Source: a virus. From it: a DNA stretch of 64,000 nucleotides. The stretch spans positions 186,001 to 250,000 of the IMG/VR virus record IMGVR_UViG_3300021520_000002; one strand, 5' to 3'. Below are positions 1 to 64,000 of this stretch, piece after piece. The first letter of the stretch is position 1. Each line of letters begins with the position of its first letter. The translations under genes and the position numbers were made by a program. The notes beneath the pieces are model-generated. The model ran no database searches and was not told the DNA's origin. It worked only from the letters and a program-made list of their open reading frames with translations.

Positions 1-2013
1 TCCTTTGAGACCCATCTTCCAAGCTTTAATATAAAGACCATAAACATCTTTAACAGTTGCTGAATTGGGAAGATTAATTGTTTTACTCATTCCCATAGAT
101 ATAAATGGTTGAATAGCGGCACACATCTTAACATGACCCATATAATCAATCATTCTTGTGCAACCTCTTGGATTCATAGAGGTATCAAATATTGCCATAT
201 GTTCATCTTTAACAATTGTACTATTTTCTAAGCTTCCATCTTCTTCAATAGTTTCTAATATTAATTTTATTTTTTGTTCTGTATAACCTAAATTTTCTAA
301 GGCTACTTCAACAATTGGATTCACAAATTTCAGAACTGCATTTTCAGAACCAGAAAGAGTTTTATATCTTATTAAGCTAAACTCCGGTTCCATTCCAGTT
401 GTATATGCTTCCATTAAACTTGAAATTGTTCCAGTGGGAGCAAGAAGAGTTACAGTTGCATTTCTGAATGGAGCTTGATTATCAATTAAATTTTTAATAT
501 TAAGCCAATGTTCATTCAATAATATTTCCATAGTTTTTATTATTGTTGATTTTTTTGCACCAGCAAATTGAACATCTAAATATTTAATATGTTTATTTAA
601 AACATTATAAAATGGTTCTTTATTTTCTTCAAATTTATCAAATGGTCCAAATATAGTTGCTAATTTATTACTTGTTTGATAAGCAATAGCTGTTAATAAT
701 CCTGTTAACATTCCAGTAAGAGTTCTAGCTTCATCACTATCATAAGGTAAACCAAGATACATTAATAATGCACCAAGATTTGTAAAACCAGCTCCTAGCG
801 GACGAAATTCTCTTGTGTTTTTCTTAATTTCTTCTGTTGGATATGAAGATTTATTAATTAGAATATCTTGCGCAATTATCATAATTTCAACAACTTCTTT
901 AAATGTAGGATAATCAAATTTAAAATTATTAGTATATTTGTCATATTTAAAGAATTTTAAAAGATTGATGCTTGCTAAGTTACAACTTGAGTTGTCTATG
1001 AATGCAAACTCTCCACATGGATTGGTACTGTTTATTTTGCCGCTATTTATACATGTGTGCCATTCATTAAAAGTATCACTAAATAAAATTCCTGGATCGC
1101 CATTTTTCCAAGCATGTTCTGCTATTTTTACTAATAAATCTCTAGCTTTATACTTAGTACAGTTTTCTCCAGTCTTTACAAATTTAGTATACCAATCTCC
1201 ATCTTCTTCTGCAGCTTTCATAAAAGCTTCACTTAATCTAACACTAATATTTGTATTCTGATAAAATGCTTCATCAGACATTTCATAACCTTCTCTAGGA
1301 ATAAATCCAGCATCTCTTAAAATTCTTAATTTTTCTTCTTCATGATCTTTAATTTCAATAAAGTCTTCTATATCTGGATGGTCAATATTCATACAAACCA
1401 TTTTTGCAGAACGTCTTAATGTACCAGCACTTTTTATAGTGCCTGCATCAACATCATGACATCGTAAAAAAGAACAAGGTCCAGAAGCATGACCACCCCT
1501 AGATACTGTTTCTTTTTTACTTCTTAATGGACTCATATTCATTCCAGTTCCACTTCCATGTTTAAATATTTCTGCTTCGACTCCAGCAACTTCAAAAATA
1601 GATTTCATATTATCATCAATTTTAAGAATAAAACATGCTGATGTTTGTGGTTCATCTGAAAGTCCAACATTAAAATATACAGGACTATTAAATGCAAAAT
1701 ATTGATGTATTTGATAGTATTTCAATTTGTAATTAAAATCAGGAAAATCTGTTTTGTCCTCTTCAAAATATCTTTGATCTCTTGCCCAATTCGTAATTGT
1801 ATCAGATACTCTATCAATCATTTGTTTAAGACTTGTTTCTTTTAATTTTGCATTATTACATAAATATCTACTTGCAACAATTGCAGCATGACCATCATCG
1901 AATCCTTCAGGAAAGTCAATATCTTCATTGAATGTAATTTTTCCTTCTTTATTCTTAATTTCGATATGCTTCTTTACAAATTTAATATTTTTATACGGAT
2001 CTAGTTCTGACAC
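1..2013 (-). CDS. nrdJ: Class II (B12-dependent) ribonucleotide reductase, 3' end outside window
   Basis: Reduces ribonucleotides to deoxyribonucleotides for phage DNA synthesis. About 670 residues are visible and the gene runs off the left edge. The family signatures are clear: CFIL near residue 127, GSGTGMNMSPLRS at about 153-165, SRGGHASGP near 171, and NPCGE at 331-335 followed by SSCNLASINL. The NPCxE..CNLASINL form is typical of NrdJ rather than class Ia NrdA, whose radical partner is NrdB; none is seen here. The start is GTG, with GGAGG seven bases upstream, and it overlaps the TAG stop of the preceding gene by one base (TAGTG), so the two are translationally coupled. The B12 requirement is family knowledge. 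Confidence 0.92.
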   Translation of the reverse strand, partial: MSELDPYKNIKFVKKHIEIKNKEGKITFNEDIDFPEGFDDGHAAIVASRYLCNNAKLKETSLKQMIDRVSDTITNWARDQRYFEEDKTDFPDFNYKLKYYQIHQYFAFNSPVYFNVGLSDEPQTSACFILKIDDNMKSIFEVAGVEAEIFKHGSGTGMNMSPLRSKKETVSRGGHASGPCSFLRCHDVDAGTIKSAGTLRRSAKMVCMNIDHPDIEDFIEIKDHEEEKLRILRDAGFIPREGYEMSDEAFYQNTNISVRLSEAFMKAAEEDGDWYTKFVKTGENCTKYKARDLLVKIAEHAWKNGDPGILFSDTFNEWHTCINSGKINSTNPCGEFAFIDNSSCNLASINLLKFFKYDKYTNNFKFDYPTFKEVVEIMIIAQDILINKSSYPTEEIKKNTREFRPLGAGFTNLGALLMYLGLPYDSDEARTLTGMLTGLLTAIAYQTSNKLATIFGPFDKFEENKEPFYNVLNKHIKYLDVQFAGAKKSTIIKTMEILLNEHWLNIKNLIDNQAPFRNATVTLLAPTGTISSLMEAYTTGMEPEFSLIRYKTLSGSENAVLKFVNPIVEVALENLGYTEQKIKLILETIEEDGSLENSTIVKDEHMAIFDTSMNPRGCTRMIDYMGHVKMCAAIQPFISMGMSKTINLPNSATVKDVYGLYIKAWKMGLKG

Positions 2014-2261
2014 TATATTTCCTCCATTGGGTGTTTTATTTTATATCGTTTATAAAATTCTTCATTAGTCATAGCTGTATTATTTTCAATAAAAATTGTT
2101 CGTCCTTTTTTATATTCACCTCTTGAAGCTCTCCAAATTTGTTCATAATCATCTATTAATTTATCACATTCATAACAAAAAAAATCACCTTTTATATTTT
2201 CAGGTGTATATACATTAATAATTCTTTTTAGTTCTTTATTACAATGTGGACATATTTCCAT
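2013..2261 (-). CDS. Small zinc-ribbon protein, 82 aa
   Basis: Two CxxC knuckles (CPHC at residues 4-7, CYEC at 29-32) predict one bound zinc. Function unknown. It resembles the next upstream gene and both sit just before nrdJ in one transcription unit. It ends in TAG, which overlaps the GTG start of nrdJ. The start overlaps the end of the upstream gene by 23 bases. Confidence 0.75.
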   Translation of the reverse strand: MEICPHCNKELKRIINVYTPENIKGDFFCYECDKLIDDYEQIWRASRGEYKKGRTIFIENNTAMTNEEFYKRYKIKHPMEEI

Positions 2262-2505
2262 TATTTTCCTCTGATTTATATATTATTTTTGTTGGTATTT
2301 TCATTTCAGAATTAATATCTGTTACAATCATATTAACTTTAAAATTTTGTTTATTTTTTCTAGTATAATCTGCAGCTAAATTATAAATTTTATCACCTTC
2401 AATTTTAGAATTACAAAATGGACAACTATAATCAGATTCTTTAGTAGATATTATTGTAACACAATTTATTTCTGATAATTCTTTATTACAGTTGATACAG
2501 TTCAT
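2239..2505 (-). CDS. Small zinc-ribbon protein, 88 aa
   Basis: CINC at residues 3-6 and CPFC at about 28-31 suggest a zinc ribbon; the rest is not recognised. An AGGAG ribosome binding site precedes the ATG. A box B promoter core lies about 40 bases upstream (2541-2550), so this is probably the first gene of the unit that ends with nrdJ. Confidence 0.75.
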   Translation of the reverse strand: MNCINCNKELSEINCVTIISTKESDYSCPFCNSKIEGDKIYNLAADYTRKNKQNFKVNMIVTDINSEMKIPTKIIYKSEENNGNMSTL

Positions 2506-2535
2506 TACTTCTCCTTAGATTATATTTACTAATAG

Positions 2536-2565
2536 TAAAATTTCTATATAAAAGATGAAACTTTT
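2536..2565 (-). promoter_or_regulatory. Phage promoter (box B) upstream of the zinc-ribbon/nrdJ unit
   Basis: On the minus strand a TATATAGAAATTTTA box follows a T/A-rich upstream stretch. It matches the recurrent box B, but box A is degenerate. It lies between the HD hydrolase gene end and the 88 aa gene. Confidence 0.6.
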
Positions 2566-3251
2566 TATACTCCTTCTTTAACATCACCGTTTGGTAAAAT
2601 AACTTTATCTACTTCTTTTTTAAAAGTGTTAAAATTTTTAAGTTTTTTATAAATTTTTTGTTGTTCTTTTTGTATACTTTTTTTAGTTTCAGGTAAGTAA
2701 TATTTTGCATAACCTTTTTCGCCAAATTTATTTGAAAGATGATCAAAAGATCTTTGAATAAGTTGTTCTCTATCCATATCTAAATAATTATCTTTTCCAT
2801 AAAGATATGATCTTTTAATCATTAATTTTAGAGACGGTGTTTTATCACTATCTTGAATAATCTTTCCAAGTAGTGTTCTTGGAGTGTTAGGATTAGATGC
2901 ACGATGATCTTCACATGCATCGGCAATATCTTTAATTTGTTCTTCAGTAAACCATTTCTTAAGATTTTTGTCCGCTAATACGAATTTAGCAGAATTAATA
3001 TGATGTTCTTCTCTACCTTTTGGAATACCAACATCATGGTATGCTGCCGCCGCGAAAGTCATATTAACATCAACTTTTCTTTTTACAGCTAAATCTAATG
3101 CTGTATTCATAACTAATTTAACATGATCTTGCCGATGACCAGAATCATGTTTATCATACATGGGTATAATTTTTGATTCAATATATTCTTTTAATTCTGG
3201 ATTTACCAATTCTATATTTTCTACTTCAAATAAATAAGATATGCTAATCAT
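2565..3251 (-). CDS. HD-domain phosphohydrolase, 228 aa
   Basis: A metal-dependent HD hydrolase: GHRQDHVK (H39, H43), AYHDVG (HD at 72-73), EEHH (about 81-84), CEDHR (about 113-117) and IIQDSDK supply the usual metal ligands. Family members hydrolyse nucleotides or signalling phosphates; the substrate here is unknown. The first 11 residues (MISISYLFEVE) are shared almost exactly with the adjacent 96 aa protein and are not part of the HD fold, which starts near residue 17. This N-terminal tag could be a targeting leader. Confidence 0.85.
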   Translation of the reverse strand: MISISYLFEVENIELVNPELKEYIESKIIPMYDKHDSGHRQDHVKLVMNTALDLAVKRKVDVNMTFAAAAYHDVGIPKGREEHHINSAKFVLADKNLKKWFTEEQIKDIADACEDHRASNPNTPRTLLGKIIQDSDKTPSLKLMIKRSYLYGKDNYLDMDREQLIQRSFDHLSNKFGEKGYAKYYLPETKKSIQKEQQKIYKKLKNFNTFKKEVDKVILPNGDVKEGV

Positions 3252-3268
3252 AATTAAGCTCCTAAATA

Positions 3269-3559
3269 TTATTTTCTATTATACCCATATTTATCTCGAA
3301 AAAAATTAAGATTATTTATAGACTTTTTTAAATTTTCAACATCTTGTTTTGGAGATGTTACTTGTTTTGGTATTTTCTGAACTGTTTTTTCTTTTTCATT
3401 ATAAAAATATCCTTTTGCTGGAAATTCTATTCTTTGTAATAAACGTGGTTTTGTTTCATAAGGTTCTTTTTCAAAACGAATTCCATTAAATGCTGGATTC
3501 CATACCCAATCAAGACCAGTGTTAGTTTCAAATTCAAATAAATACCCAATATTAATCAT
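3269..3559 (-). CDS. Hypothetical protein, 96 aa, sharing an N-terminal tag with the HD hydrolase
   Basis: It begins MINIGYLFEFE, matching MISISYLFEVE of the next gene; the remainder is unrelated and not recognised. It is preceded by AAGGAGTTTAATT-ATG. A terminator for structured RNA 1 sits only about 28 bases upstream of the ATG, so expression probably comes from read-through of that terminator or another start site. Confidence 0.7.
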   Translation of the reverse strand: MINIGYLFEFETNTGLDWVWNPAFNGIRFEKEPYETKPRLLQRIEFPAKGYFYNEKEKTVQKIPKQVTSPKQDVENLKKSINNLNFFRDKYGYNRK

Positions 3560-3586
3560 AATTAAACTCCTTAAAATAAAATAAAT

Positions 3587-3621
3587 AAAAAAGTCTTGAG
3601 ACCCCTTTTCGGGATCTCAAT
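3587..3621 (-). terminator. Intrinsic terminator of structured RNA 1
   Basis: The hairpin TTGAGATCCC-GAAA-AGGGGTCTCAA is followed on the minus strand by ACTTTTTTATTTATTTT. It has a strong stem and a U-tract. Confidence 0.75.
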
Positions 3622-3833
3622 ATCACGGTCTTTCGACCGGTAGTAAAAGGTGACTAGTTCTTTTACCATCTCTTGAACCCATACATCTGGGTTAGACCGA
3701 TTCTGGAAAGGTTAGTTAAAAGATTAGTCAAATCTTTTTACACCTTTTCTCGTCCAGCAAGAGAGCTAGTTTCGAGACTATGATACAAAGTAATATATCA
3801 CTTAGGATATATTACCTTTCATAGACCTGTCTA
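3588..3833 (-). ncRNA. Structured RNA 1 (about 245 nt), unknown family
   Basis: No ORF with a ribosome binding site. On the minus strand, between a box A/box B promoter and a terminator, there are successive hairpins: GTAATATAT...ATATATTAC, AAAAGATT-tgact-AATCTTTT, AACCCA-gatgta-TGGGTT, GGTAAAAG...CTTTTACTACC, and CGGTC-GAAA-GACCG with a GNRA loop. The many perfect stems suggest selection on RNA structure. It is not a tRNA, tmRNA or riboswitch that I can recognise. It could instead be a long leader for the 96 aa gene. Confidence 0.6.
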
Positions 3834-3866
3834 TTATATTAATTTCTATATGAAAAAGAAGAAAAT
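3832..3866 (-). promoter_or_regulatory. Phage promoter for structured RNA 1
   Basis: The minus strand reads TTTTTCATATAGAAATTAATATA. Box B is perfect; box A is a weak TTCTTC. The upstream T-rich part is also the T-tract of the terminator of structured RNA 2. Confidence 0.75.
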
Positions 3867-3894
3867 AAAATAATGTTACTTTCGTAACATTATT
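3855..3894 (-). terminator. Intrinsic terminator of structured RNA 2
   Basis: Perfect hairpin AATAATGTTAC-GAAA-GTAACATTATT (minus strand), followed by TTATTTTCTTCTTTTT. The tail runs into the next promoter. Confidence 0.8.
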
Positions 3895-4011
3895 CTTCCT
3901 GTTGGTGGGTTATGACCCCACCGGGTGCGCGATATCACACCTTACTAGTAGTGAGAATGACTCACTACAGATCAAATTTCATAGGCTTATATCGAGCCTC
4001 AAAATGATCAT
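3869..4011 (-). ncRNA. Structured RNA 2 (about 140 nt), unknown family
   Basis: A self-contained promoter-RNA-terminator cassette without an ORF. Minus-strand helices: GATCA...TGATC enclosing AGGCT-cgatata-AGCCT; TAGTGAG-tcatt-CTCACTA; GGTGGG-gtcataa-CCCACC; and the terminator hairpin, whose 3' arm contains AGTAACATT, a word also found in two other RNAs of this array. No known RNA family recognised. Confidence 0.65.
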
Positions 4012-4046
4012 ACTATATTAATTTCTATATCAAATCTTTGAATAAC
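4012..4046 (-). promoter_or_regulatory. Phage promoter for structured RNA 2
   Basis: ATTCAA, 8 bases, TATAGAAATTAATATA on the minus strand: both boxes match. Box A directly abuts the T-tract of the terminator of the 235 aa gene. Confidence 0.85.
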
Positions 4047-4066
4047 AAAAAGGCGGAGTTATCCGC
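4045..4066 (-). terminator. Terminator overlapping the end of the 235 aa gene
   Basis: AGGCGGA-TAACT-CCGCCT followed by TTTTTGTT on the minus strand. The stop codon TAA of the gene (4059-4061) lies at the edge of the loop, so translation termination and the transcription terminator are superimposed. Confidence 0.8.
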
Positions 4067-4766
4067 CTGTTAATTGATTTATGATAAGCTGGATTTTCTC
4101 AGGGATAGGAGCATTGAGATCAGGTTCATTAGTTGATCTGTAAATATGTCTTAACTCAATAATTTCGTTAAGGCATATTCCACAACTATGAACATGTTTT
4201 TCAATAACTGTCCTTTCCTCAAGATCAGAGTCGAAGAAGGCATATTTAGCCAACAATTCTGGTTCAATATGTTTCTGATGTTTTTCTTTCATTAACCTAT
4301 TAAACCCAAGTTGGATAAGATGTGGTAACATTTTATCGTTTGGTCCTGCATCCGGAGGAATTTCAGTAAACATCCAATGTTTAGTTGTGATTAAGTCTTT
4401 TTTCCACCATTTCAATTTGTTCTTGTCATATTCATATTTGAATAGATAGAACTTAATTTTGAAAAGATGGTCTAAATCATCAATCTTTTTTACAACATCT
4501 TCCCGATATCCAGTCTGTTTAAAAGCCGCTTTAAGGTTCCATAGGAATGTAAAATTCCATAAGAACGAGAATATTAAATCAGGAACTTCATTGTAATCGT
4601 CTTTATCTATACCATAAATAATTTGATAGTTAACTGTCGATTCAAGATCGGAAAGAGTTTTTTTACACTGGATTATCATATCAATAGCGCGTGAGACCAA
4701 ATGTCTCATATCCACAAATACATATCCACGTTTTTCTAAATCTTTTATTACCAGATTTATTATCAT
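4059..4766 (-). CDS. Protein with zf-HC2-like zinc finger, 235 aa
   Basis: The C-terminal part reads FFDSDLEERTVIEKHVHSC then GIC; the HxxxCxxC arrangement (H191, C195, C198) in a short helical context is the pattern of the anti-sigma-factor-like zinc finger (zf-HC2). Residues 1-170 are mostly helical with W-rich stretches and are not recognised. Start supported by GGAGGAG before the ATG and its own promoter at about 4822-4850. Possible role: binding a polymerase or sigma-like factor, inferred only from the finger type. Codon use is slightly less AT-biased than neighbours. Confidence 0.7.
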   Translation of the reverse strand: MIINLVIKDLEKRGYVFVDMRHLVSRAIDMIIQCKKTLSDLESTVNYQIIYGIDKDDYNEVPDLIFSFLWNFTFLWNLKAAFKQTGYREDVVKKIDDLDHLFKIKFYLFKYEYDKNKLKWWKKDLITTKHWMFTEIPPDAGPNDKMLPHLIQLGFNRLMKEKHQKHIEPELLAKYAFFDSDLEERTVIEKHVHSCGICLNEIIELRHIYRSTNEPDLNAPIPEKIQLIINQLTGG

Positions 4767-4821
4767 ATCTCCTCCTTTAATTTTTAAAATAATATATTAG
4801 AAACTTTATTGTTCCTAATTA

Positions 4822-4852
4822 TACTATATCATTTCTATATGAAAAAGGAGAA
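4822..4852 (-). promoter_or_regulatory. Phage promoter for the 235 aa gene
   Basis: CATATAGAAATGATATAGT on the minus strand (box B with G at one position), preceded by the T-rich tail of the terminator of structured RNA 3. Confidence 0.7.
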
Positions 4853-4881
4853 AACAAAAAGAGAATTTTTTACGTGTCTCT
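4851..4881 (-). terminator. Probable terminator of structured RNA 3
   Basis: GAGA...TCTC stem (minus strand) followed by TTTTTGTTTTCTCCTTTTTC. The stem is short, so this is a moderate call. Confidence 0.5.
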
Positions 4882-5078
4882 ATTCACGGGTTAGAACCAT
4901 TTTTCAGATTTTTATTATCTTAGGTTCACCAAACCTAGGGATTTTTCTCGATTCCCAATCGGACCAATTTGAAGGGTGGTCGTAGACGCTTTATTAAGCA
5001 TCTGGGGCACATAATGTTACTCCCCGTTCCCGTCAGCACTATTTGCGGTTCATATGCTGATCTTTATTAGTCCCTTGT
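4856..5078 (-). ncRNA. Structured RNA 3 (about 220 nt), unknown family
   Basis: Minus-strand helices in order: CAGCA...TGCTG; GGGG-agtaacattatgtg-CCCC; AGATGCTT-aata-AAGCGTCT; GACCA...TGGTC; CGATT-ggg-AATCG; TAGGTT-tggtg-AACCTA; CCGTGA-atagaga-CACG. At least seven hairpins in 220 bases and no supported ORF. The loop of the second helix carries AGTAACATT, shared with structured RNA 2 and the leader at 6182-6408. Confidence 0.65.
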
Positions 5079-5113
5079 ATTATATTAATTTCTATATGAA
5101 AAACTTGAAAATA
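5079..5113 (-). promoter_or_regulatory. Phage promoter for structured RNA 3
   Basis: TTTCAA, 8 bases, TATAGAAATTAATATA on the minus strand: full two-box match. Confidence 0.85.
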
Positions 5114-5145
5114 AAAACCTTTTTAAGGCTGGTTAGGCCTGTTGA
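5114..5145 (-). repeat. Copy 1 of a repeated terminal hairpin element
   Basis: The 26-base word AAACCTTTTTAAGGC plus TGGTTAGGCCT occurs here and again at about 5364-5390, each at a gene end. The minus strand can fold AGGC-ctaacca-GCCT followed by AAAAAGGTTTTTATTTT. Probably a terminator in this copy because a T-tract follows. Confidence 0.55.
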
Positions 5146-5350
5146 TCGACTTTTTTAAATATTCGATCAACTGTTTATATGTAGCTGCAAAAGTTGAAGG
5201 ATGATCATATACATCATCCTCTTCATGTCTATATTCTACGATATATTTTTTCGTAGGCATATAAACAATATCTTTTACAGTTATTGAATATACTCCGTGA
5301 TCTCCACGGATGATGATTGGATTATCAATAACTTTTGCTAATCTAATCAA
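5123..5350 (-). CDS. Hypothetical protein, 75 aa
   Basis: Not recognised. Beta-rich N-terminal part with a YSITVKDIVYMP core and an acidic mid-segment. The start is preceded by AAGGAGGATATATTG-ATG, a strong binding site. It follows the 195 aa Cys-rich protein in one unit. Confidence 0.7.
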   Translation of the reverse strand: MIRLAKVIDNPIIIRGDHGVYSITVKDIVYMPTKKYIVEYRHEEDDVYDHPSTFAATYKQLIEYLKKSINRPNQP

Positions 5351-5361
5351 TATATCCTCCT

Positions 5362-5422
5362 TAAAACCTTTTTAAGGCTGGTTAGGCCTAAGACCTCTTT
5401 TTGAGCTGGTCAGGCTCCTTCT
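5362..5422 (-). repeat. Copy 2 of the repeated hairpin plus a related third hairpin
   Basis: This holds the second copy of the 26-base word, then a diverged version (GAGC-ctgacca-GCTC-AAAAAG) overlapping the end of the 195 aa gene. All three share the CTRACCA loop between GC-rich arms. The function is unclear; only copy 1 has a real T-tract. Confidence 0.5.
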
Positions 5423-5997
5423 AAGCCGCGGGAGACTTCTAATACACGAAGATTCCAGATGTCTCTTCTATATCCATACATAAGTGATTCTGCATCTGGT
5501 AATGACCATTCAAGAATTTCCTTTATATTAAAAGGATAACCTGAGAATGGTAATTCACCAAGATAACAATCTCTTGTATGATTATAGTATTGACAATTAT
5601 CTAGAATACATTCAGCACATTCACAATCAGTACATACTATAGAACGGAATTTAACTATTATATAGTTTAATTCCATCTCAAGCATTTTCTGAAAGGATTC
5701 TGTGTTGAAAACGTGATGTGAAGTTCTGAAACAACGTTGATCAACATAACAGTCGCGTTCCCAATACGATTCAGTCAAGTAGTATTTATGTTCCCAACAC
5801 TCTTGACTACAGTCACCCGGTTCATCAGGAATATTTCCCCATTGATCCGAACTGTGATCGTGAATCGCAAGGCAATAATCATTGCACTTGCTTTCACCAT
5901 CTTTACAGTTGTGACAAATCGTATCGTTGATAGCTTCTGATGTTTGAAGAAACGATGAGATGATATCAATAACAATCCTATCAAAGGCTGTTTCCAT
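5410..5997 (-). CDS. Cysteine-rich hypothetical protein, 195 aa
   Basis: I place the start at METAFDR, with AAGGAGGATATT before the ATG. A longer in-frame extension upstream overlaps a separate small gene in another frame and lacks a binding site. The protein has many Cys/His residues in clusters (CHNCKDGESKCNDYC, CSQECWEH, CTDCECAECILDNC), suggesting several metal sites or disulphides. There is no signal peptide or membrane segment. Function unknown. Confidence 0.75.
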   Translation of the reverse strand: METAFDRIVIDIISSFLQTSEAINDTICHNCKDGESKCNDYCLAIHDHSSDQWGNIPDEPGDCSQECWEHKYYLTESYWERDCYVDQRCFRTSHHVFNTESFQKMLEMELNYIIVKFRSIVCTDCECAECILDNCQYYNHTRDCYLGELPFSGYPFNIKEILEWSLPDAESLMYGYRRDIWNLRVLEVSRGLEGA

Positions 5998-6007
5998 AAT
6001 ATCCTCC

Positions 6008-6181
6008 TTAGTTTGTTTTCTTCTTTCTTTTTCTTCTTCCCCAACAGAGTTTATCATCAGTCCAAGATAAGTTTGTATCCATATCTGATATTCTAATACA
6101 TCCACATGGAAGTTTTTCGAGTTTCCAATTAGGATGATCAAAAGATATTTGAAGCATTCTTTCTTGTAACTCTTTTTCCAT
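6008..6181 (-). CDS. Small hypothetical protein, 57 aa
   Basis: The ATG at 6181 follows AAAGGAGAAGAAC. The product begins MEKELQERMLQISFDHPNWK, contains CGC at residues 26-28, and ends in a basic tail (RRKRKKKTN), which suggests nucleic-acid contact. It stops 10 bases before the 195 aa gene, whose binding site overlaps its end. Confidence 0.7.
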   Translation of the reverse strand: MEKELQERMLQISFDHPNWKLEKLPCGCIRISDMDTNLSWTDDKLCWGRRKRKKKTN

Positions 6182-6408
6182 GTTCTTCTCCTTTATTTTT
6201 ATTTACAGAATAAGAGATATCGATATATAATCGACACCTTATTCCCATGCTTTAACGCGAAAGGTTTTATCGCAACTCAGCTCCGCACGTTTACATGTAC
6301 GCTGAGATTCTAACGGACTACAGTACGGAATGTTACTTCCGTGCTGCAGGACATGTTCCAGCATTGCCACAGGCTCCGCATGGAATTCTACACTTGGTAG
6401 TCATGTAC
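6182..6408 (-). ncRNA. Structured leader or RNA 4 (about 225 nt)
   Basis: Between promoter 6409-6443 and the 57 aa gene. Minus-strand helices: ACGGAA-gtaaca-TTCCGT, CAGCGTACATG...GAGCTG, and a long arm GAATAAG-gtg-TCGAT...ATCGA...CTTATTC at 6208-6244. There is no U-tract after the last arm, so it may be a long structured 5' leader rather than a free RNA. It contains AGTAACATT as in structured RNAs 2 and 3. Confidence 0.5.
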
Positions 6409-6444
6409 TATATTAATTTCTATATGATCTTTTTGAATATACAA
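6409..6444 (-). promoter_or_regulatory. Phage promoter
   Basis: ATTCAA, 8 bases, TATAGAAATTAATATAGT on the minus strand: full two-box match. It drives the leader and the 57 aa/195 aa/75 aa genes. Confidence 0.85.
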
Positions 6445-6475
6445 AAATCTTGCAGATATATAGAAATAATAGCCT

Positions 6476-6560
6476 ATACAAAAATGGGTGGAGAAAGAAC
6501 CCCTTATTAAGTCTTCCATAGGCTGGAATTGTTATTAAGGTGCCTATGTTCTTTCCCCAC
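6476..6560 (-). terminator. Large branched hairpin after the kinase gene, probable terminator
   Basis: GTGGGGAAAGAAC pairs with GTTCTTTCTCCAC over 13 positions (one mismatch). Inside is ATAGGC...GCCTAT with flanking CTTAATAA repeats. It is followed by CCATTTTTG on the minus strand. The stem is much longer than a terminator needs, so it may also protect or process the mRNA. Confidence 0.6.
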
Positions 6561-6570
6561 AAATTAGAAA

Positions 6571-7074
6571 TTAATCATTAACAAATTCAAACTTAGCACC
6601 CAAAATTTTCAATTCAGCATATATATGAGTTAGTTCTCTTTCGATACCTTGCCGATATTCATCATCATTAATATCTCTAACTCCATCTGAATGTAAATGA
6701 TTATTATTTTTAATAGATTTGAATATAATTTTATCATAAGTATGAATAAATTCTCGACCAGTTTTAAATAAGGCATCTCCTAATTCTTTAAAACCAAAAT
6801 AATAAGTATAAGCAACAGAATCAAATATTGTTCTGTCTGTAATTAAAATATCATATTTAGTAGCTAAAGCAATTTCACTTTGCAATTGATTACAGAATAT
6901 CCAAAGTTGAGTTTCTTTTGGTTTATCTTTATTAAAACCTAAAGGAGAATGTTTTGCGTTCTCCATGAAAATTCCCACCGTCTTATTTGGATTTTCTATT
7001 TTCATTTGTTTAGCTAAATCAAATACTGCTGTTGATTTTCCTGTTCCGTGAGTTCCTGTAAAGCTTATTTTCAT
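6571..7074 (-). CDS. P-loop nucleotide/nucleoside kinase-like protein, 167 aa
   Basis: Walker A GTHGTGKST at residues 7-15 at the extreme N-terminus, ITDRTIFDS near 78-86 (DR motif as in small-molecule kinases), and a lid-like segment RDINDDEYRQG. The fold fits the AAA_28/NadR-like kinase group or a deoxynucleoside monophosphate kinase; the substrate cannot be read from sequence. It follows the SF2 helicase and shares its direction. Start supported by GAGGAAAATTT-ATG. Confidence 0.75.
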   Translation of the reverse strand: MKISFTGTHGTGKSTAVFDLAKQMKIENPNKTVGIFMENAKHSPLGFNKDKPKETQLWIFCNQLQSEIALATKYDILITDRTIFDSVAYTYYFGFKELGDALFKTGREFIHTYDKIIFKSIKNNNHLHSDGVRDINDDEYRQGIERELTHIYAELKILGAKFEFVND

Positions 7075-7086
7075 AAATTTTCCTCT

Positions 7087-8994
7087 TTATCCTATTAATG
7101 AATTTACAATGTATCTAATTTTTCCCATTGTAGATTTTGCAGCATCAACATCATCAAAATCAGTAGATGATGCATTTAAAGCATCCATTACATCATCAAC
7201 AAATACTGATGGAGTAAAAATTGTACAATTTAAATTTGGTATTCTTCCAACTCTATTTAAAAGTTGTGATAAATTTCCAATAGGTATTTTTTCATTACCT
7301 GCTTTTTCTACAGATGGAATATACATTTCTTTTATATTAATATTTAAACCTTCGCCGATATAATCTGTAGTTAATACTATGTCAATTTTACCTTTACTAA
7401 ATAAATCTTGAATTATAACATTATCTTGACTGTCTGAAGGATTAACTATTTGACCACCTTTTCTTTCTGGACCATACATAATTCCAAGTCTAGATCCAGC
7501 AGCATTACGAATCATTGGATTTGTAATATCGGCAATTCTTGATTCTCCAACAACAATATCAACATCTTTTTGACTATAAAATGGTTTTTTATATCCAATT
7601 CCAGTTTTAGGTTGAGGACCAACTTCATGACCAAATGATCCACCAAAACAATATTTAGCTATTTCATTTATTTTATATTTACTAAAGAAAACGAAACATA
7701 TTTGACGTTCCCCAGCGGCCAAAAACTTCTTTACAAGGTTTTTGGTATAATTAAAATCAGCAAGTTGATCATAACTTCTAATTTTTATTCTAGCTGTATT
7801 ACGTGCTTCAGATACAAAAGGAACTGTAAAATGTCTTCCATATGCTACATTATAAAATTTAATAAGTCTTGCTGCTGTTTTTTCATTTTGTGTACCAGTT
7901 AAACAAACCATTTTTGCAGATTTTGCCGCTCTACTTGATAATGTATAATCTATTGCAGATGATATTTGTTTAGCTCTTTTATCTACATTTTCTATACCAT
8001 CTGCTGTTAATTCTGCTTTTTGAATTTCATCAAAGACCATCAATTTTAAATTTTTCATTCTATCAATAAATCCTGGTGATGATTCATAAACAGTTATAAT
8101 AACTGGTTTTATTGTCCCACCTTTTTGATGATTTTCTATTGTATCTCCATCAGCATATTTAATTCCAACAAGTTGAGTAGTAACAAATTCTTTAACAGCT
8201 TTTGTAACATTTTCAAAATATTCAGTACTTAAATTTGAAATATTTTCTTCAATTTGTGTAATTTGTTCTGCCGGTAAATTTTGATATAATAATGTATTAC
8301 TAAGATTTGTTAAATTATTATATATATAATTTAATCTTTCTTTCAACGATTGTTGTGTTGCCATATTCATAACAGTTTGATTAAGATTATTATTAACCAA
8401 TCTGTACATATTTTGATTTTGTTGATTTGGTAAAAATAGATTTCGATTTTGATATTGAAAATAATTTATATATTGTAATATAAAAGAAACAAAATTTGTA
8501 ATAAATTCATCTTTAACAGTTTGATCAGTTAAAGCTCTAATTGGACTAAACCACATTATTTGTGGTAAATTTTCTGGATGCTCAATAATTTTTTTAAGAT
8601 TATCTAAAGTTACTTGAGCACGATGTATATCACCTGGATCATTAGGATTTGGTGGATCTAAAGTTACATTAATTCCTAATAATTTTTCAGCCCAATAAAC
8701 TATAACAGGAAGAGTTTTTCCTCCTCCAGGTGATTCAGTCATAATAAAAACATCATGATTTGGTTGACTAAGTTCATCAACTATTTGTCTTTGCCAACCA
8801 TGTAGTTGTGAAGAATTTTTAAGTTGAACTCCAACAGTTGCAGAACTAGGTTCCCACATAGTTTGACTTTGTGGTTGTGGAATTGGTGTAGCCTGTTGTA
8901 ATGGAGCTGGTTGTTGAGCTATATTTTGAAAATATGTATTTATATTTGCTCCTGAACCTAAAGAGCCTAAACTTTCAAGTAAACTTTTCTTCAT
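7087..8994 (-). CDS. SF2-type helicase, 635 aa
   Basis: Helicase motifs in order: LHGWQRQIVDEL (Q-like, about 64-75), TESPGGGKT Walker A at 86-94, MVFDEIQKAE (motif II, DEIQ, near 320), CLTGTQ (motif III, SAT-like), TTDYIGEGLNI (motif V) and LLNRVGRIPN (motif VI). Residues 1-60 are Gln/Pro-rich and probably disordered. A 150-residue insertion rich in Asn/Gln separates motifs I and II. Likely unwinds DNA or RNA during replication or transcription. Start supported by GGAGTTAATT-ATG. Confidence 0.85.
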   Translation of the reverse strand: MKKSLLESLGSLGSGANINTYFQNIAQQPAPLQQATPIPQPQSQTMWEPSSATVGVQLKNSSQLHGWQRQIVDELSQPNHDVFIMTESPGGGKTLPVIVYWAEKLLGINVTLDPPNPNDPGDIHRAQVTLDNLKKIIEHPENLPQIMWFSPIRALTDQTVKDEFITNFVSFILQYINYFQYQNRNLFLPNQQNQNMYRLVNNNLNQTVMNMATQQSLKERLNYIYNNLTNLSNTLLYQNLPAEQITQIEENISNLSTEYFENVTKAVKEFVTTQLVGIKYADGDTIENHQKGGTIKPVIITVYESSPGFIDRMKNLKLMVFDEIQKAELTADGIENVDKRAKQISSAIDYTLSSRAAKSAKMVCLTGTQNEKTAARLIKFYNVAYGRHFTVPFVSEARNTARIKIRSYDQLADFNYTKNLVKKFLAAGERQICFVFFSKYKINEIAKYCFGGSFGHEVGPQPKTGIGYKKPFYSQKDVDIVVGESRIADITNPMIRNAAGSRLGIMYGPERKGGQIVNPSDSQDNVIIQDLFSKGKIDIVLTTDYIGEGLNINIKEMYIPSVEKAGNEKIPIGNLSQLLNRVGRIPNLNCTIFTPSVFVDDVMDALNASSTDFDDVDAAKSTMGKIRYIVNSLIG

Positions 8995-9003
8995 AATTAA
9001 CTC

Positions 9004-9201
9004 CTATGGAAATCTATGATTTGTATGATTTGGTTTTAAATTTTTTAACTGTTCAAAATTCTTTCCATATCTTTTTGTAAAATCTCCAGGTTTATTTAAA
9101 TTAGAATCATAAAATGGAACCATACAAACAAATTTTTCAAATTGTCTTCTCGTTTCTATTTCTTTTCTGCCTTCTTCTGTTCGACCATCTATAATTTTCA
9201 T
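9004..9201 (-). CDS. Hypothetical protein, 65 aa
   Basis: Not recognised. Charged, starts MKIIDGRTEEGRKEIETRRQ. It lies between exon 2 of the beta' gene and the helicase and overlaps neither. Binding site AAAGG is moderate. Confidence 0.55.
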   Translation of the reverse strand: MKIIDGRTEEGRKEIETRRQFEKFVCMVPFYDSNLNKPGDFTKRYGKNFEQLKNLKPNHTNHRFP

Positions 9202-9212
9202 ATACTATACCT

Positions 9213-9495
9213 TTATTGTTTTGTAGCGGCATAAATTGCTGTTGCTGCATCAAGTGTTATTTCATAAGGACATTCATTTGCTGAAGTTACTTTTGTCCAA
9301 ATTGATTCAGCATGACGTGGATGCATTTTTGTTCTTGCTTCATTTTGAGCTTCTTTTGTGAAAAGTGATAATACAGCAGCTTGATCTCCATCATGATCCG
9401 CCCCCAATCTTGGTAAATCGAATGGACTAAGTCTCATACTTACTCCAGTCTTATCAACTCTTACATCTCCAGCTAACCAATTGTCTCTACTATTT
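9213..9495 (-). CDS. RNA polymerase beta' (set 1), exon 2 with the catalytic DxDGD
   Basis: Continues exon 1 after removal of the intron at 9496-10648. The joined frame reads RDPV-NSRDNWLAGDVRVDK and then GADHDGDQA at about residues 370-378. DHDGD is the metal-binding catalytic loop, DFDGD in most enzymes. Read without splicing, translation from the internal ATG (MRLSPF) would still contain the active site but lose the RxP segment. It ends IYAATKQ. No beta' C-terminal half of this set is seen nearby. Confidence 0.75.
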
Positions 9496-9598
9496 CATTT
9501 GTGTTAATCTAAGATCGCGACTCTTAGACTTCTTCTTTTAAAATAAATAAAAGAAGAACCCATAGTTACCTATGGGATCAGACTATATCATCATCCTA

Positions 9599-10378
9599 TT
9601 ATTTTCCTAAAAATTGTTCAAATAATTTAATATTATTCCATTTTTCATTTATTTCATCATTTTTTGATTCATTTTCAGTTTTTGATAATGGTCTAAGATT
9701 TTTTAATGACCAACATTTTTCAAAATTTGAATCTTCAAACGATTTGATATTAAAAGCTATTATTGGAACAATATGATCAATAACCCAATAATTACCATAA
9801 TTATTCCAATTCATTTTATCATCAAACTGTTTTTCAAGATGTTTCATAAGATCAGTAAGATTATATCCAACAAATTTTAACCAACTTTTTCCTTCTTTTT
9901 TACCTTTTAATATTCCCCAAATAGCTCTACTTACAAGTTTTCTTAATCTAAAAGAAGGATCTGTTTTGTATTTATTTTTGATGTATTCTTTTTTCTTTTC
10001 CATTATTTTATCTTTATTATTTTCAAAATATTTTCTATCTTGTTCTCTTTTTTTCTCTGGATGTTCTTTATAATAAGTTTTTTGTTTAGCTAAAAGTTCG
10101 TTTTTATTTTCTTCCCAATGAGCTTTTCGTTCATCCTGATGTTCTAAACAGTAATTTTTATGATATTCAACTCTTTCATCTTTGTGTTTTTCATAATATC
10201 GGTCAGTTTGAGCTTTATGTTTATCAGGATGATTTTTTCGATATTCTTTTACATTCAGATAATCACAAGGTTTACAATAATATTTATATTTTATTGTACC
10301 GTTTTTTGTTTTATATGCTGGAAATTCAATAATATCTTTTTCTTGTCCACATTTACCTCTACAAATTCTTGTTTTCAT
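9599..10378 (-). CDS. HNH homing endonuclease, 259 aa
   Basis: The catalytic region reads WVIDHIVPI...SLKNLRPLSKTENESK, the standard DH..N/H beta-beta-alpha metal fold near residues 198-243. The N-terminus has Cys pairs (CRGKCG, YYCKPC) forming a probable zinc knuckle, followed by a long Lys/Glu/Tyr-rich repeat of short helical units (for example YYKEHPEKKREQDRKYFENN), probably a DNA-contacting helical array. It lies wholly inside the group I intron and should act in intron homing. It has its own promoter and AGGAGGAATAAT binding site. Confidence 0.9.
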   Translation of the reverse strand: MKTRICRGKCGQEKDIIEFPAYKTKNGTIKYKYYCKPCDYLNVKEYRKNHPDKHKAQTDRYYEKHKDERVEYHKNYCLEHQDERKAHWEENKNELLAKQKTYYKEHPEKKREQDRKYFENNKDKIMEKKKEYIKNKYKTDPSFRLRKLVSRAIWGILKGKKEGKSWLKFVGYNLTDLMKHLEKQFDDKMNWNNYGNYWVIDHIVPIIAFNIKSFEDSNFEKCWSLKNLRPLSKTENESKNDEINEKWNNIKLFEQFLGK

Positions 10379-10424
10379 AATTTTATTATTCCTCCTAGAA
10401 ATTATTAAATGATGATATAGTCTA

Positions 10425-10450
10425 ATTTAATAATTTCTATATAAGAATCT
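10425..10450 (-). promoter_or_regulatory. Phage promoter inside the intron, upstream of the HNH gene
   Basis: TTATATAGAAATTATTAAATT on the minus strand: box B matches but box A is weak. It would allow transcription of the endonuclease independent of the host gene. Confidence 0.6.
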
Positions 10451-10648
10451 TAATTACTAAATAATAGGATGCCTCGCGCTTCCGTCCGCTTGGACGTACT
10501 CCCTTTCGGGATAGTCGTTACACCTTCAGTTAATATAGTTCGCAGCTATATTAAAAGCTTGGCTCGGTATTGTCCTATTTCTAGGAGTTTCACCGAATTC
10601 ACGAGGTTATTCGAATATCATTACTGATATAAGCCGCTTAATAGATTA

Positions 10649-11664
10649 ACGGGATCACGTTTATAGATCACAACTTTTCCATCAACAATTTCTTCTGCTA
10701 CATGAATGAAATATTGTTTAAGTTGTTCTGATACTATATTTGGTTTACTTATTAAACTTGCAAATAATCTCTTAAGATCATTTACATCTGGTGGAACTTC
10801 TGATTTCAGAAATTGTTGGATTATTCCAAGAGCACTACTATCTTTTTTTAAGATATAATTAATTGCAAATGGTTCATATAATTTTAAAACTACTTGCCAA
10901 GGCAATCCAACTGTTCCAAGTTTAAGAGTGTGATCTGTTGTAATAACTAATCTTGCCGAATAATCAGTAGTTTTTCTTAATAATCCACCTCTGATTAATC
11001 CAGATTTTCCTTTCATTCTACTTTTAATCCAGTTATTTGTATCTAATAAAGTATGTTGAATTTGTTCCATAATTGGGACTTTAATATCATCTGGTAATTC
11101 TGGAGCGAAATACTTAATATTTCTTATTAGAGAGCCATAAAATTCTGACAAATCTGAAAAGTTAACAATAGTTTGTCCAGATGTTTTACTAACGGCAAGA
11201 TCTCTAATTCCAGCTGGTAAAAGTATAAATTTATCAATAAAGATTTTATTTTTATTTTCTTTAATAAACTTCACATTTTCTGGTTTATTCTTTTTATATT
11301 TATCTAAATTAATTTTATCAAAAATTGATACTAAATAACCTATACCTGAATTTCCACTTGCATCTTCAATAACTTCTCCTGTTGCTGATAAACTATATTT
11401 CCCTTTATTCTGTAAAAGTTTAGATATGTTTGTATCTAATCCAGATACAATTGAATAAGCTTCAGGATGTATTAATTTTGTTTTCAAATTAACATATGCA
11501 AAAGTTTTTCTACGTTCTGCACTTCCGAATCTTCCAAAAATCTCTTCTGAAAATAATCCATTAGGATCAGTTTTTCCAACTTTTTCATAAAGACGAACAG
11601 TTGTTACTTCTTTTAGTTTGTTTTTTGTTATGAATTCATCAATATCTAATAATTTAAGTTTCAT
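10649..11664 (-). CDS. RNA polymerase beta' N-terminal part (set 1), exon 1
   Basis: Beta' landmarks: NGLFSEEIFGRFG at about 35-47 (start of the clamp), SGLIRGGLLRKTTDYSARLV at about 224-243 (the conserved GKRVDYSARSVI region) and YKRDPV at 334-339 (the RxP motif next to the active site). I end the exon at V339; without splicing, translation would stop eight codons later (NLLSGLYQ). The intron falls between the RxP motif and the DxDGD loop. It represents a polymerase different from the one encoded at 34-38 and 51-55 kb. Confidence 0.8.
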
Positions 11665-11685
11665 AATTAACCTCTCCCAATTTTA

Positions 11686-12330
11686 TTAATTACTAATTTG
11701 ACCTATATAATATTCTTCTAATTTTTTATAAAGTTCAGTATCGATATCATCAACATTCATATCTTTTAAAAGTAACATCATATAATCATTATCTTCTTCA
11801 CCATTCCAATTTTTGATATATGTTCCTTTTTTATATCCATGATTTTGCCGAAATCCATTAAGAATATTTTTGCCGATATACAATTTATACAATTGTTCTA
11901 AAGAGAATATTTCAACTTTATAACACAACATCATGAAATATCTAAGCATAGAAGATTGTTTTAGAGCGGCAAAAGCTAAACTTTCAATACATTCCTGAAC
12001 TGATTGTTTATTATCTTCTTGATCATTTAATACTCTAAAACTATTAATTACAAAATCAAAAACTTGTTTAAGATCTTTATTTTCTTTTAACAAATCACTC
12101 ATTATAAAATGCCAAATATCAACAAGTTCCAGTTGAAGTTGTTCTAAATTAACTTCTCCTTTTTTCCACCATTTCCAATCGGTGTGTTCAATCATTTCAG
12201 CACATTCTGTCCACACAGCACGATACCAAGGAATATCTCTTTCCTTCCAATTTTCACCATTAGTGTGAACACTAAGTTCTTCCTGCTTATCAAACATCTT
12301 TTGTAACATTTCGATTTGTGTCATTATCAT
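11686..12330 (-). CDS. dut: Dimeric (all-alpha) dUTPase/MazG-like NTP pyrophosphatase, 214 aa
   Basis: WTECAEMIEHTDWKWWKK followed by LQLELVDIWHFIMSDL gives the E..E and E..D metal-binding helices of the dUTPase_2 family (ExxE...ExxD arrangement at about 35-75). Such enzymes hydrolyse dUTP (some dCTP) to the monophosphate, keeping uracil out of DNA and feeding thymidylate synthase. Length is in the family range. The start is MIMTQ or the ATG two codons later; GGAGATAA precedes. Confidence 0.75.
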   Translation of the reverse strand: MIMTQIEMLQKMFDKQEELSVHTNGENWKERDIPWYRAVWTECAEMIEHTDWKWWKKGEVNLEQLQLELVDIWHFIMSDLLKENKDLKQVFDFVINSFRVLNDQEDNKQSVQECIESLAFAALKQSSMLRYFMMLCYKVEIFSLEQLYKLYIGKNILNGFRQNHGYKKGTYIKNWNGEEDNDYMMLLLKDMNVDDIDTELYKKLEEYYIGQISN

Positions 12331-12472
12331 TTATCTCCTTCATTATTTGATCATGTTCTGCACACCATTCACAATACCAAGATTTTTGACTATTAAATCT
12401 AAAAACTTCTTTTTTAACACCACAACCATAACATTCAATTTCTTTATAAAATAATTTTTTAAAAAATTTCAT
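12290..12472 (-). CDS. Small zinc-finger protein, 60 aa
   Basis: Start placed at MKFFKKLFYK with TTTTAGGAGAAAAT upstream. A longer in-frame extension would read through a strong terminator hairpin and is rejected. CYGC at residues 14-17 and CEWC at about 33-36 form a zinc knuckle pair. The 3' end overlaps the dUTPase start by 41 bases. Confidence 0.75.
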   Translation of the reverse strand: MKFFKKLFYKEIECYGCGVKKEVFRFNSQKSWYCEWCAEHDQIMKEINDNDTNRNVTKDV

Positions 12473-12485
12473 ATTTTCTCCTAAA

Positions 12486-12523
12486 AACAAAAAGTTGGGA
12501 CAGAGATCCGGTTTCTCTGTCCC
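12486..12523 (-). terminator. Strong intrinsic terminator of structured RNA 5
   Basis: GGGACAGAGA-aaccgga-TCTCTGTCCC, a perfect 10 bp stem, followed by AACTTTTTG on the minus strand. Confidence 0.85.
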
Positions 12524-12688
12524 TTTTACTACTATCGTGCTCCTATTTCTATAGGAGCTTTCATTATTTACTGGTAGAGGCGCGCCCACTATCTTTCGCC
12601 AAGTCGACGCGTTGTTTTTGCGTATCTACCAGTATTAGGCGCTCGTGGCTAGCCAGTCCGTTTAACGGGGGCTGCCGATGGCGCGGAC
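12486..12688 (-). ncRNA. Structured RNA 5 (about 200 nt), unknown family
   Basis: Independent promoter and terminator, no ORF. Minus-strand helices: CTGGTAGA...TCTACCAG (8 bp closing a GC-rich domain with GCGCGCC), GCTCCTAT-agaa-ATAGGAGC (8 bp), and GGCTAGCC. The first helix may hold a multi-branch junction. It is noticeably richer in G+C than the neighbouring genes, as expected of a folded RNA in an AT-rich genome. Family not recognised. Confidence 0.65.
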
Positions 12689-12689
12689 A

Positions 12690-12724
12690 TTATATTAATT
12701 TCTATATGAAAAACTTAAAAATAA
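12690..12724 (-). promoter_or_regulatory. Phage promoter for structured RNA 5
   Basis: TTTTAA, 8 bases, TATAGAAATTAATATA on the minus strand. Box A is continuous with the T-tract of the terminator of structured RNA 6. Confidence 0.85.
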
Positions 12725-12742
12725 AAAACCCCCGTAAGGGGG
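12721..12742 (-). terminator. Intrinsic terminator of structured RNA 6
   Basis: CCCCC-TTAC-GGGGG followed by TTTTTTATTTTTAAG on the minus strand. Confidence 0.85.
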
Positions 12743-13057
12743 AAGGTCTTTACGACATTAACTGTCGCTCTTATTAGAGTTCCTCAGTCTCCAATAGTTC
12801 CCATAGAGCCCTCTCATCCTATTGCTAGGACTTCTTTCTAATTTTACGAACTTGTCCCTATGGCGATAGTTCAACCAAGTATTTTTCAGACTTCAGAGAT
12901 TTCTCTCAACCCTTCCGGTCGTCTGAATTTCCTTGGAAATTTAAATCGGAGAAAACCGGAGTCGCTAGTCGTTTGACCTCGTCCGATTTTTCTCCTGTAA
13001 TATGAAATATCGACTGAAATCTCCACCGAGGAGATTTCTAACTTCATCTTACTAAAA
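12723..13057 (-). ncRNA. Structured RNA 6 (about 330 nt), unknown family
   Basis: The longest of the structured RNAs. Minus-strand helices include GAAATCTCC-tcggt-GGAGATTTC near the 5' end, ATCGGA...TCCGAT enclosing GACTAGCGACTC, AATTTCC-aa-GGAAATT, AGAG-aaat-CTCT, TCCTA-gcaa-TAGGA and the terminator. No ribosome-binding-site-preceded ORF. Two-thirds of the length is in plausible stems. Family not recognised. Confidence 0.6.
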
Positions 13058-13090
13058 ATATTATTTCTATATATAAATAGAGATTATCAA
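13058..13090 (-). promoter_or_regulatory. Phage promoter for structured RNA 6
   Basis: TATATATAGAAATAATATTT on the minus strand; box A is less clear. Confidence 0.7.
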
Positions 13091-13113
13091 ATTAATGTAT
13101 TTTATAATTTAAT

Positions 13114-13143
13114 AGAGCTTCCTCGCCATTCCACGGAAGCTCT
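13114..13143 (-). terminator. Hairpin after the 175 aa gene
   Basis: AGAGCTTCC...GGAAGCTCT, a 9 bp perfect stem on the minus strand, just downstream of the stop. The following sequence is AT-rich but not a pure T-tract. Confidence 0.55.
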
Positions 13144-13157
13144 TATAAGACTATTGG

Positions 13158-13685
13158 CTAGTTAGTCTGATTTGTTATAATTGGATTTTTTCTTTTATAA
13201 TTTTGATAATATTGTGTAATATCTATTGCAATTCCTGATCTTGTTTTTGTAAGAATTTCTTTACCTAATCTTTCAATATATAAGGTTATATAAGCATCAA
13301 ATTTATATGTTTGATTTTCTTTATCATTTTTTCCAACTAATTTATTTATATTAATATAATTATTAAATTCTTTTAGATCAACACTTAAAATTGCTTTTTC
13401 TTGTTCTCTAAATTCTAATTGTTCTTTATGTTTTTCATGTGGACAAAGTCTTCGACCAAAATCAAGATCACCTGGATATATAATATGTATAAATTTTTTA
13501 ATTTTTTGATCTAATCTAATAATATCTACATAAAAATCAACATATTGATTCATTGGAATACCAAGATTTTCATTCATAAAAATTCGAAAATATCGTGGCT
13601 GATATTCAATTTGAAATTTTGCTTGACTATTAATTAATGCAATAGTTTTTGCTTTAGAACTTCCTTTTGGTATTATTCTTTTCAT
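13158..13685 (-). CDS. Hypothetical protein, 175 aa
   Basis: Not recognised. Basic N-terminus (MKRIIPKGSSKAK), beta-rich core with repeated aromatic/Ile strands. It overlaps the acetyltransferase stop by four bases and has a GGGAGAG binding site. No membrane segment. Confidence 0.7.
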   Translation of the reverse strand: MKRIIPKGSSKAKTIALINSQAKFQIEYQPRYFRIFMNENLGIPMNQYVDFYVDIIRLDQKIKKFIHIIYPGDLDFGRRLCPHEKHKEQLEFREQEKAILSVDLKEFNNYININKLVGKNDKENQTYKFDAYITLYIERLGKEILTKTRSGIAIDITQYYQNYKRKNPIITNQTN

Positions 13686-14038
13686 TTCTCTCCCTGTTCT
13701 TTAAAGTATCTCACATAACATTTTTCTAACTTCTGAAATCCAAATTTCTGATACAAAACTTCCAACTGTTCATAAGATAAATCTCCATAAGGATTTATAT
13801 CTAATAGAATGTTAGCTTTTATTGAATCTGCCCATTCAATCATTTCTTGTAATAATTTTTTTGCAATTCCTTGTTGACGCAATCTAACTGGAACATTCAA
13901 TCTGTTAAAATAATACCAAGTTTGATTTTTATGTTTAATTCCATGTTCTTTTAAAAGATCATTGTAAATTTGTGTTAAGTCACATACAGCTAAACAATTA
14001 TCACCTTTATGATAAAATGACTTTGATTCTGTTAACAT
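13682..14038 (-). CDS. GNAT-family acetyltransferase, 118 aa
   Basis: RLRQQGIAKKLLQEMIEW is the acetyl-CoA pyrophosphate loop (R/QxxGxG/A) and following helix; LLDINPYG...LYQKFGFQKLEKCYVRYF is the C-terminal strand-helix-strand. It acetylates an unknown amine; phage GNATs may modify host proteins or small molecules. Start chosen at MLTESK, with GGAGGATAAA before the ATG, rather than the upstream TTG. Confidence 0.75.
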   Translation of the reverse strand: MLTESKSFYHKGDNCLAVCDLTQIYNDLLKEHGIKHKNQTWYYFNRLNVPVRLRQQGIAKKLLQEMIEWADSIKANILLDINPYGDLSYEQLEVLYQKFGFQKLEKCYVRYFKEQGEK

Positions 14039-14039
14039 T

Positions 14040-14393
14040 TTATCCTCCAACAAGTTCTTTTAATTTAAAATTAATATCTTGAATTACACTATCATCAAAT
14101 TTATCTTGATCAATATTATGAATTTCTATTTCTAATTCATCTCTCCAATCTAAATTAAAATCTTGGGAAGTATCTTTTCTATATTTTTCAAGAAATTCTT
14201 TAAAAATTTTAAAAATTTGGTAATCAAGATGATTATATTTTACTAATAAGTCAAATGAATAATCTGGTTCTACTTCATCATAAAATCTTCTTAATTCTGT
14301 TTCTGTTTCAAATCCATAACTAAATATTCCAACAGGTTCATCAAATTCTAATCTTAAAGTTTCAGGATATCTAAAGTCATGATTTGTTATCAT
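14040..14393 (-). CDS. Hypothetical protein, 117 aa
   Basis: Acidic, helical C-terminal half; not recognised. Start MITNHDF preceded by AAAGGAAAAGAAA. It overlaps the zinc-ribbon gene upstream by 17 bases. Confidence 0.65.
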   Translation of the reverse strand: MITNHDFRYPETLRLEFDEPVGIFSYGFETETELRRFYDEVEPDYSFDLLVKYNHLDYQIFKIFKEFLEKYRKDTSQDFNLDWRDELEIEIHNIDQDKFDDSVIQDINFKLKELVGG

Positions 14394-14844
14394 TTTCTTT
14401 TCCTTTTAAAATTTTATCTTTAACTAAACTCATTTTTATTTTTTGCATTAAAGCAAGTCTAAAATTTACCACATCGTCAAGATGTTTAAGAGCTTTGCCA
14501 ATATCTTCTTTATTAATAGATTTTTTAACACTTTCTATTGTTTCATCAAGAATATCTCTACAAGTTTCATCAAAAATATTTTTACTATCGTTAAGCGCTT
14601 TTATAAGTTCATTTTTATGAGACTGAAAATCATCATTTATTTCTTTTAAAAATTCTTCTGGATCACATTCAATAGCAGTATTACAACTTGGACAGAAATA
14701 ATCACTTGTAATTTCATCATCTGGTTGATCTGTTAAATATTCTAAATCTCCATCTTTATCAGCTTTAATAACTCCCCATTGTTTTACATCTCTTTCAAAT
14801 TTTAAATAATTTATCTCTTTTTTACAGTGTGGGCATTTAGACAT
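14377..14844 (-). CDS. Zinc-ribbon protein, 155 aa
   Basis: Start placed at MSKCPHCKK (GAGGGACATT before the ATG) instead of a longer hydrophobic extension that overlaps the upstream gene in another frame. CPHC at residues 4-7 and CPSC at about 52-55 form a zinc ribbon with an acidic insert; the C-terminal 90 residues are predicted helical. Function unknown. Confidence 0.75.
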   Translation of the reverse strand: MSKCPHCKKEINYLKFERDVKQWGVIKADKDGDLEYLTDQPDDEITSDYFCPSCNTAIECDPEEFLKEINDDFQSHKNELIKALNDSKNIFDETCRDILDETIESVKKSINKEDIGKALKHLDDVVNFRLALMQKIKMSLVKDKILKGKENDNKS

Positions 14845-15166
14845 AATGTCCCTCTTCTTCTTTAAGTATAGTATCTGGAGCATCAATAGTAATTGCATCA
14901 ATTTTTTCTCTGAAAATATATGATAATATATATTCAGCGCTATCTATTAATAATGGTTTGTTATAAGATGTTGTATCTCTATGTGTCATAAATTCTCCAA
15001 TTGTAATTGGTTTATGAATATTTAAATTTAATTTTTTTGCAAGTTCTAAAATATTTCGTTTACTTGTTTCAGTTGAACAAATAATTTGTCCATTAACTTT
15101 TGCTGCTCGTTTAACTAATTTTGTTGTTTTTCCTGTTTGTCTAGGTTGATATATTATGTGTGTCAT
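14837..15166 (-). CDS. Small P-loop protein, 109 aa
   Basis: PRQTGKTTKLV at residues 8-18 is a Walker A loop at the N-terminus, and LLIDSAEYIL near 71-80 may be Walker B. Too short for a full AAA or kinase domain; a minimal P-loop ATPase or truncated helicase-like fold. It overlaps both neighbours by a few bases. Confidence 0.65.
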   Translation of the reverse strand: MTHIIYQPRQTGKTTKLVKRAAKVNGQIICSTETSKRNILELAKKLNLNIHKPITIGEFMTHRDTTSYNKPLLIDSAEYILSYIFREKIDAITIDAPDTILKEEEGHYV

Positions 15167-15411
15167 TATTTTTCCCCATTTTGTTCTCTTGCTCTTTGTA
15201 TACTTAAATCAACAATTTTGTCTTGTAGTTTTTGTGCTGAATATTCTATTTCTGCATTAGTTTCAAGTTGTTTCACTTCTATTTCACCAGTTTTGACAAG
15301 ATCTGAGTCACTTCCGAAGAATAATGCTATGAAATGATTAGCTAACGTATCATAGGCATCTTCCATATTATTTGCTTCAAAGATAACATCAGCTACCATT
15401 CTAAATTTCAT
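15166..15411 (-). CDS. Hypothetical protein, 81 aa
   Basis: Not recognised; alternating beta/alpha with a helical C-terminus. AAGGAGGAATA precedes the ATG. One base shared with the next gene. A palindromic GCCGAT hairpin lies just upstream. Confidence 0.65.
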   Translation of the reverse strand: MKFRMVADVIFEANNMEDAYDTLANHFIALFFGSDSDLVKTGEIEVKQLETNAEIEYSAQKLQDKIVDLSIQRAREQNGEK

Positions 15412-15429
15412 TATTCCTCCTTAAGGTAA

Positions 15430-15467
15430 GTTATCGGCAAGATCTATTTCTAAATCTTGCCGATATT
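15430..15467. repeat. GCCGAT palindrome, copy 1 (hairpin after queE)
   Basis: TATCGGCAAGAT...ATCTTGCCGATA with a loop containing TAGAAATAG on the minus strand. It lies nine bases after the queE stop. Six near-identical copies occur in the window. Confidence 0.8.
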
Positions 15468-15475
15468 TTTATAAA

Positions 15476-16324
15476 TTATTTCTCCTTTTTAACATCCTCG
15501 AACTCATTTCTATGACTGAAATTATTGAATACAAATACATGCATTCTTGGACTGAATAAATATCCAGTTCTTAAACAATAATCTACTGAATCATAACATG
15601 AATCTCTAAAATCCTGTATGAATGTAAATTCATCAGCATAAGTTAAATAGTCTGGAGTTAAAGGCATAATAGATATTGGTACTTGAGGATTAACATCTTC
15701 AATGAATTTAGTAATATCTTTTTCTGTATCTTTACTGTATACAAATTTATAATTTGCCGATAATGAAAATGGATAAACACTCAATAACTGATTCAATAAT
15801 ACATTTTTAAGTTTAAACATTTCTATAATATATTCAACACCTTTAACTATAATAGATGGATAGTAGTCTGGATTAAGCTTTGGTGAAATATTTAATTGAA
15901 TATTAACTGGTGGAAAATCTATAGCAAAAAATGCATCATCCAACAAAGTTCCATTAGTTTCAATTTCAGCAACTCTAATATCTAAACTTTCACGTAAAGA
16001 AACTAATAATTTCTTCAGAAATATTTTATTTAAAAATGGTTCACCACCAGTAATAAGAACTCTGCTTATATTATATTCTTTAATATGAATTGAACAAGCT
16101 TCCATAAATAATTTCATTTGGTCATCATTATCAATTTTTATCGGCAAAGAATATATAGATTCTATATTTGGAACATCATTTAATTTTAAATTATTGGTCC
16201 ATTTAGTATCACACCATTCACAATTCAAATTACAATTTCCTAATCTAATTAACAAACACGGTTCTCCTGCTGATGGTCCTTCACCTTGGACCGTTGTACA
16301 TAACTGTGTTACTATTCCACTCAT
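15476..16324 (-). CDS. queE: 7-carboxy-7-deazaguanine synthase (radical SAM), 282 aa
   Basis: Converts 6-carboxytetrahydropterin to 7-carboxy-7-deazaguanine, the second-last stage before preQ0. VQGEGPSAGEPC at about 12-23, then CNLNCEWC with C31, C35, C38 (CxxxCxxC for the 4Fe-4S cluster and SAM) and LITGGEPFL near 89-97 are diagnostic of QueE. Longer than the minimal bacterial enzyme. With FolE2 at 47.4 kb and the DpdA-like protein at 22 kb it points to deazaguanine in phage DNA; QueD and QueC are not in the window. Confidence 0.9.
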   Translation of the reverse strand: MSGIVTQLCTTVQGEGPSAGEPCLLIRLGNCNLNCEWCDTKWTNNLKLNDVPNIESIYSLPIKIDNDDQMKLFMEACSIHIKEYNISRVLITGGEPFLNKIFLKKLLVSLRESLDIRVAEIETNGTLLDDAFFAIDFPPVNIQLNISPKLNPDYYPSIIVKGVEYIIEMFKLKNVLLNQLLSVYPFSLSANYKFVYSKDTEKDITKFIEDVNPQVPISIMPLTPDYLTYADEFTFIQDFRDSCYDSVDYCLRTGYLFSPRMHVFVFNNFSHRNEFEDVKKEK

Positions 16325-16728
16325 ACATTCTCCTTATTCATTATAGTTTTATCAGTTTCAATTGTGAAATCTAATTTTTCTTTTTCTTCTGGAACTGTTA
16401 AAGCAAATCCAAGAATAGTAAAATTATTACCATCATCATCTCTTCTAAACACTCCCAATCTTTTACCAAACACAACATCAGTCATTGATGCCATTAAACT
16501 AATAATAGTAAATCCTTCTTGATCTGTATCATATCTAGCAATTCCAATTTCTGGATATATAACTTCAAGATCTCTTAATTTATCTACATTTTCATTTACT
16601 GGAAATATCAAATTAAAAGTTTCATATTTTACTTCATAAGGTAAACACTGCCACATATGATTAATAATGATTAATAATTTCTTTTCTTGTTCATTCAACT
16701 CCCAACATGGGATAGTTCTCATTCTCAT
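16321..16728 (-). CDS. Hypothetical protein, 135 aa
   Basis: Not recognised. Strong AAAGGAGAATAA site; its end overlaps the queE start by four bases, so the pair is probably co-translated. It could assist QueE, but only the position suggests this. Confidence 0.65.
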   Translation of the reverse strand: MRMRTIPCWELNEQEKKLLIIINHMWQCLPYEVKYETFNLIFPVNENVDKLRDLEVIYPEIGIARYDTDQEGFTIISLMASMTDVVFGKRLGVFRRDDDGNNFTILGFALTVPEEKEKLDFTIETDKTIMNKENV

Positions 16729-16923
16729 TTATTCTCCTTTCCAACTTTCATTATTTAACTTAGTGAATAAAGAAATTAGAAAATTTATTCCATCTTCAGA
16801 TTTTATTCCTAAATTTTTAAAATCTTCTTTAGTTTTATTCTCAAGAAACTCTAATAAATATTTAATTTCTTGTCTATTTAATTCGATAATAAATTTAGTT
16901 TCAACTTTCATTTCCACAGTTAT
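16729..16923 (-). CDS. Small helical protein, 64 aa
   Basis: A GTG start at 16923 is favoured by AAGGAG eight bases upstream; ATG at 16917 is the alternative. KFIIELNRQEIKYLLEFLEN and what follows look like a helical hairpin. Not recognised. Confidence 0.6.
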   Translation of the reverse strand: MTVEMKVETKFIIELNRQEIKYLLEFLENKTKEDFKNLGIKSEDGINFLISLFTKLNNESWKGE

Positions 16924-17064
16924 TTCTCCTTTATCTTGTAAATGTTAAAATTTCATTATTACAACCACTCAAATGTAAATGAAATAGTTGTTTAAATCCA
17001 GAGAATATTAATCGTTTACAACAATCTTCCTAAAGAATCGTTTATTGATTTTATATTTGGTTCA

Positions 17065-17160
17065 TCAATTTTCATCTAATGATAAAGATCCATAAATTGT
17101 TATATCATCTGCTCTAATATGAATTTCATCTATTTCTTGTTCACAACTTGGACATTTCAT
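17065..17160 (-). CDS. Mini zinc-knuckle peptide, 31 aa
   Basis: MKCPSCEQEIDEIHIRADD begins after GAGGGAATAAAA. It has one CxxC and the same N-terminal pattern (M-x-C-P-x-C) as several other small proteins here. The roughly 140 bases after it (16924-17064) hold nothing I can assign. Confidence 0.5.
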   Translation of the reverse strand: MKCPSCEQEIDEIHIRADDITIYGSLSLDEN

Positions 17161-17162
17161 TT

Positions 17163-17468
17163 TTATTCCCTCTTTTCTATTTCTATTTTTGATGCTAAGT
17201 TAGGATGATTTCCTTCTTCATTATAAATAGCATTTTCAGTTAAAGATCTCATTGCCATTTTCCAACCAACATAAGTTTTATCATTTTCGAAATAATTATT
17301 TTCTTCATCTTCAAAAACTCCTGTAACTGTAAATGCTCTTACATCATGTTCTGGAATATGATCTTCACAAAACACTTCAATTTCATCTCTTTGTGTATCA
17401 TAATCACCAAGATGAACTGGTAACTTTGCATCACATTCTTTACATTTATGATAATAACAGTCACACAT
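17163..17468 (-). CDS. Cys/His-rich hypothetical protein, 101 aa
   Basis: N-terminus MCDCYYHKCKECDAKLP, then CEDHIPEH: four or more metal ligands, probably one zinc site. C-terminal part unknown. Confidence 0.65.
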   Translation of the reverse strand: MCDCYYHKCKECDAKLPVHLGDYDTQRDEIEVFCEDHIPEHDVRAFTVTGVFEDEENNYFENDKTYVGWKMAMRSLTENAIYNEEGNHPNLASKIEIEKRE

Positions 17469-17480
17469 TGATTTCCTCCT

Positions 17481-17645
17481 TTACTTATAGTATTCATCAG
17501 ATATTAAAAGTTGAATTTCTATTATATCATCTTCAGTAAAATCAGGATAAGCAAGTTTAAAATCTTCTGTATCCCATTCACTTCTATCATCAATTAAATT
17601 ATTTTTAATAATTTCATTAAAAAGCTCTTTTACTTTATCTGACAT
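17481..17645 (-). CDS. Small acidic protein, 54 aa
   Basis: Start placed at MSDKVKELF, with GGAAG five bases upstream; an 11-codon extension is possible. Two helices with DDRSEWDTEDFKLAYPDF between. Not recognised. Confidence 0.55.
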   Translation of the reverse strand: MSDKVKELFNEIIKNNLIDDRSEWDTEDFKLAYPDFTEDDIIEIQLLISDEYYK

Positions 17646-17646
17646 T

Positions 17647-18195
17647 TTAACTTCCATTTCTACCAGTTTCATAAACAACTGGTTCTGATTTACTTTTTAA
17701 TTCTTGTTTAATAAGTTGTTCTTTTTTATTAATATATGTAGACCACCAATTTTTTATTGTTTTATATTTATTACCATGAATACTTTCATCTCTGTTATCT
17801 TTAAGTCGATCATCTAATTGTATTTCTGTTTCTGGATTTAAATGAATAGTGTGACACACATCTTCATAAAATCCACCCCATAATAATCTTACTTGTTCAT
17901 CAGGATGTTTATATCCTATAATTTCAGCTGAGTGTATTAAATGAGTTACAAAATGTAATGGATAACTATCAATATCTTCATAAAAATTCTGCATATCATT
18001 AGTTAAATTATTTACATTCATATAAGAACTTCCTTCTCCACCTGCATCATGAAGAATGGTTTTTCTTAATTCTCTTACTATTCCTTTTGTTGGATCGTTT
18101 TTTCGAGTACCATCACAACCACGAATAGCTGTAATAACTACAGTTTGTTGCATCCAAGACAAGTTAAATAACCAGTCTTGTAAAACTGATTTCAT
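17647..18195 (-). CDS. Conserved-looking phage protein, 182 aa
   Basis: WMQQTVVITAIRGCDG, HFVTHLIHSAEIIGYKHPD and the Trp-rich C-terminal region suggest a compact, conserved enzyme-like fold with His/Asp residues, but I cannot name the family. AAGGAGCTAAAA precedes the ATG. Confidence 0.7.
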   Translation of the reverse strand: MKSVLQDWLFNLSWMQQTVVITAIRGCDGTRKNDPTKGIVRELRKTILHDAGGEGSSYMNVNNLTNDMQNFYEDIDSYPLHFVTHLIHSAEIIGYKHPDEQVRLLWGGFYEDVCHTIHLNPETEIQLDDRLKDNRDESIHGNKYKTIKNWWSTYINKKEQLIKQELKSKSEPVVYETGRNGS

Positions 18196-18205
18196 TTTTA
18201 GCTCC

Positions 18206-19690
18206 TTAAACTGGTCTATGTTTTAACATTTTCTGAAGACATGTATCACATCTTCCACAAGTTTCTGTTCTCGAATAATCATCAAAATAATCAAGAATCT
18301 TTAACATTCTACAACTTTTATCATCTGAAATGAAATCAACCATTTCATAGAGAGTTGCAATTCTAGCTGATCTTTTTTGTTCAAGAGAAGTGGAATCAAA
18401 ACTTAGATAAAAATTTAAATCTTTGTTAATTAAATATTTGCCATTGGCAAGGGTTTCAATAAATTTGTTTCCCCTGAGTTGAGCCACACATCCATTAACA
18501 TAAAATTCTTTCATAAAATAACCACAATCTTTACCCATTTCTTTTTGAGTTTTTGAAATTATATTATTTTCATCGGCAGTTTCTTTACACCAGTTCCAGA
18601 AATTTAAAATATCTTGAATAGGTGGATAGGACATATTGATTAAGAATTTTTGTAAATTGGTATCTTTTTCAGCGTCAGTAAAAATTATACATTCTGCACC
18701 TTTTCCATCTCTAGAAGCTCTACCAATTTCTTGATAATAATTCTCAAGACTACTTGGAAGTCCAGCATGCATAACAAATCTAACATCTGATTTATCAATA
18801 CCCATACCAAAAGCAATAGTAGCTACAATTATTCCACCAGTTGCGAACCAGTTATTTTGAATGGTATCTCTTTCAGTACTTGTTAAACCAGCATGATAAA
18901 ATACTGATTGTATTTTATCTTTTTGTAACTCTTTACATATACTTTCAGCTAATTTTTTAGTTGGAGTATATATAATTCCAGTTGTTATTCCTGATTGTTT
19001 TAGTATTGAAACTTTTCTTTTAATATGGTCCATTTTTGAATCACTTGTACATCTTTTAACAGTTATTTTAAGATCAGGTCGATAAAATCCTTTAACAAAT
19101 TTTGTAGCATTTGTAATGTTTAATTGTGTACAAATATCGGCTTGAACTCTTTTTGTAGCTGTTGCAGTTAATGCTATAACTTGATTGGGGTTTAGAAATT
19201 TAATAGCGTCTTTTAATAATCTATATGAAGGTCTAAAATCATGACCTTGTGTACTAATACAATGTGATTCGTCAACGGCAAATAAACTAATTTTATTATA
19301 TGTTTTCAATTCATCAATAAAAATTTTATCACCAAATCTTTCTGGTGCTACGTATAAAAGTTTTAATTGTTGATTCATTAATTTAAAACTAATATTATCT
19401 TTTTCTTTATCAGTCATACTTGAATTATAGAAATCTGCCGATATTCCTTTTGATTTTAAAGCATCAACTTGATCTTTCATTAAACTAATCAATGGAGATA
19501 TAACTATTGTTAGACCATCCATTAAAAGTGAAGGAAGTTGATACATTAAGCTCTTGCCGCTAGCAGTTGGAAATACAGCTAAAATTCCTTTATGATTTTC
19601 TCTATCAAATGTTGCATTTATAACTTCTTCCTGTCCGGATCTGAAACTATTAAATCCAAAGTAATCTTGTAGAATTTTATGTTTTTCCAT
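18206..19690 (-). CDS. recQ: RecQ-type DNA helicase, 494 aa
   Basis: 3'-5' DNA helicase. FGFNSFRSGQ (motif 0, 11-20), PTASGKS (Walker A, 41-47), DESHCISTQGHDFRPSY (motif II and the RecQ aromatic-rich loop), ALTATAT (motif III), GIATIAFGMGID-type motif V (ATIAFGMGIDKSDVRFV) and YYQEIGRASRDG (motif VI). The C-terminus has the RecQ zinc site: CR, then CGRCDTC. No HRDC domain, so shorter than E. coli RecQ. Start set at MEKHK, with AAAGGAGAAC before it, not the upstream MGVYNN. Confidence 0.93.
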   Translation of the reverse strand: MEKHKILQDYFGFNSFRSGQEEVINATFDRENHKGILAVFPTASGKSLMYQLPSLLMDGLTIVISPLISLMKDQVDALKSKGISADFYNSSMTDKEKDNISFKLMNQQLKLLYVAPERFGDKIFIDELKTYNKISLFAVDESHCISTQGHDFRPSYRLLKDAIKFLNPNQVIALTATATKRVQADICTQLNITNATKFVKGFYRPDLKITVKRCTSDSKMDHIKRKVSILKQSGITTGIIYTPTKKLAESICKELQKDKIQSVFYHAGLTSTERDTIQNNWFATGGIIVATIAFGMGIDKSDVRFVMHAGLPSSLENYYQEIGRASRDGKGAECIIFTDAEKDTNLQKFLINMSYPPIQDILNFWNWCKETADENNIISKTQKEMGKDCGYFMKEFYVNGCVAQLRGNKFIETLANGKYLINKDLNFYLSFDSTSLEQKRSARIATLYEMVDFISDDKSCRMLKILDYFDDYSRTETCGRCDTCLQKMLKHRPV

Positions 19691-19701
19691 TGTTCTCCTT
19701 T

Positions 19702-19923
19702 TTAAATTATTATATACTCCCATTTATAATCAAAATAATCTTGATAACAAAATGGACTAGCAACTAGTTGAGGTGTTCCTTTTCTTTGTACATATTGTAA
19801 CCATAATTTAACTTTTCTTCCATTTCTTTCAAATATTGTAATAGGATACCAAGCAAACCACTTATGCCAGTGAGTATAATATTCTTTTTTTGATTTATGA
19901 GTTTTTCCAGCTTTCCATATCAT
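19702..19923 (-). CDS. Small Trp/Tyr-rich protein, 73 aa
   Basis: High aromatic content (WHKWFAWYPITIFERNGRKVKLW) and Lys-rich N-terminus; resembles small phage proteins of unknown role. GGAGAAATTAA before ATG. Confidence 0.65.
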   Translation of the reverse strand: MIWKAGKTHKSKKEYYTHWHKWFAWYPITIFERNGRKVKLWLQYVQRKGTPQLVASPFCYQDYFDYKWEYIII

Positions 19924-20102
19924 TTAATTTCTCCATTATCATCACACATTAATGTAACTGATAGTTCCTTTAAAATTTTCCATTTTTGTCCATATGTATC
20001 ACCATTTTTAATCTTTTTAAAAGCTTCTTCTGCTGTTTCAACAGCTTCTAAACGCCATCCTTCTGATCCATAATCAATAGCTAAATATATTTGATTTTTC
20101 AT
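19920..20102 (-). CDS. Hypothetical protein, 60 aa
   Basis: MKNQIYLAIDYGSEGWRLEA...EEAFKKI: a small alpha/beta protein, unknown. Overlaps the next gene by four bases. Confidence 0.65.
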   Translation of the reverse strand: MKNQIYLAIDYGSEGWRLEAVETAEEAFKKIKNGDTYGQKWKILKELSVTLMCDDNGEIK

Positions 20103-20341
20103 ATTTTATCCAAATTACTATTTTTAATTGATTCAAGAATTTTTTTATGGGTCATTATAACAAAACTTTTATCTCGAAGTGAGATACCCACCCTTTTAAA
20201 ATGTTTTTTAATATCTTCTTTATTTGACATAGTTGGAGATTGTTTACATCTAATAATACAACACCCACCATTAGTAATAAAATCACCTATTTCCATTTGA
20301 TCATAAACTTTATTAAATGTTCCACATATTACTTTGTTCAT
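20099..20341 (-). CDS. Hypothetical protein, 80 aa
   Basis: Contains GDFITNGGCCIIRC; unknown. Its start is coupled (ATGA) to the 50 aa gene upstream, with AATTGGAGGACAA before the ATG. Confidence 0.65.
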   Translation of the reverse strand: MNKVICGTFNKVYDQMEIGDFITNGGCCIIRCKQSPTMSNKEDIKKHFKRVGISLRDKSFVIMTHKKILESIKNSNLDKI

Positions 20342-20490
20342 TTGTCCTCCAATTTAATCCACGCATCATGTAGTTTTTCAATAAGCCATTTCATATCTTT
20401 TATAATCTCATTTTCTTTTTCTTTTGGAATATGATTTAATTGATATGATATTTTTTCTAACTTTTCAACATCCTCAAAAGGTATTTTCAT
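20338..20490 (-). CDS. Small helical protein, 50 aa
   Basis: ATG at 20490 follows AGGAGAAAAA. The product MKIPFEDVEKLEKISYQLNH and following residues form an amphipathic helix pair. It ends ATGA-coupled to the 80 aa gene. Confidence 0.65.
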   Translation of the reverse strand: MKIPFEDVEKLEKISYQLNHIPKEKENEIIKDMKWLIEKLHDAWIKLEDK

Positions 20491-20498
20491 TTTTTCTC

Positions 20499-20630
20499 CT
20501 ATTCTTCCCAACAACCTTCACAATCACAACCTTCTATATTACAACCTTGCCAACCATGATCATCAGGATCATGATCACAACTACATCCAAAAAAACCTAT
20601 CTGTTCATCTTCATATTCTTCTTCATACAT
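20499..20630 (-). CDS. Cys/Asp-rich mini-protein, 43 aa
   Basis: MYEEEYEDEQIGFFGCSCDH, then CNIEGCDCEGC: six cysteines in 25 residues with Asp/His, so a metal-binding peptide is likely. AAAGGAGTTAAAA precedes the ATG; ends in TAG. First gene after the promoter at 20680-20705. Confidence 0.65.
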   Translation of the reverse strand: MYEEEYEDEQIGFFGCSCDHDPDDHGWQGCNIEGCDCEGCWEE

Positions 20631-20656
20631 TTTTAACTCCTTCAAAATAAGAAATA

Positions 20657-20682
20657 GAGAAGGAAATATTTATCCTTCTCTA
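20657..20682 (-). other. Hairpin at the 5' end of the mini-protein mRNA
   Basis: AGAGAAGGA-taaatat-TTCCTTCTCT lies immediately downstream of box B, so the transcript would begin with this stem; perhaps a 5' stabiliser. Confidence 0.5.
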
Positions 20683-20706
20683 TATTATTTCTATATGAAA
20701 CTAATT
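20680..20706 (-). promoter_or_regulatory. Phage promoter
   Basis: TTTCATATAGAAATAATATA on the minus strand, overlapping the end of the 63 aa gene. Box B is perfect; box A is ATTAAT. Confidence 0.75.
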
Positions 20707-20896
20707 AATCTACAATTTCAGAAGCTCTCTTTCGAGCATCTTTAATTACATCATAATGTTCATAAATTATATCAAATGTTTTAAACATATCATCAATTGT
20801 AATATTTTTTACTTTCTCTCCCTCAATCCTTTCCTCTTTATCAATATCCATTAATACTTTATGTCTAGCTTCATTCATAGGACAAGAATCTCTCAT
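20705..20896 (-). CDS. Small acidic helical protein, 63 aa
   Basis: Not recognised; MRDSCPMNEARHKVLMDIDK start, all-helical prediction. Overlaps the upstream gene by four bases. Confidence 0.6.
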   Translation of the reverse strand: MRDSCPMNEARHKVLMDIDKEERIEGEKVKNITIDDMFKTFDIIYEHYDVIKDARKRASEIVD

Positions 20897-21351
20897 GATT
20901 TTATCCTCTCATTATATACTACTTGTGATAATAGTTTTAAATCTTTATAAGCTAATTCAAATTCATCACAAATAATTTTAGATCTAATTTTATTATCGGC
21001 AACTTCTTCTTCAGTAAATGTATGATCATCTTTAAATTTTTCTGGAAATTTTTGTTCTAATAGAAAATATGGAAAATGTATCCAATCATTTTTAATTTTT
21101 CTAAAACACCATTGTTGAATTGGATCACAAACAAATACATGAAATAAATCTGCAGTTGTACCATAATAATCATATAAATTAGTTACTTCTCCATCTATTT
21201 TGATTTTGATTTTTGGAAGAGGAATTGGTGGTATAAAATGACAAATCCAGGATATACAAGATTCGATTATAAATATATACCAAGGTGCCTCTTCTAATAT
21301 AACACTGCCGGTAAACCAAAAATTATTAATTCCTATTCCCCATCTAGTCAT
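20893..21351 (-). CDS. Hypothetical protein, 152 aa
   Basis: N-terminal hydrophobic, Trp-rich stretch (WYIFIIESCISWICHFIPPI) that could contact membrane; remainder charged. Resembles small adaptor proteins of phages but no family identified. Confidence 0.65.
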   Translation of the reverse strand: MTRWGIGINNFWFTGSVILEEAPWYIFIIESCISWICHFIPPIPLPKIKIKIDGEVTNLYDYYGTTADLFHVFVCDPIQQWCFRKIKNDWIHFPYFLLEQKFPEKFKDDHTFTEEEVADNKIRSKIICDEFELAYKDLKLLSQVVYNERIKS

Positions 21352-21354
21352 AAT

Positions 21355-21816
21355 TTACTCCTCATTCTTTTCTAATTCTTCAAAATGTTTTAACATCTTT
21401 TCTTCACTAGGATTAAATCCTCTTGCACAATCTTCTAAACATTCTAATCCGTAAGTTAATTTGTATATTTCTATAAGATATTTTTTAATTTCTAAAAAAC
21501 CATATTCTTTAGCGATTTCAATTGGTAATAATAAATAATCTGAGTACCAATTTTCTTCTGATTTAAATTCTCCAACTACTCTTTTTACATCTTCTAGTGT
21601 GCCACCAGTAATAATAGCACAAATTGAATTTGTGATATAATCATTTTTTATTTGATTTACATAGTTTATTCCTATTATAGGTGTTATGAATATATCTGCA
21701 TTCATCTTTTTTTCTTTAATATCTTGTTCTGAATTATTTCTTTCATCACAGATAACGATAAAATTATTATCATCTATTTGTTCAATTTCTTTTTCTGATA
21801 AATTATTAATATTCAT
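21355..21816 (-). CDS. Ankyrin-like hypothetical protein, 153 aa
   Basis: The segments ITGGTLEDVKRVVGEF and LPIEIAKEYGFLEIKKYLIE follow the helix-turn-helix spacing of ankyrin repeats (G-xLExVKxLV, PLxIAxExGxxEIxKYL). Two repeats at most. Would mediate protein binding. ATGA-coupled to the gene upstream. Confidence 0.55.
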   Translation of the reverse strand: MNINNLSEKEIEQIDDNNFIVICDERNNSEQDIKEKKMNADIFITPIIGINYVNQIKNDYITNSICAIITGGTLEDVKRVVGEFKSEENWYSDYLLLPIEIAKEYGFLEIKKYLIEIYKLTYGLECLEDCARGFNPSEEKMLKHFEELEKNEE

Positions 21817-21968
21817 AGATTTTTATCCACAATTTTAAACCATTTTTCTTTTATTTCTTCTTGAATATCTTCATCAATATTTTCCCATTCATTTCCTAGA
21901 CCTTTACGATCACAAATATCTTCAATAATATCATTTACTATATTTTTTATTGTTTCTTCAGTTACCAT
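21813..21968 (-). CDS. Small acidic protein, 51 aa
   Basis: ATG at 21968 after AAAGGAGGAATAA. MVTEETIKNIVNDIIEDICD and a charged helical tail. Lies directly after the tRNA. Not recognised. Confidence 0.65.
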   Translation of the reverse strand: MVTEETIKNIVNDIIEDICDRKGLGNEWENIDEDIQEEIKEKWFKIVDKNL

Positions 21969-21988
21969 TTATTCCTCCTTTGTAAAAA

Positions 21989-22062
21989 TGGGAATGGATG
22001 GAATTGAACCAACAGTCTCTGGATTATCGATCCAGTGCTTCAGCCATTTAAGCTACATTCCC
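21989..22062 (-). tRNA. tRNA, anticodon GAU (Ile) with C at position 33
   Basis: Cloverleaf: acceptor GGGAATG/CATTCCC (7 bp), D-arm GCTT/AAGC with GG in the loop, anticodon arm CTGGA-TCGATAA-TCCAG, T-arm with TTCAATT loop and one mismatch in GTTGG/CCATC. Discriminator A; CCA is not encoded. The central triplet GAT gives tRNA-Ile, but the base before it is C instead of the nearly universal U33, so decoding ability is uncertain. Confidence 0.85.
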
Positions 22063-22071
22063 AATGTTTAA

Positions 22072-23382
22072 TTACTCCTGTAAATCGAAAGGGAAACCTA
22101 TTAAGGATATAAACTTCTCAACTAATTTTTCTAGTTCAGCTTCATGTCTTCCATTGTTCCACCATTGATTAAATGCGAAACAATATTGAAAGTTGATGAG
22201 ATTCTTTTTAGTTCTATTACCAAATATTAAAGGAAATTTAATTTCTAACTTTTTTAATATCGGCATGATCTTATTTTTGAAACTATTAAAATTATTAGTT
22301 TCAATAAACATATCTAATATATTATTTTTTTCAATTTCTTCATCAATAATTTTATCTATTGTTGTTTGTGTAATAACATTTAATAAACTCGCCATTCTAG
22401 TTTCTTCTACGTTCTTACCATTCTTAACATGATTTAAATCTCTAATAACTGTTTCTAAAACTTTTTCATCCTCAATAACTATATGCATAAAATCAATTAC
22501 ATTGTGAGCATAATCACAAATATATCCATTATCTATAGGAATAAACATAATTTGTTCTTTTAATTTATACAAACCACTAAGTGAATAATTTACAGTATCA
22601 TAAGTAATTTGAGCTTTACACATTCTATCTTTTAAATAAATTCTATTAAACAGTTTATGCATAAAGGACATAATTATACGATCATGAAGACCATATACAC
22701 CTAAGATGTGTATAATACTTTTATAATCTAAATTTTTATCATAGATTGTTTTAAGAATTTTATAAGCCATAGCTATGAAAGGACTGAATTTAATTCCTGT
22801 TATTCCTCTAAGAGAAACAAGTCCACCCACAGCAAAGTTCTTTAAATTCATATTATCGGCAAGATTTTCTTCATAAACTCTTTTCCAAATATTATATTGT
22901 TTTAAGAGTTTAAACTGCCAAACGAAAATGAATTTATTCCACAGTTCAGGATTTTTATTTAAAACTTTTACTGATTCTGAAATTGATCTTGAATTTGATT
23001 CATAGATTGTTTTAATGTTATTGTTTTCTGGATACTTTAGAAATATTGGTATATCTAAACTAAAGATATAATCACAATTATCTGGAGCATCTTTTTCTAA
23101 AAACATATTATAACATTCTGTAAATTTTGCAACATCTCTTGGAGATACATCTCCTGCTATAATTGAATATCCACCACTATCTACAAAGAATTTACGACCA
23201 CCATCCAGAACTTGCCGATATAATTTAATTTCTTCGGTAACTCTATGAAGAGTATCAAATCCAAAATTACCCTGTCTCAATCCTTTAATTAAACTGAATA
23301 AATAATTGTTTACATGTTGATCAATTAATTTCAATTGATTTGGTTCTATTATATCTCCTGTTGTGTGTATGTATTCAAACAT
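22072..23382 (-). CDS. dpdA: DpdA-like transglycosylase (TGT superfamily), 436 aa
   Basis: FVDSGGYSII at about 67-75 matches the TGT catalytic/base-binding DSGG(F/Y)Q region; DYIFSLDIPIF near 105 and FAVGGLVSLRGI near 200 correspond to the second Asp and the GGLxxGE loop. The remainder differs from bacterial Tgt, and no CxCxxC zinc site is evident. Phage TGT relatives of this kind (DpdA) exchange guanine in DNA for 7-deazaguanine. FolE2 and QueE in the same genome favour DNA over tRNA modification. The exact DpdA subfamily cannot be judged. Confidence 0.75.
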   Translation of the reverse strand: MFEYIHTTGDIIEPNQLKLIDQHVNNYLFSLIKGLRQGNFGFDTLHRVTEEIKLYRQVLDGGRKFFVDSGGYSIIAGDVSPRDVAKFTECYNMFLEKDAPDNCDYIFSLDIPIFLKYPENNNIKTIYESNSRSISESVKVLNKNPELWNKFIFVWQFKLLKQYNIWKRVYEENLADNMNLKNFAVGGLVSLRGITGIKFSPFIAMAYKILKTIYDKNLDYKSIIHILGVYGLHDRIIMSFMHKLFNRIYLKDRMCKAQITYDTVNYSLSGLYKLKEQIMFIPIDNGYICDYAHNVIDFMHIVIEDEKVLETVIRDLNHVKNGKNVEETRMASLLNVITQTTIDKIIDEEIEKNNILDMFIETNNFNSFKNKIMPILKKLEIKFPLIFGNRTKKNLINFQYCFAFNQWWNNGRHEAELEKLVEKFISLIGFPFDLQE

Positions 23383-23384
23383 TT

Positions 23385-23630
23385 TTAACTCTCCACTATT
23401 TTCTTTTTCAGAATTTTAAAACTCACATAATCTGGAACAATTAAATTATTTGCTGCTCCCGATAATACATTTCTAATTGCTCTTTGAATCAATTCAATAT
23501 TTTGGGGTGTCATTTCTGTCATCTCTCTATGAATTTGACAAATTAATGCATCTCCTTCTTCAATCAATATATTATCTTCTGAAATTATATCACCAAAAAT
23601 ATCAGTTAGTTGTAGTAGAATTGTTTTCAT
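23385..23630 (-). CDS. Hypothetical protein, 81 aa, paralogue of the 73 aa protein
   Basis: ILLQLTDIFGDIISEDNILI then GDALICQI, ending NLIVPDYVSFKILKK, parallels the protein at 24908-25129 over its whole length. It sits next to the dpdA-like gene, with the paralogue next to the HD hydrolase. Function unknown. Confidence 0.65.
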   Translation of the reverse strand: MKTILLQLTDIFGDIISEDNILIEEGDALICQIHREMTEMTPQNIELIQRAIRNVLSGAANNLIVPDYVSFKILKKKIVES

Positions 23631-23643
23631 TTTTTACTCCTTC

Positions 23644-24030
23644 TTAGTTACTATAACATTCTTGTGCTGCAATAAAATTTGTATCTTCATTTGTTTTTTT
23701 AACATGGATATGATGACAATCATCATTTTTTTCAAGTGACCACATTTGATCAATCCAAATCACCATTTTATCTTTATCTTCTTCTATAGCATCTATATCA
23801 TGAAATAATATATATGGATTATTATGATTTATTTTTACATAATCTTTTGTTTCTACATAAATTCCAAATCCAAAATCTTCTGCAATTTTATAATCAACTT
23901 TATTATTATCCATAGGTTTTCCTATTAACACTCTAATTAAACTCTTATCTGCTGCGACTATAAAAATTGGATATAAAAGTGGTTCATCTTTTTCATAAAT
24001 TACTTGATCATTAAATAGAAAAGTATACAT
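23644..24030 (-). CDS. Hypothetical protein, 128 aa
   Basis: All-beta pattern, no motifs known to me; KINHNNPYILFHDIDAIEED in the middle. Follows the 62 aa zinc protein with a one-base gap. Confidence 0.6.
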   Translation of the reverse strand: MYTFLFNDQVIYEKDEPLLYPIFIVAADKSLIRVLIGKPMDNNKVDYKIAEDFGFGIYVETKDYVKINHNNPYILFHDIDAIEEDKDKMVIWIDQMWSLEKNDDCHHIHVKKTNEDTNFIAAQECYSN

Positions 24031-24031
24031 T

Positions 24032-24220
24032 TTATTTATCCTTCTCTAAAATATTGCAAATTGGACATTTATGTAAACTATTTTCTAGAATTTCACCACA
24101 ACAAATACAACTATATAAAGCTACTGGAATTTTATTTTGCAACATATTATTTCTAAAATATTGTTGTATGTCTTTTTCTGTTTTTAAATTATTTAATTTT
24201 TTCCATTCTTCTATTTTCAT
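24032..24220 (-). CDS. Small zinc-binding protein, 62 aa
   Basis: CICCGEILENSLHKCPIC near residues 38-55: a rubredoxin-like CxxC pair with a short spacer at the C-terminus. The N-terminal half is a charged helix. Confidence 0.65.
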   Translation of the reverse strand: MKIEEWKKLNNLKTEKDIQQYFRNNMLQNKIPVALYSCICCGEILENSLHKCPICNILEKDK

Positions 24221-24906
24221 TTTCTCTTCTCCAAAATATTAGTTGCTTCAAAATCAGAAGTTATTAATAATGTTACAAGCATACATTGTTTAACTGCATC
24301 ATCAAAACTTTTACCATATCCTGGATCATAATTTCCCATATGCCACCTTATTGCAAGAGCACATGAATTAGTAATTTCAATAAATTTTGATATTATATAT
24401 AAAGATTTTTCACCATGACCAAGAGGAAAATTATCTTCAATTTTATAATCAACTCGATTTAGATCTGGTTTAACTTTAGTTTCACCTTTATAAAATTTAA
24501 TTAAATCGCTTGTCAAACTTTTTGATAATAATTTTTTATTTATCATATCATCATATATTTTCCAGTCAGCTTTACTTATATCTCTTAAGTATGGAAGTTG
24601 TGCTGGAGTTATCGGTTCAACATCAATTTTATAAATATCAATTTTACAAAAATCGTGAGCTAATGCTGTTACTATTATTGTTTCTTCTGAATAGTCTGGT
24701 TTATATTGTTCACATTTTGTTTTTAAACAATTATAAACATTTAAGCTGTGTTCAGCAAGACCTCCAGGATAATTTAAATGATTTTTCTTACTTGCTGGAG
24801 CTATAAAGAAATCTGTTGTTTCTAACCATCGAATCATATCTTCGACACCTTGCCGATCAACCTTTTTCCATAATTTAATTATTTGTTGTTTTATTAAATC
24901 ATTCAT
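24217..24906 (-). CDS. HD-domain hydrolase, 229 aa
   Basis: GGLAEHSLNVYN (H53), ALAHDFCKID (HD near 84-85), GHGEKSLYII and AIRWHMG give the His/Asp ligand order of the HD superfamily, closest in style to YhaM-type phosphodiesterases. Phage copies are common beside nucleotide genes. Substrate unknown. Confidence 0.8.
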   Translation of the reverse strand: MNDLIKQQIIKLWKKVDRQGVEDMIRWLETTDFFIAPASKKNHLNYPGGLAEHSLNVYNCLKTKCEQYKPDYSEETIIVTALAHDFCKIDIYKIDVEPITPAQLPYLRDISKADWKIYDDMINKKLLSKSLTSDLIKFYKGETKVKPDLNRVDYKIEDNFPLGHGEKSLYIISKFIEITNSCALAIRWHMGNYDPGYGKSFDDAVKQCMLVTLLITSDFEATNILEKRK

Positions 24907-24907
24907 T

Positions 24908-25129
24908 TTACGCCTCTCTTTTGAGAATTTTAAGATCTATAAAATCTGGAAGAATAAGTTTTTTAGAATTTGAATCAGATAGTGTTTTACTTATATATCC
25001 AGCTATATTATTAAAGATTTTCATATTTACTGTTTTAGTTAATTTACAAACTAATATGTCTCCCTGAGCTAATTTAATATTATTTTCTAATACTATTTCA
25101 TGATTTATATCTTCTATTTGTAATAGCAT
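24908..25129 (-). CDS. Hypothetical protein, 73 aa, paralogue of the 81 aa protein
   Basis: LLQIEDINHEIVLENNIKLA then GDILVCKL and LILPDFIDLKILKR match the protein at 23385-23630, suggesting a local duplication. Confidence 0.65.
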   Translation of the reverse strand: MLLQIEDINHEIVLENNIKLAQGDILVCKLTKTVNMKIFNNIAGYISKTLSDSNSKKLILPDFIDLKILKREA

Positions 25130-25288
25130 TTATTGCGCCTCTTTTTTTATAATTTTTAATTTATTATCAATCATTATAAATTTATATTGATTATATTTTT
25201 CAACAAATTTATATATTTTTTCAATAGTTTTATTTCTTTTTGGTTTTCCAAAATATTTCATAAACTCTTTTTCAGTTGTTATTAACAT
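25130..25288 (-). CDS. Small basic protein, 52 aa
   Basis: ATG at 25288; MLITTEKEFMKYFGKPKRNK with a Lys/Tyr-rich remainder. The binding site (AGGATTATAAAA) is modest. It ends at the base next to the 73 aa gene's start. Confidence 0.55.
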   Translation of the reverse strand: MLITTEKEFMKYFGKPKRNKTIEKIYKFVEKYNQYKFIMIDNKLKIIKKEAQ

Positions 25289-25303
25289 TTTTATAATCCT
25301 TTC

Positions 25304-25714
25304 TTAAATTAAGAATTCTATTAAATCTAACATTTCAACTTTAAGTGGTTCATCATTATCAAGAATCTGAATTTTAAGTTTACCTTTACAGCCGAGATCA
25401 TTATATAATTTTTCAGCTTTATCGGCAATTTCTTTATATTCTGGTTTGATACCAGTATATTGTTTAATTCTAACTCGAGCCGCATATATAAGTGAACATT
25501 CATATTTACCAGTATTTGGATTTATGATTGGAAATTTCAATCTTTCGGGTATTAAAAATGCTTTCTCTCCAAAGTTATTAAATAGAGCTTGTCTATCTTT
25601 TTTGCTTGAAATTTTTACTTTAACTTTATTTGGTATTATATTTTTTAACACTTCAGAAATTAATTTATCTCTTTTTTCATCATCTATTATTTGATCTGAT
25701 TCTACCATTATCAT
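25304..25714 (-). CDS. Hypothetical protein, 136 aa
   Basis: Start chosen at MIMVES, since GGAGAAAAAT lies just before that ATG. KVKVKISSKKDRQALF and a mid-region FPIINPNTGKYECSLIYAAR are not recognised. It follows the SSB-like gene across a terminator. Confidence 0.6.
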   Translation of the reverse strand: MIMVESDQIIDDEKRDKLISEVLKNIIPNKVKVKISSKKDRQALFNNFGEKAFLIPERLKFPIINPNTGKYECSLIYAARVRIKQYTGIKPEYKEIADKAEKLYNDLGCKGKLKIQILDNDEPLKVEMLDLIEFLI

Positions 25715-25727
25715 ATTTTTCTCCAAA

Positions 25728-25768
25728 ATTAGAAAAGATAGCTCATATTATTAGTATGAGCTATCTTC
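25728..25768 (-). terminator. Intrinsic terminator after the SSB-like gene
   Basis: GATAGCTCAT...ATGAGCTATC (10 bp) followed by TTTTCTAATTTT on the minus strand. Confidence 0.75.
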
Positions 25769-25781
25769 GTTTTTATTTTTA

Positions 25782-26465
25782 TTAAAATGGTGGTATTTCG
25801 TCAGCAAATCCATTTTCAAAAGCACCAGCAAAGTTGTTAACAACATTACTTGGTGTATTACCGGTTGGTGGAGTTCCAGGAGGATTTCCTGGAGGAGTTC
25901 CAAATGCTGTGTTAGTTGTTGTTCCATATGCAGCACCTTGTACTCTTTCCATTTCCAAGTCCATAGCTTTATCTGCCATTTTATTACAGATTCTAGCAAG
26001 AGCAACAGCTATATGTGGATTCATTCCAAATCCAAGAGGTTGATTTGATCCAGTTTTAAAATACATAACTACATTTACATTTCCTTTCTGATCAGCAGCT
26101 CTTTGAACTCCTAATGATTTTCCACCAGCTCCTGCTCCACCAAAAGCTGATTTACTAGCATCAGAATATGCTGAATATTTTCCAATATTTGCTTCAGCAT
26201 TATTTGCACTTGATATAAGTCCACTTGCTAATCCATAAATCTGATGAATTTCTTGTTTCATAGTAATTTTATTCTGAAAATTAAATGTTCTACCACCTTC
26301 AGCAGTTTGTGCTCCAGGAGCTAGAGTTATAAAGAAGAAATGTTGTTTCTTATAAGAATCGTCTGCAGTTGCTTGTTTTACCAATGAAATCTGTAAAAGA
26401 TGATTTCCAGGTAAACTATATGAAAATATTGAAGTTAAATTTGATTGTCCTTGCTGTTGAGCCAT
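25782..26465 (-). CDS. Putative single-stranded DNA-binding protein, 227 aa
   Basis: Beta-rich residues 1-110 (LTSIFSYSLPG, HFFFITLAPG, NVVMYFKTG) followed by a Gly/Pro/Thr/Asn-rich linker (GTPPGNPPGTPPTGNTPSN) and an acidic aromatic tip FADEIPPF at the very end. Globular domain, disordered linker and D/E-x-PF tail is the architecture of bacterial SSB (tip DDDIPF), which recruits partner proteins. The OB fold itself cannot be confirmed by eye. Start after AAGGAGATATA. Confidence 0.6.
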   Translation of the reverse strand: MAQQQGQSNLTSIFSYSLPGNHLLQISLVKQATADDSYKKQHFFFITLAPGAQTAEGGRTFNFQNKITMKQEIHQIYGLASGLISSANNAEANIGKYSAYSDASKSAFGGAGAGGKSLGVQRAADQKGNVNVVMYFKTGSNQPLGFGMNPHIAVALARICNKMADKAMDLEMERVQGAAYGTTTNTAFGTPPGNPPGTPPTGNTPSNVVNNFAGAFENGFADEIPPF

Positions 26466-26484
26466 TATATCTCCTTATTTTTTA

Positions 26485-27195
26485 TTAACTAACTTCTATT
26501 AAAATATCTGGTGGAATAGTTTCTAGAATTTGAATTATTGCTTCTCTTTCAGTTTGTCCTTCTGTTTTTAATTCTGCAAAATTTAAATTTAGTGGACCAA
26601 AAGGTGTTGATAAATTTTCAAATTTTGATCTCATTGATGAAACCCATAATTTTGTAAAAGCTAAACATAAAGGTTTAAAACATCTCTGATACAAATCAGG
26701 TCTAATAGTATTTAAAACTGTATGTGGAACTTGATACAAAACAACACTTGCCATAGTTTCTAAATCGAATAGAATAGTATCTGGTGGAACGAATTCCCAT
26801 GTATTTCTTGTTTGCATGGAACGAACAGCATCAATATATGAATTTGCAATAACTAAATCCATAGCTGCTTGAGCATTAATTAATGCTCCACCATACATAT
26901 CAACAATAGATATATCTTTTGTTGGATATGCCGCTAAAACATCTACTATATAAGTTCCTGGTTCAACTGGAATTCTATACCGATATATCGGCGATCCAGC
27001 TGGACCAGAAACTCTATTAGCATCTGTAAGATAAGCATATTTTGTGAATGGTGCATATTGTGAAAATAGAGTTAATACTTGATTTCTTAAATATCCTATT
27101 AACTCATCATCTGGTATTTCTAAAAGATTTACTGGTACACCTAATAATAATTTTGAATATTCTAATACATCATTCCAATTCTGACCTTGATTCAT
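26485..27195 (-). CDS. Probable virion (neck/connector-type) protein, 236 aa
   Basis: Not recognised by motif. The composition (balanced, Pro-containing, few charges), a conserved-looking YRIPVEPGTYIVDVLAAY and the helical C-terminus resemble head-tail connector proteins of myoviruses. Neighbours are a 131 aa protein and the SSB-like protein. Confidence 0.45.
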   Translation of the reverse strand: MNQGQNWNDVLEYSKLLLGVPVNLLEIPDDELIGYLRNQVLTLFSQYAPFTKYAYLTDANRVSGPAGSPIYRYRIPVEPGTYIVDVLAAYPTKDISIVDMYGGALINAQAAMDLVIANSYIDAVRSMQTRNTWEFVPPDTILFDLETMASVVLYQVPHTVLNTIRPDLYQRCFKPLCLAFTKLWVSSMRSKFENLSTPFGPLNLNFAELKTEGQTEREAIIQILETIPPDILIEVS

Positions 27196-27215
27196 AATAA
27201 TTACCTCTCATAAAA

Positions 27216-27611
27216 TTATTCTTTCATAATATTTTCAAATATTTCGTTTGAAATATCGGCTAAAGCTCCTGTTTTTATAGTTGATGAAGATCTTACTAAA
27301 TCAGGATTTGTTAAATTTTTTACTAAAATTGTTTTACACTGACTAAAAAATACATTATTATGTTCTCTTATTGCATTTGGAGTTACTTTGTCATCTCTTT
27401 TTACAAGAATCAATTGAATATCATAATCAAAACCTTCAACCATTCTCTGTAGTGGTTTCATTCCAAAATCTTTGCCGTTCATAAAACCTTCGAATTGTGG
27501 TTCACTTTGAACCCCCAATGTTAAAGCACAAATGTTTCTTTTCTTAAAAGTATCATTGATTAATTGTTTGAAAAACTGCCTAAAATTTTCGTTAATTTCC
27601 TCAATCTTCAT
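27216..27611 (-). CDS. Hypothetical protein, 131 aa
   Basis: FNGKDFG-like turn, then FDYDIQLILVKRDDKVTP and a C-terminal helix; perhaps a small virion component like its neighbour, based on position only. AAGGAGAATAA site. Confidence 0.55.
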   Translation of the reverse strand: MKIEEINENFRQFFKQLINDTFKKRNICALTLGVQSEPQFEGFMNGKDFGMKPLQRMVEGFDYDIQLILVKRDDKVTPNAIREHNNVFFSQCKTILVKNLTNPDLVRSSSTIKTGALADISNEIFENIMKE

Positions 27612-27630
27612 TTATTCTCCTTTTATTTTA

Positions 27631-27957
27631 TTATTCACCACTGAAGAATTCATCAAAAACAATCCATTCAGTACCTTCCTTATTACCAATCGATATAATA
27701 TATCTATTATAATATCCAATTTGTATATTCTTATTAATAATTTTATCAAGACTTTTTGCTTTAGTTAAACTAAATAATAAAATTAAAAATTTTGATAATC
27801 TAGTTTCAGTTTGTGTAAAATCTAAGAATATATTACCTTCATTTTCATTTTTAAATTGCACTTTAATTGATATAATAATAGATGTTTTTATTTTAGATTT
27901 ATTTATACCTAATGTAATTGCTTTTATTTTTGCTTTTCTTTTACTTATTTCATCCAT
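27631..27957 (-). CDS. Hypothetical protein, 108 aa
   Basis: Basic N-terminus (MDEISKRKAKIKAITLG), beta strands, acidic C-terminus. Not recognised. GGAGAATTA before ATG. Confidence 0.6.
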   Translation of the reverse strand: MDEISKRKAKIKAITLGINKSKIKTSIIISIKVQFKNENEGNIFLDFTQTETRLSKFLILLFSLTKAKSLDKIINKNIQIGYYNRYIISIGNKEGTEWIVFDEFFSGE

Positions 27958-27968
27958 TAATTCTCCAT

Positions 27969-28928
27969 TTAAAAATATGCATGTTTTGGTATTCTTTTTA
28001 TTTGTTCTTCAAAAGATATCATTTTAAAATTTCTTTCGAGTTTTTTAAAATTATCTTTAATAACATCCGGCATATTATTCAATTCTATTCTTAATGCATC
28101 AAGAGTATATGGAATAGAATAATCAACAATTAAATCAAATGCATGTTTTGGTCCTATTCCTTTTTTAATTCCTGTAATTTCATCTGCTTTATCTCCTGCT
28201 ATTGCAAGAATCATGGGAATATATTTTGCCGATAATATACCTCTTTTTAAAGTCTTATGTATATATTCTATTGCATTATCTCTATCGTAATTATTAAACT
28301 GAATTTGGAATCTTCCTTCTTGAGTAGGAACAAAAGAAGTTATACATTGAATAGTATTTACAAATTCACAACACTGTAATAGATCTTTATCTACTGAAAT
28401 GATAATGTTTAAAATATCACTATCAAAACTATCATAGAAATTATTAACAATACAATAGTAAGGTATAAAATCTGCTTCATACTCTTTAAGATAATATACT
28501 TTTGAAAGATCTTTTTTATTAAATTTTTCTTCAATTTCTTTAAAATAATGTTTCTTTATTTGTTTAAATAATTCAACATTATCTTGATCAACAATAAGAT
28601 CAATTTTTGAACCTTGTTTATAAGTGCTATCAATTGCTGTTTGTTGACGACAAACCCCATCATCATAGAATAGAATAAAAAATGGATCATATATCTTAAA
28701 TTGTAAATACAAAGTATTTAAAAACTCTCGAAGTTCTTCTATTAAAATTCCACTTATTTTTCCTTCAGTTGCATATCTGCCGATTTCAACTAAAACTACT
28801 TGTTTATTATAGAATCCCTTCGCAATACTTTGTAAATCAATAAAGAAATTGATTCTTTTCTTTTTAAAACTATGTAGAATTTGATGAATCATTTGATATT
28901 TTAAAGCGTATTTAATATAATATTTCAC
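27969..28928 (-). CDS. 5'-3' exonuclease / flap endonuclease (T4 RNase H-like), 319 aa
   Basis: Acidic metal ligands in the FEN order: FFIDLQSIAKGF (D31), FILFYDDGVCRQQ, KEYEADFIPYY (E/D pair), IISVDKDLLQCC (DxD-like), and the helix-hairpin-helix LAIAGDKADEITGIKKGIGPKHAFDLI. Removes RNA primers or 5' flaps during phage replication, working with the ligase. The start is GTG with GGAG eight bases upstream. Confidence 0.85.
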   Translation of the reverse strand: MKYYIKYALKYQMIHQILHSFKKKRINFFIDLQSIAKGFYNKQVVLVEIGRYATEGKISGILIEELREFLNTLYLQFKIYDPFFILFYDDGVCRQQTAIDSTYKQGSKIDLIVDQDNVELFKQIKKHYFKEIEEKFNKKDLSKVYYLKEYEADFIPYYCIVNNFYDSFDSDILNIIISVDKDLLQCCEFVNTIQCITSFVPTQEGRFQIQFNNYDRDNAIEYIHKTLKRGILSAKYIPMILAIAGDKADEITGIKKGIGPKHAFDLIVDYSIPYTLDALRIELNNMPDVIKDNFKKLERNFKMISFEEQIKRIPKHAYF

Positions 28929-28959
28929 ACCATTTTCTCCATTCTTTTATTTATCTAAA

Positions 28960-28985
28960 GAGTAACATTTCTATATAAAAATAGA
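28960..28985 (-). promoter_or_regulatory. Phage promoter (second of a tandem pair) for the 5' nuclease gene
   Basis: TTATATAGAAATGTTACTC on the minus strand, 40 bases upstream of the GTG start; box B with G as in the promoter of the 235 aa gene. Confidence 0.65.
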
Positions 28986-29002
28986 AAATTATCCTTCTAC
29001 TT

Positions 29003-29036
29003 TATATTATTTCTATATAAACTATTTGAATATAAA
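29003..29036 (-). promoter_or_regulatory. Phage promoter (first of a tandem pair) for the 5' nuclease gene
   Basis: ATTCAA, 8 bases, TATAGAAATAATATAAAG on the minus strand: full two-box match. Confidence 0.85.
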
Positions 29037-29044
29037 AATGGAGC

Positions 29045-30391
29045 TTATTCCCAACCTTCTGTTATATTTCCTAATCCTGATGATTCTTCACTTGTAACTG
29101 ATGGTTTAGTATCATCATCCATTAACTTTATCATAGTATATTTCATCATATGATAACAATATGTCGCTTTTTCTTTTTCTTGAGTTCTATGAAAAATATT
29201 AATAATACTTATAGGTGTATATAAAAATGCTTCTCGATTATCTGATTCCATATCATAGATTTTACCAAATTGCATCCAGTCTGGTAAGCAATTGTCAGTT
29301 TGATAAAAACAGAAATATTCAAATCTATAAAACATTAATTCTTGTGCTACTAGAATTCTTTTTGCAGCATTTGTAGCATTATCTGGAGTATGTATAACTT
29401 TTGCTCTAACAGATTTATTTTTTTGTTTGTTTTGTACAGTTTGATATTTTGGAACTTTATCTTTTCTACCATAAATTTGTGCAAGTTCAGTAGTGCTTAA
29501 TGAAGTTTGTGGAGTTGTTGCATTATTACTTTGATCAGATACAAATGATATATCTTTATTTATAAAAGTAGATGTTGAATTTGGAACATCTAAAGATCTA
29601 AATTGGTCTGTAAATTCTATTTTTCCAAATCTTCTAGTTAAAAAAGCATAATCTGGATATTCACCCATTGACATTGGTTTAAAATGATTTTTAATATTAT
29701 AGAAATTTAAGAAATGGGCAGTAATAGCTTCACTAGAATCTGGTGTTAAATAAAAGTCATCAAAAAAATAAGCATTATATGAATCAAATGGTTTAAATGT
29801 ATTGATTATATATTTTGGTACATTAAGAGTATCAATTGTTGGAGGAACAAATATTTGTTCATATGAAAAATTATTCAATTTTTCAGAGGTACCAACATGA
29901 TTAAATTTAAATTGTCCATAAGTATCTTTAAGATAACTTTCATATTGTTTAATTGCTTTATAAGCAGTTACGTCTTCCATAATTTTATTAAATCCAGTAG
30001 CTGTACTTAATGAATAAAGAATAGGATTAGCTAAAACAATTTTCACAACAGTTTCTGGTTTAAGAAATTGAAAGTATTCTCTTTCTAAAGGAAGAATAGA
30101 TAACATAACAAGTTGTTTACTATAAATAACATTTATTTTATTGTTATTGTTTTCATCAATTGTATATATCTCCATTTTCCAAACATTATACATATTTTGA
30201 GATATATTTTCCATTTGTTCTCTTACAATTAAATATGGAAGATTTATTTGTATAACACAAAAAGATGCTTGTTTTATTATTGGTGCTCTTACGAATGCTA
30301 CATAATGAACATCTGAATATACATAATCATTTGATGGATTTATTAGATTTATTTCATATTTAAATTTAGTACCTTTTGTTGTTGATGCCAT
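29045..30391 (-). CDS. Large probable structural protein, 448 aa
   Basis: Start at MASTTKGTKFKYE (AGAGGTATATT before the ATG) rather than 11 codons upstream. Beta-rich with many Asn/Tyr/Phe, a YSDVHYVAFVRAPIIK segment, a basic central linker (NKQKNKSVRAKVIH) and an acidic C-terminus with a Gly-Leu-Gly turn. No catalytic motif. Size, composition and place between nuclease and ligase fit a baseplate or tail component, but this is inference. Confidence 0.55.
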   Translation of the reverse strand: MASTTKGTKFKYEINLINPSNDYVYSDVHYVAFVRAPIIKQASFCVIQINLPYLIVREQMENISQNMYNVWKMEIYTIDENNNNKINVIYSKQLVMLSILPLEREYFQFLKPETVVKIVLANPILYSLSTATGFNKIMEDVTAYKAIKQYESYLKDTYGQFKFNHVGTSEKLNNFSYEQIFVPPTIDTLNVPKYIINTFKPFDSYNAYFFDDFYLTPDSSEAITAHFLNFYNIKNHFKPMSMGEYPDYAFLTRRFGKIEFTDQFRSLDVPNSTSTFINKDISFVSDQSNNATTPQTSLSTTELAQIYGRKDKVPKYQTVQNKQKNKSVRAKVIHTPDNATNAAKRILVAQELMFYRFEYFCFYQTDNCLPDWMQFGKIYDMESDNREAFLYTPISIINIFHRTQEKEKATYCYHMMKYTMIKLMDDDTKPSVTSEESSGLGNITEGWE

Positions 30392-30413
30392 AATATACCT
30401 CTTTAAATAAAAA

Positions 30414-30452
30414 TTTATCGGCAAGATTCTATTTCTAGATCTTGCCGATATT
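30414..30452. repeat. GCCGAT palindrome, copy 2
   Basis: TATCGGCAAGA...TCTTGCCGATA directly after the stop of the 67 aa gene. Followed on the minus strand by AATTTTTATTT, so this copy can also terminate. Confidence 0.8.
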
Positions 30453-30454
30453 TA

Positions 30455-30658
30455 TTAATTTTTCATATCTGATAATAATTTTTCAGCTTCTTTTTCGTTC
30501 ACTTTTACAAGTTGTAATTTATATCCTGCTTGAAGAACATATTTTTCAATATCATCAAAAAGATATTTATTATTACTATCTTCAACTGTTTCTGTCCAAA
30601 AATCATCTCCAAACTTTTCTATAGCTTTATAAACTATATTTCTTTCTTTTTTTGTCAT
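30455..30658 (-). CDS. Hypothetical protein, 67 aa
   Basis: Helical, charged; MTKKERNIVYKAIEKFGDDF. Overlaps the ligase stop by four bases (ATGA), so coupled to ligA. Function unknown. Confidence 0.65.
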   Translation of the reverse strand: MTKKERNIVYKAIEKFGDDFWTETVEDSNNKYLFDDIEKYVLQAGYKLQLVKVNEKEAEKLLSDMKN

Positions 30659-32532
30659 GTTTTAGTCACCATTAAATTTAATTGTAGTTCTGTAATTATT
30701 GGTATATTTCTTTGTTGAGCTTTTTTATATTTGCTTGAGTCACTTGGACTATTACAAACTAAATAACTACAACTTGAAATACTGGAAATTGAACCTCCAT
30801 TAGATTCAATCCATTTTTCTATTTGATCTCTTGGTCTACTTAAAGCACCAGTAATGCAAAATGATTTTCCAGTTAATTTACCAGTTTTTGGTTTTACTGA
30901 TATTATATGATTATCCATAAATTGACTAAGAAATAATTTATTCTGACTTAATCCTCTTATGATTGATTTTACTTTCTTTTCTCCTAATCCTTTAATATTA
31001 ATTAAAGTAACTATTACATTTGCTAATTTTTTATCATCATATAATGAGTCTAATAAATCTAAAAATGAAATATTTTCTAATATCAATTTTGATGAACTTG
31101 TACCAAGGTTTTCAACTCCAAGAGCAGCAAGTAATTTTTGTGGAGTTATATTTGTAATGACTTCTTTCAATCTATTTAAGAAATCATCGGCAGATTTTTC
31201 AGCCCAACCATCAATTTTTAAAATATCTTCTTTTTTCAAATTTAAAACTTCTGTAACACTGTTACAATTTAAAGATGTCAACATCTTTTCACTGAAATTT
31301 TCTAAACCTAATTCTTCAAAGAAGTGAGCTATTTTCTTTTGAACTTGAGCTGGACAATTAATATTATCACATATTAAATGTACTTTTGTTGAATCCCATC
31401 TAAGAATATTATTACATGATGGACAAGTCGTTGGAAGTTCTATAAGTTTAGCTGGAGTAATTACATTTTCAATATAAGGAATTACATCTCCAGATCTAAC
31501 AATTTTAATAATAGCTCCTGTATCAATATTATTATCCATAATATTTTTTGCATTAAATCCAGCAGTTTTACTAATTGTTGCTCCACCTAATGTTACTGGT
31601 TTAATATAAACTAAAGGAACAACATCTCCAGTTCTGGAAGTATTCCATTCAATATGATCAACTTCAGTTTCTGCCGATTGTTTATTAAACTTAAAGGCAA
31701 TCTTCTTTTCCGGTATCTTAATATTTTCTACTTCTGAATTATTAACTGTTATGACAATTCCATCTTTATCATATTGAGTTTTTTCTTCAATCATTCGTTT
31801 TGCAACTGATGTAATATCTTCTTTTTTTTGAACAAATTCATTTTTAACACAATTTGTAAAATCTTCTAAAATTCCAATTCTTACATGTTCACGATTTGAG
31901 CGTGGACCATCTGGATCTGCCCAAGTATGAAAAATCACATATAGTTTATCAAGATTTTTTCCATCATCTCGATTGATTATTCCAGCTGCAGCATTTCTTT
32001 TAGTTTTATATGGTGTTCCATCATCTTTTTTAACATCTTCTGGTTCACAATTTAAAAGAATTTCTCCTTTAAAATGTACAGTTCTATAACTTGTTGGTCC
32101 AGAAGCTTTAAGTCTATTTGGAATAAATTTAAGAGCTTTAGCTGTAATATTTTCACCAATATAATGATCACCTCTTAACCAAGCATTTATTAATTTATCG
32201 TTAGTGTATTCACACTCAATAGCAAGTCCATCTAATTTATGAGATAATACAAATCCAAATCCATTATCATGTTTATCTAACCAAGCTTGGATATCATCTT
32301 CAAATTTATTACTTAAAGAACCCAATATAAACGGTAAGGTTTCTTTATTACGTTTTGGTTTATTACCAATTTTCTGAAGTAATTTACTTTCAGGTTTATG
32401 TTGAACTAGTAAACGTTTATAATGATCATATTCATCATCTGGAACAAGTGGTTCACCTTTTTCATAAGCAGCTAACCAAAGTTCTAAATGTTTTTCTAAT
32501 TCTTCAACAGAGTTTATTTGTATATTACTCAT
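30655..32532 (-). CDS. ligA: NAD+-dependent DNA ligase, 625 aa
   Basis: Domains in order: Ia-like DEYDHYKRLL (33-42), adenylation lysine in SHKLDGLAIE (K99), AAAGIINRDDGKN, KFNKQSAETEV, OB region (SGDVIPYIENV), four-Cys zinc finger (CPSC ... CDNINC), helix-hairpin-helix repeats (LGVENLG, IKGLGEKKVKSI) and a C-terminal BRCT domain (GKSFCITGALSRPRDQIEKW). Slightly shorter than bacterial LigA. Seals nicks after primer removal by the 5' nuclease encoded nearby. Confidence 0.95.
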   Translation of the reverse strand: MSNIQINSVEELEKHLELWLAAYEKGEPLVPDDEYDHYKRLLVQHKPESKLLQKIGNKPKRNKETLPFILGSLSNKFEDDIQAWLDKHDNGFGFVLSHKLDGLAIECEYTNDKLINAWLRGDHYIGENITAKALKFIPNRLKASGPTSYRTVHFKGEILLNCEPEDVKKDDGTPYKTKRNAAAGIINRDDGKNLDKLYVIFHTWADPDGPRSNREHVRIGILEDFTNCVKNEFVQKKEDITSVAKRMIEEKTQYDKDGIVITVNNSEVENIKIPEKKIAFKFNKQSAETEVDHIEWNTSRTGDVVPLVYIKPVTLGGATISKTAGFNAKNIMDNNIDTGAIIKIVRSGDVIPYIENVITPAKLIELPTTCPSCNNILRWDSTKVHLICDNINCPAQVQKKIAHFFEELGLENFSEKMLTSLNCNSVTEVLNLKKEDILKIDGWAEKSADDFLNRLKEVITNITPQKLLAALGVENLGTSSSKLILENISFLDLLDSLYDDKKLANVIVTLINIKGLGEKKVKSIIRGLSQNKLFLSQFMDNHIISVKPKTGKLTGKSFCITGALSRPRDQIEKWIESNGGSISSISSCSYLVCNSPSDSSKYKKAQQRNIPIITELQLNLMVTKT

Positions 32533-32795
32533 TCTAACCTCTTTATCTCTTCTCTTGCTTTTTCAACCCATTTTTTACATTCTTCAGTAAACTTGTCTTC
32601 ATCTTCTTCATCATTATTAACATTTGGATAGTCAATTATTATTTTTTGTGCGATGCTATGTCCAACTTCAAATATATTTAAATTTAAAACATCATCGAAT
32701 AAATAATTAGTTATACCTTTAATAGAATTGTCAACTTCATTATCTTCAATTTCATCTTCAATAGCTATAAAAAGTTTCATTTTAAAAAGTTTCAT
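32529..32795 (-). CDS. Hypothetical protein, 88 aa
   Basis: Strongly acidic. The first codons repeat (MKLFK then MKLFI), a short tandem duplication that gives two possible starts. Overlaps ligA by four bases. Confidence 0.6.
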   Translation of the reverse strand: MKLFKMKLFIAIEDEIEDNEVDNSIKGITNYLFDDVLNLNIFEVGHSIAQKIIIDYPNVNNDEEDEDKFTEECKKWVEKAREEIKRLE

Positions 32796-33124
32796 TTTTC
32801 CTCATATTTTAAACTTAATTGTTGTTTTTCAAAATTTATTGTTGTCTTAATCATACCTATTAATCTTCTAGAAGTTTCTTTTATATATGCTCCATCAACA
32901 AAAATTATTTCACTGGTTCCATTTCTAGTTACAGAAACTTCAAGATTACAATTTTCAAAAAGTTCAATAATTTCTCCTTCAACTTCATAAACTTTATAAT
33001 GACCCATCGATTCATTTCCTACTAACCAAGAAATAAGTGGCACATAAATATCCCATTTATTTTTGAGACAAAATAAACCTTTTTGATCAAAGTCACCATA
33101 GTTTCCTTCAACTCTATAAAACAT
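32792..33124 (-). CDS. Hypothetical protein, 110 aa
   Basis: Start set at MFYRVEGNYGDFD (AGGAGATATAAA before the ATG); an upstream extension crosses a terminator. Beta-rich; not recognised. Confidence 0.65.
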   Translation of the reverse strand: MFYRVEGNYGDFDQKGLFCLKNKWDIYVPLISWLVGNESMGHYKVYEVEGEIIELFENCNLEVSVTRNGTSEIIFVDGAYIKETSRRLIGMIKTTINFEKQQLSLKYEEK

Positions 33125-33144
33125 TTTATATCTCCTTTTCTCCT

Positions 33145-33184
33145 CTGATAAAAAGGGACAAAGAACCAAATTCTCTATCCCTTT
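33145..33184 (-). terminator. Intrinsic terminator after the 62 aa gene
   Basis: AAGGGATAGAGAA-tttg-GTTCTTTGTCCCTT (one mismatch) followed by TTTATC on the minus strand. Confidence 0.65.
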
Positions 33185-33189
33185 CAGAT

Positions 33190-33378
33190 TTAACTATTAT
33201 TATTTCTATCAATAACAAATATATATGGTGTACACATACTTTCATCCCAGTTAAGTTGTATACCTTTAACATCTTCTGGATCAAAATTTTCTTCTTTTAA
33301 ACATTCATTAATATTAATTTCTAAATCATTACCAATGTTTGGTGTTCTTTTTGGGAGTAAAATTTTTATTTTTGACAT
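33190..33378 (-). CDS. Hypothetical protein, 62 aa
   Basis: Start set at MSKIKILLPKRTPN, just after the upstream stop. Acidic C-terminal half with WDESMCTPYIFVIDR. Unknown. Confidence 0.55.
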   Translation of the reverse strand: MSKIKILLPKRTPNIGNDLEININECLKEENFDPEDVKGIQLNWDESMCTPYIFVIDRNNNS

Positions 33379-33380
33379 TA

Positions 33381-33620
33381 TTAACTTTCTTCTGTTCCAC
33401 ACATTGTTTTAACAGCAGCTTTCAAAAGAGTAGAAGCTGTTTTAACACCGGAATCAAATCCAGCTGAAAACACCATATCTATCAATTTTGTAAATTTTTC
33501 AGTATTTATAGTGCTTTCATTTCCTGGATCTTCATTACAAATAGTTTCAACTTCTTTTAAATATTTTTCTTGTTCATGTTCTTTAAACTTTTTTATTTCT
33601 GATTCTTTTAACGTAATCAT
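33381..33620 (-). CDS. Hypothetical protein, 79 aa
   Basis: Helical; MITLKESEIKKFKEHEQEKY and VFSAGFDSGVKTASTLL. Unknown. AAGGAGAAATAAA before ATG. Confidence 0.6.
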   Translation of the reverse strand: MITLKESEIKKFKEHEQEKYLKEVETICNEDPGNESTINTEKFTKLIDMVFSAGFDSGVKTASTLLKAAVKTMCGTEES

Positions 33621-33621
33621 T

Positions 33622-34032
33622 TTATTTCTCCTTTTTTTCTCTTTTTGGAACTAAAACTCTTGTTCTATTTTCTAAATATAAATCACATGGATCAATATAA
33701 AATTTGCCGATTAAATAATCTGCATAATTAACAGTTTTTCTTTGTTCATAAATTTTAACACCATCAACTATAGTTCTCCATTCAAAGTAATCAACAACAT
33801 CAATATATTTTAATTGTAATTTCCACATTTTATGGTCTGGTATATGAATTTTATCAAATTTTATTCTAAATCTTTCAAATTCGATATATGGTCCTCTATC
33901 ACCAATCACTATTCTTTCATAACCAACAGCAATTGAATCTGTACCATTTTTTGTATAGAAACTAATAGGAGATGAACTATTTATTGGAATTATAATTCTT
34001 TTTTTATATTCTTCTATTTTATTGTTGTTCAT
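33622..34032 (-). CDS. Hypothetical protein, 136 aa
   Basis: All-beta, Tyr-rich, basic ends. Lies between the beta N-terminal gene unit and the 79 aa gene; overlaps the upstream gene by 14 bases. Confidence 0.6.
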   Translation of the reverse strand: MNNNKIEEYKKRIIIPINSSSPISFYTKNGTDSIAVGYERIVIGDRGPYIEFERFRIKFDKIHIPDHKMWKLQLKYIDVVDYFEWRTIVDGVKIYEQRKTVNYADYLIGKFYIDPCDLYLENRTRVLVPKREKKEK

Positions 34033-34423
34033 ATAACTCTCTTTTAATTCTACGAAATATCATAGTTACATAATCAATTTTCTTTCCTTGCTTCCATAAT
34101 CTAGTTTGTCCAGCAGCAAGAACTCCACATTCATATCTATCATAATGATATACTTCTCCTGTTGGATTACGACCTTCAATTAAAATACAATATAAAATTC
34201 TATTTGTTTTTCTATTTCTTTTTTCAAATATATAAACATCAGACCATGAAATATTATAGAAATGTGATAACTTATGTAAATTGTTAAGAGTTTTTTGATT
34301 TGCATAATAATATTCATAATCAAGAAATGGTAACTTAAAACAGTATCCAGATCTTTTTAGTCTACCATATTTATATTCAACATATTCGAATAATTTATCT
34401 TGGTATATTGATTTAGTACTCAT
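34019..34423 (-). CDS. Hypothetical protein, 134 aa
   Basis: Tyr/Arg-rich; VYHYDRYECGVLAAGQTRLW near the middle. Shares one base with the polymerase beta N-terminal gene, so co-expressed with it. Unknown. Confidence 0.6.
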   Translation of the reverse strand: MSTKSIYQDKLFEYVEYKYGRLKRSGYCFKLPFLDYEYYYANQKTLNNLHKLSHFYNISWSDVYIFEKRNRKTNRILYCILIEGRNPTGEVYHYDRYECGVLAAGQTRLWKQGKKIDYVTMIFRRIKRELYEQQ

Positions 34424-35592
34424 TATACTCCTATAAATTGTCCGAAATGATCAACTTTTGTAGTAGGTACAACAAATACTGTTTCACCTGGATTCTGATT
34501 ACTAATTGATATCGGACAGATTCTCTGAAAATGGGTTTCATGTAAATTAGCTATAATACTTGGAGCATTTTCACTTCCAGGATTCATCATATTAACTTTA
34601 TGTTGAAGCATTCCTGAATACGCATTTACACTATCATAAATAAATTTATTGTGTAAGTTTGTTTGAAAATGTTTTGTTATTTCCATAAGATCCATTGCTA
34701 TCTCATCAACTTTATATCCTTTAGCTGTCATTATTGCATAATGACCAATACGCTTAAATAATGGTTGTAATAAAGCTTCTAAAAATATTAATCTTTTATA
34801 TTTTAAATCAATAAATGTTTCTTCAGTAGTTACAGAACATAATTCTGCCGCTATCTCTAAAACTTTTACTATTGTTAATTCTTCTTCTTTAACATTATAA
34901 CAATTTTGATAAAGTAGTTTTGTATATCCATCAAAGAATAATTTTTTCATATGATTTAAAATATCATTTCTAATTGGTTCACAACCAAACATTTTATGAA
35001 AATAATTTAACACATCTTGTTCTGTTGTTGTTGTATTATTAATTGGAATATTTAATCTAGTAGATAAGATTTGTTTTATTTGTAATAAATTCAAATCAGA
35101 ATCTGGAAGAATAACATTCAAAAAATGTGCTGCTGGAATATTTATGCCGATAAATGTAACAAGTTTATCATACATTGATATTGAATTGAATAAACTTGTA
35201 AGTTTAATTGATTTCTTTTTAATTACTATGGGTTTATCAATAATATATAATGTTGGTACATAATAGTTTCCATTTAATATAAAGAAACAGTCATTTAATA
35301 AAGTTGGTAAAATTAATCTAAACATTATTTTAACATCATTGGTATCTTTAACTTTTGTATAAACAACAACTTTAGTATAATGACTATCATTAATTCCCAT
35401 ATACTCTGGTATTTTCATTATGTTTATCATATGTAGTTGTAAGTAATTATTATTTTGAGCGGACAAATATTCAATACAAAGATTTATAAAATATTTAATC
35501 ATAGCATCATCATATTGAATTCTCCTAAAATCTCCAATTACAATTTCAAGAGGATTACTTTGTAATTCTTGTTTTTCAGGTAATAGATTCAT
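34423..35592 (-). CDS. RNA polymerase beta subunit, N-terminal half (set 2), 389 aa
   Basis: The C-terminal region NLHETHFQRICPISISNQNPG, then VVPTTKVDHFGQFIGV matches the bacterial beta fork segment (HxTHxGRICPIETPEGPNIG...VNxYGFI). The N-terminal lobe (LILPTLLNDCFFILNGNYYVP resembles FFLINGxERVIV) is present but diverged. With the gene at 36157-38127 it makes a full beta equivalent, split as in phiKZ/AR9-type phage polymerases. AAAGGAGGAAA before the start. Confidence 0.82.
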   Translation of the reverse strand: MNLLPEKQELQSNPLEIVIGDFRRIQYDDAMIKYFINLCIEYLSAQNNNYLQLHMINIMKIPEYMGINDSHYTKVVVYTKVKDTNDVKIMFRLILPTLLNDCFFILNGNYYVPTLYIIDKPIVIKKKSIKLTSLFNSISMYDKLVTFIGINIPAAHFLNVILPDSDLNLLQIKQILSTRLNIPINNTTTTEQDVLNYFHKMFGCEPIRNDILNHMKKLFFDGYTKLLYQNCYNVKEEELTIVKVLEIAAELCSVTTEETFIDLKYKRLIFLEALLQPLFKRIGHYAIMTAKGYKVDEIAMDLMEITKHFQTNLHNKFIYDSVNAYSGMLQHKVNMMNPGSENAPSIIANLHETHFQRICPISISNQNPGETVFVVPTTKVDHFGQFIGV

Positions 35593-35601
35593 TTTCCTCC
35601 T

Positions 35602-35808
35602 TTACAGATGAACTGTATAAGTTTCCATTGGAAACTCAACTTCAACTAAATATTTGTGTTTTAAACAATATATTCTAGGTCTACCTCTTCCACTCCAATA
35701 CATATATACTTTATGTATAGCTCCACATGTTGGACAAATACATTCAACCAAGGGTTCATGCACTTTACAATGTTTTATTACTCTTGGTGGATTATTTAAA
35801 TGGCGCAT
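35602..35808 (-). CDS. Small zinc-ribbon protein, 68 aa
   Basis: CKVHEPLVECICPTCGAIH and RPRIYCLKHK supply a Cys4/Cys3His site. Between the two beta genes. Unknown role; weak binding site, possibly coupled to the upstream stop. Confidence 0.65.
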   Translation of the reverse strand: MRHLNNPPRVIKHCKVHEPLVECICPTCGAIHKVYMYWSGRGRPRIYCLKHKYLVEVEFPMETYTVHL

Positions 35809-36104
35809 ATTCTAGTCTCATTTTTAATTTTTTCCAATATAATTAAATCACTAGGTTCAAAATTAAATTCTTTTTGAATGTGTCCACCTTTAAAATGTCT
35901 TGGTTCATCAAATTTAACCATTATTCCAAGATATCTTCCAGAATTTTTAATTATAATTCCTGTTTCTGTTCCATCGAAAAAATTCATATCTTGACCTAAA
36001 GTAATTATTTGAACCTTTGTTCCAACTGGAAACATTTTAAAAGTATTATTATTTGTATTGTGTATTTCTTTCTGTTTTCTTATCATGTCAGCAACACTCG
36101 GCAT
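35796..36104 (-). CDS. Hypothetical protein, 102 aa
   Basis: Contains an SH3-like beta pattern (VGTKVQIITLG, TGIIIKNSGRYLGIMVKFD) typical of small KOW/Tudor-like barrels. In the polymerase cluster, so a transcription accessory role is possible but unproven. Confidence 0.6.
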   Translation of the reverse strand: MPSVADMIRKQKEIHNTNNNTFKMFPVGTKVQIITLGQDMNFFDGTETGIIIKNSGRYLGIMVKFDEPRHFKGGHIQKEFNFEPSDLIILEKIKNETRICAI

Positions 36105-36117
36105 AGTTACTCCTTAT

Positions 36118-36155
36118 GATATCGGCAAGATCTATTGCTAAATCTTGCCGATATT
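36118..36155. repeat. GCCGAT palindrome, copy 3
   Basis: ATATCGGCAAGAT...ATCTTGCCGATAT, two bases after the stop of the beta C-terminal gene. Confidence 0.8.
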
Positions 36156-36156
36156 A

Positions 36157-38127
36157 TTATTCTTTCAGAAATTGTAATTGAACATCTACCACTTCTTTTG
36201 TTCTACTTTTAACGGCGCGATCTTCTGGAAGATGATATTCTCCAGATGTTATGAGTTGTTTTATCAAATCTGGTTTACCTTCTTTCCAATCACTCTTAAC
36301 GGATAAAAATTCTTTAATTGCCTGATCTGTGCCGTTAGTTATCATACTTTCAATTTCCATTTGACCAATTTTAGAACCACCACCCTTTGATCTACCTTTT
36401 AATGGTTGTTGGGTAATAGCTTTAACAGTTCCAAGATCTCTTGCATTCATAATTTTTGAAGCTATTTTATATAATTTTTGAATATACATTGGAGCACAAA
36501 ATATATTCTTTAAAGTAAAATCTTCATTTAATAATCCAATATCTAATTTAAGATTCTGTTTCATATATTTAATAAGTTGTTTCTTTAATAAAACATTTTC
36601 TCTATAAGGTATTGATGTTTTTAATAAATCTTTTATATTTATCTCTGCAAAACATGGGGCTTCAACAAATAAATTAGATTCAGTAACATTATTAATAAAA
36701 TTATGTTTAAATATATCATCAGTTTCAAGATTCTTTATAATATCATTTTCAATTTTATTATAATAATCTTTATCTATATGTCTAATAACTGAATCATTTA
36801 ACCACTTAATTAATTCAGTTGTTTTTTCCGGAGTTTCTCTAATATGTTTATCACAATACATTACAGATTTACCAACAATTCCTTCTAGAATTTGACCTAG
36901 ATTCATTCTTGAGAAAACTGCAAAAGGATTGAAAATTAAATCCAATGGAATGTTTGAATCAACGGCAATAGGTCTTAAATCATCAGGAAGAATTAAACTA
37001 ACTACACCTTTGTTTGCATATCTATTTGCTAATTTATCACCATAATAAGTTGATTCTTGTTTTGAAATTTCTATTTCCATAATATAACAAACTTCATCTA
37101 ATTTGATATTTCCTCTTGAACCTTTCTTTTGAGAAAATCTATAATACTTATCCAATATATGTGTTGCATAATCACCTACTGTTTTTCTAGCAAGATCTTG
37201 CACAACATCTACTATGAATAAAGCATATTTTTTATAAAGACCTTTTATTATATTATGAAGATTAGTATCTATAAGATTTATTTCTCTATCTGGTTTTAAT
37301 CTATGTATTCTTATTCCAGTTACTGTACCATTTTCAACTTTAGATTTTATCTTATTGGTTGAAAATTTAGTACCTTCAAGACTATTTAATGTTAATAAAT
37401 GTGAAATAGACATCGTTTTAAGTGCTTGTTGAACTTTATTTTTGGTTGCCTGAGCATTACCAATATAACTATCTGCTCCTTTAGGTATTAATAAACTACA
37501 AACTGCATCGTCTTTAATTTTTTGGCCGATATTTGGAAAATACGTAAAAGAATTTGGAATATGATCATACATTGTTTTCATTAATGTATATTCATAGATT
37601 GGAATATAAATTTTATCAGTAAATACTGCTTTAGCTTTATCGGCAAAAGATTCAGAAATAACTATTGAATCTTCATGGTTAAAACCAAAAAATAACATAA
37701 ATCCTGTAAATGTATTATAACCATATGAAGGTACACCATTTTTAAAACAATCATATGAAGCTATAATATCTCCTTTCTTAAATTTATCTCCTTCATCCAA
37801 ACTATATCTTAATGTTGTTCCATAAATACTATACACTCTTTTAACTGCTGGAGTATGTATTTCTTCAAGTCTATCTAAATTATCATATTTAACAATTAAT
37901 AAATCATTATTATTGTTTTTATATTTTACTGAACCATCATCTTTAGCAATATTAATTCCTAAAATAGAATTATCTCTAACATGTCTGTAATCAGAACCCA
38001 CAACATATGGAATATCTGTATTAGGACTTGTTAAAGCTTGTTGTACCTGTTTAGATATCATACTTGCTCTTGTTGCGTCTGTTGAAGATAAAAATGGTAT
38101 ACTATTTAGATTAATACTTGTGATCAT
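36157..38127 (-). CDS. RNA polymerase beta subunit, C-terminal half (set 2), 656 aa
   Basis: GFNHEDSIVISES (148-160) matches GYNFEDSI; YYGDKLANRYANKGVVS (361-377) is the GDKxAxRHGNKGVVS motif with the catalytic-site lysines; LDLIFNPFAVFSRMNLGQIL (395-414) is the NPLGVPSRMNIGQIL motif; and GRSKGGGSKIGQMEIESM near 585 is the C-terminal GGQRFGEMEVWAL region that contacts beta'. Transcribes phage genes together with the split beta' at 51-55 kb. It has its own promoter at about 38171-38200. Confidence 0.93.
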   Translation of the reverse strand: MITSINLNSIPFLSSTDATRASMISKQVQQALTSPNTDIPYVVGSDYRHVRDNSILGINIAKDDGSVKYKNNNNDLLIVKYDNLDRLEEIHTPAVKRVYSIYGTTLRYSLDEGDKFKKGDIIASYDCFKNGVPSYGYNTFTGFMLFFGFNHEDSIVISESFADKAKAVFTDKIYIPIYEYTLMKTMYDHIPNSFTYFPNIGQKIKDDAVCSLLIPKGADSYIGNAQATKNKVQQALKTMSISHLLTLNSLEGTKFSTNKIKSKVENGTVTGIRIHRLKPDREINLIDTNLHNIIKGLYKKYALFIVDVVQDLARKTVGDYATHILDKYYRFSQKKGSRGNIKLDEVCYIMEIEISKQESTYYGDKLANRYANKGVVSLILPDDLRPIAVDSNIPLDLIFNPFAVFSRMNLGQILEGIVGKSVMYCDKHIRETPEKTTELIKWLNDSVIRHIDKDYYNKIENDIIKNLETDDIFKHNFINNVTESNLFVEAPCFAEINIKDLLKTSIPYRENVLLKKQLIKYMKQNLKLDIGLLNEDFTLKNIFCAPMYIQKLYKIASKIMNARDLGTVKAITQQPLKGRSKGGGSKIGQMEIESMITNGTDQAIKEFLSVKSDWKEGKPDLIKQLITSGEYHLPEDRAVKSRTKEVVDVQLQFLKE

Positions 38128-38170
38128 ATTTTACGCCTCCTCTTATATTTTGAATAAAAAATTTTATTAC

Positions 38171-38203
38171 CATATTATTTCTATATGAATAAGTTAAAAA
38201 TTC
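38171..38203 (-). promoter_or_regulatory. Phage promoter for the polymerase beta C-terminal gene
   Basis: TTTTAA, 8 bases, TATAGAAATAATATGG on the minus strand: two-box match. Confidence 0.8.
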
Positions 38204-38206
38204 AAT

Positions 38207-38647
38207 TCAATTTATAAGAGATTTTTTAATTTCTGGAATCTGAAAAGCATCTCCTGGAATCTGAAAAACAAATTCAGCATTTGATTTTTCTTTTGGTTGC
38301 CAAAACAATACAATCTTTTTCTCTTTTTCTTCTTCCACCCAAAATGAAAACTGATTAACATATTTAGCTGGTGACATCATAACCATCATAGGCATTACAG
38401 TATTGAATGTGTTACTTATAAATTCAAATAATTTTTCATGAATAGACATAATACATTCAGCTGAGAATGTAATATCATCTAAATCAAGTTCATGGATTTT
38501 ATCAACATCAGCATGAATAATCTTACTTAGATGATTTTTGGTTTCTTCTACCTTTTTTTCATAATCTAAATTATAACTAAACATATTAGTTTTCCCCAAT
38601 AGTTTTTTAGTTCTATTTTTTACTCGATTTTTTAAAGATTGTATCAT
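38207..38647 (-). CDS. Hypothetical protein, 146 aa
   Basis: Basic N-terminus (SLKNRVKNRTKKLLGKTN), helical middle, beta C-terminus with FWVEEEKEKKIVLFWQPKEK. Overlaps the phosphoribosyltransferase stop by four bases. Unknown. Confidence 0.65.
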   Translation of the reverse strand: MIQSLKNRVKNRTKKLLGKTNMFSYNLDYEKKVEETKNHLSKIIHADVDKIHELDLDDITFSAECIMSIHEKLFEFISNTFNTVMPMMVMMSPAKYVNQFSFWVEEEKEKKIVLFWQPKEKSNAEFVFQIPGDAFQIPEIKKSLIN

Positions 38648-39078
38648 CCCACCTCCCTGTTTGGTTCTTCATCAGGTTTTTCAAATGGATAAACAATCCA
38701 TCTATCATTAGGACATTCTTCAACATAATATGTTGGTTTTACAATAGATCTTGGTTTATAATGAATTGTTGCAACATCAAATTGTTGTATAAAAGAATCA
38801 AGAGTGACACCAGTGTCCGATAAATCATCTACTATTAATATATCATTAATTATTTCTCTATCATTTGTTCTTAAATATACAGTATATCTGACTGCAAAAT
38901 CATGTTTATCTAAAATTTCAAGTTCTAAATAATGACTTAAATAAACTCCAACAATTAAGCCACCTCTTGGAATTGCATAAATATATTCATATTTACCTTT
39001 TGGAATTTTATTAGCTAATATTATAATACTATCATGAAACTCTTGTGGTGTTACAAAGTATTTGTTCCATTCACTCAT
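38644..39078 (-). CDS. Phosphoribosyltransferase-like protein, 144 aa
   Basis: ILIVDDLSDTGVTLDSF (about 95-111) is the PRPP-binding loop of type I phosphoribosyltransferases; YAIPRGGLIVGVYLSHYL is the first conserved segment. Probably a purine or xanthine-type salvage PRTase; alternatively a regulator, as the catalytic hood is short. Start after AATGGAGAAATAA. Confidence 0.8.
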   Translation of the reverse strand: MSEWNKYFVTPQEFHDSIIILANKIPKGKYEYIYAIPRGGLIVGVYLSHYLELEILDKHDFAVRYTVYLRTNDREIINDILIVDDLSDTGVTLDSFIQQFDVATIHYKPRSIVKPTYYVEECPNDRWIVYPFEKPDEEPNREVG

Positions 39079-39089
39079 TTATTTCTCCA

Positions 39090-39233
39090 TTATTTAATTT
39101 TTTGTTCAAAAAACATTTCAAGAATAGTAAGAGTTAATACCATTAGGTCATTTTCATTAGCTATTATTGGAAATAAAGATTCTTCCTTATAAGCTGTGAT
39201 TGGTGATATTTTGAATATTTTTTGATGAATCAT
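39090..39233 (-). CDS. Hypothetical protein, 47 aa
   Basis: ATG at 39233 with AAGGAGATACTAA upstream; MIHQKIFKISPITAYKEES. Coupled (ATGA) to the stop of the 65 aa gene. Confidence 0.6.
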   Translation of the reverse strand: MIHQKIFKISPITAYKEESLFPIIANENDLMVLTLTILEMFFEQKIK

Positions 39234-39427
39234 TTAGTATCTCCTTCCCAGTTCAAAGCATCATATTTGCCGATAAACACATTCCATGTAATTTTTAATG
39301 TTCTCCACCAATGATTTAATCCATAATATGGTAAAGGCCTTGCTGGTATCCATCTTCCATCTTTAACTTCTTGATCTGTAGACCATTGTTTTATTTCAAC
39401 TGCGGAATATGTATTTGGGTGTCTCAT
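39230..39427 (-). CDS. Small Trp-rich protein, 65 aa
   Basis: WIPARPLPYYGLNHWWRTLK and WNVFIGKYDALNW; six or more Trp. Unknown. AAGGAGAACAAGA before ATG. Confidence 0.6.
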   Translation of the reverse strand: MRHPNTYSAVEIKQWSTDQEVKDGRWIPARPLPYYGLNHWWRTLKITWNVFIGKYDALNWEGDTK

Positions 39428-39438
39428 TCTTGTTCTCC

Positions 39439-39591
39439 TTAATATTTCTCTTTATAAACTATAAACATTAAAATATAATCTTCTTGATTTAAAAATTTAA
39501 CATCTATAACATCTAATTTTTTTAACCATGGATTAATATCTAATTCTTGACCATTAATTTCAAGTCTAACTGTTTTTAGTTGTACTATCAT
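39439..39591 (-). CDS. Hypothetical protein, 50 aa
   Basis: MIVQLKTVRLEINGQELDIN with a beta-rich remainder; starts inside the end of the 61 aa gene. Binding site GGGA is modest. Unknown. Confidence 0.5.
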   Translation of the reverse strand: MIVQLKTVRLEINGQELDINPWLKKLDVIDVKFLNQEDYILMFIVYKEKY

Positions 39592-39751
39592 TTTTTTCCC
39601 ATCTTTTTAAACAGTCTATTACAGTAAGTTCTGGGACAATAACGTTTGAATATGATCCATTTGTAGCACTAACTGCAACTCTAATTGTTGCCCATTTAGC
39701 TATTCCTTTTGGTAATTTCCAAGCAATCCATTTTTGAATTTTATCTTTCAT
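39566..39751 (-). CDS. Hypothetical protein, 61 aa
   Basis: MKDKIQKWIAWKLPKGIAKW then an Ala/Val strand; basic amphipathic start. AAAGGAGAAATAAT before ATG. Overlaps neighbours slightly. Unknown. Confidence 0.6.
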   Translation of the reverse strand: MKDKIQKWIAWKLPKGIAKWATIRVAVSATNGSYSNVIVPELTVIDCLKRWEKNDSTTKNS

Positions 39752-40050
39752 ATTATTTCTCCTTTTTTAACTTCTATTGACATAAGACCAGCTTCTTGTA
39801 ATATCTTTTTGCATTTTGGAATTACCATAATTTTTTGAAGAGCATTTGCAATATTTTCAAGATTTGTTTTATTATCTAAATTAAAAGTCATTGTACTTCC
39901 ATCTTTAGCATAAAAAATTATATTACGTGGAATAGCACCACCTATTCTAAGAATTTCACAGCATGATTCTTTTTTTGCTAAATCAATACCGATAGGTGTA
40001 TATTTTTCAATCATTTCATCAAAGCCATCTTTTTCAGTTTCTTTTTCCAT
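39748..40050 (-). CDS. Hypothetical protein, 100 aa
   Basis: Start placed at MEKETEKDGFDEM (AAAGGAAAAAAT before the ATG) rather than an extension into the palindrome. Contains MTFNLDNKTNLENIANALQK. Unknown. Confidence 0.6.
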   Translation of the reverse strand: MEKETEKDGFDEMIEKYTPIGIDLAKKESCCEILRIGGAIPRNIIFYAKDGSTMTFNLDNKTNLENIANALQKIMVIPKCKKILQEAGLMSIEVKKGEII

Positions 40051-40072
40051 ATTTTTTCCTTTAAATAAAAAT

Positions 40073-40109
40073 TTTATCGGCAAGATCTATTTCTAGATCC
40101 TGCCGATTT
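40073..40109. repeat. GCCGAT palindrome, copy 4
   Basis: ATCGGCAAGATCT...AGATCCTGCCGAT (one base changed) after the stop of the 277 aa gene; followed by AAATTTTTATTT on the minus strand. Confidence 0.8.
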
Positions 40110-40111
40110 TC

Positions 40112-40945
40112 TTAGTCCAGAAAGGCAACAGCTCTGGAAGCTTTCGCTTCCTGTTCTCTGTTCAAACGAACAGAGTACCATCCTTTCAAATTGATTGTCT
40201 TATGATCACTATGGCGAATATAGCCACGAACATAAACCTGTGCATCCCGAGTCATCTGTCTCCATCCTAGTTTATCCTTATCTGAACTATATTGATCATG
40301 AAACTCTTTCAGAGTAAGACCATTAGGAGCATAACTTCTATGAACCATCACAGTTGTTCCACCAGTGCGATACAACTCCTCACAGATATGAGGTTTTGCA
40401 CCTCTTCTTCCGTTGGTAATCGGCTCATTTTTGTGAATAAGTTTCGGATTTGGATCAATATTAGCCTTGGTGAAAAACCATTCACCCTGTCTAATATAGA
40501 CCTCATTTTTGCGCCGAGTTCCAGCATGTTCCAGATGTTTTTTCTTCAGAGTTCCTTTCTGAGCATTAACTACAGACTCAGGTTTAAGTGCTTCCATAGC
40601 ATCAAGAACATTTTTCGCTCCAGCTGCTTCCGGTACAGCACAAGTAAACCACTGTCTCTCATCATGTCCGCAGAGAAATTTGGAAACGGTTTCTTTTCCA
40701 ACTTTTCCTTGTTTCAGCATAAGGAGCAAATGACGTTCTGCCACTTTTGCATCGATCACAGCTACTTCGAAAGGAGTATTAGTTTGACGTTCGGAAATAG
40801 CAAAAAATTCTCCTTTTCGATCTTTTAACACATCAATACTGATTGCGAGATTTGGAGGCATTCCATCACGAAAACGTGTTGTTTCTACAAATTTAACTCT
40901 CGCGCCGATCTCTTCGAATTTTGTCTTTATTAATTCTACGTTCAT
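40112..40945 (-). CDS. Conserved-looking protein of unknown function, 277 aa, higher G+C
   Basis: Start placed at MNVELIKTKFEEIG after AGGAGGAATA. FLCGHDERQWFTCAVPE (about 94-110) and ALKPESV form a distinctive conserved-looking segment, with VYIRQGEWFFTKA and a basic Arg-rich region later. Codon use contrasts with neighbours (many GCC, CGT, CTG, AAC), indicating recent acquisition or different selection. I recall the HDERxWF pattern from uncharacterised bacterial proteins but cannot name a family. Own promoter at about 40990-41017. Confidence 0.75.
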   Translation of the reverse strand: MNVELIKTKFEEIGARVKFVETTRFRDGMPPNLAISIDVLKDRKGEFFAISERQTNTPFEVAVIDAKVAERHLLLMLKQGKVGKETVSKFLCGHDERQWFTCAVPEAAGAKNVLDAMEALKPESVVNAQKGTLKKKHLEHAGTRRKNEVYIRQGEWFFTKANIDPNPKLIHKNEPITNGRRGAKPHICEELYRTGGTTVMVHRSYAPNGLTLKEFHDQYSSDKDKLGWRQMTRDAQVYVRGYIRHSDHKTINLKGWYSVRLNREQEAKASRAVAFLD

Positions 40946-40987
40946 TATTCCTCCTAAAAGAAATTGTAGATTTTTCATTCTACATAA

Positions 40988-41020
40988 GTATTATTTCTAT
41001 ATAAAGAGTTTGAATATGAA
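40988..41020 (-). promoter_or_regulatory. Phage promoter for the 277 aa gene
   Basis: ATTCAA, 8 bases, TATAGAAATAATACT on the minus strand: full two-box match. Confidence 0.85.
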
Positions 41021-41021
41021 A

Positions 41022-41180
41022 TTATTTTTTTGGGGTTTTTATTAATTTAGTTAAATATGTATCTTGACAGTCATCACATCTAATATAAGGTTTTTCAATT
41101 TCTTTTCCACAACGACATTTATTAGTTTGTGATTCTTTTTGATCTCCAAAAACTGTGTCATAATTTACATTATTATCCAT
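41022..41180 (-). CDS. Small zinc-ribbon protein, 52 aa
   Basis: MDNNVNYDTVFGDQ, then CRCGKEIEKPYIRCDDC (C-x-C...CxxC) and a Lys-rich tail. ATG at 41180 preceded by GGGAGATCATTTAA. Confidence 0.6.
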   Translation of the reverse strand: MDNNVNYDTVFGDQKESQTNKCRCGKEIEKPYIRCDDCQDTYLTKLIKTPKK

Positions 41181-41378
41181 TTAAATGATCTCCCTTAATG
41201 GTTGGAAAACTTTTATCAATCTATAAAAATCACTTTTTCTAATTCTTACTTTTTTACCTTCTGTAGAAAATATTATATAATCTTCATCAAGATCTTCATA
41301 AATTTCCATCACTCCATAATCATATTCTTCAAATTGACTTTCTATTTGTTTTTCTATATCTATGGTAATTTTTATCAT
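41181..41378 (-). CDS. Hypothetical protein, 65 aa
   Basis: Acidic N-terminal half, basic strand VRIRKSDFYRLIK. AAAGGAGAAAT before ATG; coupled to the 55 aa gene. Unknown. Confidence 0.6.
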   Translation of the reverse strand: MIKITIDIEKQIESQFEEYDYGVMEIYEDLDEDYIIFSTEGKKVRIRKSDFYRLIKVFQPLREII

Positions 41379-41542
41379 ATTTCTCCTTTTTCTTTTTCAT
41401 TATATTTACAACATGTAGAATCTTCACCTGATTGATAATGTCCATCAAATATACATTTTTCATTATCATCTAATTTACAAAGAACTTTTCCACATTTTTC
41501 ACATATCATTTTTCTCTGACAGATATTACAATCTTTATTCAT
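41375..41542 (-). CDS. Small Cys-rich zinc protein, 55 aa
   Basis: Start placed at MNKDCNICQRKMICEKCGK (AGGAAGGTAATAAC). CNIC, CEKCG, C, CC: at least eight Cys, probably two zinc sites. Confidence 0.65.
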   Translation of the reverse strand: MNKDCNICQRKMICEKCGKVLCKLDDNEKCIFDGHYQSGEDSTCCKYNEKEKGEI

Positions 41543-41555
41543 GTTATTACCTTCC

Positions 41556-41882
41556 TTATTGATAGGAATGTAAACCTTTTCCAAGTTTAGAAAGTAGTCG
41601 ATTTTTTGGATCGACATGTTTGTTTTGATTATTAAACATCTGTGGTTCTTTAAATATAATTGGAAAAGGTTTCAGAACTTCTTGTTTAACTAATTTTTGT
41701 TCTTCTATATATGTTTTAAAAGTCATTGGTTTAATTTTAATTGCTGGGGTAACATGGTTAGTTGACTCTTCATAATAAAAACAATCATCAGACGGTGAAT
41801 GTGCTGTTGATGTTATTGGTGTTTGATCTGCTAAAGTTGTCCAAGTACCAGTGCTATTATATCTATTATAATAAGATACCAT
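41556..41882 (-). CDS. Hypothetical protein, 108 aa
   Basis: MVSYYNRYNSTGTWTTLADQ with a Lys/Pro-rich C-terminal half; low complexity in parts. Possibly a minor virion protein; no motif. Confidence 0.55.
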   Translation of the reverse strand: MVSYYNRYNSTGTWTTLADQTPITSTAHSPSDDCFYYEESTNHVTPAIKIKPMTFKTYIEEQKLVKQEVLKPFPIIFKEPQMFNNQNKHVDPKNRLLSKLGKGLHSYQ

Positions 41883-41893
41883 ATTTAACCTCT

Positions 41894-42649
41894 TTATTTT
41901 TCATCAAAACATTCCAATCTTTTTAAAGCTGAATCACTACAAGAATTTAAAGATTTAACAATATCAAAATATTGAGAATATATATGAAGACCATCTGAAT
42001 ATGCTATCATTTCTCCATCTTGTAATCTTATATCAGATCCTTCATCTTCTAATCCAGAATTGACCATTGCTAAAACATATTCTTTTACTCTTTGAAATCC
42101 CCAAAGATTCTCTGGCATACCACAAACAAGATCCCAAGAACGAAAGAAAACTGATGATCTTAATATTCCATCAACAGCTTTAAAAGACATAACTCTCAAA
42201 CAAGGTGGATCACTCATTTTTGTACAAGTATTATCACCAACATTAATAGTAGCTTGATTTGTTTTTCCTTTAGAAATTATTAGATTTTGTATAATATCTT
42301 CAACTTGTGGTTTAATCCATGTTGAATATTTATAAATTTCATTTGGTTCTAATTTATCATCCATTAGATATTTTGCAAAATAAGCATCAACAGCCTCTAA
42401 ATCAGTTGGTCTGAAAGGAGAAGTTTCAGATGTGAATGGTTCCCAAATTGAAGGTGTTTTAATTTTTATCAAAACATATGGTAATTGTAATCTAAATTGT
42501 CCTATATAACTCCCAAATTCATCAACTTTTGAAGCGTTTCCAACTTTATATTTTATACTGTTTTTACTTTCAAGACACAACCACATTACACTTCTCCAAG
42601 CTTGAGCAATAGTAAATTCTTCTACATAATTAGTTTCCCAATTAATCAT
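41894..42649 (-). CDS. thyA: Thymidylate synthase (archaeal/phage type), 251 aa
   Basis: SDPPCLRVMSF carries the catalytic Cys after the PP pair; VFFRSWDLVCGMPENLWGF matches the RSxD...G.P.N phosphate/substrate region; GLHIYSQYFDIV matches DLHIY. These follow methanogen-type thymidylate synthase more closely than E. coli ThyA. It methylates dUMP to dTMP (a hydroxymethylase variant cannot be excluded). Start set at MINWETN, after GGAGAAAAGA. Works downstream of the dUTPase. Confidence 0.85.
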   Translation of the reverse strand: MINWETNYVEEFTIAQAWRSVMWLCLESKNSIKYKVGNASKVDEFGSYIGQFRLQLPYVLIKIKTPSIWEPFTSETSPFRPTDLEAVDAYFAKYLMDDKLEPNEIYKYSTWIKPQVEDIIQNLIISKGKTNQATINVGDNTCTKMSDPPCLRVMSFKAVDGILRSSVFFRSWDLVCGMPENLWGFQRVKEYVLAMVNSGLEDEGSDIRLQDGEMIAYSDGLHIYSQYFDIVKSLNSCSDSALKRLECFDEK

Positions 42650-42938
42650 TCTTTTCTCCATTTTCATATTTTTTTATAACTTCAGAAAATATAACTAATC
42701 CTTTTTGATTTCTTATTTCAACTCTTATATTTTTATCATTTATATGACATCTTGACCATCCACCATTTGGAGAAACTACTGATTTAAATAATATCCCTTC
42801 AGTTTCAATATCTATAAAATTTATTTCAAAATTTCCAGTTTTTTTCGTTGCTTTAAATCCTCGTCTAAGATTCATTTTTATAATTGGAAATTCTTCTTTT
42901 GTCAATTCAACTATAAAATTATTAACTGTTTTGCTCAT
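42642..42938 (-). CDS. Hypothetical protein, 98 aa
   Basis: All-beta, basic; overlaps the thyA start by eight bases. Not recognised. AAAGGAGTAGAA site. Confidence 0.6.
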   Translation of the reverse strand: MSKTVNNFIVELTKEEFPIIKMNLRRGFKATKKTGNFEINFIDIETEGILFKSVVSPNGGWSRCHINDKNIRVEIRNQKGLVIFSEVIKKYENGEKND

Positions 42939-42949
42939 TTCTACTCCTT

Positions 42950-43033
42950 TGATTAATTAAAGGACATAGGTAGTCCTGCCTTGGCGTCTTTACCCTACAC
43001 AGAATGCACTGTGATAAGACCTATGTCCTGATT
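42950..43033 (-). other. Branched RNA element after the DHH gene
   Basis: AGGACATAGGT...ACCTATGTCCT, a perfect 11 bp closing stem, encloses two small hairpins (CACAG-tgcatt-CTGTG and GCC-aa-GGC): a three-way junction of about 70 bases. Followed by TTTAATTAATC, not a clean T-tract. Could be a terminator or an mRNA stability/processing element. Confidence 0.6.
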
Positions 43034-43035
43034 CA

Positions 43036-43959
43036 TTATTTTTCCTTTTTAAAAGGTATTTTAGTAGATATAAATCCAGCTGCACCAGCGTGCCCACCAC
43101 CACCATACTTCTTGGCTATTTCACTTACATCAACACCATTTTGACCTGAATATAAACTCACTGACCAGTTCTTGCCGTCATATATAAATGGTAATAATAT
43201 ATCATATTTATCTGTTCCACCAATTGATTTAAAATAATCTGAATTGCATTTTCCTAAGTTAACAGCAAAACATTTATAACCTTCAAATTCAACTTCAAAT
43301 CCATAAGATTTAAGAAAATCTTTAGACCAACCATCTCTATAAGCAATACAAATTTTTCCTTCAACAATAATTTTATTTATTGTTGATGCTTCATTATTTA
43401 CTAAATCTATCCAAAAATTAGATTCAGGATTTGTATCATAAATTTCACAACCAATTACAAAAGGTTTAGTTTGTGGTAATTTTAAAGTCCATGTATCCCA
43501 ATCACTAATTAATCTAGTAAATTTTGGAACTTGTTCATACATTTTAGTATTAAAAGATTTAACTTCACCTTTACCTTGTTTAGTCATAATATTAAGATAT
43601 ATATAAGTTAAAGCACATCCAGCCATATTAATATAATTTGGATCTTTTTTAATTTCATCGGCACTTTTTGTTTCATATCTAATACCAGTAATTTCATTTC
43701 TAAAATTTTTATATTTATCAATAGAACTCTTATGATGATCTATCCAAACAACATTTGGAGTTATTTCAAGAAGATCTATCATTTCTTCTGGAGAAATTGA
43801 AAAATCGACGATATATACAGTTTCATTAGGTAAGATCTTGCCGATTGGAAATGGTTTATTATAATTAATTTCAAAAAACTCTTTTTTTAGTTCTGGTATA
43901 AATGTACACCAAAAAGCGGAACAACGTCCATCTAAATCATTATGATAAAATACTTTCAT
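43036..43959 (-). CDS. DHH-family phosphoesterase with DHHA1 domain, 307 aa
   Basis: YHNDLDGRCSA (motif I), IVDFS (II), VWIDHHKS (DHH, motif III), DWDTWTL (IV) and, near the C-terminus, KYGGGGHAGAAGF (DHHA1 GGGH substrate loop). Such enzymes degrade nanoRNA/oligonucleotides or cyclic dinucleotides, or are RecJ relatives. Length fits the NrnA/oligoRNase group better than RecJ. Could recycle oligonucleotides or destroy a host defence signal; the substrate cannot be read from sequence. Confidence 0.88.
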   Translation of the reverse strand: MKVFYHNDLDGRCSAFWCTFIPELKKEFFEINYNKPFPIGKILPNETVYIVDFSISPEEMIDLLEITPNVVWIDHHKSSIDKYKNFRNEITGIRYETKSADEIKKDPNYINMAGCALTYIYLNIMTKQGKGEVKSFNTKMYEQVPKFTRLISDWDTWTLKLPQTKPFVIGCEIYDTNPESNFWIDLVNNEASTINKIIVEGKICIAYRDGWSKDFLKSYGFEVEFEGYKCFAVNLGKCNSDYFKSIGGTDKYDILLPFIYDGKNWSVSLYSGQNGVDVSEIAKKYGGGGHAGAAGFISTKIPFKKEK

Positions 43960-44168
43960 TTGTTCTCCTTCACATCTGTTGTTTTTGACTGTTCTGGGAC
44001 TATTTTAATTCCTAAATAATCACTCCTGCTAGCTCCATATTTATGAAAACCTGAAAATATAGCATCACAACTTTCATTTTTTCCAAATTGTTGTAACCAT
44101 TGTGTTTCAAATTCTGTTTCTGGAACAATAAGTAACCCACTACCTCCATGATACATTTCAACTTTCAT
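43956..44168 (-). CDS. Hypothetical protein, 70 aa
   Basis: MKVEMYHGGSGLLIVPETEFE, beta-rich; overlaps the DHH gene by four bases. Unknown. Confidence 0.6.
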   Translation of the reverse strand: MKVEMYHGGSGLLIVPETEFETQWLQQFGKNESCDAIFSGFHKYGASRSDYLGIKIVPEQSKTTDVKENK

Positions 44169-44183
44169 TTTATCTCCTTCTTA

Positions 44184-44498
44184 TTATTTATCAACAATAT
44201 TATATTTTATAAACTTTCCATCTTTAAATTCAAAACATAATGTTTTACGTGGAGAATCACTTATTTCATTTAGATTGATAAAATTATAATCACTATATGG
44301 TTGATTACTATTTTCTACATATTCTATACCAATAGAGTTAAGACATTCTTTAAATTTATCAATATCTCTTAAGTTTTTTGATGCTTTTTTCTCTTTCGAA
44401 TAAAACAACTTCATATGATAAAAAAACCAGAGTAAACCATAAATAATACTCGAAGCTAATGCTGCTGGTAATAAAATATAAAATAAAAAATCTTTCAT
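44184..44498 (-). CDS. Membrane-anchored hypothetical protein, 104 aa
   Basis: Residues 4-27 (FLFYILLPAALASSIIYGLL) form one transmembrane segment at the N-terminus, then a charged cytoplasmic-type domain. AAGGAGACGGAAT before ATG. Unknown. Confidence 0.65.
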   Translation of the reverse strand: MKDFLFYILLPAALASSIIYGLLWFFYHMKLFYSKEKKASKNLRDIDKFKECLNSIGIEYVENSNQPYSDYNFINLNEISDSPRKTLCFEFKDGKFIKYNIVDK

Positions 44499-44526
44499 AT
44501 TCCGTCTCCTTCAATACATTTAACCC

Positions 44527-44793
44527 TTATCCCTCCGTTTCCCAATCTATTGGTTCTATATTTGCTCCTTGACTTTGCATCCAAGGTACTAATTTTTGTT
44601 TAAAACATTTGGGGCATATGTCAATAGTATATTCTTTTTGTCTTACAGTCACTTTTATCTCTGTTTCATCTACTTCATAAACTCCGGCATACCAACTATA
44701 GCCTTTAGATTCAAAACCACAAATATCACAACTTCTTTTATCTTCAATAACCTTTGTTTGACTTGGTACTTGAATACTTTTAAATATTTTCAT
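44527..44793 (-). CDS. Zinc-ribbon protein, 88 aa
   Basis: CDICGFESKG near residues 23-26 and CPKCFKQK near 67-70: a split zinc ribbon. AGGAGGGAAA before ATG. Confidence 0.65.
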   Translation of the reverse strand: MKIFKSIQVPSQTKVIEDKRSCDICGFESKGYSWYAGVYEVDETEIKVTVRQKEYTIDICPKCFKQKLVPWMQSQGANIEPIDWETEG

Positions 44794-44801
44794 TTTCCCT
44801 C

Positions 44802-44978
44802 CTAAGCCAATTCATGTCTTTTTGTACCTTCTTGTTTTAACTTACAATACATTTCCCATTTAGAATAATAAGACCATCTAAATAAGTAAGTAAAGATTTT
44901 TTGAATCCAACTTAATTTTATTTTGGTATAATAGTCCCATTCTTTTTTAGTTGGTACGTAATCTCCATATACTATCAT
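44802..44978 (-). CDS. Hypothetical protein, 58 aa
   Basis: ATG at 44978 after GGGAGGGAAACTAA; MIVYGDYVPTKKEWDYYTKI, aromatic-rich, basic end. Ends in TAG. Confidence 0.6.
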   Translation of the reverse strand: MIVYGDYVPTKKEWDYYTKIKLSWIQKIFTYLFRWSYYSKWEMYCKLKQEGTKRHELA

Positions 44979-45229
44979 TTAGTTTCCCTCCCTACACCCA
45001 GAAAACATATTTTTAAAAATAATAACACGTTTTGTTTTAAAGTTAGTCTTGGTTCTTTCCATTCGAACCATCTACAATCATAATTTTTATTAAGTTCATG
45101 TGGTGAAAAGAAATGATGTTTAAGTTCTTTAGCATAATAAGTTCTAACTTCTTTTTTGTTATCTGGGTGACCACACTCTATAAGACTTATACAATGTTTA
45201 CAGTCACTACAATAAATTTCAGTTACCAT
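44975..45229 (-). CDS. Cys/His-rich protein, 84 aa
   Basis: IYCSDCKHCISLIECGHPDN: CxxCxxC...CxH metal pattern at the N-terminus; C-terminal hydrophobic helix (TLKQNVLLFLKICFLGV). Unknown. Confidence 0.6.
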   Translation of the reverse strand: MVTEIYCSDCKHCISLIECGHPDNKKEVRTYYAKELKHHFFSPHELNKNYDCRWFEWKEPRLTLKQNVLLFLKICFLGVGRETK

Positions 45230-45241
45230 TTATTTTTCTCC

Positions 45242-45409
45242 TTATATATTAATAATTGTTCGAAAAAATATTATTATAATTGAGATAACAAAAATTCCAA
45301 AACAACTAAGAGTTAATATTCCACCTATTATAGATTCTATTTTATATTTTTTATCATACCAATAACATAAGAAAAATAATAATCCTGATATTACTGTTAC
45401 CCACTCCAT
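45242..45409 (-). CDS. Small two-helix membrane protein, 55 aa
   Basis: Start placed at MEWVTVISGLLFFLCYW, after GGAGGGAAGTTTAAA, since a longer version overlaps the neighbour in another frame. Two transmembrane segments separated by DKKYKIES. Size and topology allow a holin-like or membrane-effector role, but there is no lysis gene beside it. Confidence 0.6.
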   Translation of the reverse strand: MEWVTVISGLLFFLCYWYDKKYKIESIIGGILTLSCFGIFVISIIIIFFRTIINI

Positions 45410-45410
45410 T

Positions 45411-45671
45411 TTAAACTTCCCTCCATACACCATTTTCAAGATATCCATGCCAACCCACAATATCTTTATTAGAATAGCAAAGTATAGATGGGCTTGCTGT
45501 AATTGTTCCATCTTCATGTTCAGTTATGTTATGAATGGTTGTTCTTAATCTTCCCCAGGTTCCATTTGGACAACGTAACCACCATGTCCCATCATTTGCT
45601 TTAGCATAGTCACCAGGTTCAAGATCATGTATTTTAATATTCTCATCTGGATAAACTCTTCTACCTACCAT
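45411..45671 (-). CDS. Hypothetical protein, 86 aa
   Basis: Repeated aromatic/Gly turns (DGTWWLRCPNGTWGRL, GWHGYLENGVWRE), like a small beta protein found in many phages. Unknown. Confidence 0.65.
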   Translation of the reverse strand: MVGRRVYPDENIKIHDLEPGDYAKANDGTWWLRCPNGTWGRLRTTIHNITEHEDGTITASPSILCYSNKDIVGWHGYLENGVWREV

Positions 45672-45841
45672 TTTATTTCTCCATAAACTTTCTTAAATTC
45701 TTCAACCATTACTTCTTTATCTACTGGACATGTACAATTTGTAATATGTTCGGTATAAGCTATAAGATTAATTATAGTATCATTATACATCCATTTTGTT
45801 CCATTAGCTTGTTGTATCATATGGAATAAGAACTCTTTCAT
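45665..45841 (-). CDS. Hypothetical protein, 58 aa
   Basis: ATG at 45841; MKEFLFHMIQQANGTKWMYN, then CTC. Ends in TAG overlapping the next start. AGGAGAAAA site. Confidence 0.6.
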   Translation of the reverse strand: MKEFLFHMIQQANGTKWMYNDTIINLIAYTEHITNCTCPVDKEVMVEEFKKVYGEIKW

Positions 45842-46032
45842 TTTTCTCCTTTTTTACATTCATCACATCTTAATACACCACCATCAGATTTATCAATTTT
45901 AAGTTTTTTATTAAAATAATAACAATTTCTATATTCATCATTATATCCCGAGCAACCACTTCCGAATCCTTCATTACCACAATATTCATCATCAACAGTT
46001 ATTTCAACTTCTATTAGCTTTTTAAGTTTCAT
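45838..46032 (-). CDS. Small zinc-type protein, 64 aa
   Basis: CGNEGFGSGCSGYNDEYRNC and CDECKKGEK at the C-terminus; five Cys. Follows the CUA tRNA. Confidence 0.6.
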   Translation of the reverse strand: MKLKKLIEVEITVDDEYCGNEGFGSGCSGYNDEYRNCYYFNKKLKIDKSDGGVLRCDECKKGEK

Positions 46033-46053
46033 ACTTATACTCCTTTTTAAAAA

Positions 46054-46128
46054 TGGTGCCCAAGGTGAGAATTGAACTCACGACCTAGTGTTTTAGAGGC
46101 ACTCGCTCTACAACTGAGCTACTTAGGC
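46054..46128 (-). tRNA. tRNA with anticodon CUA (amber suppressor type)
   Basis: Complete cloverleaf: acceptor GCCTAAG/CTTGGGC, D-arm GCTC/GAGC with a short loop AGTTGTA (one G only), anticodon arm AGTGC-CTCTAAA-ACACT (position 31-39 is a C-A mismatch), five-base variable region AGGTC, T-arm GTGAG-TTCAATT-CTCAC, discriminator A and encoded CCA. The loop CTCTAAA has U33 and triplet CTA, which reads UAG. No alternative register with a sound stem gives a sense anticodon. Confidence 0.85.
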
Positions 46129-46141
46129 ACCGATTTTATTT

Positions 46142-46435
46142 TTAAAGTAACCTTAATTTAGAAAATATTTTTTCATTATCAACAGTAGTTGCTAATGATG
46201 TGATTTGATTTCCTATATCAGGTTCTTTAAATATACTATATTCAATACTTTTCATATCCAGCTTAAATATCCATTTTTCTAATTCTTCTTCATCATTAAC
46301 ACCAAGATAAACTAATGTACCATTATCCCAAGATGTTTTATTATGAAGAAGATATTCAGCAACAGCATGACCAGATTGAACAGCTTGTTGGGCTATCGAT
46401 AAATCACGCCGCGTTAGCACATAAAGCTTCTTCAT
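46142..46435 (-). CDS. Peptidyl-tRNA hydrolase 2 (Pth2)-like protein, 97 aa
   Basis: KKLYVLTRRDLSIAQQAVQSGHAVAEYLL matches the Pth2 start (lysine replaced by TRRDL, conserved QxxHA), followed by NGTLVYLGVNDEEELEKW and EPDIGNQITSLA at the end (usual GxGPTxxxxLA region). Releases peptides stuck on tRNA. The usual C-terminal G-P is altered, so activity is uncertain. Start set at MKKLYV inside the upstream gene's end. It ends 14 bases before the CUA tRNA. Confidence 0.75.
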   Translation of the reverse strand: MKKLYVLTRRDLSIAQQAVQSGHAVAEYLLHNKTSWDNGTLVYLGVNDEEELEKWIFKLDMKSIEYSIFKEPDIGNQITSLATTVDNEKIFSKLRLL

Positions 46436-46712
46436 ATCTTCTGGTCCATTCTTCTTTAATTTTTGTAATGTATTTTTCATTAGCTGGATGATTTTCAGAT
46501 GGTGTTTCAATCTGTTCTCTTGTTTTTCCTCTCAGTTCACATCTTGCAATGTGCCGATGACGAAATTCGTATTGAAGATTATTAAGTTTATATTGTACTT
46601 CCCAACCTTTATTATTTGTTCTATAAGCTTCACTTCTTTCAATTTTTACATTATGAATATCTAAAGCTTTTTGTTTCATTTCTTCTTTAATTTCTTGATA
46701 TACTAGATTCAT
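46404..46712 (-). CDS. Hypothetical protein, 102 aa
   Basis: Charged, helical, with YEFRHRHIARCELRGKTREQ; unknown. Overlaps the Pth2-like gene. AAAGGAGAATAATC before ATG. Confidence 0.6.
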   Translation of the reverse strand: MNLVYQEIKEEMKQKALDIHNVKIERSEAYRTNNKGWEVQYKLNNLQYEFRHRHIARCELRGKTREQIETPSENHPANEKYITKIKEEWTRRYEEALCANAA

Positions 46713-46798
46713 GATTATTCTCCTTTTGATTTTTGATTAAGAGTTCTACAATTTAATCTAAATCAAGGGAGGACTTCTATTACTATTTTTAACCTAGG

Positions 46799-47122
46799 TC
46801 ATAATCTATCACCTCCTTTTTGCTTACTAATTATTATCGGAATTTTATATTTCATAGCTATTTCTTTTAATTGTTTATATCGTTCATGAGCTTTTTCTAA
46901 ATTTTCTTTAGTAGAACTTTCAATTACTAATAAAGAATCATAATCTAAAAATTTAATATTATTTTCTTTTAAATACATTTCTACTATTTGATCTTCTGTT
47001 ATAACTCCATAACTTATCATTAAATCAACATCACATTCTCCAATATTGCTAAACCAATCTTTTGCTTTTTTAATAAGATCATTAATACTTTCTTGAAGAT
47101 CTTTAAATGATATTTCTTTCAT
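46799..47122 (-). CDS. Hypothetical protein, 107 aa
   Basis: Start at MKEISFKDLQ, TAATG-coupled to the upstream stop. DYDSLLVIESSTKENLEKAHERYKQL suggests a small alpha/beta (Rossmann-like) fold. Unknown. Confidence 0.6.
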   Translation of the reverse strand: MKEISFKDLQESINDLIKKAKDWFSNIGECDVDLMISYGVITEDQIVEMYLKENNIKFLDYDSLLVIESSTKENLEKAHERYKQLKEIAMKYKIPIIISKQKGGDRL

Positions 47123-47418
47123 TATTCTATCCATTCTCCAATTATATCTGCCGGTTGAAGACCATAATGTGGTGGAGCATTAATAGCAAAAGATGATAAT
47201 GCTATTCCAAGAGGATTATGAACTATCGGCACAGATTCTATATTTTTTTCTCCAGGTCTATGTACAAAATAAATTGAATCCTTAAAATCATCTTGACAAA
47301 TCCAAACACAAATAACTTTCCATCCACCTCTAGTTCTATAATATTTACCTATTTCAAAATTATGTTGATTATTGGTAATATTTATATTGTCTAAATCATA
47401 TCCGTCATCTGTTTTCAT
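47122..47418 (-). CDS. Hypothetical protein, 98 aa
   Basis: Beta-rich, with YYRTRGGWKVICVWICQDDF; unknown. Next to folE2 and in the same unit. GAGGAGTGGATAA before ATG. Confidence 0.6.
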   Translation of the reverse strand: MKTDDGYDLDNINITNNQHNFEIGKYYRTRGGWKVICVWICQDDFKDSIYFVHRPGEKNIESVPIVHNPLGIALSSFAINAPPHYGLQPADIIGEWIE

Positions 47419-47432
47419 TTATCCACTCCTCA

Positions 47433-48224
47433 TTAATAATTAGCTATTATAGCTTTTGCTGAATGTGCATGAATAGATTCATCATTAACAACTTCAACTT
47501 TAAACTTTAAAATATCTTTAACTTGTGATAGTTTATTATAACATTCACGAGCTATATCTTCAACAAATTTAGAATTTTCATACATCTTTTCTGTAACTTC
47601 TTTTTCATCAGGACGTTTTAATACTGAATAAATTTCACAAGATGATGATTCTTCGGCAATTTTAACTAAATCTTCAATCCAAATAAATGCATCTTCTTTA
47701 GCTTCACAAATAATTTTTATTCTACTTTTTTGATTATGTGCTGATATCTTACTAATTTCTTTACTACATGGACAACTTGAAGTAGCAATAGTTTCAACAC
47801 TTAATCTGAACATATGACCTTTTGCTGTTTTAATTATATTAAACCAAATTTCATATGGTAATATTCCAGGTTCAAAACTTATTGGTGCGTGCTTAGTTAG
47901 AAAATAAGGAAAATAATAACCAAGATCACACAAATCTGCTTCTGTGGATCTTCTTATATTTTCTGCAATTTTAATCATTAATTTACTACTTAATTGTTCT
48001 TTTGCAAATTTCATTAAACCAATAGGTATTCTACTCATAGATATACCTTTAATATCTGGTGCAAGATCAACAAAACAACTAATATTAGCTACACTATGTT
48101 GAACTCCCCCATCTTTTTGTGATATGAATATCGGCAATTTAAAATCAGTTATACCCACTCTATTAATTGAAATTTTATGAATAGGTTCTTGTTCATTCTG
48201 AATATCTGGTAATTTTTTGTTCAC
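47433..48224 (-). CDS. folE2: GTP cyclohydrolase IB, 263 aa
   Basis: First step from GTP toward 7-deazaguanine (or folate). ATSSCPCSKEISKISAHNQKSR at about 147-168 holds the signature CPCSKEIS with the catalytic Cys and the following HNQ(K/R)S segment. HSVANISCFVDL and the Glu/His ligands toward the C-terminus (SSSCEIYSVLKRPDEKEVTE, IHAHSAKA) match FolE2. The start is GTG with AAGGAGAAATAGA. Complements QueE at 15.5 kb. Confidence 0.92.
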   Translation of the reverse strand: MNKKLPDIQNEQEPIHKISINRVGITDFKLPIFISQKDGGVQHSVANISCFVDLAPDIKGISMSRIPIGLMKFAKEQLSSKLMIKIAENIRRSTEADLCDLGYYFPYFLTKHAPISFEPGILPYEIWFNIIKTAKGHMFRLSVETIATSSCPCSKEISKISAHNQKSRIKIICEAKEDAFIWIEDLVKIAEESSSCEIYSVLKRPDEKEVTEKMYENSKFVEDIARECYNKLSQVKDILKFKVEVVNDESIHAHSAKAIIANY

Positions 48225-48225
48225 T

Positions 48226-48600
48226 CTATTTCTCCTTAATATTTATATTTAAGCCAGAACTTATTAAATGAAAATTTTGAATAACATTATTTTTATCAAC
48301 TCTTCCTATGCCTTTTAATGAAAGTGAAAATATATTTTCTTTAAACCCATTTTCTAATAAAGCAAAAATAGTGTTATTTATAGATTCATTAATAATTTCA
48401 ACTTCTGCTGTTTCTTTATCTTGATTAATTTTTGCAATTCCAATCATATTTTTAAATTTTACTGCAAAAGGGTTTTCTTCAAAATTATTACTACTCTCTT
48501 GAGTTATAAATATTTCTTTTCCAATATATTCTTCTAAAATATCTTCTTGATATTTTCTTCCATTTGAATTAAGATTATCAAAACTAAGTTTTAATTTCAC
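48226..48600 (-). CDS. Hypothetical protein, 124 aa, weak prohead-protease-like features
   Basis: NSNGRKYQEDILEEYI and FSLSLKGIGRVDKN echo the NxNGRxYP and VSSRGxG segments of T4 gp21-type prohead proteases, but the catalytic His segment is missing and the protein is short. I regard function as unknown. GTG start with AGGAGAAATAAA. Confidence 0.5.
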   Translation of the reverse strand: MKLKLSFDNLNSNGRKYQEDILEEYIGKEIFITQESSNNFEENPFAVKFKNMIGIAKINQDKETAEVEIINESINNTIFALLENGFKENIFSLSLKGIGRVDKNNVIQNFHLISSGLNINIKEK

Positions 48601-48601
48601 T

Positions 48602-49114
48602 TTATTTCTCCTCTTTTAATCTAATATGTTCATCCATAATTTTTTCAGAATAAATTCTTCCATTATAACTTGTTTTCTCTCCTAAAGCTTTAACTAAAAA
48701 ATCTTCTACATATTTTTGAATACCTGGTTTGCTACTTTCTCTGTTACCGGCAACATTTAACACTTCAATTTTGTTCCATTCAATCCATCTTTTAAAAGCT
48801 TCTTCTATTGGATTGATTATATATGGTTTTCCTAATTTCTTACATGTTCCTAAAGTTAATTTAGCTCCAGGACTATTTACATCTCCAAACCAAAGAGTAC
48901 CTTGAGAATTTTTTACATTTTCAATAGTTCTTGGTTTATACTGCCAATCAGAATGTTCTACTAATCCAAAATCTTTAAGTGTTTGATTAGGTCCTATATC
49001 TGTTCTATATCCTTTTGGTGCGGTTCCCCCAGTTTCAATTCCCAGTTTTTTACCAGCAAGAAGACCTCCAAAATCACCACCAGTTTGACCACCTGAGATT
49101 ATTTTTCTAATCAT
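48602..49114 (-). CDS. SLOG-fold protein (cpYpsA / 'putative molybdenum carrier' type), 170 aa
   Basis: IISGGQTGGDFGGLLAGKKLGIETGG, PKGYRTDIG and, near the end, VLNVAGNRESSKPGI match the nucleotide-binding SLOG family long labelled putative molybdenum carrier. SLOG domains bind nucleotide-derived ligands and occur in defence systems. Start set at MIRKII after GGAGAAAAA rather than MNGEKM. Confidence 0.8.
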   Translation of the reverse strand: MIRKIISGGQTGGDFGGLLAGKKLGIETGGTAPKGYRTDIGPNQTLKDFGLVEHSDWQYKPRTIENVKNSQGTLWFGDVNSPGAKLTLGTCKKLGKPYIINPIEEAFKRWIEWNKIEVLNVAGNRESSKPGIQKYVEDFLVKALGEKTSYNGRIYSEKIMDEHIRLKEEK

Positions 49115-49418
49115 TTTTTCTCCATTCAAATTGTAAAATTGTTAAATGTAATAAAGTTTCTAGTTTTAATTCAGTTTTAGTATTAAATTCTTTACTCTCT
49201 TTAATTTTTCTTACTAGAGCATTATGAGCATTAATATATTCTTCAATTGGTCCAAAATTTGTAATAAAATTTAAAGTTAAAATATCATCATTTTTAAGAT
49301 GTGCATCTTTATAATTTGAATTGCTTATATTTTTCATTATTAATATTTTATTTTCTTCTATTTCAATATAATCTTCTTTTATAATTTCTTTTAAAGAATT
49401 TAACGTTTGTACTTTCAC
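49107..49418 (-). CDS. Hypothetical protein, 103 aa
   Basis: GTG start after AGGAGAAAAAGATACT. Beta then helix; IKEDYIEIEENKILIMKNIS. First gene after the promoter at 49490-49515. Unknown. Confidence 0.6.
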   Translation of the reverse strand: MKVQTLNSLKEIIKEDYIEIEENKILIMKNISNSNYKDAHLKNDDILTLNFITNFGPIEEYINAHNALVRKIKESKEFNTKTELKLETLLHLTILQFEWRKND

Positions 49419-49444
49419 AGTATCTTTTTCTCCTAAAAAAATAT

Positions 49445-49483
49445 TTTATCGGCAAGATTCTATTATTAGATCTTGCCGATATT
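49445..49483. repeat. GCCGAT palindrome, copy 5
   Basis: TATCGGCAAGA...TCTTGCCGATA. Unlike the other copies it lies between a promoter and its first gene, that is, in a 5' leader. Confidence 0.8.
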
Positions 49484-49489
49484 TATCAA

Positions 49490-49516
49490 ATATATAATTT
49501 CTATATATAAATTGAC
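49490..49516 (-). promoter_or_regulatory. Phage promoter for the SLOG/folE2 unit
   Basis: TTATATATAGAAATTATATA on the minus strand, overlapping the end of the 119 aa gene region; box A weak. Confidence 0.65.
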
Positions 49517-49519
49517 ATT

Positions 49520-49879
49520 TTATAATTTGACTTTTTTGATTGGTTCACATGTTATAGGATCTAATCTAAAGATAACTACATCTCCATAAATTTTTGCATA
49601 TGCAACTTCCAATTCTCCAATTTTATTTTTTGTAAGATATGGTGGAGCAGAGATAAGACTACTACTTGGACTAAAATTCCAAACGATTACTTTAATCCAA
49701 CCTTCTTTAGCATTAGATTCAACATCTCTATATGAATAATGTTCATTACAAATTGTTTTATAAAAACATGTTATATCACTAGCTTGAATATTAGTATAAT
49801 CTAATAACTCATATTCATCTTTATGTTCTAACATATATTTTTCTGTTTCTTTTAATATTATTTCTCCATTAACTATCAT
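49520..49879 (-). CDS. Hypothetical protein, 119 aa
   Basis: Beta-rich; YTNIQASDITCFYKTICNEH and FSPSSSLISAPPYL. TAGGAGGAAACTA before ATG. Unknown. Confidence 0.6.
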   Translation of the reverse strand: MIVNGEIILKETEKYMLEHKDEYELLDYTNIQASDITCFYKTICNEHYSYRDVESNAKEGWIKVIVWNFSPSSSLISAPPYLTKNKIGELEVAYAKIYGDVVIFRLDPITCEPIKKVKL

Positions 49880-49889
49880 TAGTTTCCTC

Positions 49890-50105
49890 CTATTTATTAA
49901 TTGTCCTGAATATAACAGAACTTCTATCTTGTAATTCGTTATCTTGGTTGTCTAATAAAATTTTAAAATTCCAATCTAAAACATTTTTATCTTCTTCAAG
50001 AATTTTAATTGTTTCTGTTAATTTTTTTATTAATTCTTTAGTTTCATTTAAATTATCTAATGTGATATAACATTCTTGATATTTGGGGATAAGTTCTATT
50101 CTCAT
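49890..50105 (-). CDS. Hypothetical coiled-coil protein, 71 aa
   Basis: NLNETKELIKKLTETIKILE heptad-like helix; unknown. Starts within the end of the zinc-ribbon gene upstream. Confidence 0.55.
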   Translation of the reverse strand: MRIELIPKYQECYITLDNLNETKELIKKLTETIKILEEDKNVLDWNFKILLDNQDNELQDRSSVIFRTINK

Positions 50106-50398
50106 TTCTTTCTTGGACCTATTGCTGAATCAAGTAATTTAATACTTGTTTTTATTGTTTTTTGAGTAAAGAATCCTGCTGGTAAATTTACTCCAATAAC
50201 TTCAATTAGACATATTGGACAAACTTCAACATTAGTTTCTTTTTTTGTTTTTTCATCAATTAATTTAATATGTAAAGCTGTATAATTTTCAACATCAGTG
50301 TATATCATTCCATCAGCAATTATTTTTTGTCTTGTTCTTTCTAATTCAAATCCACCACAGTATGAACAATTATATTTTACTTTTTTTGTTTTTTTCAT
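50102..50398 (-). CDS. Zinc-ribbon protein, 98 aa
   Basis: Lys-rich start (MKKTKKVKYN), CSYCGG at 11-16 and CPICLIEV near 60: split zinc ribbon. AAAGGAGAAGAAGA before ATG. Confidence 0.65.
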   Translation of the reverse strand: MKKTKKVKYNCSYCGGFELERTRQKIIADGMIYTDVENYTALHIKLIDEKTKKETNVEVCPICLIEVIGVNLPAGFFTQKTIKTSIKLLDSAIGPRKK

Positions 50399-50676
50399 TC
50401 TTCTTCTCCTTTCACTTCAAAAAACATATTCATTTCAAAAGGTGCTTCACAACCAAGATATAAATATTTACCAAATTCAGACATTATAGACCATAGTTGA
50501 TGTTTTGAATATCCATTTTCATCTGTTTTTGGTAATTTAAATTCAAATGTAGGTTTTCCTCCAGATTGTATAATTAATAATTGTAATTCATCATAATTTT
50601 TTTTTAGAATTTCTTTTCCACGGTCAGTTAATTTTATCAAAACATAATCATTAACATTAAAAGGTATTTTTTTCAT
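50395..50676 (-). CDS. Hypothetical protein, 93 aa
   Basis: Start at MKKIPFNVNDYVLIKLTDRG after AGGAGATCAA. Winged-helix-like spacing (LTDRGKEIL...QLWSIMSEFG) is possible. Unknown. Confidence 0.6.
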   Translation of the reverse strand: MKKIPFNVNDYVLIKLTDRGKEILKKNYDELQLLIIQSGGKPTFEFKLPKTDENGYSKHQLWSIMSEFGKYLYLGCEAPFEMNMFFEVKGEEE

Positions 50677-50689
50677 TTGATCTCCTAAA

Positions 50690-50842
50690 ATTAAGTAGAG
50701 GGTGTACGATACTTTTACTGGCACCCTCTAAACCAGCTCTCAAAGGAGTCCATGATTATGTGGGAGAAAAAGCCACACCCATCACCACCCACATAATCAA
50801 CCACAGTAATCGCTGATGGCATGCACCAAAAATGGTGAGGGG
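50690..50842 (-). ncRNA. Structured intergenic RNA element (about 150 nt)
   Basis: Three minus-strand hairpins: CACCA-tttt-TGGTG; GATTATGTGGG...CCCACATAATC (11 bp); AGAGGGTG...CACCCTCT (8 bp), the last followed by ACTTAATTTT. No promoter box inside, so it is probably a 3' element of the 53 aa gene (terminator plus upstream stems) rather than an independent RNA. Confidence 0.5.
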
Positions 50843-51004
50843 TTATATTCTATTTTTTTCCATATCTATTATAAGAGTTGTTAATCTTATTTTTTCTTCA
50901 GTTAAAAATTTTAAATTATTAGTTAAATAATTTTTATTATGATACTCTAATAAAGCAATTGCTTTAAGTACTTCTGCAATTTCTTGTATGCTTTTATATT
51001 CCAT
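50843..51004 (-). CDS. Small helical protein, 53 aa
   Basis: Start at MEYKSIQEIAEVLKAIALLE with AAAAGGAGAAGAAT before the ATG. All-helical; unknown. Confidence 0.6.
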   Translation of the reverse strand: MEYKSIQEIAEVLKAIALLEYHNKNYLTNNLKFLTEEKIRLTTLIIDMEKNRI

Positions 51005-51017
51005 TATTCTTCTCCTT

Positions 51018-51055
51018 TTTATCGGCAAGATCTATTGCTAAATCTTGCCGATATT
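51018..51055. repeat. GCCGAT palindrome, copy 6
   Basis: TATCGGCAAGAT...ATCTTGCCGATA, six bases after the beta' C-terminal gene stop. Confidence 0.8.
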
Positions 51056-51059
51056 TATT

Positions 51060-53048
51060 TTACACTTGACCTAGCCAAATCTTTTCATAAATTGTTAATA
51101 TTGGACTATCTATTACTTCTTCCATATCAAGTTCTATTTTCTCAACTGAATTTTTATTTGGTTGATATAAAAGACCTAATAATGGACTTATATAACTTGC
51201 TAATTGTTTATCACCAAGTTTGAATGTTGGAGTTTGACTTTGATTATATCTCCAAAATACTTTATTATCATAATCTACTAGGAACATATTTGCAAATAAC
51301 ATTTCAATAAATGAACTGTAAACTGTTCCTACACTTAACATTAAAGTCATAAAATCTTGATAATATTCTTTTGGTGTTTTTGTTAATTTACTTTGTTGTT
51401 TTAACACATTTTTAACTTGATTCATAACAGATATAACATCTTCATTTTTTACTACTTTAGAATCAGCTCTGAATGAAAGTTGATTAGTTTTATAATCAAT
51501 ATTCATTAATCCAGGTATATCAGATAAAATTTTATCTGTTAGAATATCTGGAAATTCATTAGTGTCAAAAGTTAGAATTGTTTGCTCATTAATTCTTTCA
51601 ACATTAATCAAATGATCTCTAAAAAATTCTAAAACTTCTTTATTTTTTGGTAAATTTGCACCACCTGATACATGAAAAGTTCGAAGGATTAATTGTGTTA
51701 TCCTTTCGACCACACTTTGACCTGCAGTGATACCAACATACTTTGTTGGAAATTCTCTTGCACCAAAACATTTTCTACAAATTTTAAAATTTGGTTCTTC
51801 ACAAGTTATTAAAGAACGAATATAGATTTTATTATTTATAAATTTTATAGCTTCTGAAAGAGTTAAAACTTTCCATTCAAGTTCAGTACTTTGTGGATCT
51901 CTATAATATTTTCCAACTAAAGTTTGTGCATGTTTCTGTGAAGTTACAATAATATCTAAATAATTTTCAGTTCCACAATCATCTGATTCTAGTTCCATGA
52001 CCGAAAGTCCCATAACTATTGTTCTTTCAAGATACCCAGAATCTGGCGTCCATTTAGCCTTGTCCTGGATACTTTTTCTTGTTCCTGGAGCGACTATAAA
52101 AAATTCTTCTTCTGTTAAACCTTCTAAAAGAGAGGTTTTAATTGGAATTGGAGTAATATTATTTTCCGCGTCAGCGCTATATCCGATCGAGATACAAGAT
52201 CTTGCCAATTGTAATTTAGAAAATCTTGAACCTGATTTAAATAACTTATATAAATTTGATTCTTTATCAAAATGTTTTAAACATCTTTCAACAAGAGATT
52301 CATTTATATAATAACCTAACATTATATTATCATTAGGTATTTGTTTAAGCAATCTAGTTGTTTCATCATCTTTAAGATCAACCATTTCTAAAACATCTAA
52401 ACTTGGTGAATGCTTTGTAACTGATATGAAGAAGAATAGTTTCTTTTCAAGATCAGTTAATCGATCATAATATTTTTTATTATCTTTTTCATTTTCAAGA
52501 ATTAAACGACTAATCTCATTAGAATAATCTTTTTTAACACTTTTATTAATTATTATATTATTAAAACCACACCATTTATTGAATAAACACATTCCATATG
52601 GTACTAGTTTATTTTTAAATTTAACGGCAGAATATAATTGATCATTCCATAATTCTATAGTTTCTGGAAGATCATTAAGATCATCTATTTCTAATATAAT
52701 TTTGGTTTTATCAAATTCTGTTCTTGTTAATACAAATGCAGCATACAAAGCTTCATATCTCACTGTTGATAAAAAATTGGAATTTTGATCATAATGAATT
52801 GTATTCATCCAAAATGCTTTCTGTTCCAGTTCTTTTAATGCATCAATATCATGAACAATATATATCGCACATGTGTCTCCATCAAAATCTGCATTTAAAG
52901 CTTCAAGCATAAGCGGACTGATTTGAATTGAATCATTATCTCCATCCTCAATCGCTTCGATTAAAACTCCAACACAACTATGACGCCATAATGAAGGTTG
53001 TCTATTAATAAATGCTATCCTTTTTAATTTATTTAAAGATTTGTTCAA
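51060..53048 (-). CDS. RNA polymerase beta' C-terminal half (set 2) with NADFDGD, 662 aa
   Basis: RQPSLWRHSCVGV (16-28) is the RxPTLHR motif; LNADFDGDTC (51-60) is the universal catalytic Mg-binding loop. EPNFKICRKCFGA and VGITAGQSVVERITQLILRTFH further on match the beta' trigger-loop and C-terminal signature (GxxAAQSxGEPxTQxTxRTFH). The split from beta' N lies before the active site, unlike set 1, where the active site is with the N-terminal part. Start is weakly supported by GGAGGCCGCTTGAAC-ATG. Confidence 0.92.
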   Translation of the reverse strand: MNKSLNKLKRIAFINRQPSLWRHSCVGVLIEAIEDGDNDSIQISPLMLEALNADFDGDTCAIYIVHDIDALKELEQKAFWMNTIHYDQNSNFLSTVRYEALYAAFVLTRTEFDKTKIILEIDDLNDLPETIELWNDQLYSAVKFKNKLVPYGMCLFNKWCGFNNIIINKSVKKDYSNEISRLILENEKDNKKYYDRLTDLEKKLFFFISVTKHSPSLDVLEMVDLKDDETTRLLKQIPNDNIMLGYYINESLVERCLKHFDKESNLYKLFKSGSRFSKLQLARSCISIGYSADAENNITPIPIKTSLLEGLTEEEFFIVAPGTRKSIQDKAKWTPDSGYLERTIVMGLSVMELESDDCGTENYLDIIVTSQKHAQTLVGKYYRDPQSTELEWKVLTLSEAIKFINNKIYIRSLITCEEPNFKICRKCFGAREFPTKYVGITAGQSVVERITQLILRTFHVSGGANLPKNKEVLEFFRDHLINVERINEQTILTFDTNEFPDILTDKILSDIPGLMNIDYKTNQLSFRADSKVVKNEDVISVMNQVKNVLKQQSKLTKTPKEYYQDFMTLMLSVGTVYSSFIEMLFANMFLVDYDNKVFWRYNQSQTPTFKLGDKQLASYISPLLGLLYQPNKNSVEKIELDMEEVIDSPILTIYEKIWLGQV

Positions 53049-53071
53049 GCGGCCTCCTTGATTTTCTCCTT

Positions 53072-53257
53072 CTAAAATTCAATTGTGACTTTGATGTTTT
53101 TTGGAAATGGTTTTGGAAGTTTATCTTTTAATAAATAAACTGTTCCTATCCAAGGTCTTTCTCCATCATCCTCTTCCTTATATCTGACTGTACCTTTTGT
53201 TTCTTTTTCTATTTCAAAATCTAACTCTATTTTTTTATCATCAAAAGATTTACTCAT
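53072..53257 (-). CDS. Hypothetical protein, 61 aa
   Basis: MSKSFDDKKIELDFEIEKET, then a GTVYLLKDKLPKPFP strand; unknown. Coupled to the membrane protein gene upstream by overlap. Confidence 0.55.
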   Translation of the reverse strand: MSKSFDDKKIELDFEIEKETKGTVRYKEEDDGERPWIGTVYLLKDKLPKPFPKNIKVTIEF

Positions 53258-53474
53258 TTTCCTTTTTCTCCTTCTTTGTTATTTTCCTAAGAATTTTTAC
53301 AACTTCATCAATTATCTTACTCCATATTATTTGTATTAAAAGAAATAAGAGTAGAGCTTGTAAAAATCCCCCATACCATATAATACTAAAATTTGATGGA
53401 AAATATAATTCACAAAAGATTCTCATAATTGATAATAATGATATTGATATTAAAAATATTAGTATATATCTCAT
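53250..53474 (-). CDS. Small membrane protein, 74 aa
   Basis: Two transmembrane segments (YILIFLISISLLSIMRI and QALLLFLLIQIIWS), basic-acidic tail. In the polymerase cluster by position only. Unknown. Confidence 0.6.
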   Translation of the reverse strand: MRYILIFLISISLLSIMRIFCELYFPSNFSIIWYGGFLQALLLFLLIQIIWSKIIDEVVKILRKITKKEKKENE

Positions 53475-53476
53475 CT

Positions 53477-53668
53477 TTATCCCTTCTTTGTTAAAGTTAT
53501 TTCAACATTACAACTATATTCCATATCATAATCATCAAAATTAATATTTAATGTTTCTGCTAATTTTTTACCTTTTTCAAGAATTGCTTCTTCTAAAGGT
53601 TCAACATCAAAAAATTCAACATCTACAACATCTTCAATAGCATAAGTTTCAATTATTATTTTATCCAT
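53477..53668 (-). CDS. Hypothetical acidic protein, 63 aa
   Basis: MDKIIIETYAIEDVVDVEFF; alternating strands, acidic. Start overlaps the previous gene's end. Unknown. Confidence 0.55.
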   Translation of the reverse strand: MDKIIIETYAIEDVVDVEFFDVEPLEEAILEKGKKLAETLNINFDDYDMEYSCNVEITLTKKG

Positions 53669-53885
53669 TTCTTATTTCAGCTATCATTTCATTAAATTTA
53701 ATTCTTGCCGATTTATATTCATTTACAATTTCATCATAATTTATATCATCAAAATTTCCGAAAGTTCTGTTTAATATACTTCTATATTCATTAATTACAT
53801 TTGACATTTTATCAATATCATAATTAAGAGGAATTTCTTTTTCTACTTCTTCCATTCTTTTTTCAAATTCTTCATGTGATTTCAT
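53661..53885 (-). CDS. Helical hypothetical protein, 74 aa
   Basis: EEFEKRMEEVEKEIPLNYDI and a second helix; coiled-coil type. AAGGAGTAAGAA before ATG. Confidence 0.55.
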   Translation of the reverse strand: MKSHEEFEKRMEEVEKEIPLNYDIDKMSNVINEYRSILNRTFGNFDDINYDEIVNEYKSARIKFNEMIAEIRNG

Positions 53886-53888
53886 TTC

Positions 53889-54191
53889 TTACTCCTTAAC
53901 AACTAACTCTATAATTGTGATTTCTACTTCATAATCTTTTCCATCAATATATGTTAAATCGTGATCATCTTTTGGAGTTGTACATATTTTTAGAAACTCT
54001 TCCATATATTCTTTAGCTTTATCTTCAGATGTGAATATGAATTTACTTTTAATAACTGTCTTCTGTTCAAAACAAGCTAATTGTCCACGAATACTGAGTT
54101 GATATAATTTAAGATCTTTAATATTATAAGTTGTTGTTTCAGAATATTTAAATAAACTATCAGGTTTTATATTTGTTTTCTTCTTACTCAT
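53889..54191 (-). CDS. Hypothetical protein, 100 aa
   Basis: Start at MSKKKTNIKPDSLFKY after GAGGAAGAAG. Overlaps the end of beta' N by eight bases. DLKLYQLSIRGQLACFEQKT and an acidic helix. Unknown. Confidence 0.6.
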   Translation of the reverse strand: MSKKKTNIKPDSLFKYSETTTYNIKDLKLYQLSIRGQLACFEQKTVIKSKFIFTSEDKAKEYMEEFLKICTTPKDDHDLTYIDGKDYEVEITIIELVVKE

Positions 54192-55374
54192 CTTCTTCCT
54201 CAATATTAATTTTTTTCATTCTAACTATTGTTGTTGCTAACAATTTTTCTTGTGGAACATCTTCAGCTGTGAAGTATTCAACAAATTCATCAAATAATTG
54301 TTTATTATCTTTATATTCTTGAGTAACAACAGTATGATATATTTGAAGATAAGTATATTCTGGATGTTTTTCTTGAATATAATTAGCAAAATAAGGTAAC
54401 CACAATTTATATAAAATTTCTTTACTTACTTTAATTTTATATGGTGGTAAGCTTGGATTGATTGTAATTACAGATCTTGCCGAAAACTCAATAGTTTTAC
54501 CAAGAACAGATGATCTTATAAGACCCCATTTTCCAGATATATTTTCAAATACTTTTTCATATACCTTATCAACATAATATTGATATTTAGCGGTCATTCT
54601 ATCATATTCCTGAATCATTTGTTCTACAATTTCATCATCTAATTGTTCTTTCATACTTTTGTTAATTCTTAATAACCAATCTTCTTCTTTATCATCTTTA
54701 ACACTTCTTGTTGAAGCATTAGATTTATTTAATTGAACTAAACTAATATAAGGTTTATTCACTTCTGTATATCTAAAACTTTCAGGTTTATTTGGATCTC
54801 TTATTACCGGCCGAACTTCAGGAGGTAATACTTTTATTGTATCCATTATATAACCTTTATCAAATAATTCTTGAGCTACAGCAATATGCATATAGTCCGC
54901 TAAATATTTTAAACAAAGAATAAAACTATATATTCCTGTTATTCTTAATGGTATAATATACCATCCATTTATTTTATTAATTGAATCAACAATTTTTAAT
55001 TTAGTTGTGTCACCAGATAATGCAAGAAATCTTGATGTTGCAGCTGTTGCATCTGCTCTTCTTGGATTTAATAAATGTTTATGTGTTCCAACTATTTTCT
55101 TAAAATACTTTGTTCTTTTTGTTGGTTTAATAACCGGAAAAATTAAATTTATTTTACCGAAAGTTGATAATCTTGATTCATTACTAATACACATTACTCC
55201 ACATTTATCACAAATATTTCCTTGATCAAGAACTTTTACTGATAATTTACCACATTTACATGTAAAATCTTTTATTGGTCCAAATATACTTTCACTAAAA
55301 AGTCCATCTTCATCAAACTTATTCTGTTTGTTAAAGATCTTGGGACTTGTTACTTCGCCTCGGTACTGTCCCAA
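54184..55374 (-). CDS. RNA polymerase beta' N-terminal half (set 2), 396 aa
   Basis: DEDGLFSESIFGPIKDFTC, then CKCG and CDKCGV (C39, C41, C55, C58) form the beta' N-terminal zinc ribbon; GKWGLIRSSVLGKTIEFSAR followed by SVI is the GKRVDFSARSVI region. Start is TTG with GGAGG six bases upstream, giving MGQYRGEVTSPKIF. Pairs with the gene at 51060-53048. The set 1 beta' has no such zinc ribbon. Confidence 0.9.
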   Translation of the reverse strand: MGQYRGEVTSPKIFNKQNKFDEDGLFSESIFGPIKDFTCKCGKLSVKVLDQGNICDKCGVMCISNESRLSTFGKINLIFPVIKPTKRTKYFKKIVGTHKHLLNPRRADATAATSRFLALSGDTTKLKIVDSINKINGWYIIPLRITGIYSFILCLKYLADYMHIAVAQELFDKGYIMDTIKVLPPEVRPVIRDPNKPESFRYTEVNKPYISLVQLNKSNASTRSVKDDKEEDWLLRINKSMKEQLDDEIVEQMIQEYDRMTAKYQYYVDKVYEKVFENISGKWGLIRSSVLGKTIEFSARSVITINPSLPPYKIKVSKEILYKLWLPYFANYIQEKHPEYTYLQIYHTVVTQEYKDNKQLFDEFVEYFTAEDVPQEKLLATTIVRMKKINIEEEDE

Positions 55375-55389
55375 TATACGCCTCCTTTT

Positions 55390-55845
55390 TTATTTTTTTC
55401 TGGCATCGTCGAGGATACGTTCAACTTCATCTGTTACTAGATTTTTCTTTGTATTTATTTTTCCCAATTTTTCAGCTTCTCTTTGAGCTTCTATATTTGC
55501 ATCTCTCAAATCTCTTTTATTTTTACAAACTTCTTCATGTTGTTCACTAAATGGAACTTTTGCTCTAATTGGCATATTTAATAAATGATAATCATCAGTT
55601 TTTAAACTTTTATCAAATGTTGGAGATATTCTAAATTTAAATCTGATAACATCTTGACTTGTTTTACTTGATTTTGTTTTATAACAAACAAATTTACCAA
55701 GTTGTCTTATAGCACAAGCTCCATCGGTTATAGTTTTATTAACAACTTCATCAAAAATTTCATCTGCTATTTGTTTTATAGGAGCATTTGGAAATCTTCT
55801 TTTCAGTTTATTTTCAATATCATCTGGAAGACTATATTTCGACAT
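55390..55845 (-). CDS. HU/IHF-like DNA-binding protein, 151 aa
   Basis: PIKQIADEIFDEVVNKTITDGACAIRQLGKFVCYK resembles HU (helical body, then G-x-G-x-F strand) with the arm RFKFRISPTFDKSLK corresponding to the PAFKPGK end. The region after residue 90 is an added charged helical tail. Would bend or coat DNA. The start is ATG, 6-7 bases after GGGAGGG. Confidence 0.6.
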   Translation of the reverse strand: MSKYSLPDDIENKLKRRFPNAPIKQIADEIFDEVVNKTITDGACAIRQLGKFVCYKTKSSKTSQDVIRFKFRISPTFDKSLKTDDYHLLNMPIRAKVPFSEQHEEVCKNKRDLRDANIEAQREAEKLGKINTKKNLVTDEVERILDDARKK

Positions 55846-55867
55846 CAATTCCCTCCCAAGTTTTGTT

Positions 55868-56251
55868 TTATAAAGTCATTATACAAAGACGTTGATCATT
55901 TTTAATAATTGTATTATGTTGTAAAGGTACAACACAAGCATATTTTTCTTTAATAAATCTTACATCAATTTTATCTGCCATATCACTAGGAATTTTAATA
56001 CTTTTATAATCATCAGAATTAACTTCTGTTCCAACTGGAACATAATAAGTTCTACCCTGCATCATTTGAAGTTTACCATTGATAATAGAAACTTTATTTA
56101 CTTCTCCTGTTGAATTATGAGTATATGCAACTACTGGAACATTTTCAATTTCTGTTTTTACAACAATTATTTTAGGTAAATTTTTTCTTTCTTCTTCTTT
56201 AAGTAATTCTTGTATTGATTCGTCCTGATCAAATTCTGTTGCTAAATTCAT
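55868..56251 (-). CDS. Hypothetical protein, 127 aa
   Basis: Start at MNLATEFDQDESIQELLKEE (GGAGGATGTA before it). Acidic helix then a beta domain. Position before the HU-like gene; unknown. Confidence 0.6.
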   Translation of the reverse strand: MNLATEFDQDESIQELLKEEERKNLPKIIVVKTEIENVPVVAYTHNSTGEVNKVSIINGKLQMMQGRTYYVPVGTEVNSDDYKSIKIPSDMADKIDVRFIKEKYACVVPLQHNTIIKNDQRLCIMTL

Positions 56252-56263
56252 TACATCCTCCAA

Positions 56264-56650
56264 TTATATTTTAATTTTCAAACATGCCCTAGCTAGAGCT
56301 ATAATATGTTTACAACCTGATGGTATATTAAATTCGTTTTTTTCTTTTGGTCTCTTGATAATTGATCTTAAGAAAGCTATAGCATTTATTAAACTACCAG
56401 CTTTAAATACAGCATTAGCAAATTCAAATTTAAAGCTTTCACAATTACATGTAACTTTTACAGAAGATTTAAGATTTATTTTATTATCATAAATTTCTAT
56501 AATTTGTTCATATTTATCAGTTCTACTTTTTACTTCAATACCATATTCTGTTTTCTTCGGAATAATAGATAATAATCTTATTTTATCAACAAGTTTTTCT
56601 CTATCTTTAAAGGCTGTTGGAAATCTAATAAAATCATTAAGTGTAAGCAA
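56264..56650 (-). CDS. Hypothetical protein, 128 aa
   Basis: TTG start after AGGAGGTTATA. CNCESFKFEFANAVF and IPSGCKHIIALARACLKIKI: a Cys/His pair that could bind metal. Follows the PAAR gene. Possibly a virion accessory. Confidence 0.6.
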   Translation of the reverse strand: MLTLNDFIRFPTAFKDREKLVDKIRLLSIIPKKTEYGIEVKSRTDKYEQIIEIYDNKINLKSSVKVTCNCESFKFEFANAVFKAGSLINAIAFLRSIIKRPKEKNEFNIPSGCKHIIALARACLKIKI

Positions 56651-56659
56651 TATAACCTC

Positions 56660-56965
56660 CTATCCATTCGACATTACTGATCCTGCTGCTGTTATAATAC
56701 TACCATTTATACATCCAGCAACAGTATCACCAAGTCGAGCTACACCAAGATTATTTGCCATTACAGTTGGACTTGCAGATACTATAGTAGTAGAATGTCC
56801 ACAGAAACCTATACCAATATCACCCATTCTAGCTTGTCCCATATTTTCAGTCATTACATTTGGACTTGCTGTAATTATTATTCCAGATGAACTTATACAT
56901 GGTGGTTTAGCATGACAACAACAAACACCTATAAACATATCATTCATTCTTGCATTTCCTGGCAT
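56660..56965 (-). CDS. PAAR-repeat spike tip protein, 101 aa
   Basis: Repeated A/P-x-R-x-N/G-D units (PGNARMND, GQARMGDIG, GVARLGDTVAG) with CH pairs (CCCHAKPPC, FCGHSTT) give the PAAR fold, a metal-bound cone that caps the membrane-piercing spike of contractile tails. Supports a myovirus. It lies directly downstream of the sugar-binding tail gene. TAGGAGGAAATT before ATG. Confidence 0.88.
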   Translation of the reverse strand: MPGNARMNDMFIGVCCCHAKPPCISSSGIIITASPNVMTENMGQARMGDIGIGFCGHSTTIVSASPTVMANNLGVARLGDTVAGCINGSIITAAGSVMSNG

Positions 56966-56974
56966 AATTTCCTC

Positions 56975-58120
56975 CTAACCAATTAAGTACCAATATATTT
57001 TCCAACCATTTTCAACGAAAATCCAATCATAGGTCCATTTATCTCCAGTTTGTGTCCAATATCTTGTCCAATCGGCACCAACTCCTGGCTCTGTTGCTGA
57101 TGAAGATCTATGTTTAAGAATACAAGTATAAATATGATCACCATTGTAAAGAACTCTATCAATTTTATAAGATTTATTAGTAATCCAATTATCATATAAA
57201 GTTACACCTGGTTCTGTTTGAGATGATGCTGTATGATTTCTTAAACATCTATAAACTAAATTATTACTTGCATAAATTATATTATCAGTAATGTAAGCTG
57301 TTCCAGAAGTCCAATTACCATATAAATCAACACCTGGTTCATTTCTATTTGATGATGTATGATCTAATAAACACCCATAAACATGAGTAGACAAATATAA
57401 TGCTTGTCCTTGACCATAAGCTGTAGCTAATATCCAATCACCATCATATAAACCAACATAAGTCCAACCAAATTCTCTTAATATTTCTAATAAATACATA
57501 ACAAATAATTGTTGATTTCTAGCATCAAATCCTGGAACTGGAGTTACTCTTGGGTGTGCGTTTGTCATATAAATTGATCTAAGACCAAGACCAGAACCAA
57601 GACTATATCTAAATTCTTCCAAATTTGCCGTATCAGATGCATCTCCACCATCTATAAGAGCTTTTAAATCTATATATCCATCTGCTATTTCTATTTCACC
57701 AGTTGTTGGATCTGGTGGAGGATCTGGATCTGGTGGTATTGTAGGTTCTGGTGGTGGAGTTGCCGATAAATCAAATAAAGATTCATAAAATGGAACACCA
57801 ACAGTTAATATATCAGACCAATTTTCATATAAGCTTCTTATATCTTCACCAGCAATAAGTTCTGGAATTGGTGGAGCTTGAACTGGTAAATTCATACTGA
57901 ATTTAATAGCTATATACCCATATAAAGGTAATAGAAAATCAGTCATTGAAGCTTTAACAGCACCAATCTTATAACTATCATAAGAAGTTTGTAAATCTGT
58001 TAAAAATCCATTCATAATAGATAATAATTCTGGTTTATTTGTATAACTAGTTTCATTTATTCTTGTTGTCCAATGACTTTGAGCTAAAGGTATCCATGTT
58101 GCGATCTGACGTAATAACAT
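56975..58120 (-). CDS. Tail protein with three carbohydrate-binding (CBM5/12-like) repeats, 381 aa
   Basis: The C-terminal 180 residues contain three units of pattern Y/I-x-G-x-x-V/I-Y-x-C-x-x-x-H-x-S-S-x-x-x-EPG...W (YGCLLDHTSSNRNEPGV, YRCLRNHTASSQTEPGV, YTCILKHRSSSATEPGV), like chitin-binding modules. A Pro/Asp-rich linker (PTIPPDPDPPPDP) separates an N-terminal helical domain, which would attach to the baseplate. Probable receptor-binding or baseplate protein. Binding site CGGAGGAAAA. Confidence 0.8.
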   Translation of the reverse strand: MLLRQIATWIPLAQSHWTTRINETSYTNKPELLSIMNGFLTDLQTSYDSYKIGAVKASMTDFLLPLYGYIAIKFSMNLPVQAPPIPELIAGEDIRSLYENWSDILTVGVPFYESLFDLSATPPPEPTIPPDPDPPPDPTTGEIEIADGYIDLKALIDGGDASDTANLEEFRYSLGSGLGLRSIYMTNAHPRVTPVPGFDARNQQLFVMYLLEILREFGWTYVGLYDGDWILATAYGQGQALYLSTHVYGCLLDHTSSNRNEPGVDLYGNWTSGTAYITDNIIYASNNLVYRCLRNHTASSQTEPGVTLYDNWITNKSYKIDRVLYNGDHIYTCILKHRSSSATEPGVGADWTRYWTQTGDKWTYDWIFVENGWKIYWYLIG

Positions 58121-58149
58121 TTTTCCTCCGAAAAATATTTGATATTAAA

Positions 58150-58176
58150 TTTATTATTTCTATAAATAAATAGAAA
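58150..58176 (-). promoter_or_regulatory. Phage promoter for the tail/PAAR unit
   Basis: TTTATAGAAATAATAAATTTAA on the minus strand, 40 bases before the tail gene start. Box B lacks one TA. Confidence 0.6.
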
Positions 58177-58204
58177 TTTTATTTTAAAAAGAAAAGATCA
58201 AGAA

Positions 58205-58240
58205 AAGTTCAGGAGTCTACCATTTAAGATAGACTCCTGA
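58205..58240. terminator. Hairpin terminator after the 13-codon ORF
   Basis: TCAGGAGTCTA...TAGACTCCTGA (11 bp). On the minus strand it is followed by ACTTTTCTTGATCTTTTCTTTTT. It separates the mini-ORF transcript from the tail unit. Confidence 0.7.
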
Positions 58241-58321
58241 TTTGTACATCAACCATTTTCCATTTTTTGTATAAAATTTTATTTTTAAATAATATTTCAA
58301 ATTAAAATCTTTTTAATTAGT

Positions 58322-58363
58322 TCAATGAACTGGGTACCATGTTACAGAATAACTACTTTCCAT
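58322..58363 (-). CDS. Possible 13-residue peptide gene
   Basis: A GGAGGAAGGGCTAA binding site precedes ATG-MESSYSVTWYPVH-TGA. The stretch has two promoters upstream and a terminator downstream, and no other ORF between them (58240-58400), so either this short peptide or the RNA itself is the product. The 90 bases after the stop are AT-rich without strong stems except the terminator. Confidence 0.4.
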   Translation of the reverse strand: MESSYSVTWYPVH

Positions 58364-58396
58364 TTAGCCCTTCCTCCTTTTTTGAGTTTTGCTACA

Positions 58397-58431
58397 TTCA
58401 ATTATTTCTATATTAAATAACTGAATATACA
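58397..58431 (-). promoter_or_regulatory. Phage promoter (proximal) for the mini-ORF transcript
   Basis: ATTCAG, 8 bases, TATAGAAATAATTG on the minus strand. Confidence 0.75.
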
Positions 58432-58462
58432 AATTAATTTCTATATGAAATGATTAAATATT
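58432..58462 (-). promoter_or_regulatory. Phage promoter (distal) for the mini-ORF transcript
   Basis: ATTTAA, 8 bases, TATAGAAATTAATTTG on the minus strand, abutting the proximal copy. Confidence 0.75.
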
Positions 58463-58554
58463 AACTTTATTTGAACTGAATAATTTCAACTTTTTAAATA
58501 TAAAGTTTAAATTAATCTGAACAATATGTATATAGAATTGAATAAGAAAAAATA

Positions 58555-58580
58555 ATGTTCATCTTTAATATAGAAATAAT
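58555..58580 (+). promoter_or_regulatory. Phage promoter, plus strand
   Basis: TTTAATATAGAAATAATACTC: box B on the plus strand, upstream of the doubtful 69 aa ORF. Confidence 0.6.
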
Positions 58581-58617
58581 ACTCAAAAAGAAAAAGTGGG
58601 AAGGGATAAAAAAAGTA

Positions 58618-58827
58618 ATGGTTATAAAGAGTAAGTCAATAATGTTGTTCATGTCTATCAACATTAACTATACTCTTCCATATAAAACTTCGATTGTTAT
58701 TATCTGTAGATTCGACTGCCATGCTATCCTTTCTTTAAGAAACAGATTCAGAAAAGAACCAAAGAATTTCAGTAATTTCTATTTGAAGATACAGATAAAA
58801 GATTCAACTTCAAAATCATTTGGTTAG
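58618..58827 (+). CDS. Doubtful ORF, 69 aa
   Basis: Starts MVIKSKSIMLFM. The only ribosome-binding candidate (GGGAAGGGA) is about 12 bases from the ATG, too far for a good site. It fills most of the strand-switch region downstream of a plus-strand promoter. It may equally be a leader RNA. The surrounding 58463-58900 holds nothing else I can name apart from the promoters. Confidence 0.3.
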   Translation: MVIKSKSIMLFMSININYTLPYKTSIVIICRFDCHAILSLRNRFRKEPKNFSNFYLKIQIKDSTSKSFG

Positions 58828-58858
58828 GAATTTCAAAAACTATTCCTTAATTTATTTA

Positions 58859-58876
58859 CGGCCGGCGCGCGAGCTA
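58859..58876. other. GC-rich island at the strand switch
   Basis: ACGGCCGGCGCGCGAGC in an otherwise very AT-rich stretch. Runs with GCGCGC occur also inside structured RNA 5 (12578-12586) and near 63425. Role unknown. Confidence 0.4.
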
Positions 58877-58897
58877 AAAATAGTAAAAATAATTTTT

Positions 58898-58922
58898 CTA
58901 TTTTCCTATAGAAATAATAATT
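58898..58922 (+). promoter_or_regulatory. Phage promoter for the 281 aa gene, plus strand
   Basis: TTTTCCTATAGAAATAATAATT; box B perfect, about 120 bases upstream of the ATG. The leader in between folds: TGACAT...ATGTCA and TCGTCT...AGACGA. Confidence 0.75.
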
Positions 58923-59035
58923 TTGTAAAAAGTGAAATGTTGACATCGATGTGCCTATCAATGTCAGCGGCTAACTCTTATCGTCTTTAAATAAAAAAGA
59001 TCATTAGACGATTGATCTAAAAAACAGGAGGTAGT

Positions 59036-59881
59036 ATGGTGTATAAAGAACGCTTTATAGCTGTTGTTAAGGTTAATGGTTCTATCTTACGGGAAAGAGG
59101 AGAATCAAGAGATGAAGTTTATATCCCATTTGGTAGTGAATATTCTCTACTTCTTAAAAATAAGGAAAGTAGAAAAGCACAAGTTCAAGTTCAGATTGAT
59201 GGGGTGGATGTTCTTGGTGGAAATTCATTAGTTTTAGAACCATTCCAAGAAATGGAACTTGAAAGATTTCTTGATAGTTGTAATATGAGTCAAGGAAATA
59301 AATTCAAATTTATTCAGAAGACTCAACAAATAGTTGAACATCGTGGAGATAAAATTGATGATGGATTCATAACAGTTATATTTCAGTTTGAAGCTGAAAA
59401 ACCTGAAAAGAAAATTGTTGAAGAACATCATCATCATACTTATCATGATCATTATCCGTGGAGAGTATATCCAACATATTATAGTAGTAATCCAGTTTTC
59501 ACATCTGGATTAACTAGAGGCAGTTGTACTGGTGAAAATCTTGGTGGAGTTTTTTCTTCCAATATTTCATCTAATATTTCTGATTCAATACAAGTTAATT
59601 CTTGTAATTTTGCCGATATTAAACAAGCACCAATAATTGATCAAGATGAAGGAATAACTGTTAAAGGGAGTATTTCTAATCAACAATTTAGATATGCTTA
59701 TATCGGCAGATTGGAAGAAAATTCTCATACAATTAACATTAGATTGAAAGGAACAAAATCTAATGGTGTTGTTGTTGATCAACCAATAACAGTTAAAACT
59801 AAGTTAGAATGTAAAACTTGCGGAAAGAAGTCTAATTCTAATGAAAAGTTTTGTTCCAATTGTGGAACATTTTTAAATTAA
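59036..59881 (+). CDS. Probable virion-associated protein with C-terminal zinc ribbon, 281 aa
   Basis: N-terminal beta-rich domain (VKVNGSILRERGESRDEVYI, FGSEYSLLLKNKESRKAQV) with the look of a jumbo-phage structural domain seen in other phages, a His-rich linker (EEHHHHTYHDHYPW at about 132-145), a Ser/Asn-rich stretch and a C-terminal four-Cys ribbon (CKTCGKKSNSNEKFCSNCG). Strong AGGAGGTAGT before ATG. First gene of the plus-strand unit. Confidence 0.65.
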   Translation: MVYKERFIAVVKVNGSILRERGESRDEVYIPFGSEYSLLLKNKESRKAQVQVQIDGVDVLGGNSLVLEPFQEMELERFLDSCNMSQGNKFKFIQKTQQIVEHRGDKIDDGFITVIFQFEAEKPEKKIVEEHHHHTYHDHYPWRVYPTYYSSNPVFTSGLTRGSCTGENLGGVFSSNISSNISDSIQVNSCNFADIKQAPIIDQDEGITVKGSISNQQFRYAYIGRLEENSHTINIRLKGTKSNGVVVDQPITVKTKLECKTCGKKSNSNEKFCSNCGTFLN

Positions 59882-59917
59882 AATAGAGTAAGCTGATAAT
59901 TGATGGGCACATTTTTC

Positions 59918-59940
59918 TAATTGTATATAGAAATGGTAGT
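59918..59940 (+). promoter_or_regulatory. Phage promoter for the 564 aa gene, plus strand
   Basis: TGTATATAGAAATGGTAG: box B with G, 20 bases before the ATG's GGAGGCGG site. Confidence 0.65.
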
Positions 59941-59956
59941 TTTGGAGGCGGAAAAA

Positions 59957-61651
59957 ATGGATATAGAAATAAATAATATGCATGTTTTTGTTAGTAACTA
60001 TTCTTTTACCGGAGTAGTTAAAACATCACTTGTAAAGGATTTTCATTTATTAAAACTTAAAATTGAATTTTTTAAAATTTTAAGTAATGATAGTAAAATA
60101 ATTTCAATGATATCAAAGACTTGTCAAGAAGATCCAAGAAACGGTAACTCTTTAGGACTTGTAAGTACAAAAGTTGATTATGAAAAAGTTTTGAATTTTT
60201 ATGATGCGGAAGAATTTAGAAATTATTTGCATTTTATAACGGCAAGACCATTCTTAGATGATAAAGTTAATGGTCAGTTATGGACAATTGAATTTAAATT
60301 TCAGAATGATGTACATTATTATAAGGTGTTATTAAGTACAAATGAAGTGTTAAGATTATATAATGTTGTTAATTCTTATTATTCTCTTTATTTTGCTTTA
60401 GATTTTATTGTAAAAGAACATTCAAATCTAGCTCCAGTAGAAAAAGTTGAAGAGAAAAAAATAACAGAATATATTCCAAGCAGAAAAGAAGTTGTTGAAG
60501 AAAAATTTGAAGTTAAGGAGAGAAATGGAACAGATGATATTTTTGAATTATGTTTAACAAATTCAATTAAGTCAAGCTTGATTCATTATACAACCAATTA
60601 TTTTAAATTCTTTTCATCAGAACATTGTAAGATTGTTACTAATGATCAGAAGACACAAATTAAAGTAGTTTGTCCGATATTAATTCCTGGAAAGTTTAAT
60701 ATTGATGAGAACTATTTTAAATCTTTAATTGTGACATCATCATTACATTTGGATAGTATAACTTTTACAATTAAGAAGATTTTATCTTTGCTATTACAGA
60801 GTTATGATAAATATAATAATCCTCTACATTTAATGATGATTAGTTATTTATTATTTGTATATATGTTAAGATATATTTATGATGTGAACAGAGATATATT
60901 TAGAGATTATTTTACTAAATTTATTTGTGTTCCAGAGATGCAGAGACATTTAATTATGAATTTAATTCGTAATAATTTTTCGGATTATCACAATAAAATC
61001 TTCTTTGATTTTATAGCTGTTAATCCTCAGGATATTATGAATGAACAGACAAATAAAGAAATAAACACATTTTCTGAAACTTATAAACATCTTCTTCCGA
61101 TTTCACAAGAAGAATTTGCCGATAAAGTATTCAATAGTCTTAATGGTCAAAATAAAAAATTTCCTGTTGACTTTAAAATAGCCAACAAGAAAATGATAGA
61201 CATTAAAAATCTATTTGAAGAGAAACCAAAACAAACATTACAATCAAAATTGTTTGATTATGAAGGAACATTAGATACAACAGCTGGAATATTTAATGAA
61301 TATACTTTTTTAAATTATACAAAGAATAATGGAAGTAAAATTATAAGTAAAACATATAAACATCTTTTAGATTATATTCAGAATCCATCTTCTCTTCTAT
61401 TAATGAATGAAAAAGATGTGCCAAAAGATGTTCTTAATTTATTTGATTTACTTTCAAAATCAGTTCTAAATACAGAGAAATTAGCTAAGGATAATATATC
61501 AACATTAAATTATTATAATATATTAGTTGAATCTTTGCCGAATGCAAATTTATTTAAACATACAACTTTATTATATGTTGTATATCAAATCATGGTACCT
61601 TATTATTATGATGTCTATGGTACAACACAATTTTATGATAATTTTTTATAG
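59957..61651 (+). CDS. Large hypothetical protein, 564 aa
   Basis: Start at MDIEINNMHVFVSNYSFTG (GGAGGCGGAAAAA), not the ATGs inside the promoter. No recognised motif; mixed alpha/beta with long helical stretches, many Tyr/Phe/Asn, one acidic Lys/Glu linker near residues 180-200. Ends in TAG. Could be a virion protein of the same unit as the 281 aa protein. Confidence 0.6.
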   Translation: MDIEINNMHVFVSNYSFTGVVKTSLVKDFHLLKLKIEFFKILSNDSKIISMISKTCQEDPRNGNSLGLVSTKVDYEKVLNFYDAEEFRNYLHFITARPFLDDKVNGQLWTIEFKFQNDVHYYKVLLSTNEVLRLYNVVNSYYSLYFALDFIVKEHSNLAPVEKVEEKKITEYIPSRKEVVEEKFEVKERNGTDDIFELCLTNSIKSSLIHYTTNYFKFFSSEHCKIVTNDQKTQIKVVCPILIPGKFNIDENYFKSLIVTSSLHLDSITFTIKKILSLLLQSYDKYNNPLHLMMISYLLFVYMLRYIYDVNRDIFRDYFTKFICVPEMQRHLIMNLIRNNFSDYHNKIFFDFIAVNPQDIMNEQTNKEINTFSETYKHLLPISQEEFADKVFNSLNGQNKKFPVDFKIANKKMIDIKNLFEEKPKQTLQSKLFDYEGTLDTTAGIFNEYTFLNYTKNNGSKIISKTYKHLLDYIQNPSSLLLMNEKDVPKDVLNLFDLLSKSVLNTEKLAKDNISTLNYYNILVESLPNANLFKHTTLLYVVYQIMVPYYYDVYGTTQFYDNFL

Positions 61652-61662
61652 GAGATGTAATT

Positions 61663-62247
61663 ATGATTATAGATGATATGACTATTTATAATAGTGTAGT
61701 AGATAGAGATAGAATGAGATCTTTAGCTGAAAAATTAGAAAAAGTTAAAGATCTTGCCGGTGGAGTATGTGAAGTTGGAGTGTATAGAGGTGGAACGGCA
61801 AGATTATTATGTTTAAACACTAATGAAAAAGTATTTCTTATAGATACTTTTGAGGGATTACCACAGGAATGTGAATTTGATAATCATCACAGAAAAGGTG
61901 AATTTAATAACACATCGATTGAACATATTAAAAATATTTTATCTGATTTATCTAATTATGAAATAATTAAACAAGAATTTCCTAAAGGTGACACATCTAA
62001 ACTTGATAATTTAAAATTTAAATTTGTTCATCTCGATGTTGATTTATATGAATCTGTAAAAAATTGTTTAGAATATTTTTATCCTAAAATGGTTGATGGT
62101 GGATATATAATTTTTGATGATTATGGTTGGTTTCTTTGTCTTGGAGCAAAGAAGGCTGTTGATGAATTTTTTGTTGAATTAAAAGAAAAACCAGTTCAAG
62201 GAGCTAATTGTCAATACTATATTATAAAAGAAGGTGAAAAATGTTAA
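61663..62247 (+). CDS. TylF/MycF-type O-methyltransferase, 194 aa
   Basis: EVGVYRGGTARLL (SAM-binding GxxxGGxxR), FLIDTFEGLPQ, FVHLDVDLYESVKNCLEYFYP and YIIFDDYGWFLCLGAKKAVDEFF follow macrocin O-methyltransferase (TylF) motifs. Methylates a sugar or small molecule; with the tail genes a glycan target is conceivable. GGAGATGTAATT before ATG. Confidence 0.82.
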   Translation: MIIDDMTIYNSVVDRDRMRSLAEKLEKVKDLAGGVCEVGVYRGGTARLLCLNTNEKVFLIDTFEGLPQECEFDNHHRKGEFNNTSIEHIKNILSDLSNYEIIKQEFPKGDTSKLDNLKFKFVHLDVDLYESVKNCLEYFYPKMVDGGYIIFDDYGWFLCLGAKKAVDEFFVELKEKPVQGANCQYYIIKEGEKC

Positions 62248-62441
62248 AAGAGATAAAAGAAAATCGAAAATATTTTATTATAAATTTAGATGAAAGTTAT
62301 GCGCCAAAAATATTTCAAGTTTTGAAAGAAGAAGAAATGAAAGCTGGTAGATGGCCAGAAGGTGATATTACATTTGAACAATGGATTTTTGATACTTATG
62401 GTCAAGAAGGACTAGATTATTTAAAGTTTAATAAAGTTTGA
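62241..62441 (+). CDS. Hypothetical protein, 66 aa
   Basis: Overlaps the methyltransferase stop (ATGTTAA). LKEEEMKAGRWPEGDITFEQ; helical, acidic. Unknown. Confidence 0.6.
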   Translation: MLKEIKENRKYFIINLDESYAPKIFQVLKEEEMKAGRWPEGDITFEQWIFDTYGQEGLDYLKFNKV

Positions 62442-62475
62442 TATTCAATGAATTTATATAGAAATTAAATGGTAT
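62440..62475 (+). promoter_or_regulatory. Phage promoter for the thioredoxin gene, plus strand
   Basis: ATTCAA, 8 bases, TATAGAAATTAAATGG: full two-box match on the plus strand. Confidence 0.8.
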
Positions 62476-62499
62476 AGAAAGATAAAAAATATAAAGGAT

Positions 62500-62600
62500 T
62501 TTTCGTGACGTATTTTTTGGTCATGTTTTTTCTTTCTGGACAAAAGATTTTGTGAAGTGTTGTAAGATATTTTACAAAGTCTTTTGTTTGTATTCTTTTT
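62500..62600 (+). other. Structured 5' leader of the thioredoxin gene
   Basis: ACAAAAGA...TCTTTTGT encloses TTGTAA-gatat-TTTACAA; the stem ends about 40 bases before the ATG. Possibly a stability or regulatory hairpin. Confidence 0.45.
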
Positions 62601-62610
62601 TGGGGGTTTT

Positions 62611-62928
62611 ATGAAAGAATTAAATGATGATAATTTTGCTGAAGAAGTATATACAACTAAAAAACCAATATTAATTGAGTTTATGGCTCAATGGTGTGTA
62701 GTATGTAGAGAATTTGATAAGAAATTGGAACAACTAAAAAAAATTTATGGTGATAAAGTTGTGTTTGCAAAAGTTGATATAGATGAGAGTTTTAGATTAT
62801 CATCTGGATTTAATATTGATAAATTACCAACATTTATTTTATACTATAAAAGAGAACCTATGAACTTTATTATTGGAGCGGCAAATTTGTCAGAATTTAA
62901 AACTGCTATTGATGAAGTTATAAACTAG
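62611..62928 (+). CDS. Thioredoxin-like protein, 105 aa
   Basis: FMAQWCVVCREF at about 24-35 has the redox motif WCVVC (usual WCGPC), and LPTFILYYKRE near 70 holds the cis-Pro. Start at MKELNDDN after TTGGGGGTTTT. Reduces disulphides; may reduce the class II ribonucleotide reductase encoded at the left edge. Ends in TAG. Confidence 0.85.
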   Translation: MKELNDDNFAEEVYTTKKPILIEFMAQWCVVCREFDKKLEQLKKIYGDKVVFAKVDIDESFRLSSGFNIDKLPTFILYYKREPMNFIIGAANLSEFKTAIDEVIN

Positions 62929-62960
62929 CTAATACCTCTTTCCATTTTTTCTCCTTCCTT

Positions 62961-62990
62961 AGGGGTGATAGCTTTTCCACTATCACCCTA
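62961..62990. terminator. Hairpin terminator after thioredoxin
   Basis: GGGTGATA-gcttttccac-TATCACCC, 8 bp perfect stem; no strong T-tract on either strand. Confidence 0.6.
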
Positions 62991-63002
62991 CTTTAAACAA
63001 AT

Positions 63003-63060
63003 AAAAAACTGGCATTACGTTCTCGATATGAGTCGCGTAATGCCAATTTGTTTTGTTTTC
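63003..63060. terminator. Bidirectional terminator between convergent units
   Basis: TGGCATTACG...CGTAATGCCA (10 bp) with ATTTGTTTTGTTTT on the plus strand and GTTTTTTATTTG on the minus strand. It separates the plus-strand thioredoxin unit from the minus-strand 71 aa gene. Confidence 0.8.
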
Positions 63061-63128
63061 TGTTGTAGCCCTTCTTCCCCTTTTTAGAGGTTTGAGGTCC
63101 ACCATGTGAAGAGATATAAAGGACTTCC

Positions 63129-63344
63129 TCAACAATTCGCCGATGTTTCAGTTTCTTTTCTTTTTTCATAATTATCCTCCATTATCATTTTACTTACAAT
63201 TGCACATTTATGTTTTTGAACTAAACGAAATTCTTTATGAACTTCTTTGTGTATTTTAGTAGTTTTCTTTTTTTGAGAAAAACTAACATAAATAACTTTT
63301 GGTTTAGGAGTCCAATCTATTATTTCTTCCTCTTCTTCAATCAT
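63129..63344 (-). CDS. Small charged hypothetical protein, 71 aa
   Basis: MIEEEEEIIDWTPKPKVIYV then basic Lys/His-rich stretch. Preceded by AAAAAAGGGGGATAC-ATG and a promoter at about 63371-63395. Unknown. Confidence 0.6.
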   Translation of the reverse strand: MIEEEEEIIDWTPKPKVIYVSFSQKKKTTKIHKEVHKEFRLVQKHKCAIVSKMIMEDNYEKRKETETSANC

Positions 63345-63370
63345 GTATCCCCCTTTTTTATAGTTTTATA

Positions 63371-63400
63371 AATATATTATTTCTATATTAAAATGAAGAA
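63371..63400 (-). promoter_or_regulatory. Phage promoter for the 71 aa gene
   Basis: TTTTAATATAGAAATAATATA on the minus strand; the T-rich upstream part is the tail of the preceding terminator. Confidence 0.75.
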
Positions 63401-63438
63401 AAAACAAAAGGGTCAAGATTTCATGAGCGCGCCCCTTT
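63397..63438 (-). terminator. Terminator after the 70 aa gene
   Basis: AAAGGGG...GACCCTTTT followed by GTTTTTTCTTC on the minus strand; loop contains GCGCGC. About 45 bases after the stop; GGCCTAGTGGCC lies in between. Confidence 0.6.
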
Positions 63439-63481
63439 GCGATACTTCAATCCATATAACCTCCTTGGCCACTAGGCCATT

Positions 63482-63694
63482 TTACATAGCTCTTACACAG
63501 GTTCCAGCCATTCCACAAACGGAACAGCTTATACCAAGTGAACATCTCGTTTTCTTTTTCGGACGAGTCTTGTGCAGAACGTCGTTGAAATATTTTCGAG
63601 ATTTATGTTCAGTTTCAGCCGCTTTGTGTATTTCTACACTTAAAAAAGCGTTCTGAAGCTTACGAGCCAAAGTTGAATCTTGTAAAATTTGCAT
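63482..63694 (-). CDS. Small Cys-containing protein, 70 aa
   Basis: Central basic stretch (RPKKKTRC), then CSVCGMAGTC: possible zinc knuckle. TAGGAGGAGAAC before ATG. G+C-richer than neighbours. Confidence 0.6.
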   Translation of the reverse strand: MQILQDSTLARKLQNAFLSVEIHKAAETEHKSRKYFNDVLHKTRPKKKTRCSLGISCSVCGMAGTCVRAM

Positions 63695-63719
63695 GTTCTC
63701 CTCCTAGAGTTTTTTGTTA

Positions 63720-63750
63720 CTTTATTATTTCTATATGAAATCTTTAAAAA
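63720..63750 (-). promoter_or_regulatory. Phage promoter for the 70 aa gene
   Basis: TTTTAA, 8 bases, TATAGAAATAATAAAG on the minus strand, directly following the T-tract of the terminator of structured RNA 7. Confidence 0.85.
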
Positions 63751-63796
63751 TAAAAACAAACAAAATTTTCATATGATACGAATATCACATGAAAAT
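63750..63796 (-). terminator. Intrinsic terminator of structured RNA 7
   Basis: ATTTTCATGTGATATTCG pairs with the following ATCATATGAAAAT (one mismatch), then TTTGTTTGTTTTTATTTTT on the minus strand. Confidence 0.75.
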
Positions 63797-63900
63797 CTTG
63801 CCGGTAGAACAATTTCTTAAACCAGCAAGTGGTTCAGAACAGGAACATCTACAGCCTACTGTAGCGTCCTTCAACTAAAGGTTACCCTTTAATCTATACT
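63765..63900 (-). ncRNA. Structured RNA 7 (about 135 nt), unknown family
   Basis: Own promoter and terminator; no ORF. Minus-strand helices: CCTTTAG-ttg-AAGG, CTACAG-tagg-CTGTAG, AACCA-cttgc-TGGTT, then the terminator. Same cassette plan as structured RNAs 1-3, 5 and 6. Confidence 0.6.
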
Positions 63901-63935
63901 TATTAATTTCTATATGAAAAGCTTGAATATCAAAA
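63901..63935 (-). promoter_or_regulatory. Phage promoter for structured RNA 7
   Basis: ATTCAA, 8 bases, TATAGAAATTAATAAG on the minus strand: full two-box match. Confidence 0.85.
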
Positions 63936-63939
63936 AAAG

Positions 63940-64000
63940 AAAATAAACAAAGAACTTATGTGATATAAATATCACATAAATCCTTCGCCAGTCGGAGCAA
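63940..64000 (-). ncRNA. 3' end of a further structured RNA, running off the window
   Basis: Hairpin TTATGTGATA-ttta-TATCACATAA with a T-rich tail (minus strand), preceded by TTGCTCCGACTGGCGAAGGA at the window edge. It is the terminator of an upstream unit like structured RNA 7; its terminator stem resembles that of RNA 7. Confidence 0.5.

Follow-up and report, generated by a model that had tools for sequence, protein, structure and literature searches.

Promoter-led structured RNA units in a jumbo phage genome as candidate noncoding RNA genes

A jumbo phage genome carries a series of units, named here RNA1 to RNA8, that are very probably real noncoding RNA genes. They are bounded by a phage promoter and an intrinsic terminator in the manner of a promoter-led phage sRNA gene, the terminator of RNA3 being weak. 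RNA3 and RNA4 are uncertain as genes.

Of a virus record 285.6 kb long, bases 186001-250000 contain RNA1 to RNA7 and part of RNA8. This stretch of 64,000 nucleotides is referred to as the window, and its coordinates are prefixed w. It encodes a split multisubunit RNA polymerase (RNAP), an NAD-dependent DNA ligase and a dUTPase. The RNAP beta' fragment gives 25-35% matches to Bacillus phage BpSp, AR9, PBS1, phiR1-37 and staphylococcal jumbo phages; judged by these matches and by its gene content, the source is a divergent AR9/phiKZ-type jumbo phage with multisubunit RNA polymerase genes. We note that RNAP beta' is interrupted by an intron-like insert (w9438-10620) immediately ahead of its ADHDGDQ metal-site motif. 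Its ORF (w9599-10378) resembles a homing endonuclease by eye and has no Pfam match, and Rfam reported no group I intron at this insert.

Scans of IMG/VR with the helicase or RNAP beta' as single proteins found no close relative. The alignment scan of IMG/VR gave 45 loci, all at most 34% identical to the query, and neighbour proteins used in the same way added no relative. Comparison of the DNA with phage records gave nothing, or short chance matches. Scans with the promoter led to one 87.8-kb IMG/VR contig of a closer relative (3300009502_001749), mostly 60-90% identical at the amino acid level, and to a relative in a metagenome bin, i.e. a bacterial MAG. The 87.8-kb contig covers the structural half only and has no RNA cassettes; the RNA loci fall outside that half.

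Promoters, terminators and the extent of the units

The promoter element is ~40 bases long and consists of TTTTTATWTTCAA followed, a few bases further on, by TTTCATATAGAAATWATATA, as given by a weight matrix made from the sites. There are 35 copies of TATAGAAAT in the window, compared with 4.1 expected from shuffles. The matrix scores above 14 at 57 sites in 218 kb of genome, while the reversed-sequence control contains a single site above 12; an earlier note on this DNA had proposed that the units have their own phage promoter, and this is borne out. Most sites are 16-80 nt 5' of an ORF with a Shine-Dalgarno sequence (SD-ORF), a spacing from which the RNA units deviate, and a minority of copies lead into ORF-poor, GC-rich units closed by intrinsic terminators. 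The class, which also drives many protein genes, is probably the early, virion-RNAP class by analogy with AR9, where the early consensus is AAATATATATTAT-6N-G (PMC5312081). The virion-RNAP early promoters of this phage group have a similar extended AT-rich form and lie a short distance before genes, but their consensus differs from that of this lineage. Promoter style and gene content suggest early timing of the units.

RNA1-8 are all on the minus strand. Promoter position denotes the first T of TATAGAAAT, and the 5' ends of the units are approximate, being set at 20 bases past the start of TATAGAAAT.

3588-3830, minus: RNA1, ~243 nt, terminator TTGAGATCCCGAAAAGGGGTCTCAAGACTTTTT; then an SD-ORF (w3269-3559) without its own promoter
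3835-3875, minus: RNA1 promoter (w3850), score 33; overlaps the U-tract of the RNA2 terminator
3868-4009, minus: RNA2, ~142 nt, a row of stem-loops, terminator AATAATGTTACGAAAGTAACATTATTTTATTTT; the RNA1 promoter comes next
4014-4053, minus: RNA2 promoter (w4029), score 30.5
4059-4766, minus: gene for a 235-aa protein between RNA3 and RNA2, own promoter at w4839; no Pfam or PADLOC match
4856-5076, minus: RNA3, ~221 nt, the weakest unit; weak terminator TAGAGACACGTAAAAAATTCTCTTTTTG, also present in the relative
5081-5120, minus: RNA3 promoter (w5096), score 35.7
6197-6404, minus: RNA4, ~208 nt, promoter at w6424; runs into an SD-ORF (w6008-6181), so sRNA or leader
12489-12686, minus: RNA5, ~198 nt, GC 0.51, terminator GGGACAGAGAAACCGGATCTCTGTCCC; then an SD-ORF (w12290-12472) without its own promoter
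12691-12730, minus: RNA5 promoter (w12706), score 34; fused to the U-tract of the RNA6 terminator, with the hairpin directly 5'
12723-13051, minus: RNA6, ~329 nt, terminator CCCCCTTACGGGGGTTTTTT; the RNA5 promoter comes next
13056-13095, minus: RNA6 promoter (w13071), score 29.5
63757-63894, minus: RNA7, ~138 nt, paralog of RNA8
63899-63938, minus: RNA7 promoter (w63914), score 38
63943-64000, minus: 3' part of RNA8, paralog of RNA7; the whole unit is genome 249945-250082
Genome 250102, minus: RNA8 promoter, 102 bases beyond the window end, from the motif scan

All the units listed in the earlier note were found, and its size range of 135-330 nt fits RNA1-8; its list lacked RNA4 (w6197-6404). 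Further units lie outside the window, three of ~60 nt that are almost only terminator, at 263637 (U263.64), 256012 (U256.0) and 153035 (U153.0), and three of 98-117 nt, at 263540, 177893 and 152941. Intrinsic terminators had been ascribed to the units throughout; a hairpin with a U-tract is clear in RNA1, 2, 5, 6, 7 and 8 and weak in RNA3.

A hairpin ends just 5' of 20 of 54 promoters, compared with 6 of 60 random places, and terminators and promoters are therefore often fused. Palindromic copies of a ATCGGCAAGATC-type motif form terminators ahead of promoters. In w1-58200 the CGGCAA of this motif has 26 copies on one strand and 20 on the other, where 2-3 are expected; both relatives also contain it often, and the stretch of AR9 that was checked almost lacks it. 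RNA units account for 11 of the 15 sites with T directly after TATAGAAAT and for 3 of the 31 others (P 2.6e-5), but this T-versus-A pattern was chosen post hoc and is a lead only, and the rule fails for the L124 and L146 units of the relative described below.

The main alternative to separate genes is that at least RNA1, RNA4 and RNA5 are attenuated 5' leaders, controlling read-through into the next gene by riboswitch-like or premature termination. In all three cases an SD-ORF lacking its own promoter lies within tens of bases 3' of the unit, and there is a precedent in phiKZ, where p40 has a 180-nt 5'-UTR RNA that apparently ends before the start codon (PMC8545117). However, RNA2, 3, 6, 7 and 8 cannot be leaders of a downstream gene because each ends directly at a fresh promoter. 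Moreover, the 200-nt bodies contain several independent hairpins in which an alternative terminator/antiterminator pairing is not obvious, and searches matched them to no riboswitch family. Taking this together with the leader-like arrangements in the relative (below), we consider attenuation rather unlikely.

Two further features of these neighbourhoods are recorded here. The adjacent proteins encoded at w2565-3251 (HD-domain) and w3269-3559 have a common N-terminus, MI[NS]I[GS]YLFE[FV]E, and differ in the remainder. A direct repeat, AAAACCTTTTTAAGGCTGGTTAGGCC, at w5115-5140 and w5365-5391 flanks a 75-aa gene (w5123-5350).

Folding, coding content and family membership

With terminators removed, the bodies have folding z-scores of -5.6 (RNA1), -5.3 (RNA2), -1.9 (RNA3), -2.4 (RNA4), -3.8 (RNA5), -4.6 (RNA6), -2.2 (RNA7) and -4.3 (RNA8); including the terminator, the whole units of RNA1 and RNA5 reach -7.5 and -7.0. 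In the control, 60 random 150-nt segments gave a mean z of -0.34 (sd 1.32), with 12% below -2. The folding of RNA1, 2, 5, 6 and 8 is thus convincingly beyond chance. That of RNA3, RNA4 and RNA7 is unconvincing by itself, because 12% of random segments reach z < -2. The stem-loop-rich bodies described in the earlier note therefore hold for RNA1, 2, 5, 6 and 8 (z -3.8 to -5.6) and are modest in RNA3 and RNA7. The GC content of the units is 0.37-0.52 (RNA2 0.46, RNA4 0.48), set against 0.287 for the 218 kb of genome.

The strength of this folding bears on whether the units are simply promoter-terminator spacers or insulators, in which the RNA cargo is irrelevant. The ~60-nt near-terminator-only units U263.64, U256.0 and U153.0 would suit such a role, as would a short unit of the relative that is almost only terminator (L130 5140-5205). 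By contrast, the bodies of RNA1, 2, 5, 6 and 8 fold far beyond chance, and the helices of RNA7 and RNA8 are kept by compensatory change (see below), which a spacer would not need. We regard this explanation as improbable.

No ORF with a ribosome binding site (RBS) is present in RNA1, 2, 5, 6 or 8. RNA7 offers one candidate alone, a TTG frame of 29 codons whose GG-rich match is weak, so that the earlier statement that the units lack such an ORF stands in substance there too; it gives way at RNA3, with a possible 25-codon ORF behind GGGGAG. RNA4 has a 43-codon GTG ORF with a weak SD match, and RNA6 a 53-codon ATG ORF without an SD. The candidate small ORFs of RNA3, RNA4 and RNA6, and a 37-codon SD-ORF that adjoins the array of the relative, are what might be expected if the units were protein genes, either decayed or very short, and noncoding in appearance only. 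Against this, the units have high GC and strong folding, most have no SD, the longest stop-free runs in RNA1-8 are merely 22-54 codons (at most 54 with TAG or TGA read as sense, or 68 in RNA6), and the differences between RNA7 and RNA8 track helices. It is very unlikely that they are protein genes.

The search of Rfam gave no match for any unit, in keeping with the earlier view that they belong to no known family, and the tRNA model found nothing in the RNA units. Direct repeats, which in type III toxin-antitoxin RNA are tandem and adjoin a ToxN-type gene, occur only at promoters and terminators, and neither PADLOC nor Pfam pointed to a toxin among the neighbours scanned. As to group I introns, the units sit between genes and interrupt no coding gene. 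BLAST and covariance-model comparison revealed no relatedness among the units except between RNA7 and RNA8, so the plan repeats while the sequences differ, as the earlier note had put it. A 9-mer, AGTAACATT, common to RNA2, 3 and 4 (3 of its 11 genome copies) was chosen post hoc and is a lead on which no claim is made.

As a further possibility, the units could be sRNAs that act on phage or host mRNAs by base pairing. In size, and in having a promoter of their own and an intrinsic terminator, they resemble classical bacterial sRNAs, but they are strongly folded and leave few long stretches unpaired, and complementarity to 230 phage translation-start regions is not beyond chance for most units. 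For most units, antisense action at phage start codons was rejected on this basis. For RNA7 and the unit at 177893 (U177.9), complementarity reached P 0.01 at one start region each, out of 11 tests. Overall, regulation by base pairing seems doubtful, although less so than a spacer role.

RNA7 and RNA8 are diverged paralogs, alignable over 142 columns, and adopt the same plan when folded separately. In RNA7 this is a hairpin with a GUAA loop, a bulged second hairpin, a third hairpin and a 20-bp terminator. Of the 40 base pairs that are shared, 11 differ on both sides, and 100% of the cells pair; when the partner is slid by 1-3 columns as a control, pairing falls to 36-50%. The first hairpin is the most striking, with double changes at five of its nine pairs. 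Only two sequences enter this comparison, and their own folds supplied the structure. The covariation is nonetheless good evidence of selection on structure. A covariance model built from the pair found no third member. Comparative folding had been suggested as a check; covariation of this kind is seen in the RNA7/8 pair alone, the other units having no detectable homologs.

The corresponding loci in a relative

Searching for exact copies of the gene-type promoter led to the relative, as a contig of the bacterial MAG JAGVVH01 (WAS_Bin_9). Its phage-like contigs, among L119-L134 together with L146, encode homologs at ~30-80% amino acid identity (66% for RNAP beta'), and the promoter is common to the relative and the window phage. 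Note that the comparison of locations involves this one relative, in fragmented contigs of a MAG.

Both phages have a thioredoxin homolog (L124 2355-2696 in the relative, w62584-62928 in the window phage). Beside it in the relative are two promoter-led RNAs, A (L124 1338-1503) and B (1588-1740), placed like RNA7 and RNA8. RNA B has a whole-unit z of -8.5 and a plan like that of RNA7/8, with a GCAA-loop first hairpin, a bulged second, a third and a 21-bp terminator, while the z of RNA A is only -2.0 to -2.3. No sequence similarity between RNA B and RNA7/8 could be detected. Near this locus the relative also encodes an IscB-like protein (L105 4116-5495; RRXRR 89 bits and HNH).

The second locus lies between a kinase homolog and ribonucleotide reductase (RNR). 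In the window phage this interval is occupied by RNA1-4 together with several small genes, in the relative by an 853-nt RNA (L146 8703-9555; z -5.3) with no long gene and a terminator at its end. Its promoter, at 8682, is weak (19.8). The RNA includes a tRNA-like element with a 94-nt insert (31.5 bits, E 2e-4) that ARAGORN does not call. RNR follows directly 3' of it and no second promoter could be detected, and elsewhere in the relative a ~90-nt structured leader (L122) precedes a downstream ORF; both are arrangements that attenuated leaders would have. In the same contig as the 853-nt RNA, an insert similar to that of the window phage occupies the same site of RNAP beta' (L146 5690-5960), another is found in RNR (L146 ~11930-12230), and the RNR gene (L146 ~10170-11500) has a large in-frame insert that is intein-like by eye.

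The sole convincing sequence match between the relative and the units is the 28-nt terminator of RNA3 (26 of 28 at L122:6023-6050). Apart from this, neither BLAST nor covariance models detected homology of the window RNAs to those of the relative, and the case for persistence by location consequently consists of two syntenic loci in this single relative. The earlier note had envisaged a family of separately acquired or fast-evolving RNAs. Unrelated RNAs at the two loci accord with separate acquisition or fast evolution; a single family does not emerge, since only RNA7 and RNA8 are related.

Known systems and possible function

Few phage noncoding RNAs are known, 21 by the count cited in PMC8545117. 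In phiKZ two were identified by Grad-seq, from the 3'-UTR of PHIKZ298 and the 5'-UTR of p40 (PMC8545117). Like the present units these are structured, of ~100-180 nt, and come from a jumbo phage with multisubunit RNAPs, and one is seemingly prematurely terminated. Unlike them, they are only two in number, are processed or attenuated from mRNA UTRs, and form no array with its own promoters; their sequences were compared with the units only via BLAST of phage records.

AR9 was scanned with its own early consensus, giving 38 sites at a median of 40 nt from an SD-ORF. The long-distance sites belong to short or weak-SD ORFs, chance sites in genes, or the g057 promoter, which is reported to be inactive (PMC5312081), and have a GC content of 0.20-0.32. 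AR9 thus shows no promoter-led ncRNA cassettes; its early promoters lead to ORFs, and such cassettes are therefore not general in the group.

GOLLD and ROOL are large structured phage RNAs without assigned function, and some GOLLD RNAs have a tRNA in the linker (PMC12286853). At the gathering threshold their Rfam models have no match in the window. The units, of 138-329 nt, are too short, as the earlier note had remarked, GOLLD and ROOL being ~600-800 nt or more. Nor is there a tRNA island, the window containing only two tRNAs (w21988 and w46054). The second of these (w46054-46128, minus strand) has a CUA anticodon and an encoded CCA; it is named tRNA-Pyl by ARAGORN and is possibly an amber suppressor. 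Among 50 long open runs, just 3 end in TAG. The ~850-nt RNA of the relative resembles GOLLD/ROOL in size and in its tRNA-like element, but fails the Rfam model, with neither family among all Rfam matches to E 5. It may work like GOLLD/ROOL while not being one.

Bacterial sRNA genes have in common with the units their own promoter, folded body and intrinsic terminator. The units differ in the phage-specific promoter, the tandem cassettes, the fusion of terminator to promoter, and the lack of a known family.

We propose that each unit would begin at a phage promoter, run through 135-330 nt of structured body and end at an intrinsic terminator whose U-tract would often merge into the next promoter, so that promoter and terminator would constitute a cassette. 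The RNA cargo of the cassette would be duplicated, as for RNA7/8, or replaced, while genome positions persist between related phages. The RNAs would be made at the start of infection as separate stable transcripts with an effect on the host, acting by folding and by binding host proteins or RNPs and not by pairing with phage mRNAs. Without insisting on a protein partner, we consider this account as a whole to be on balance probable.

RNAs that are kept at two places with exchanged sequence suggest a diversifying pressure on the cargo, as for factors that meet the host. Protein- or RNP-binding RNAs are therefore favoured by the exchanged cargo together with the lack of excess pairing to phage translation starts. 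The likeliest role, which we put forward tentatively, would be binding to host proteins or RNPs in takeover or counter-defence. The other roles suggested in the earlier note, as defence decoys, RNA of an early-infection compartment or packaged RNA, are speculative. It is similarly conceivable that fixed positions in this lineage hold swapped or fast-diverging RNA cassettes as changing early RNA effectors, an RNA counterpart of accessory protein islands.

This one genome has at least eight promoter-led structured RNA units, compared with the two ncRNAs reported for the model jumbo phage phiKZ (PMC8545117). Together with a relative that keeps RNAs of new sequence at two of these places, such a set would, if the proposal is correct, make RNA effectors an ordinary component of infection in the lineage and offer defined candidates for tests against host machinery and defence.
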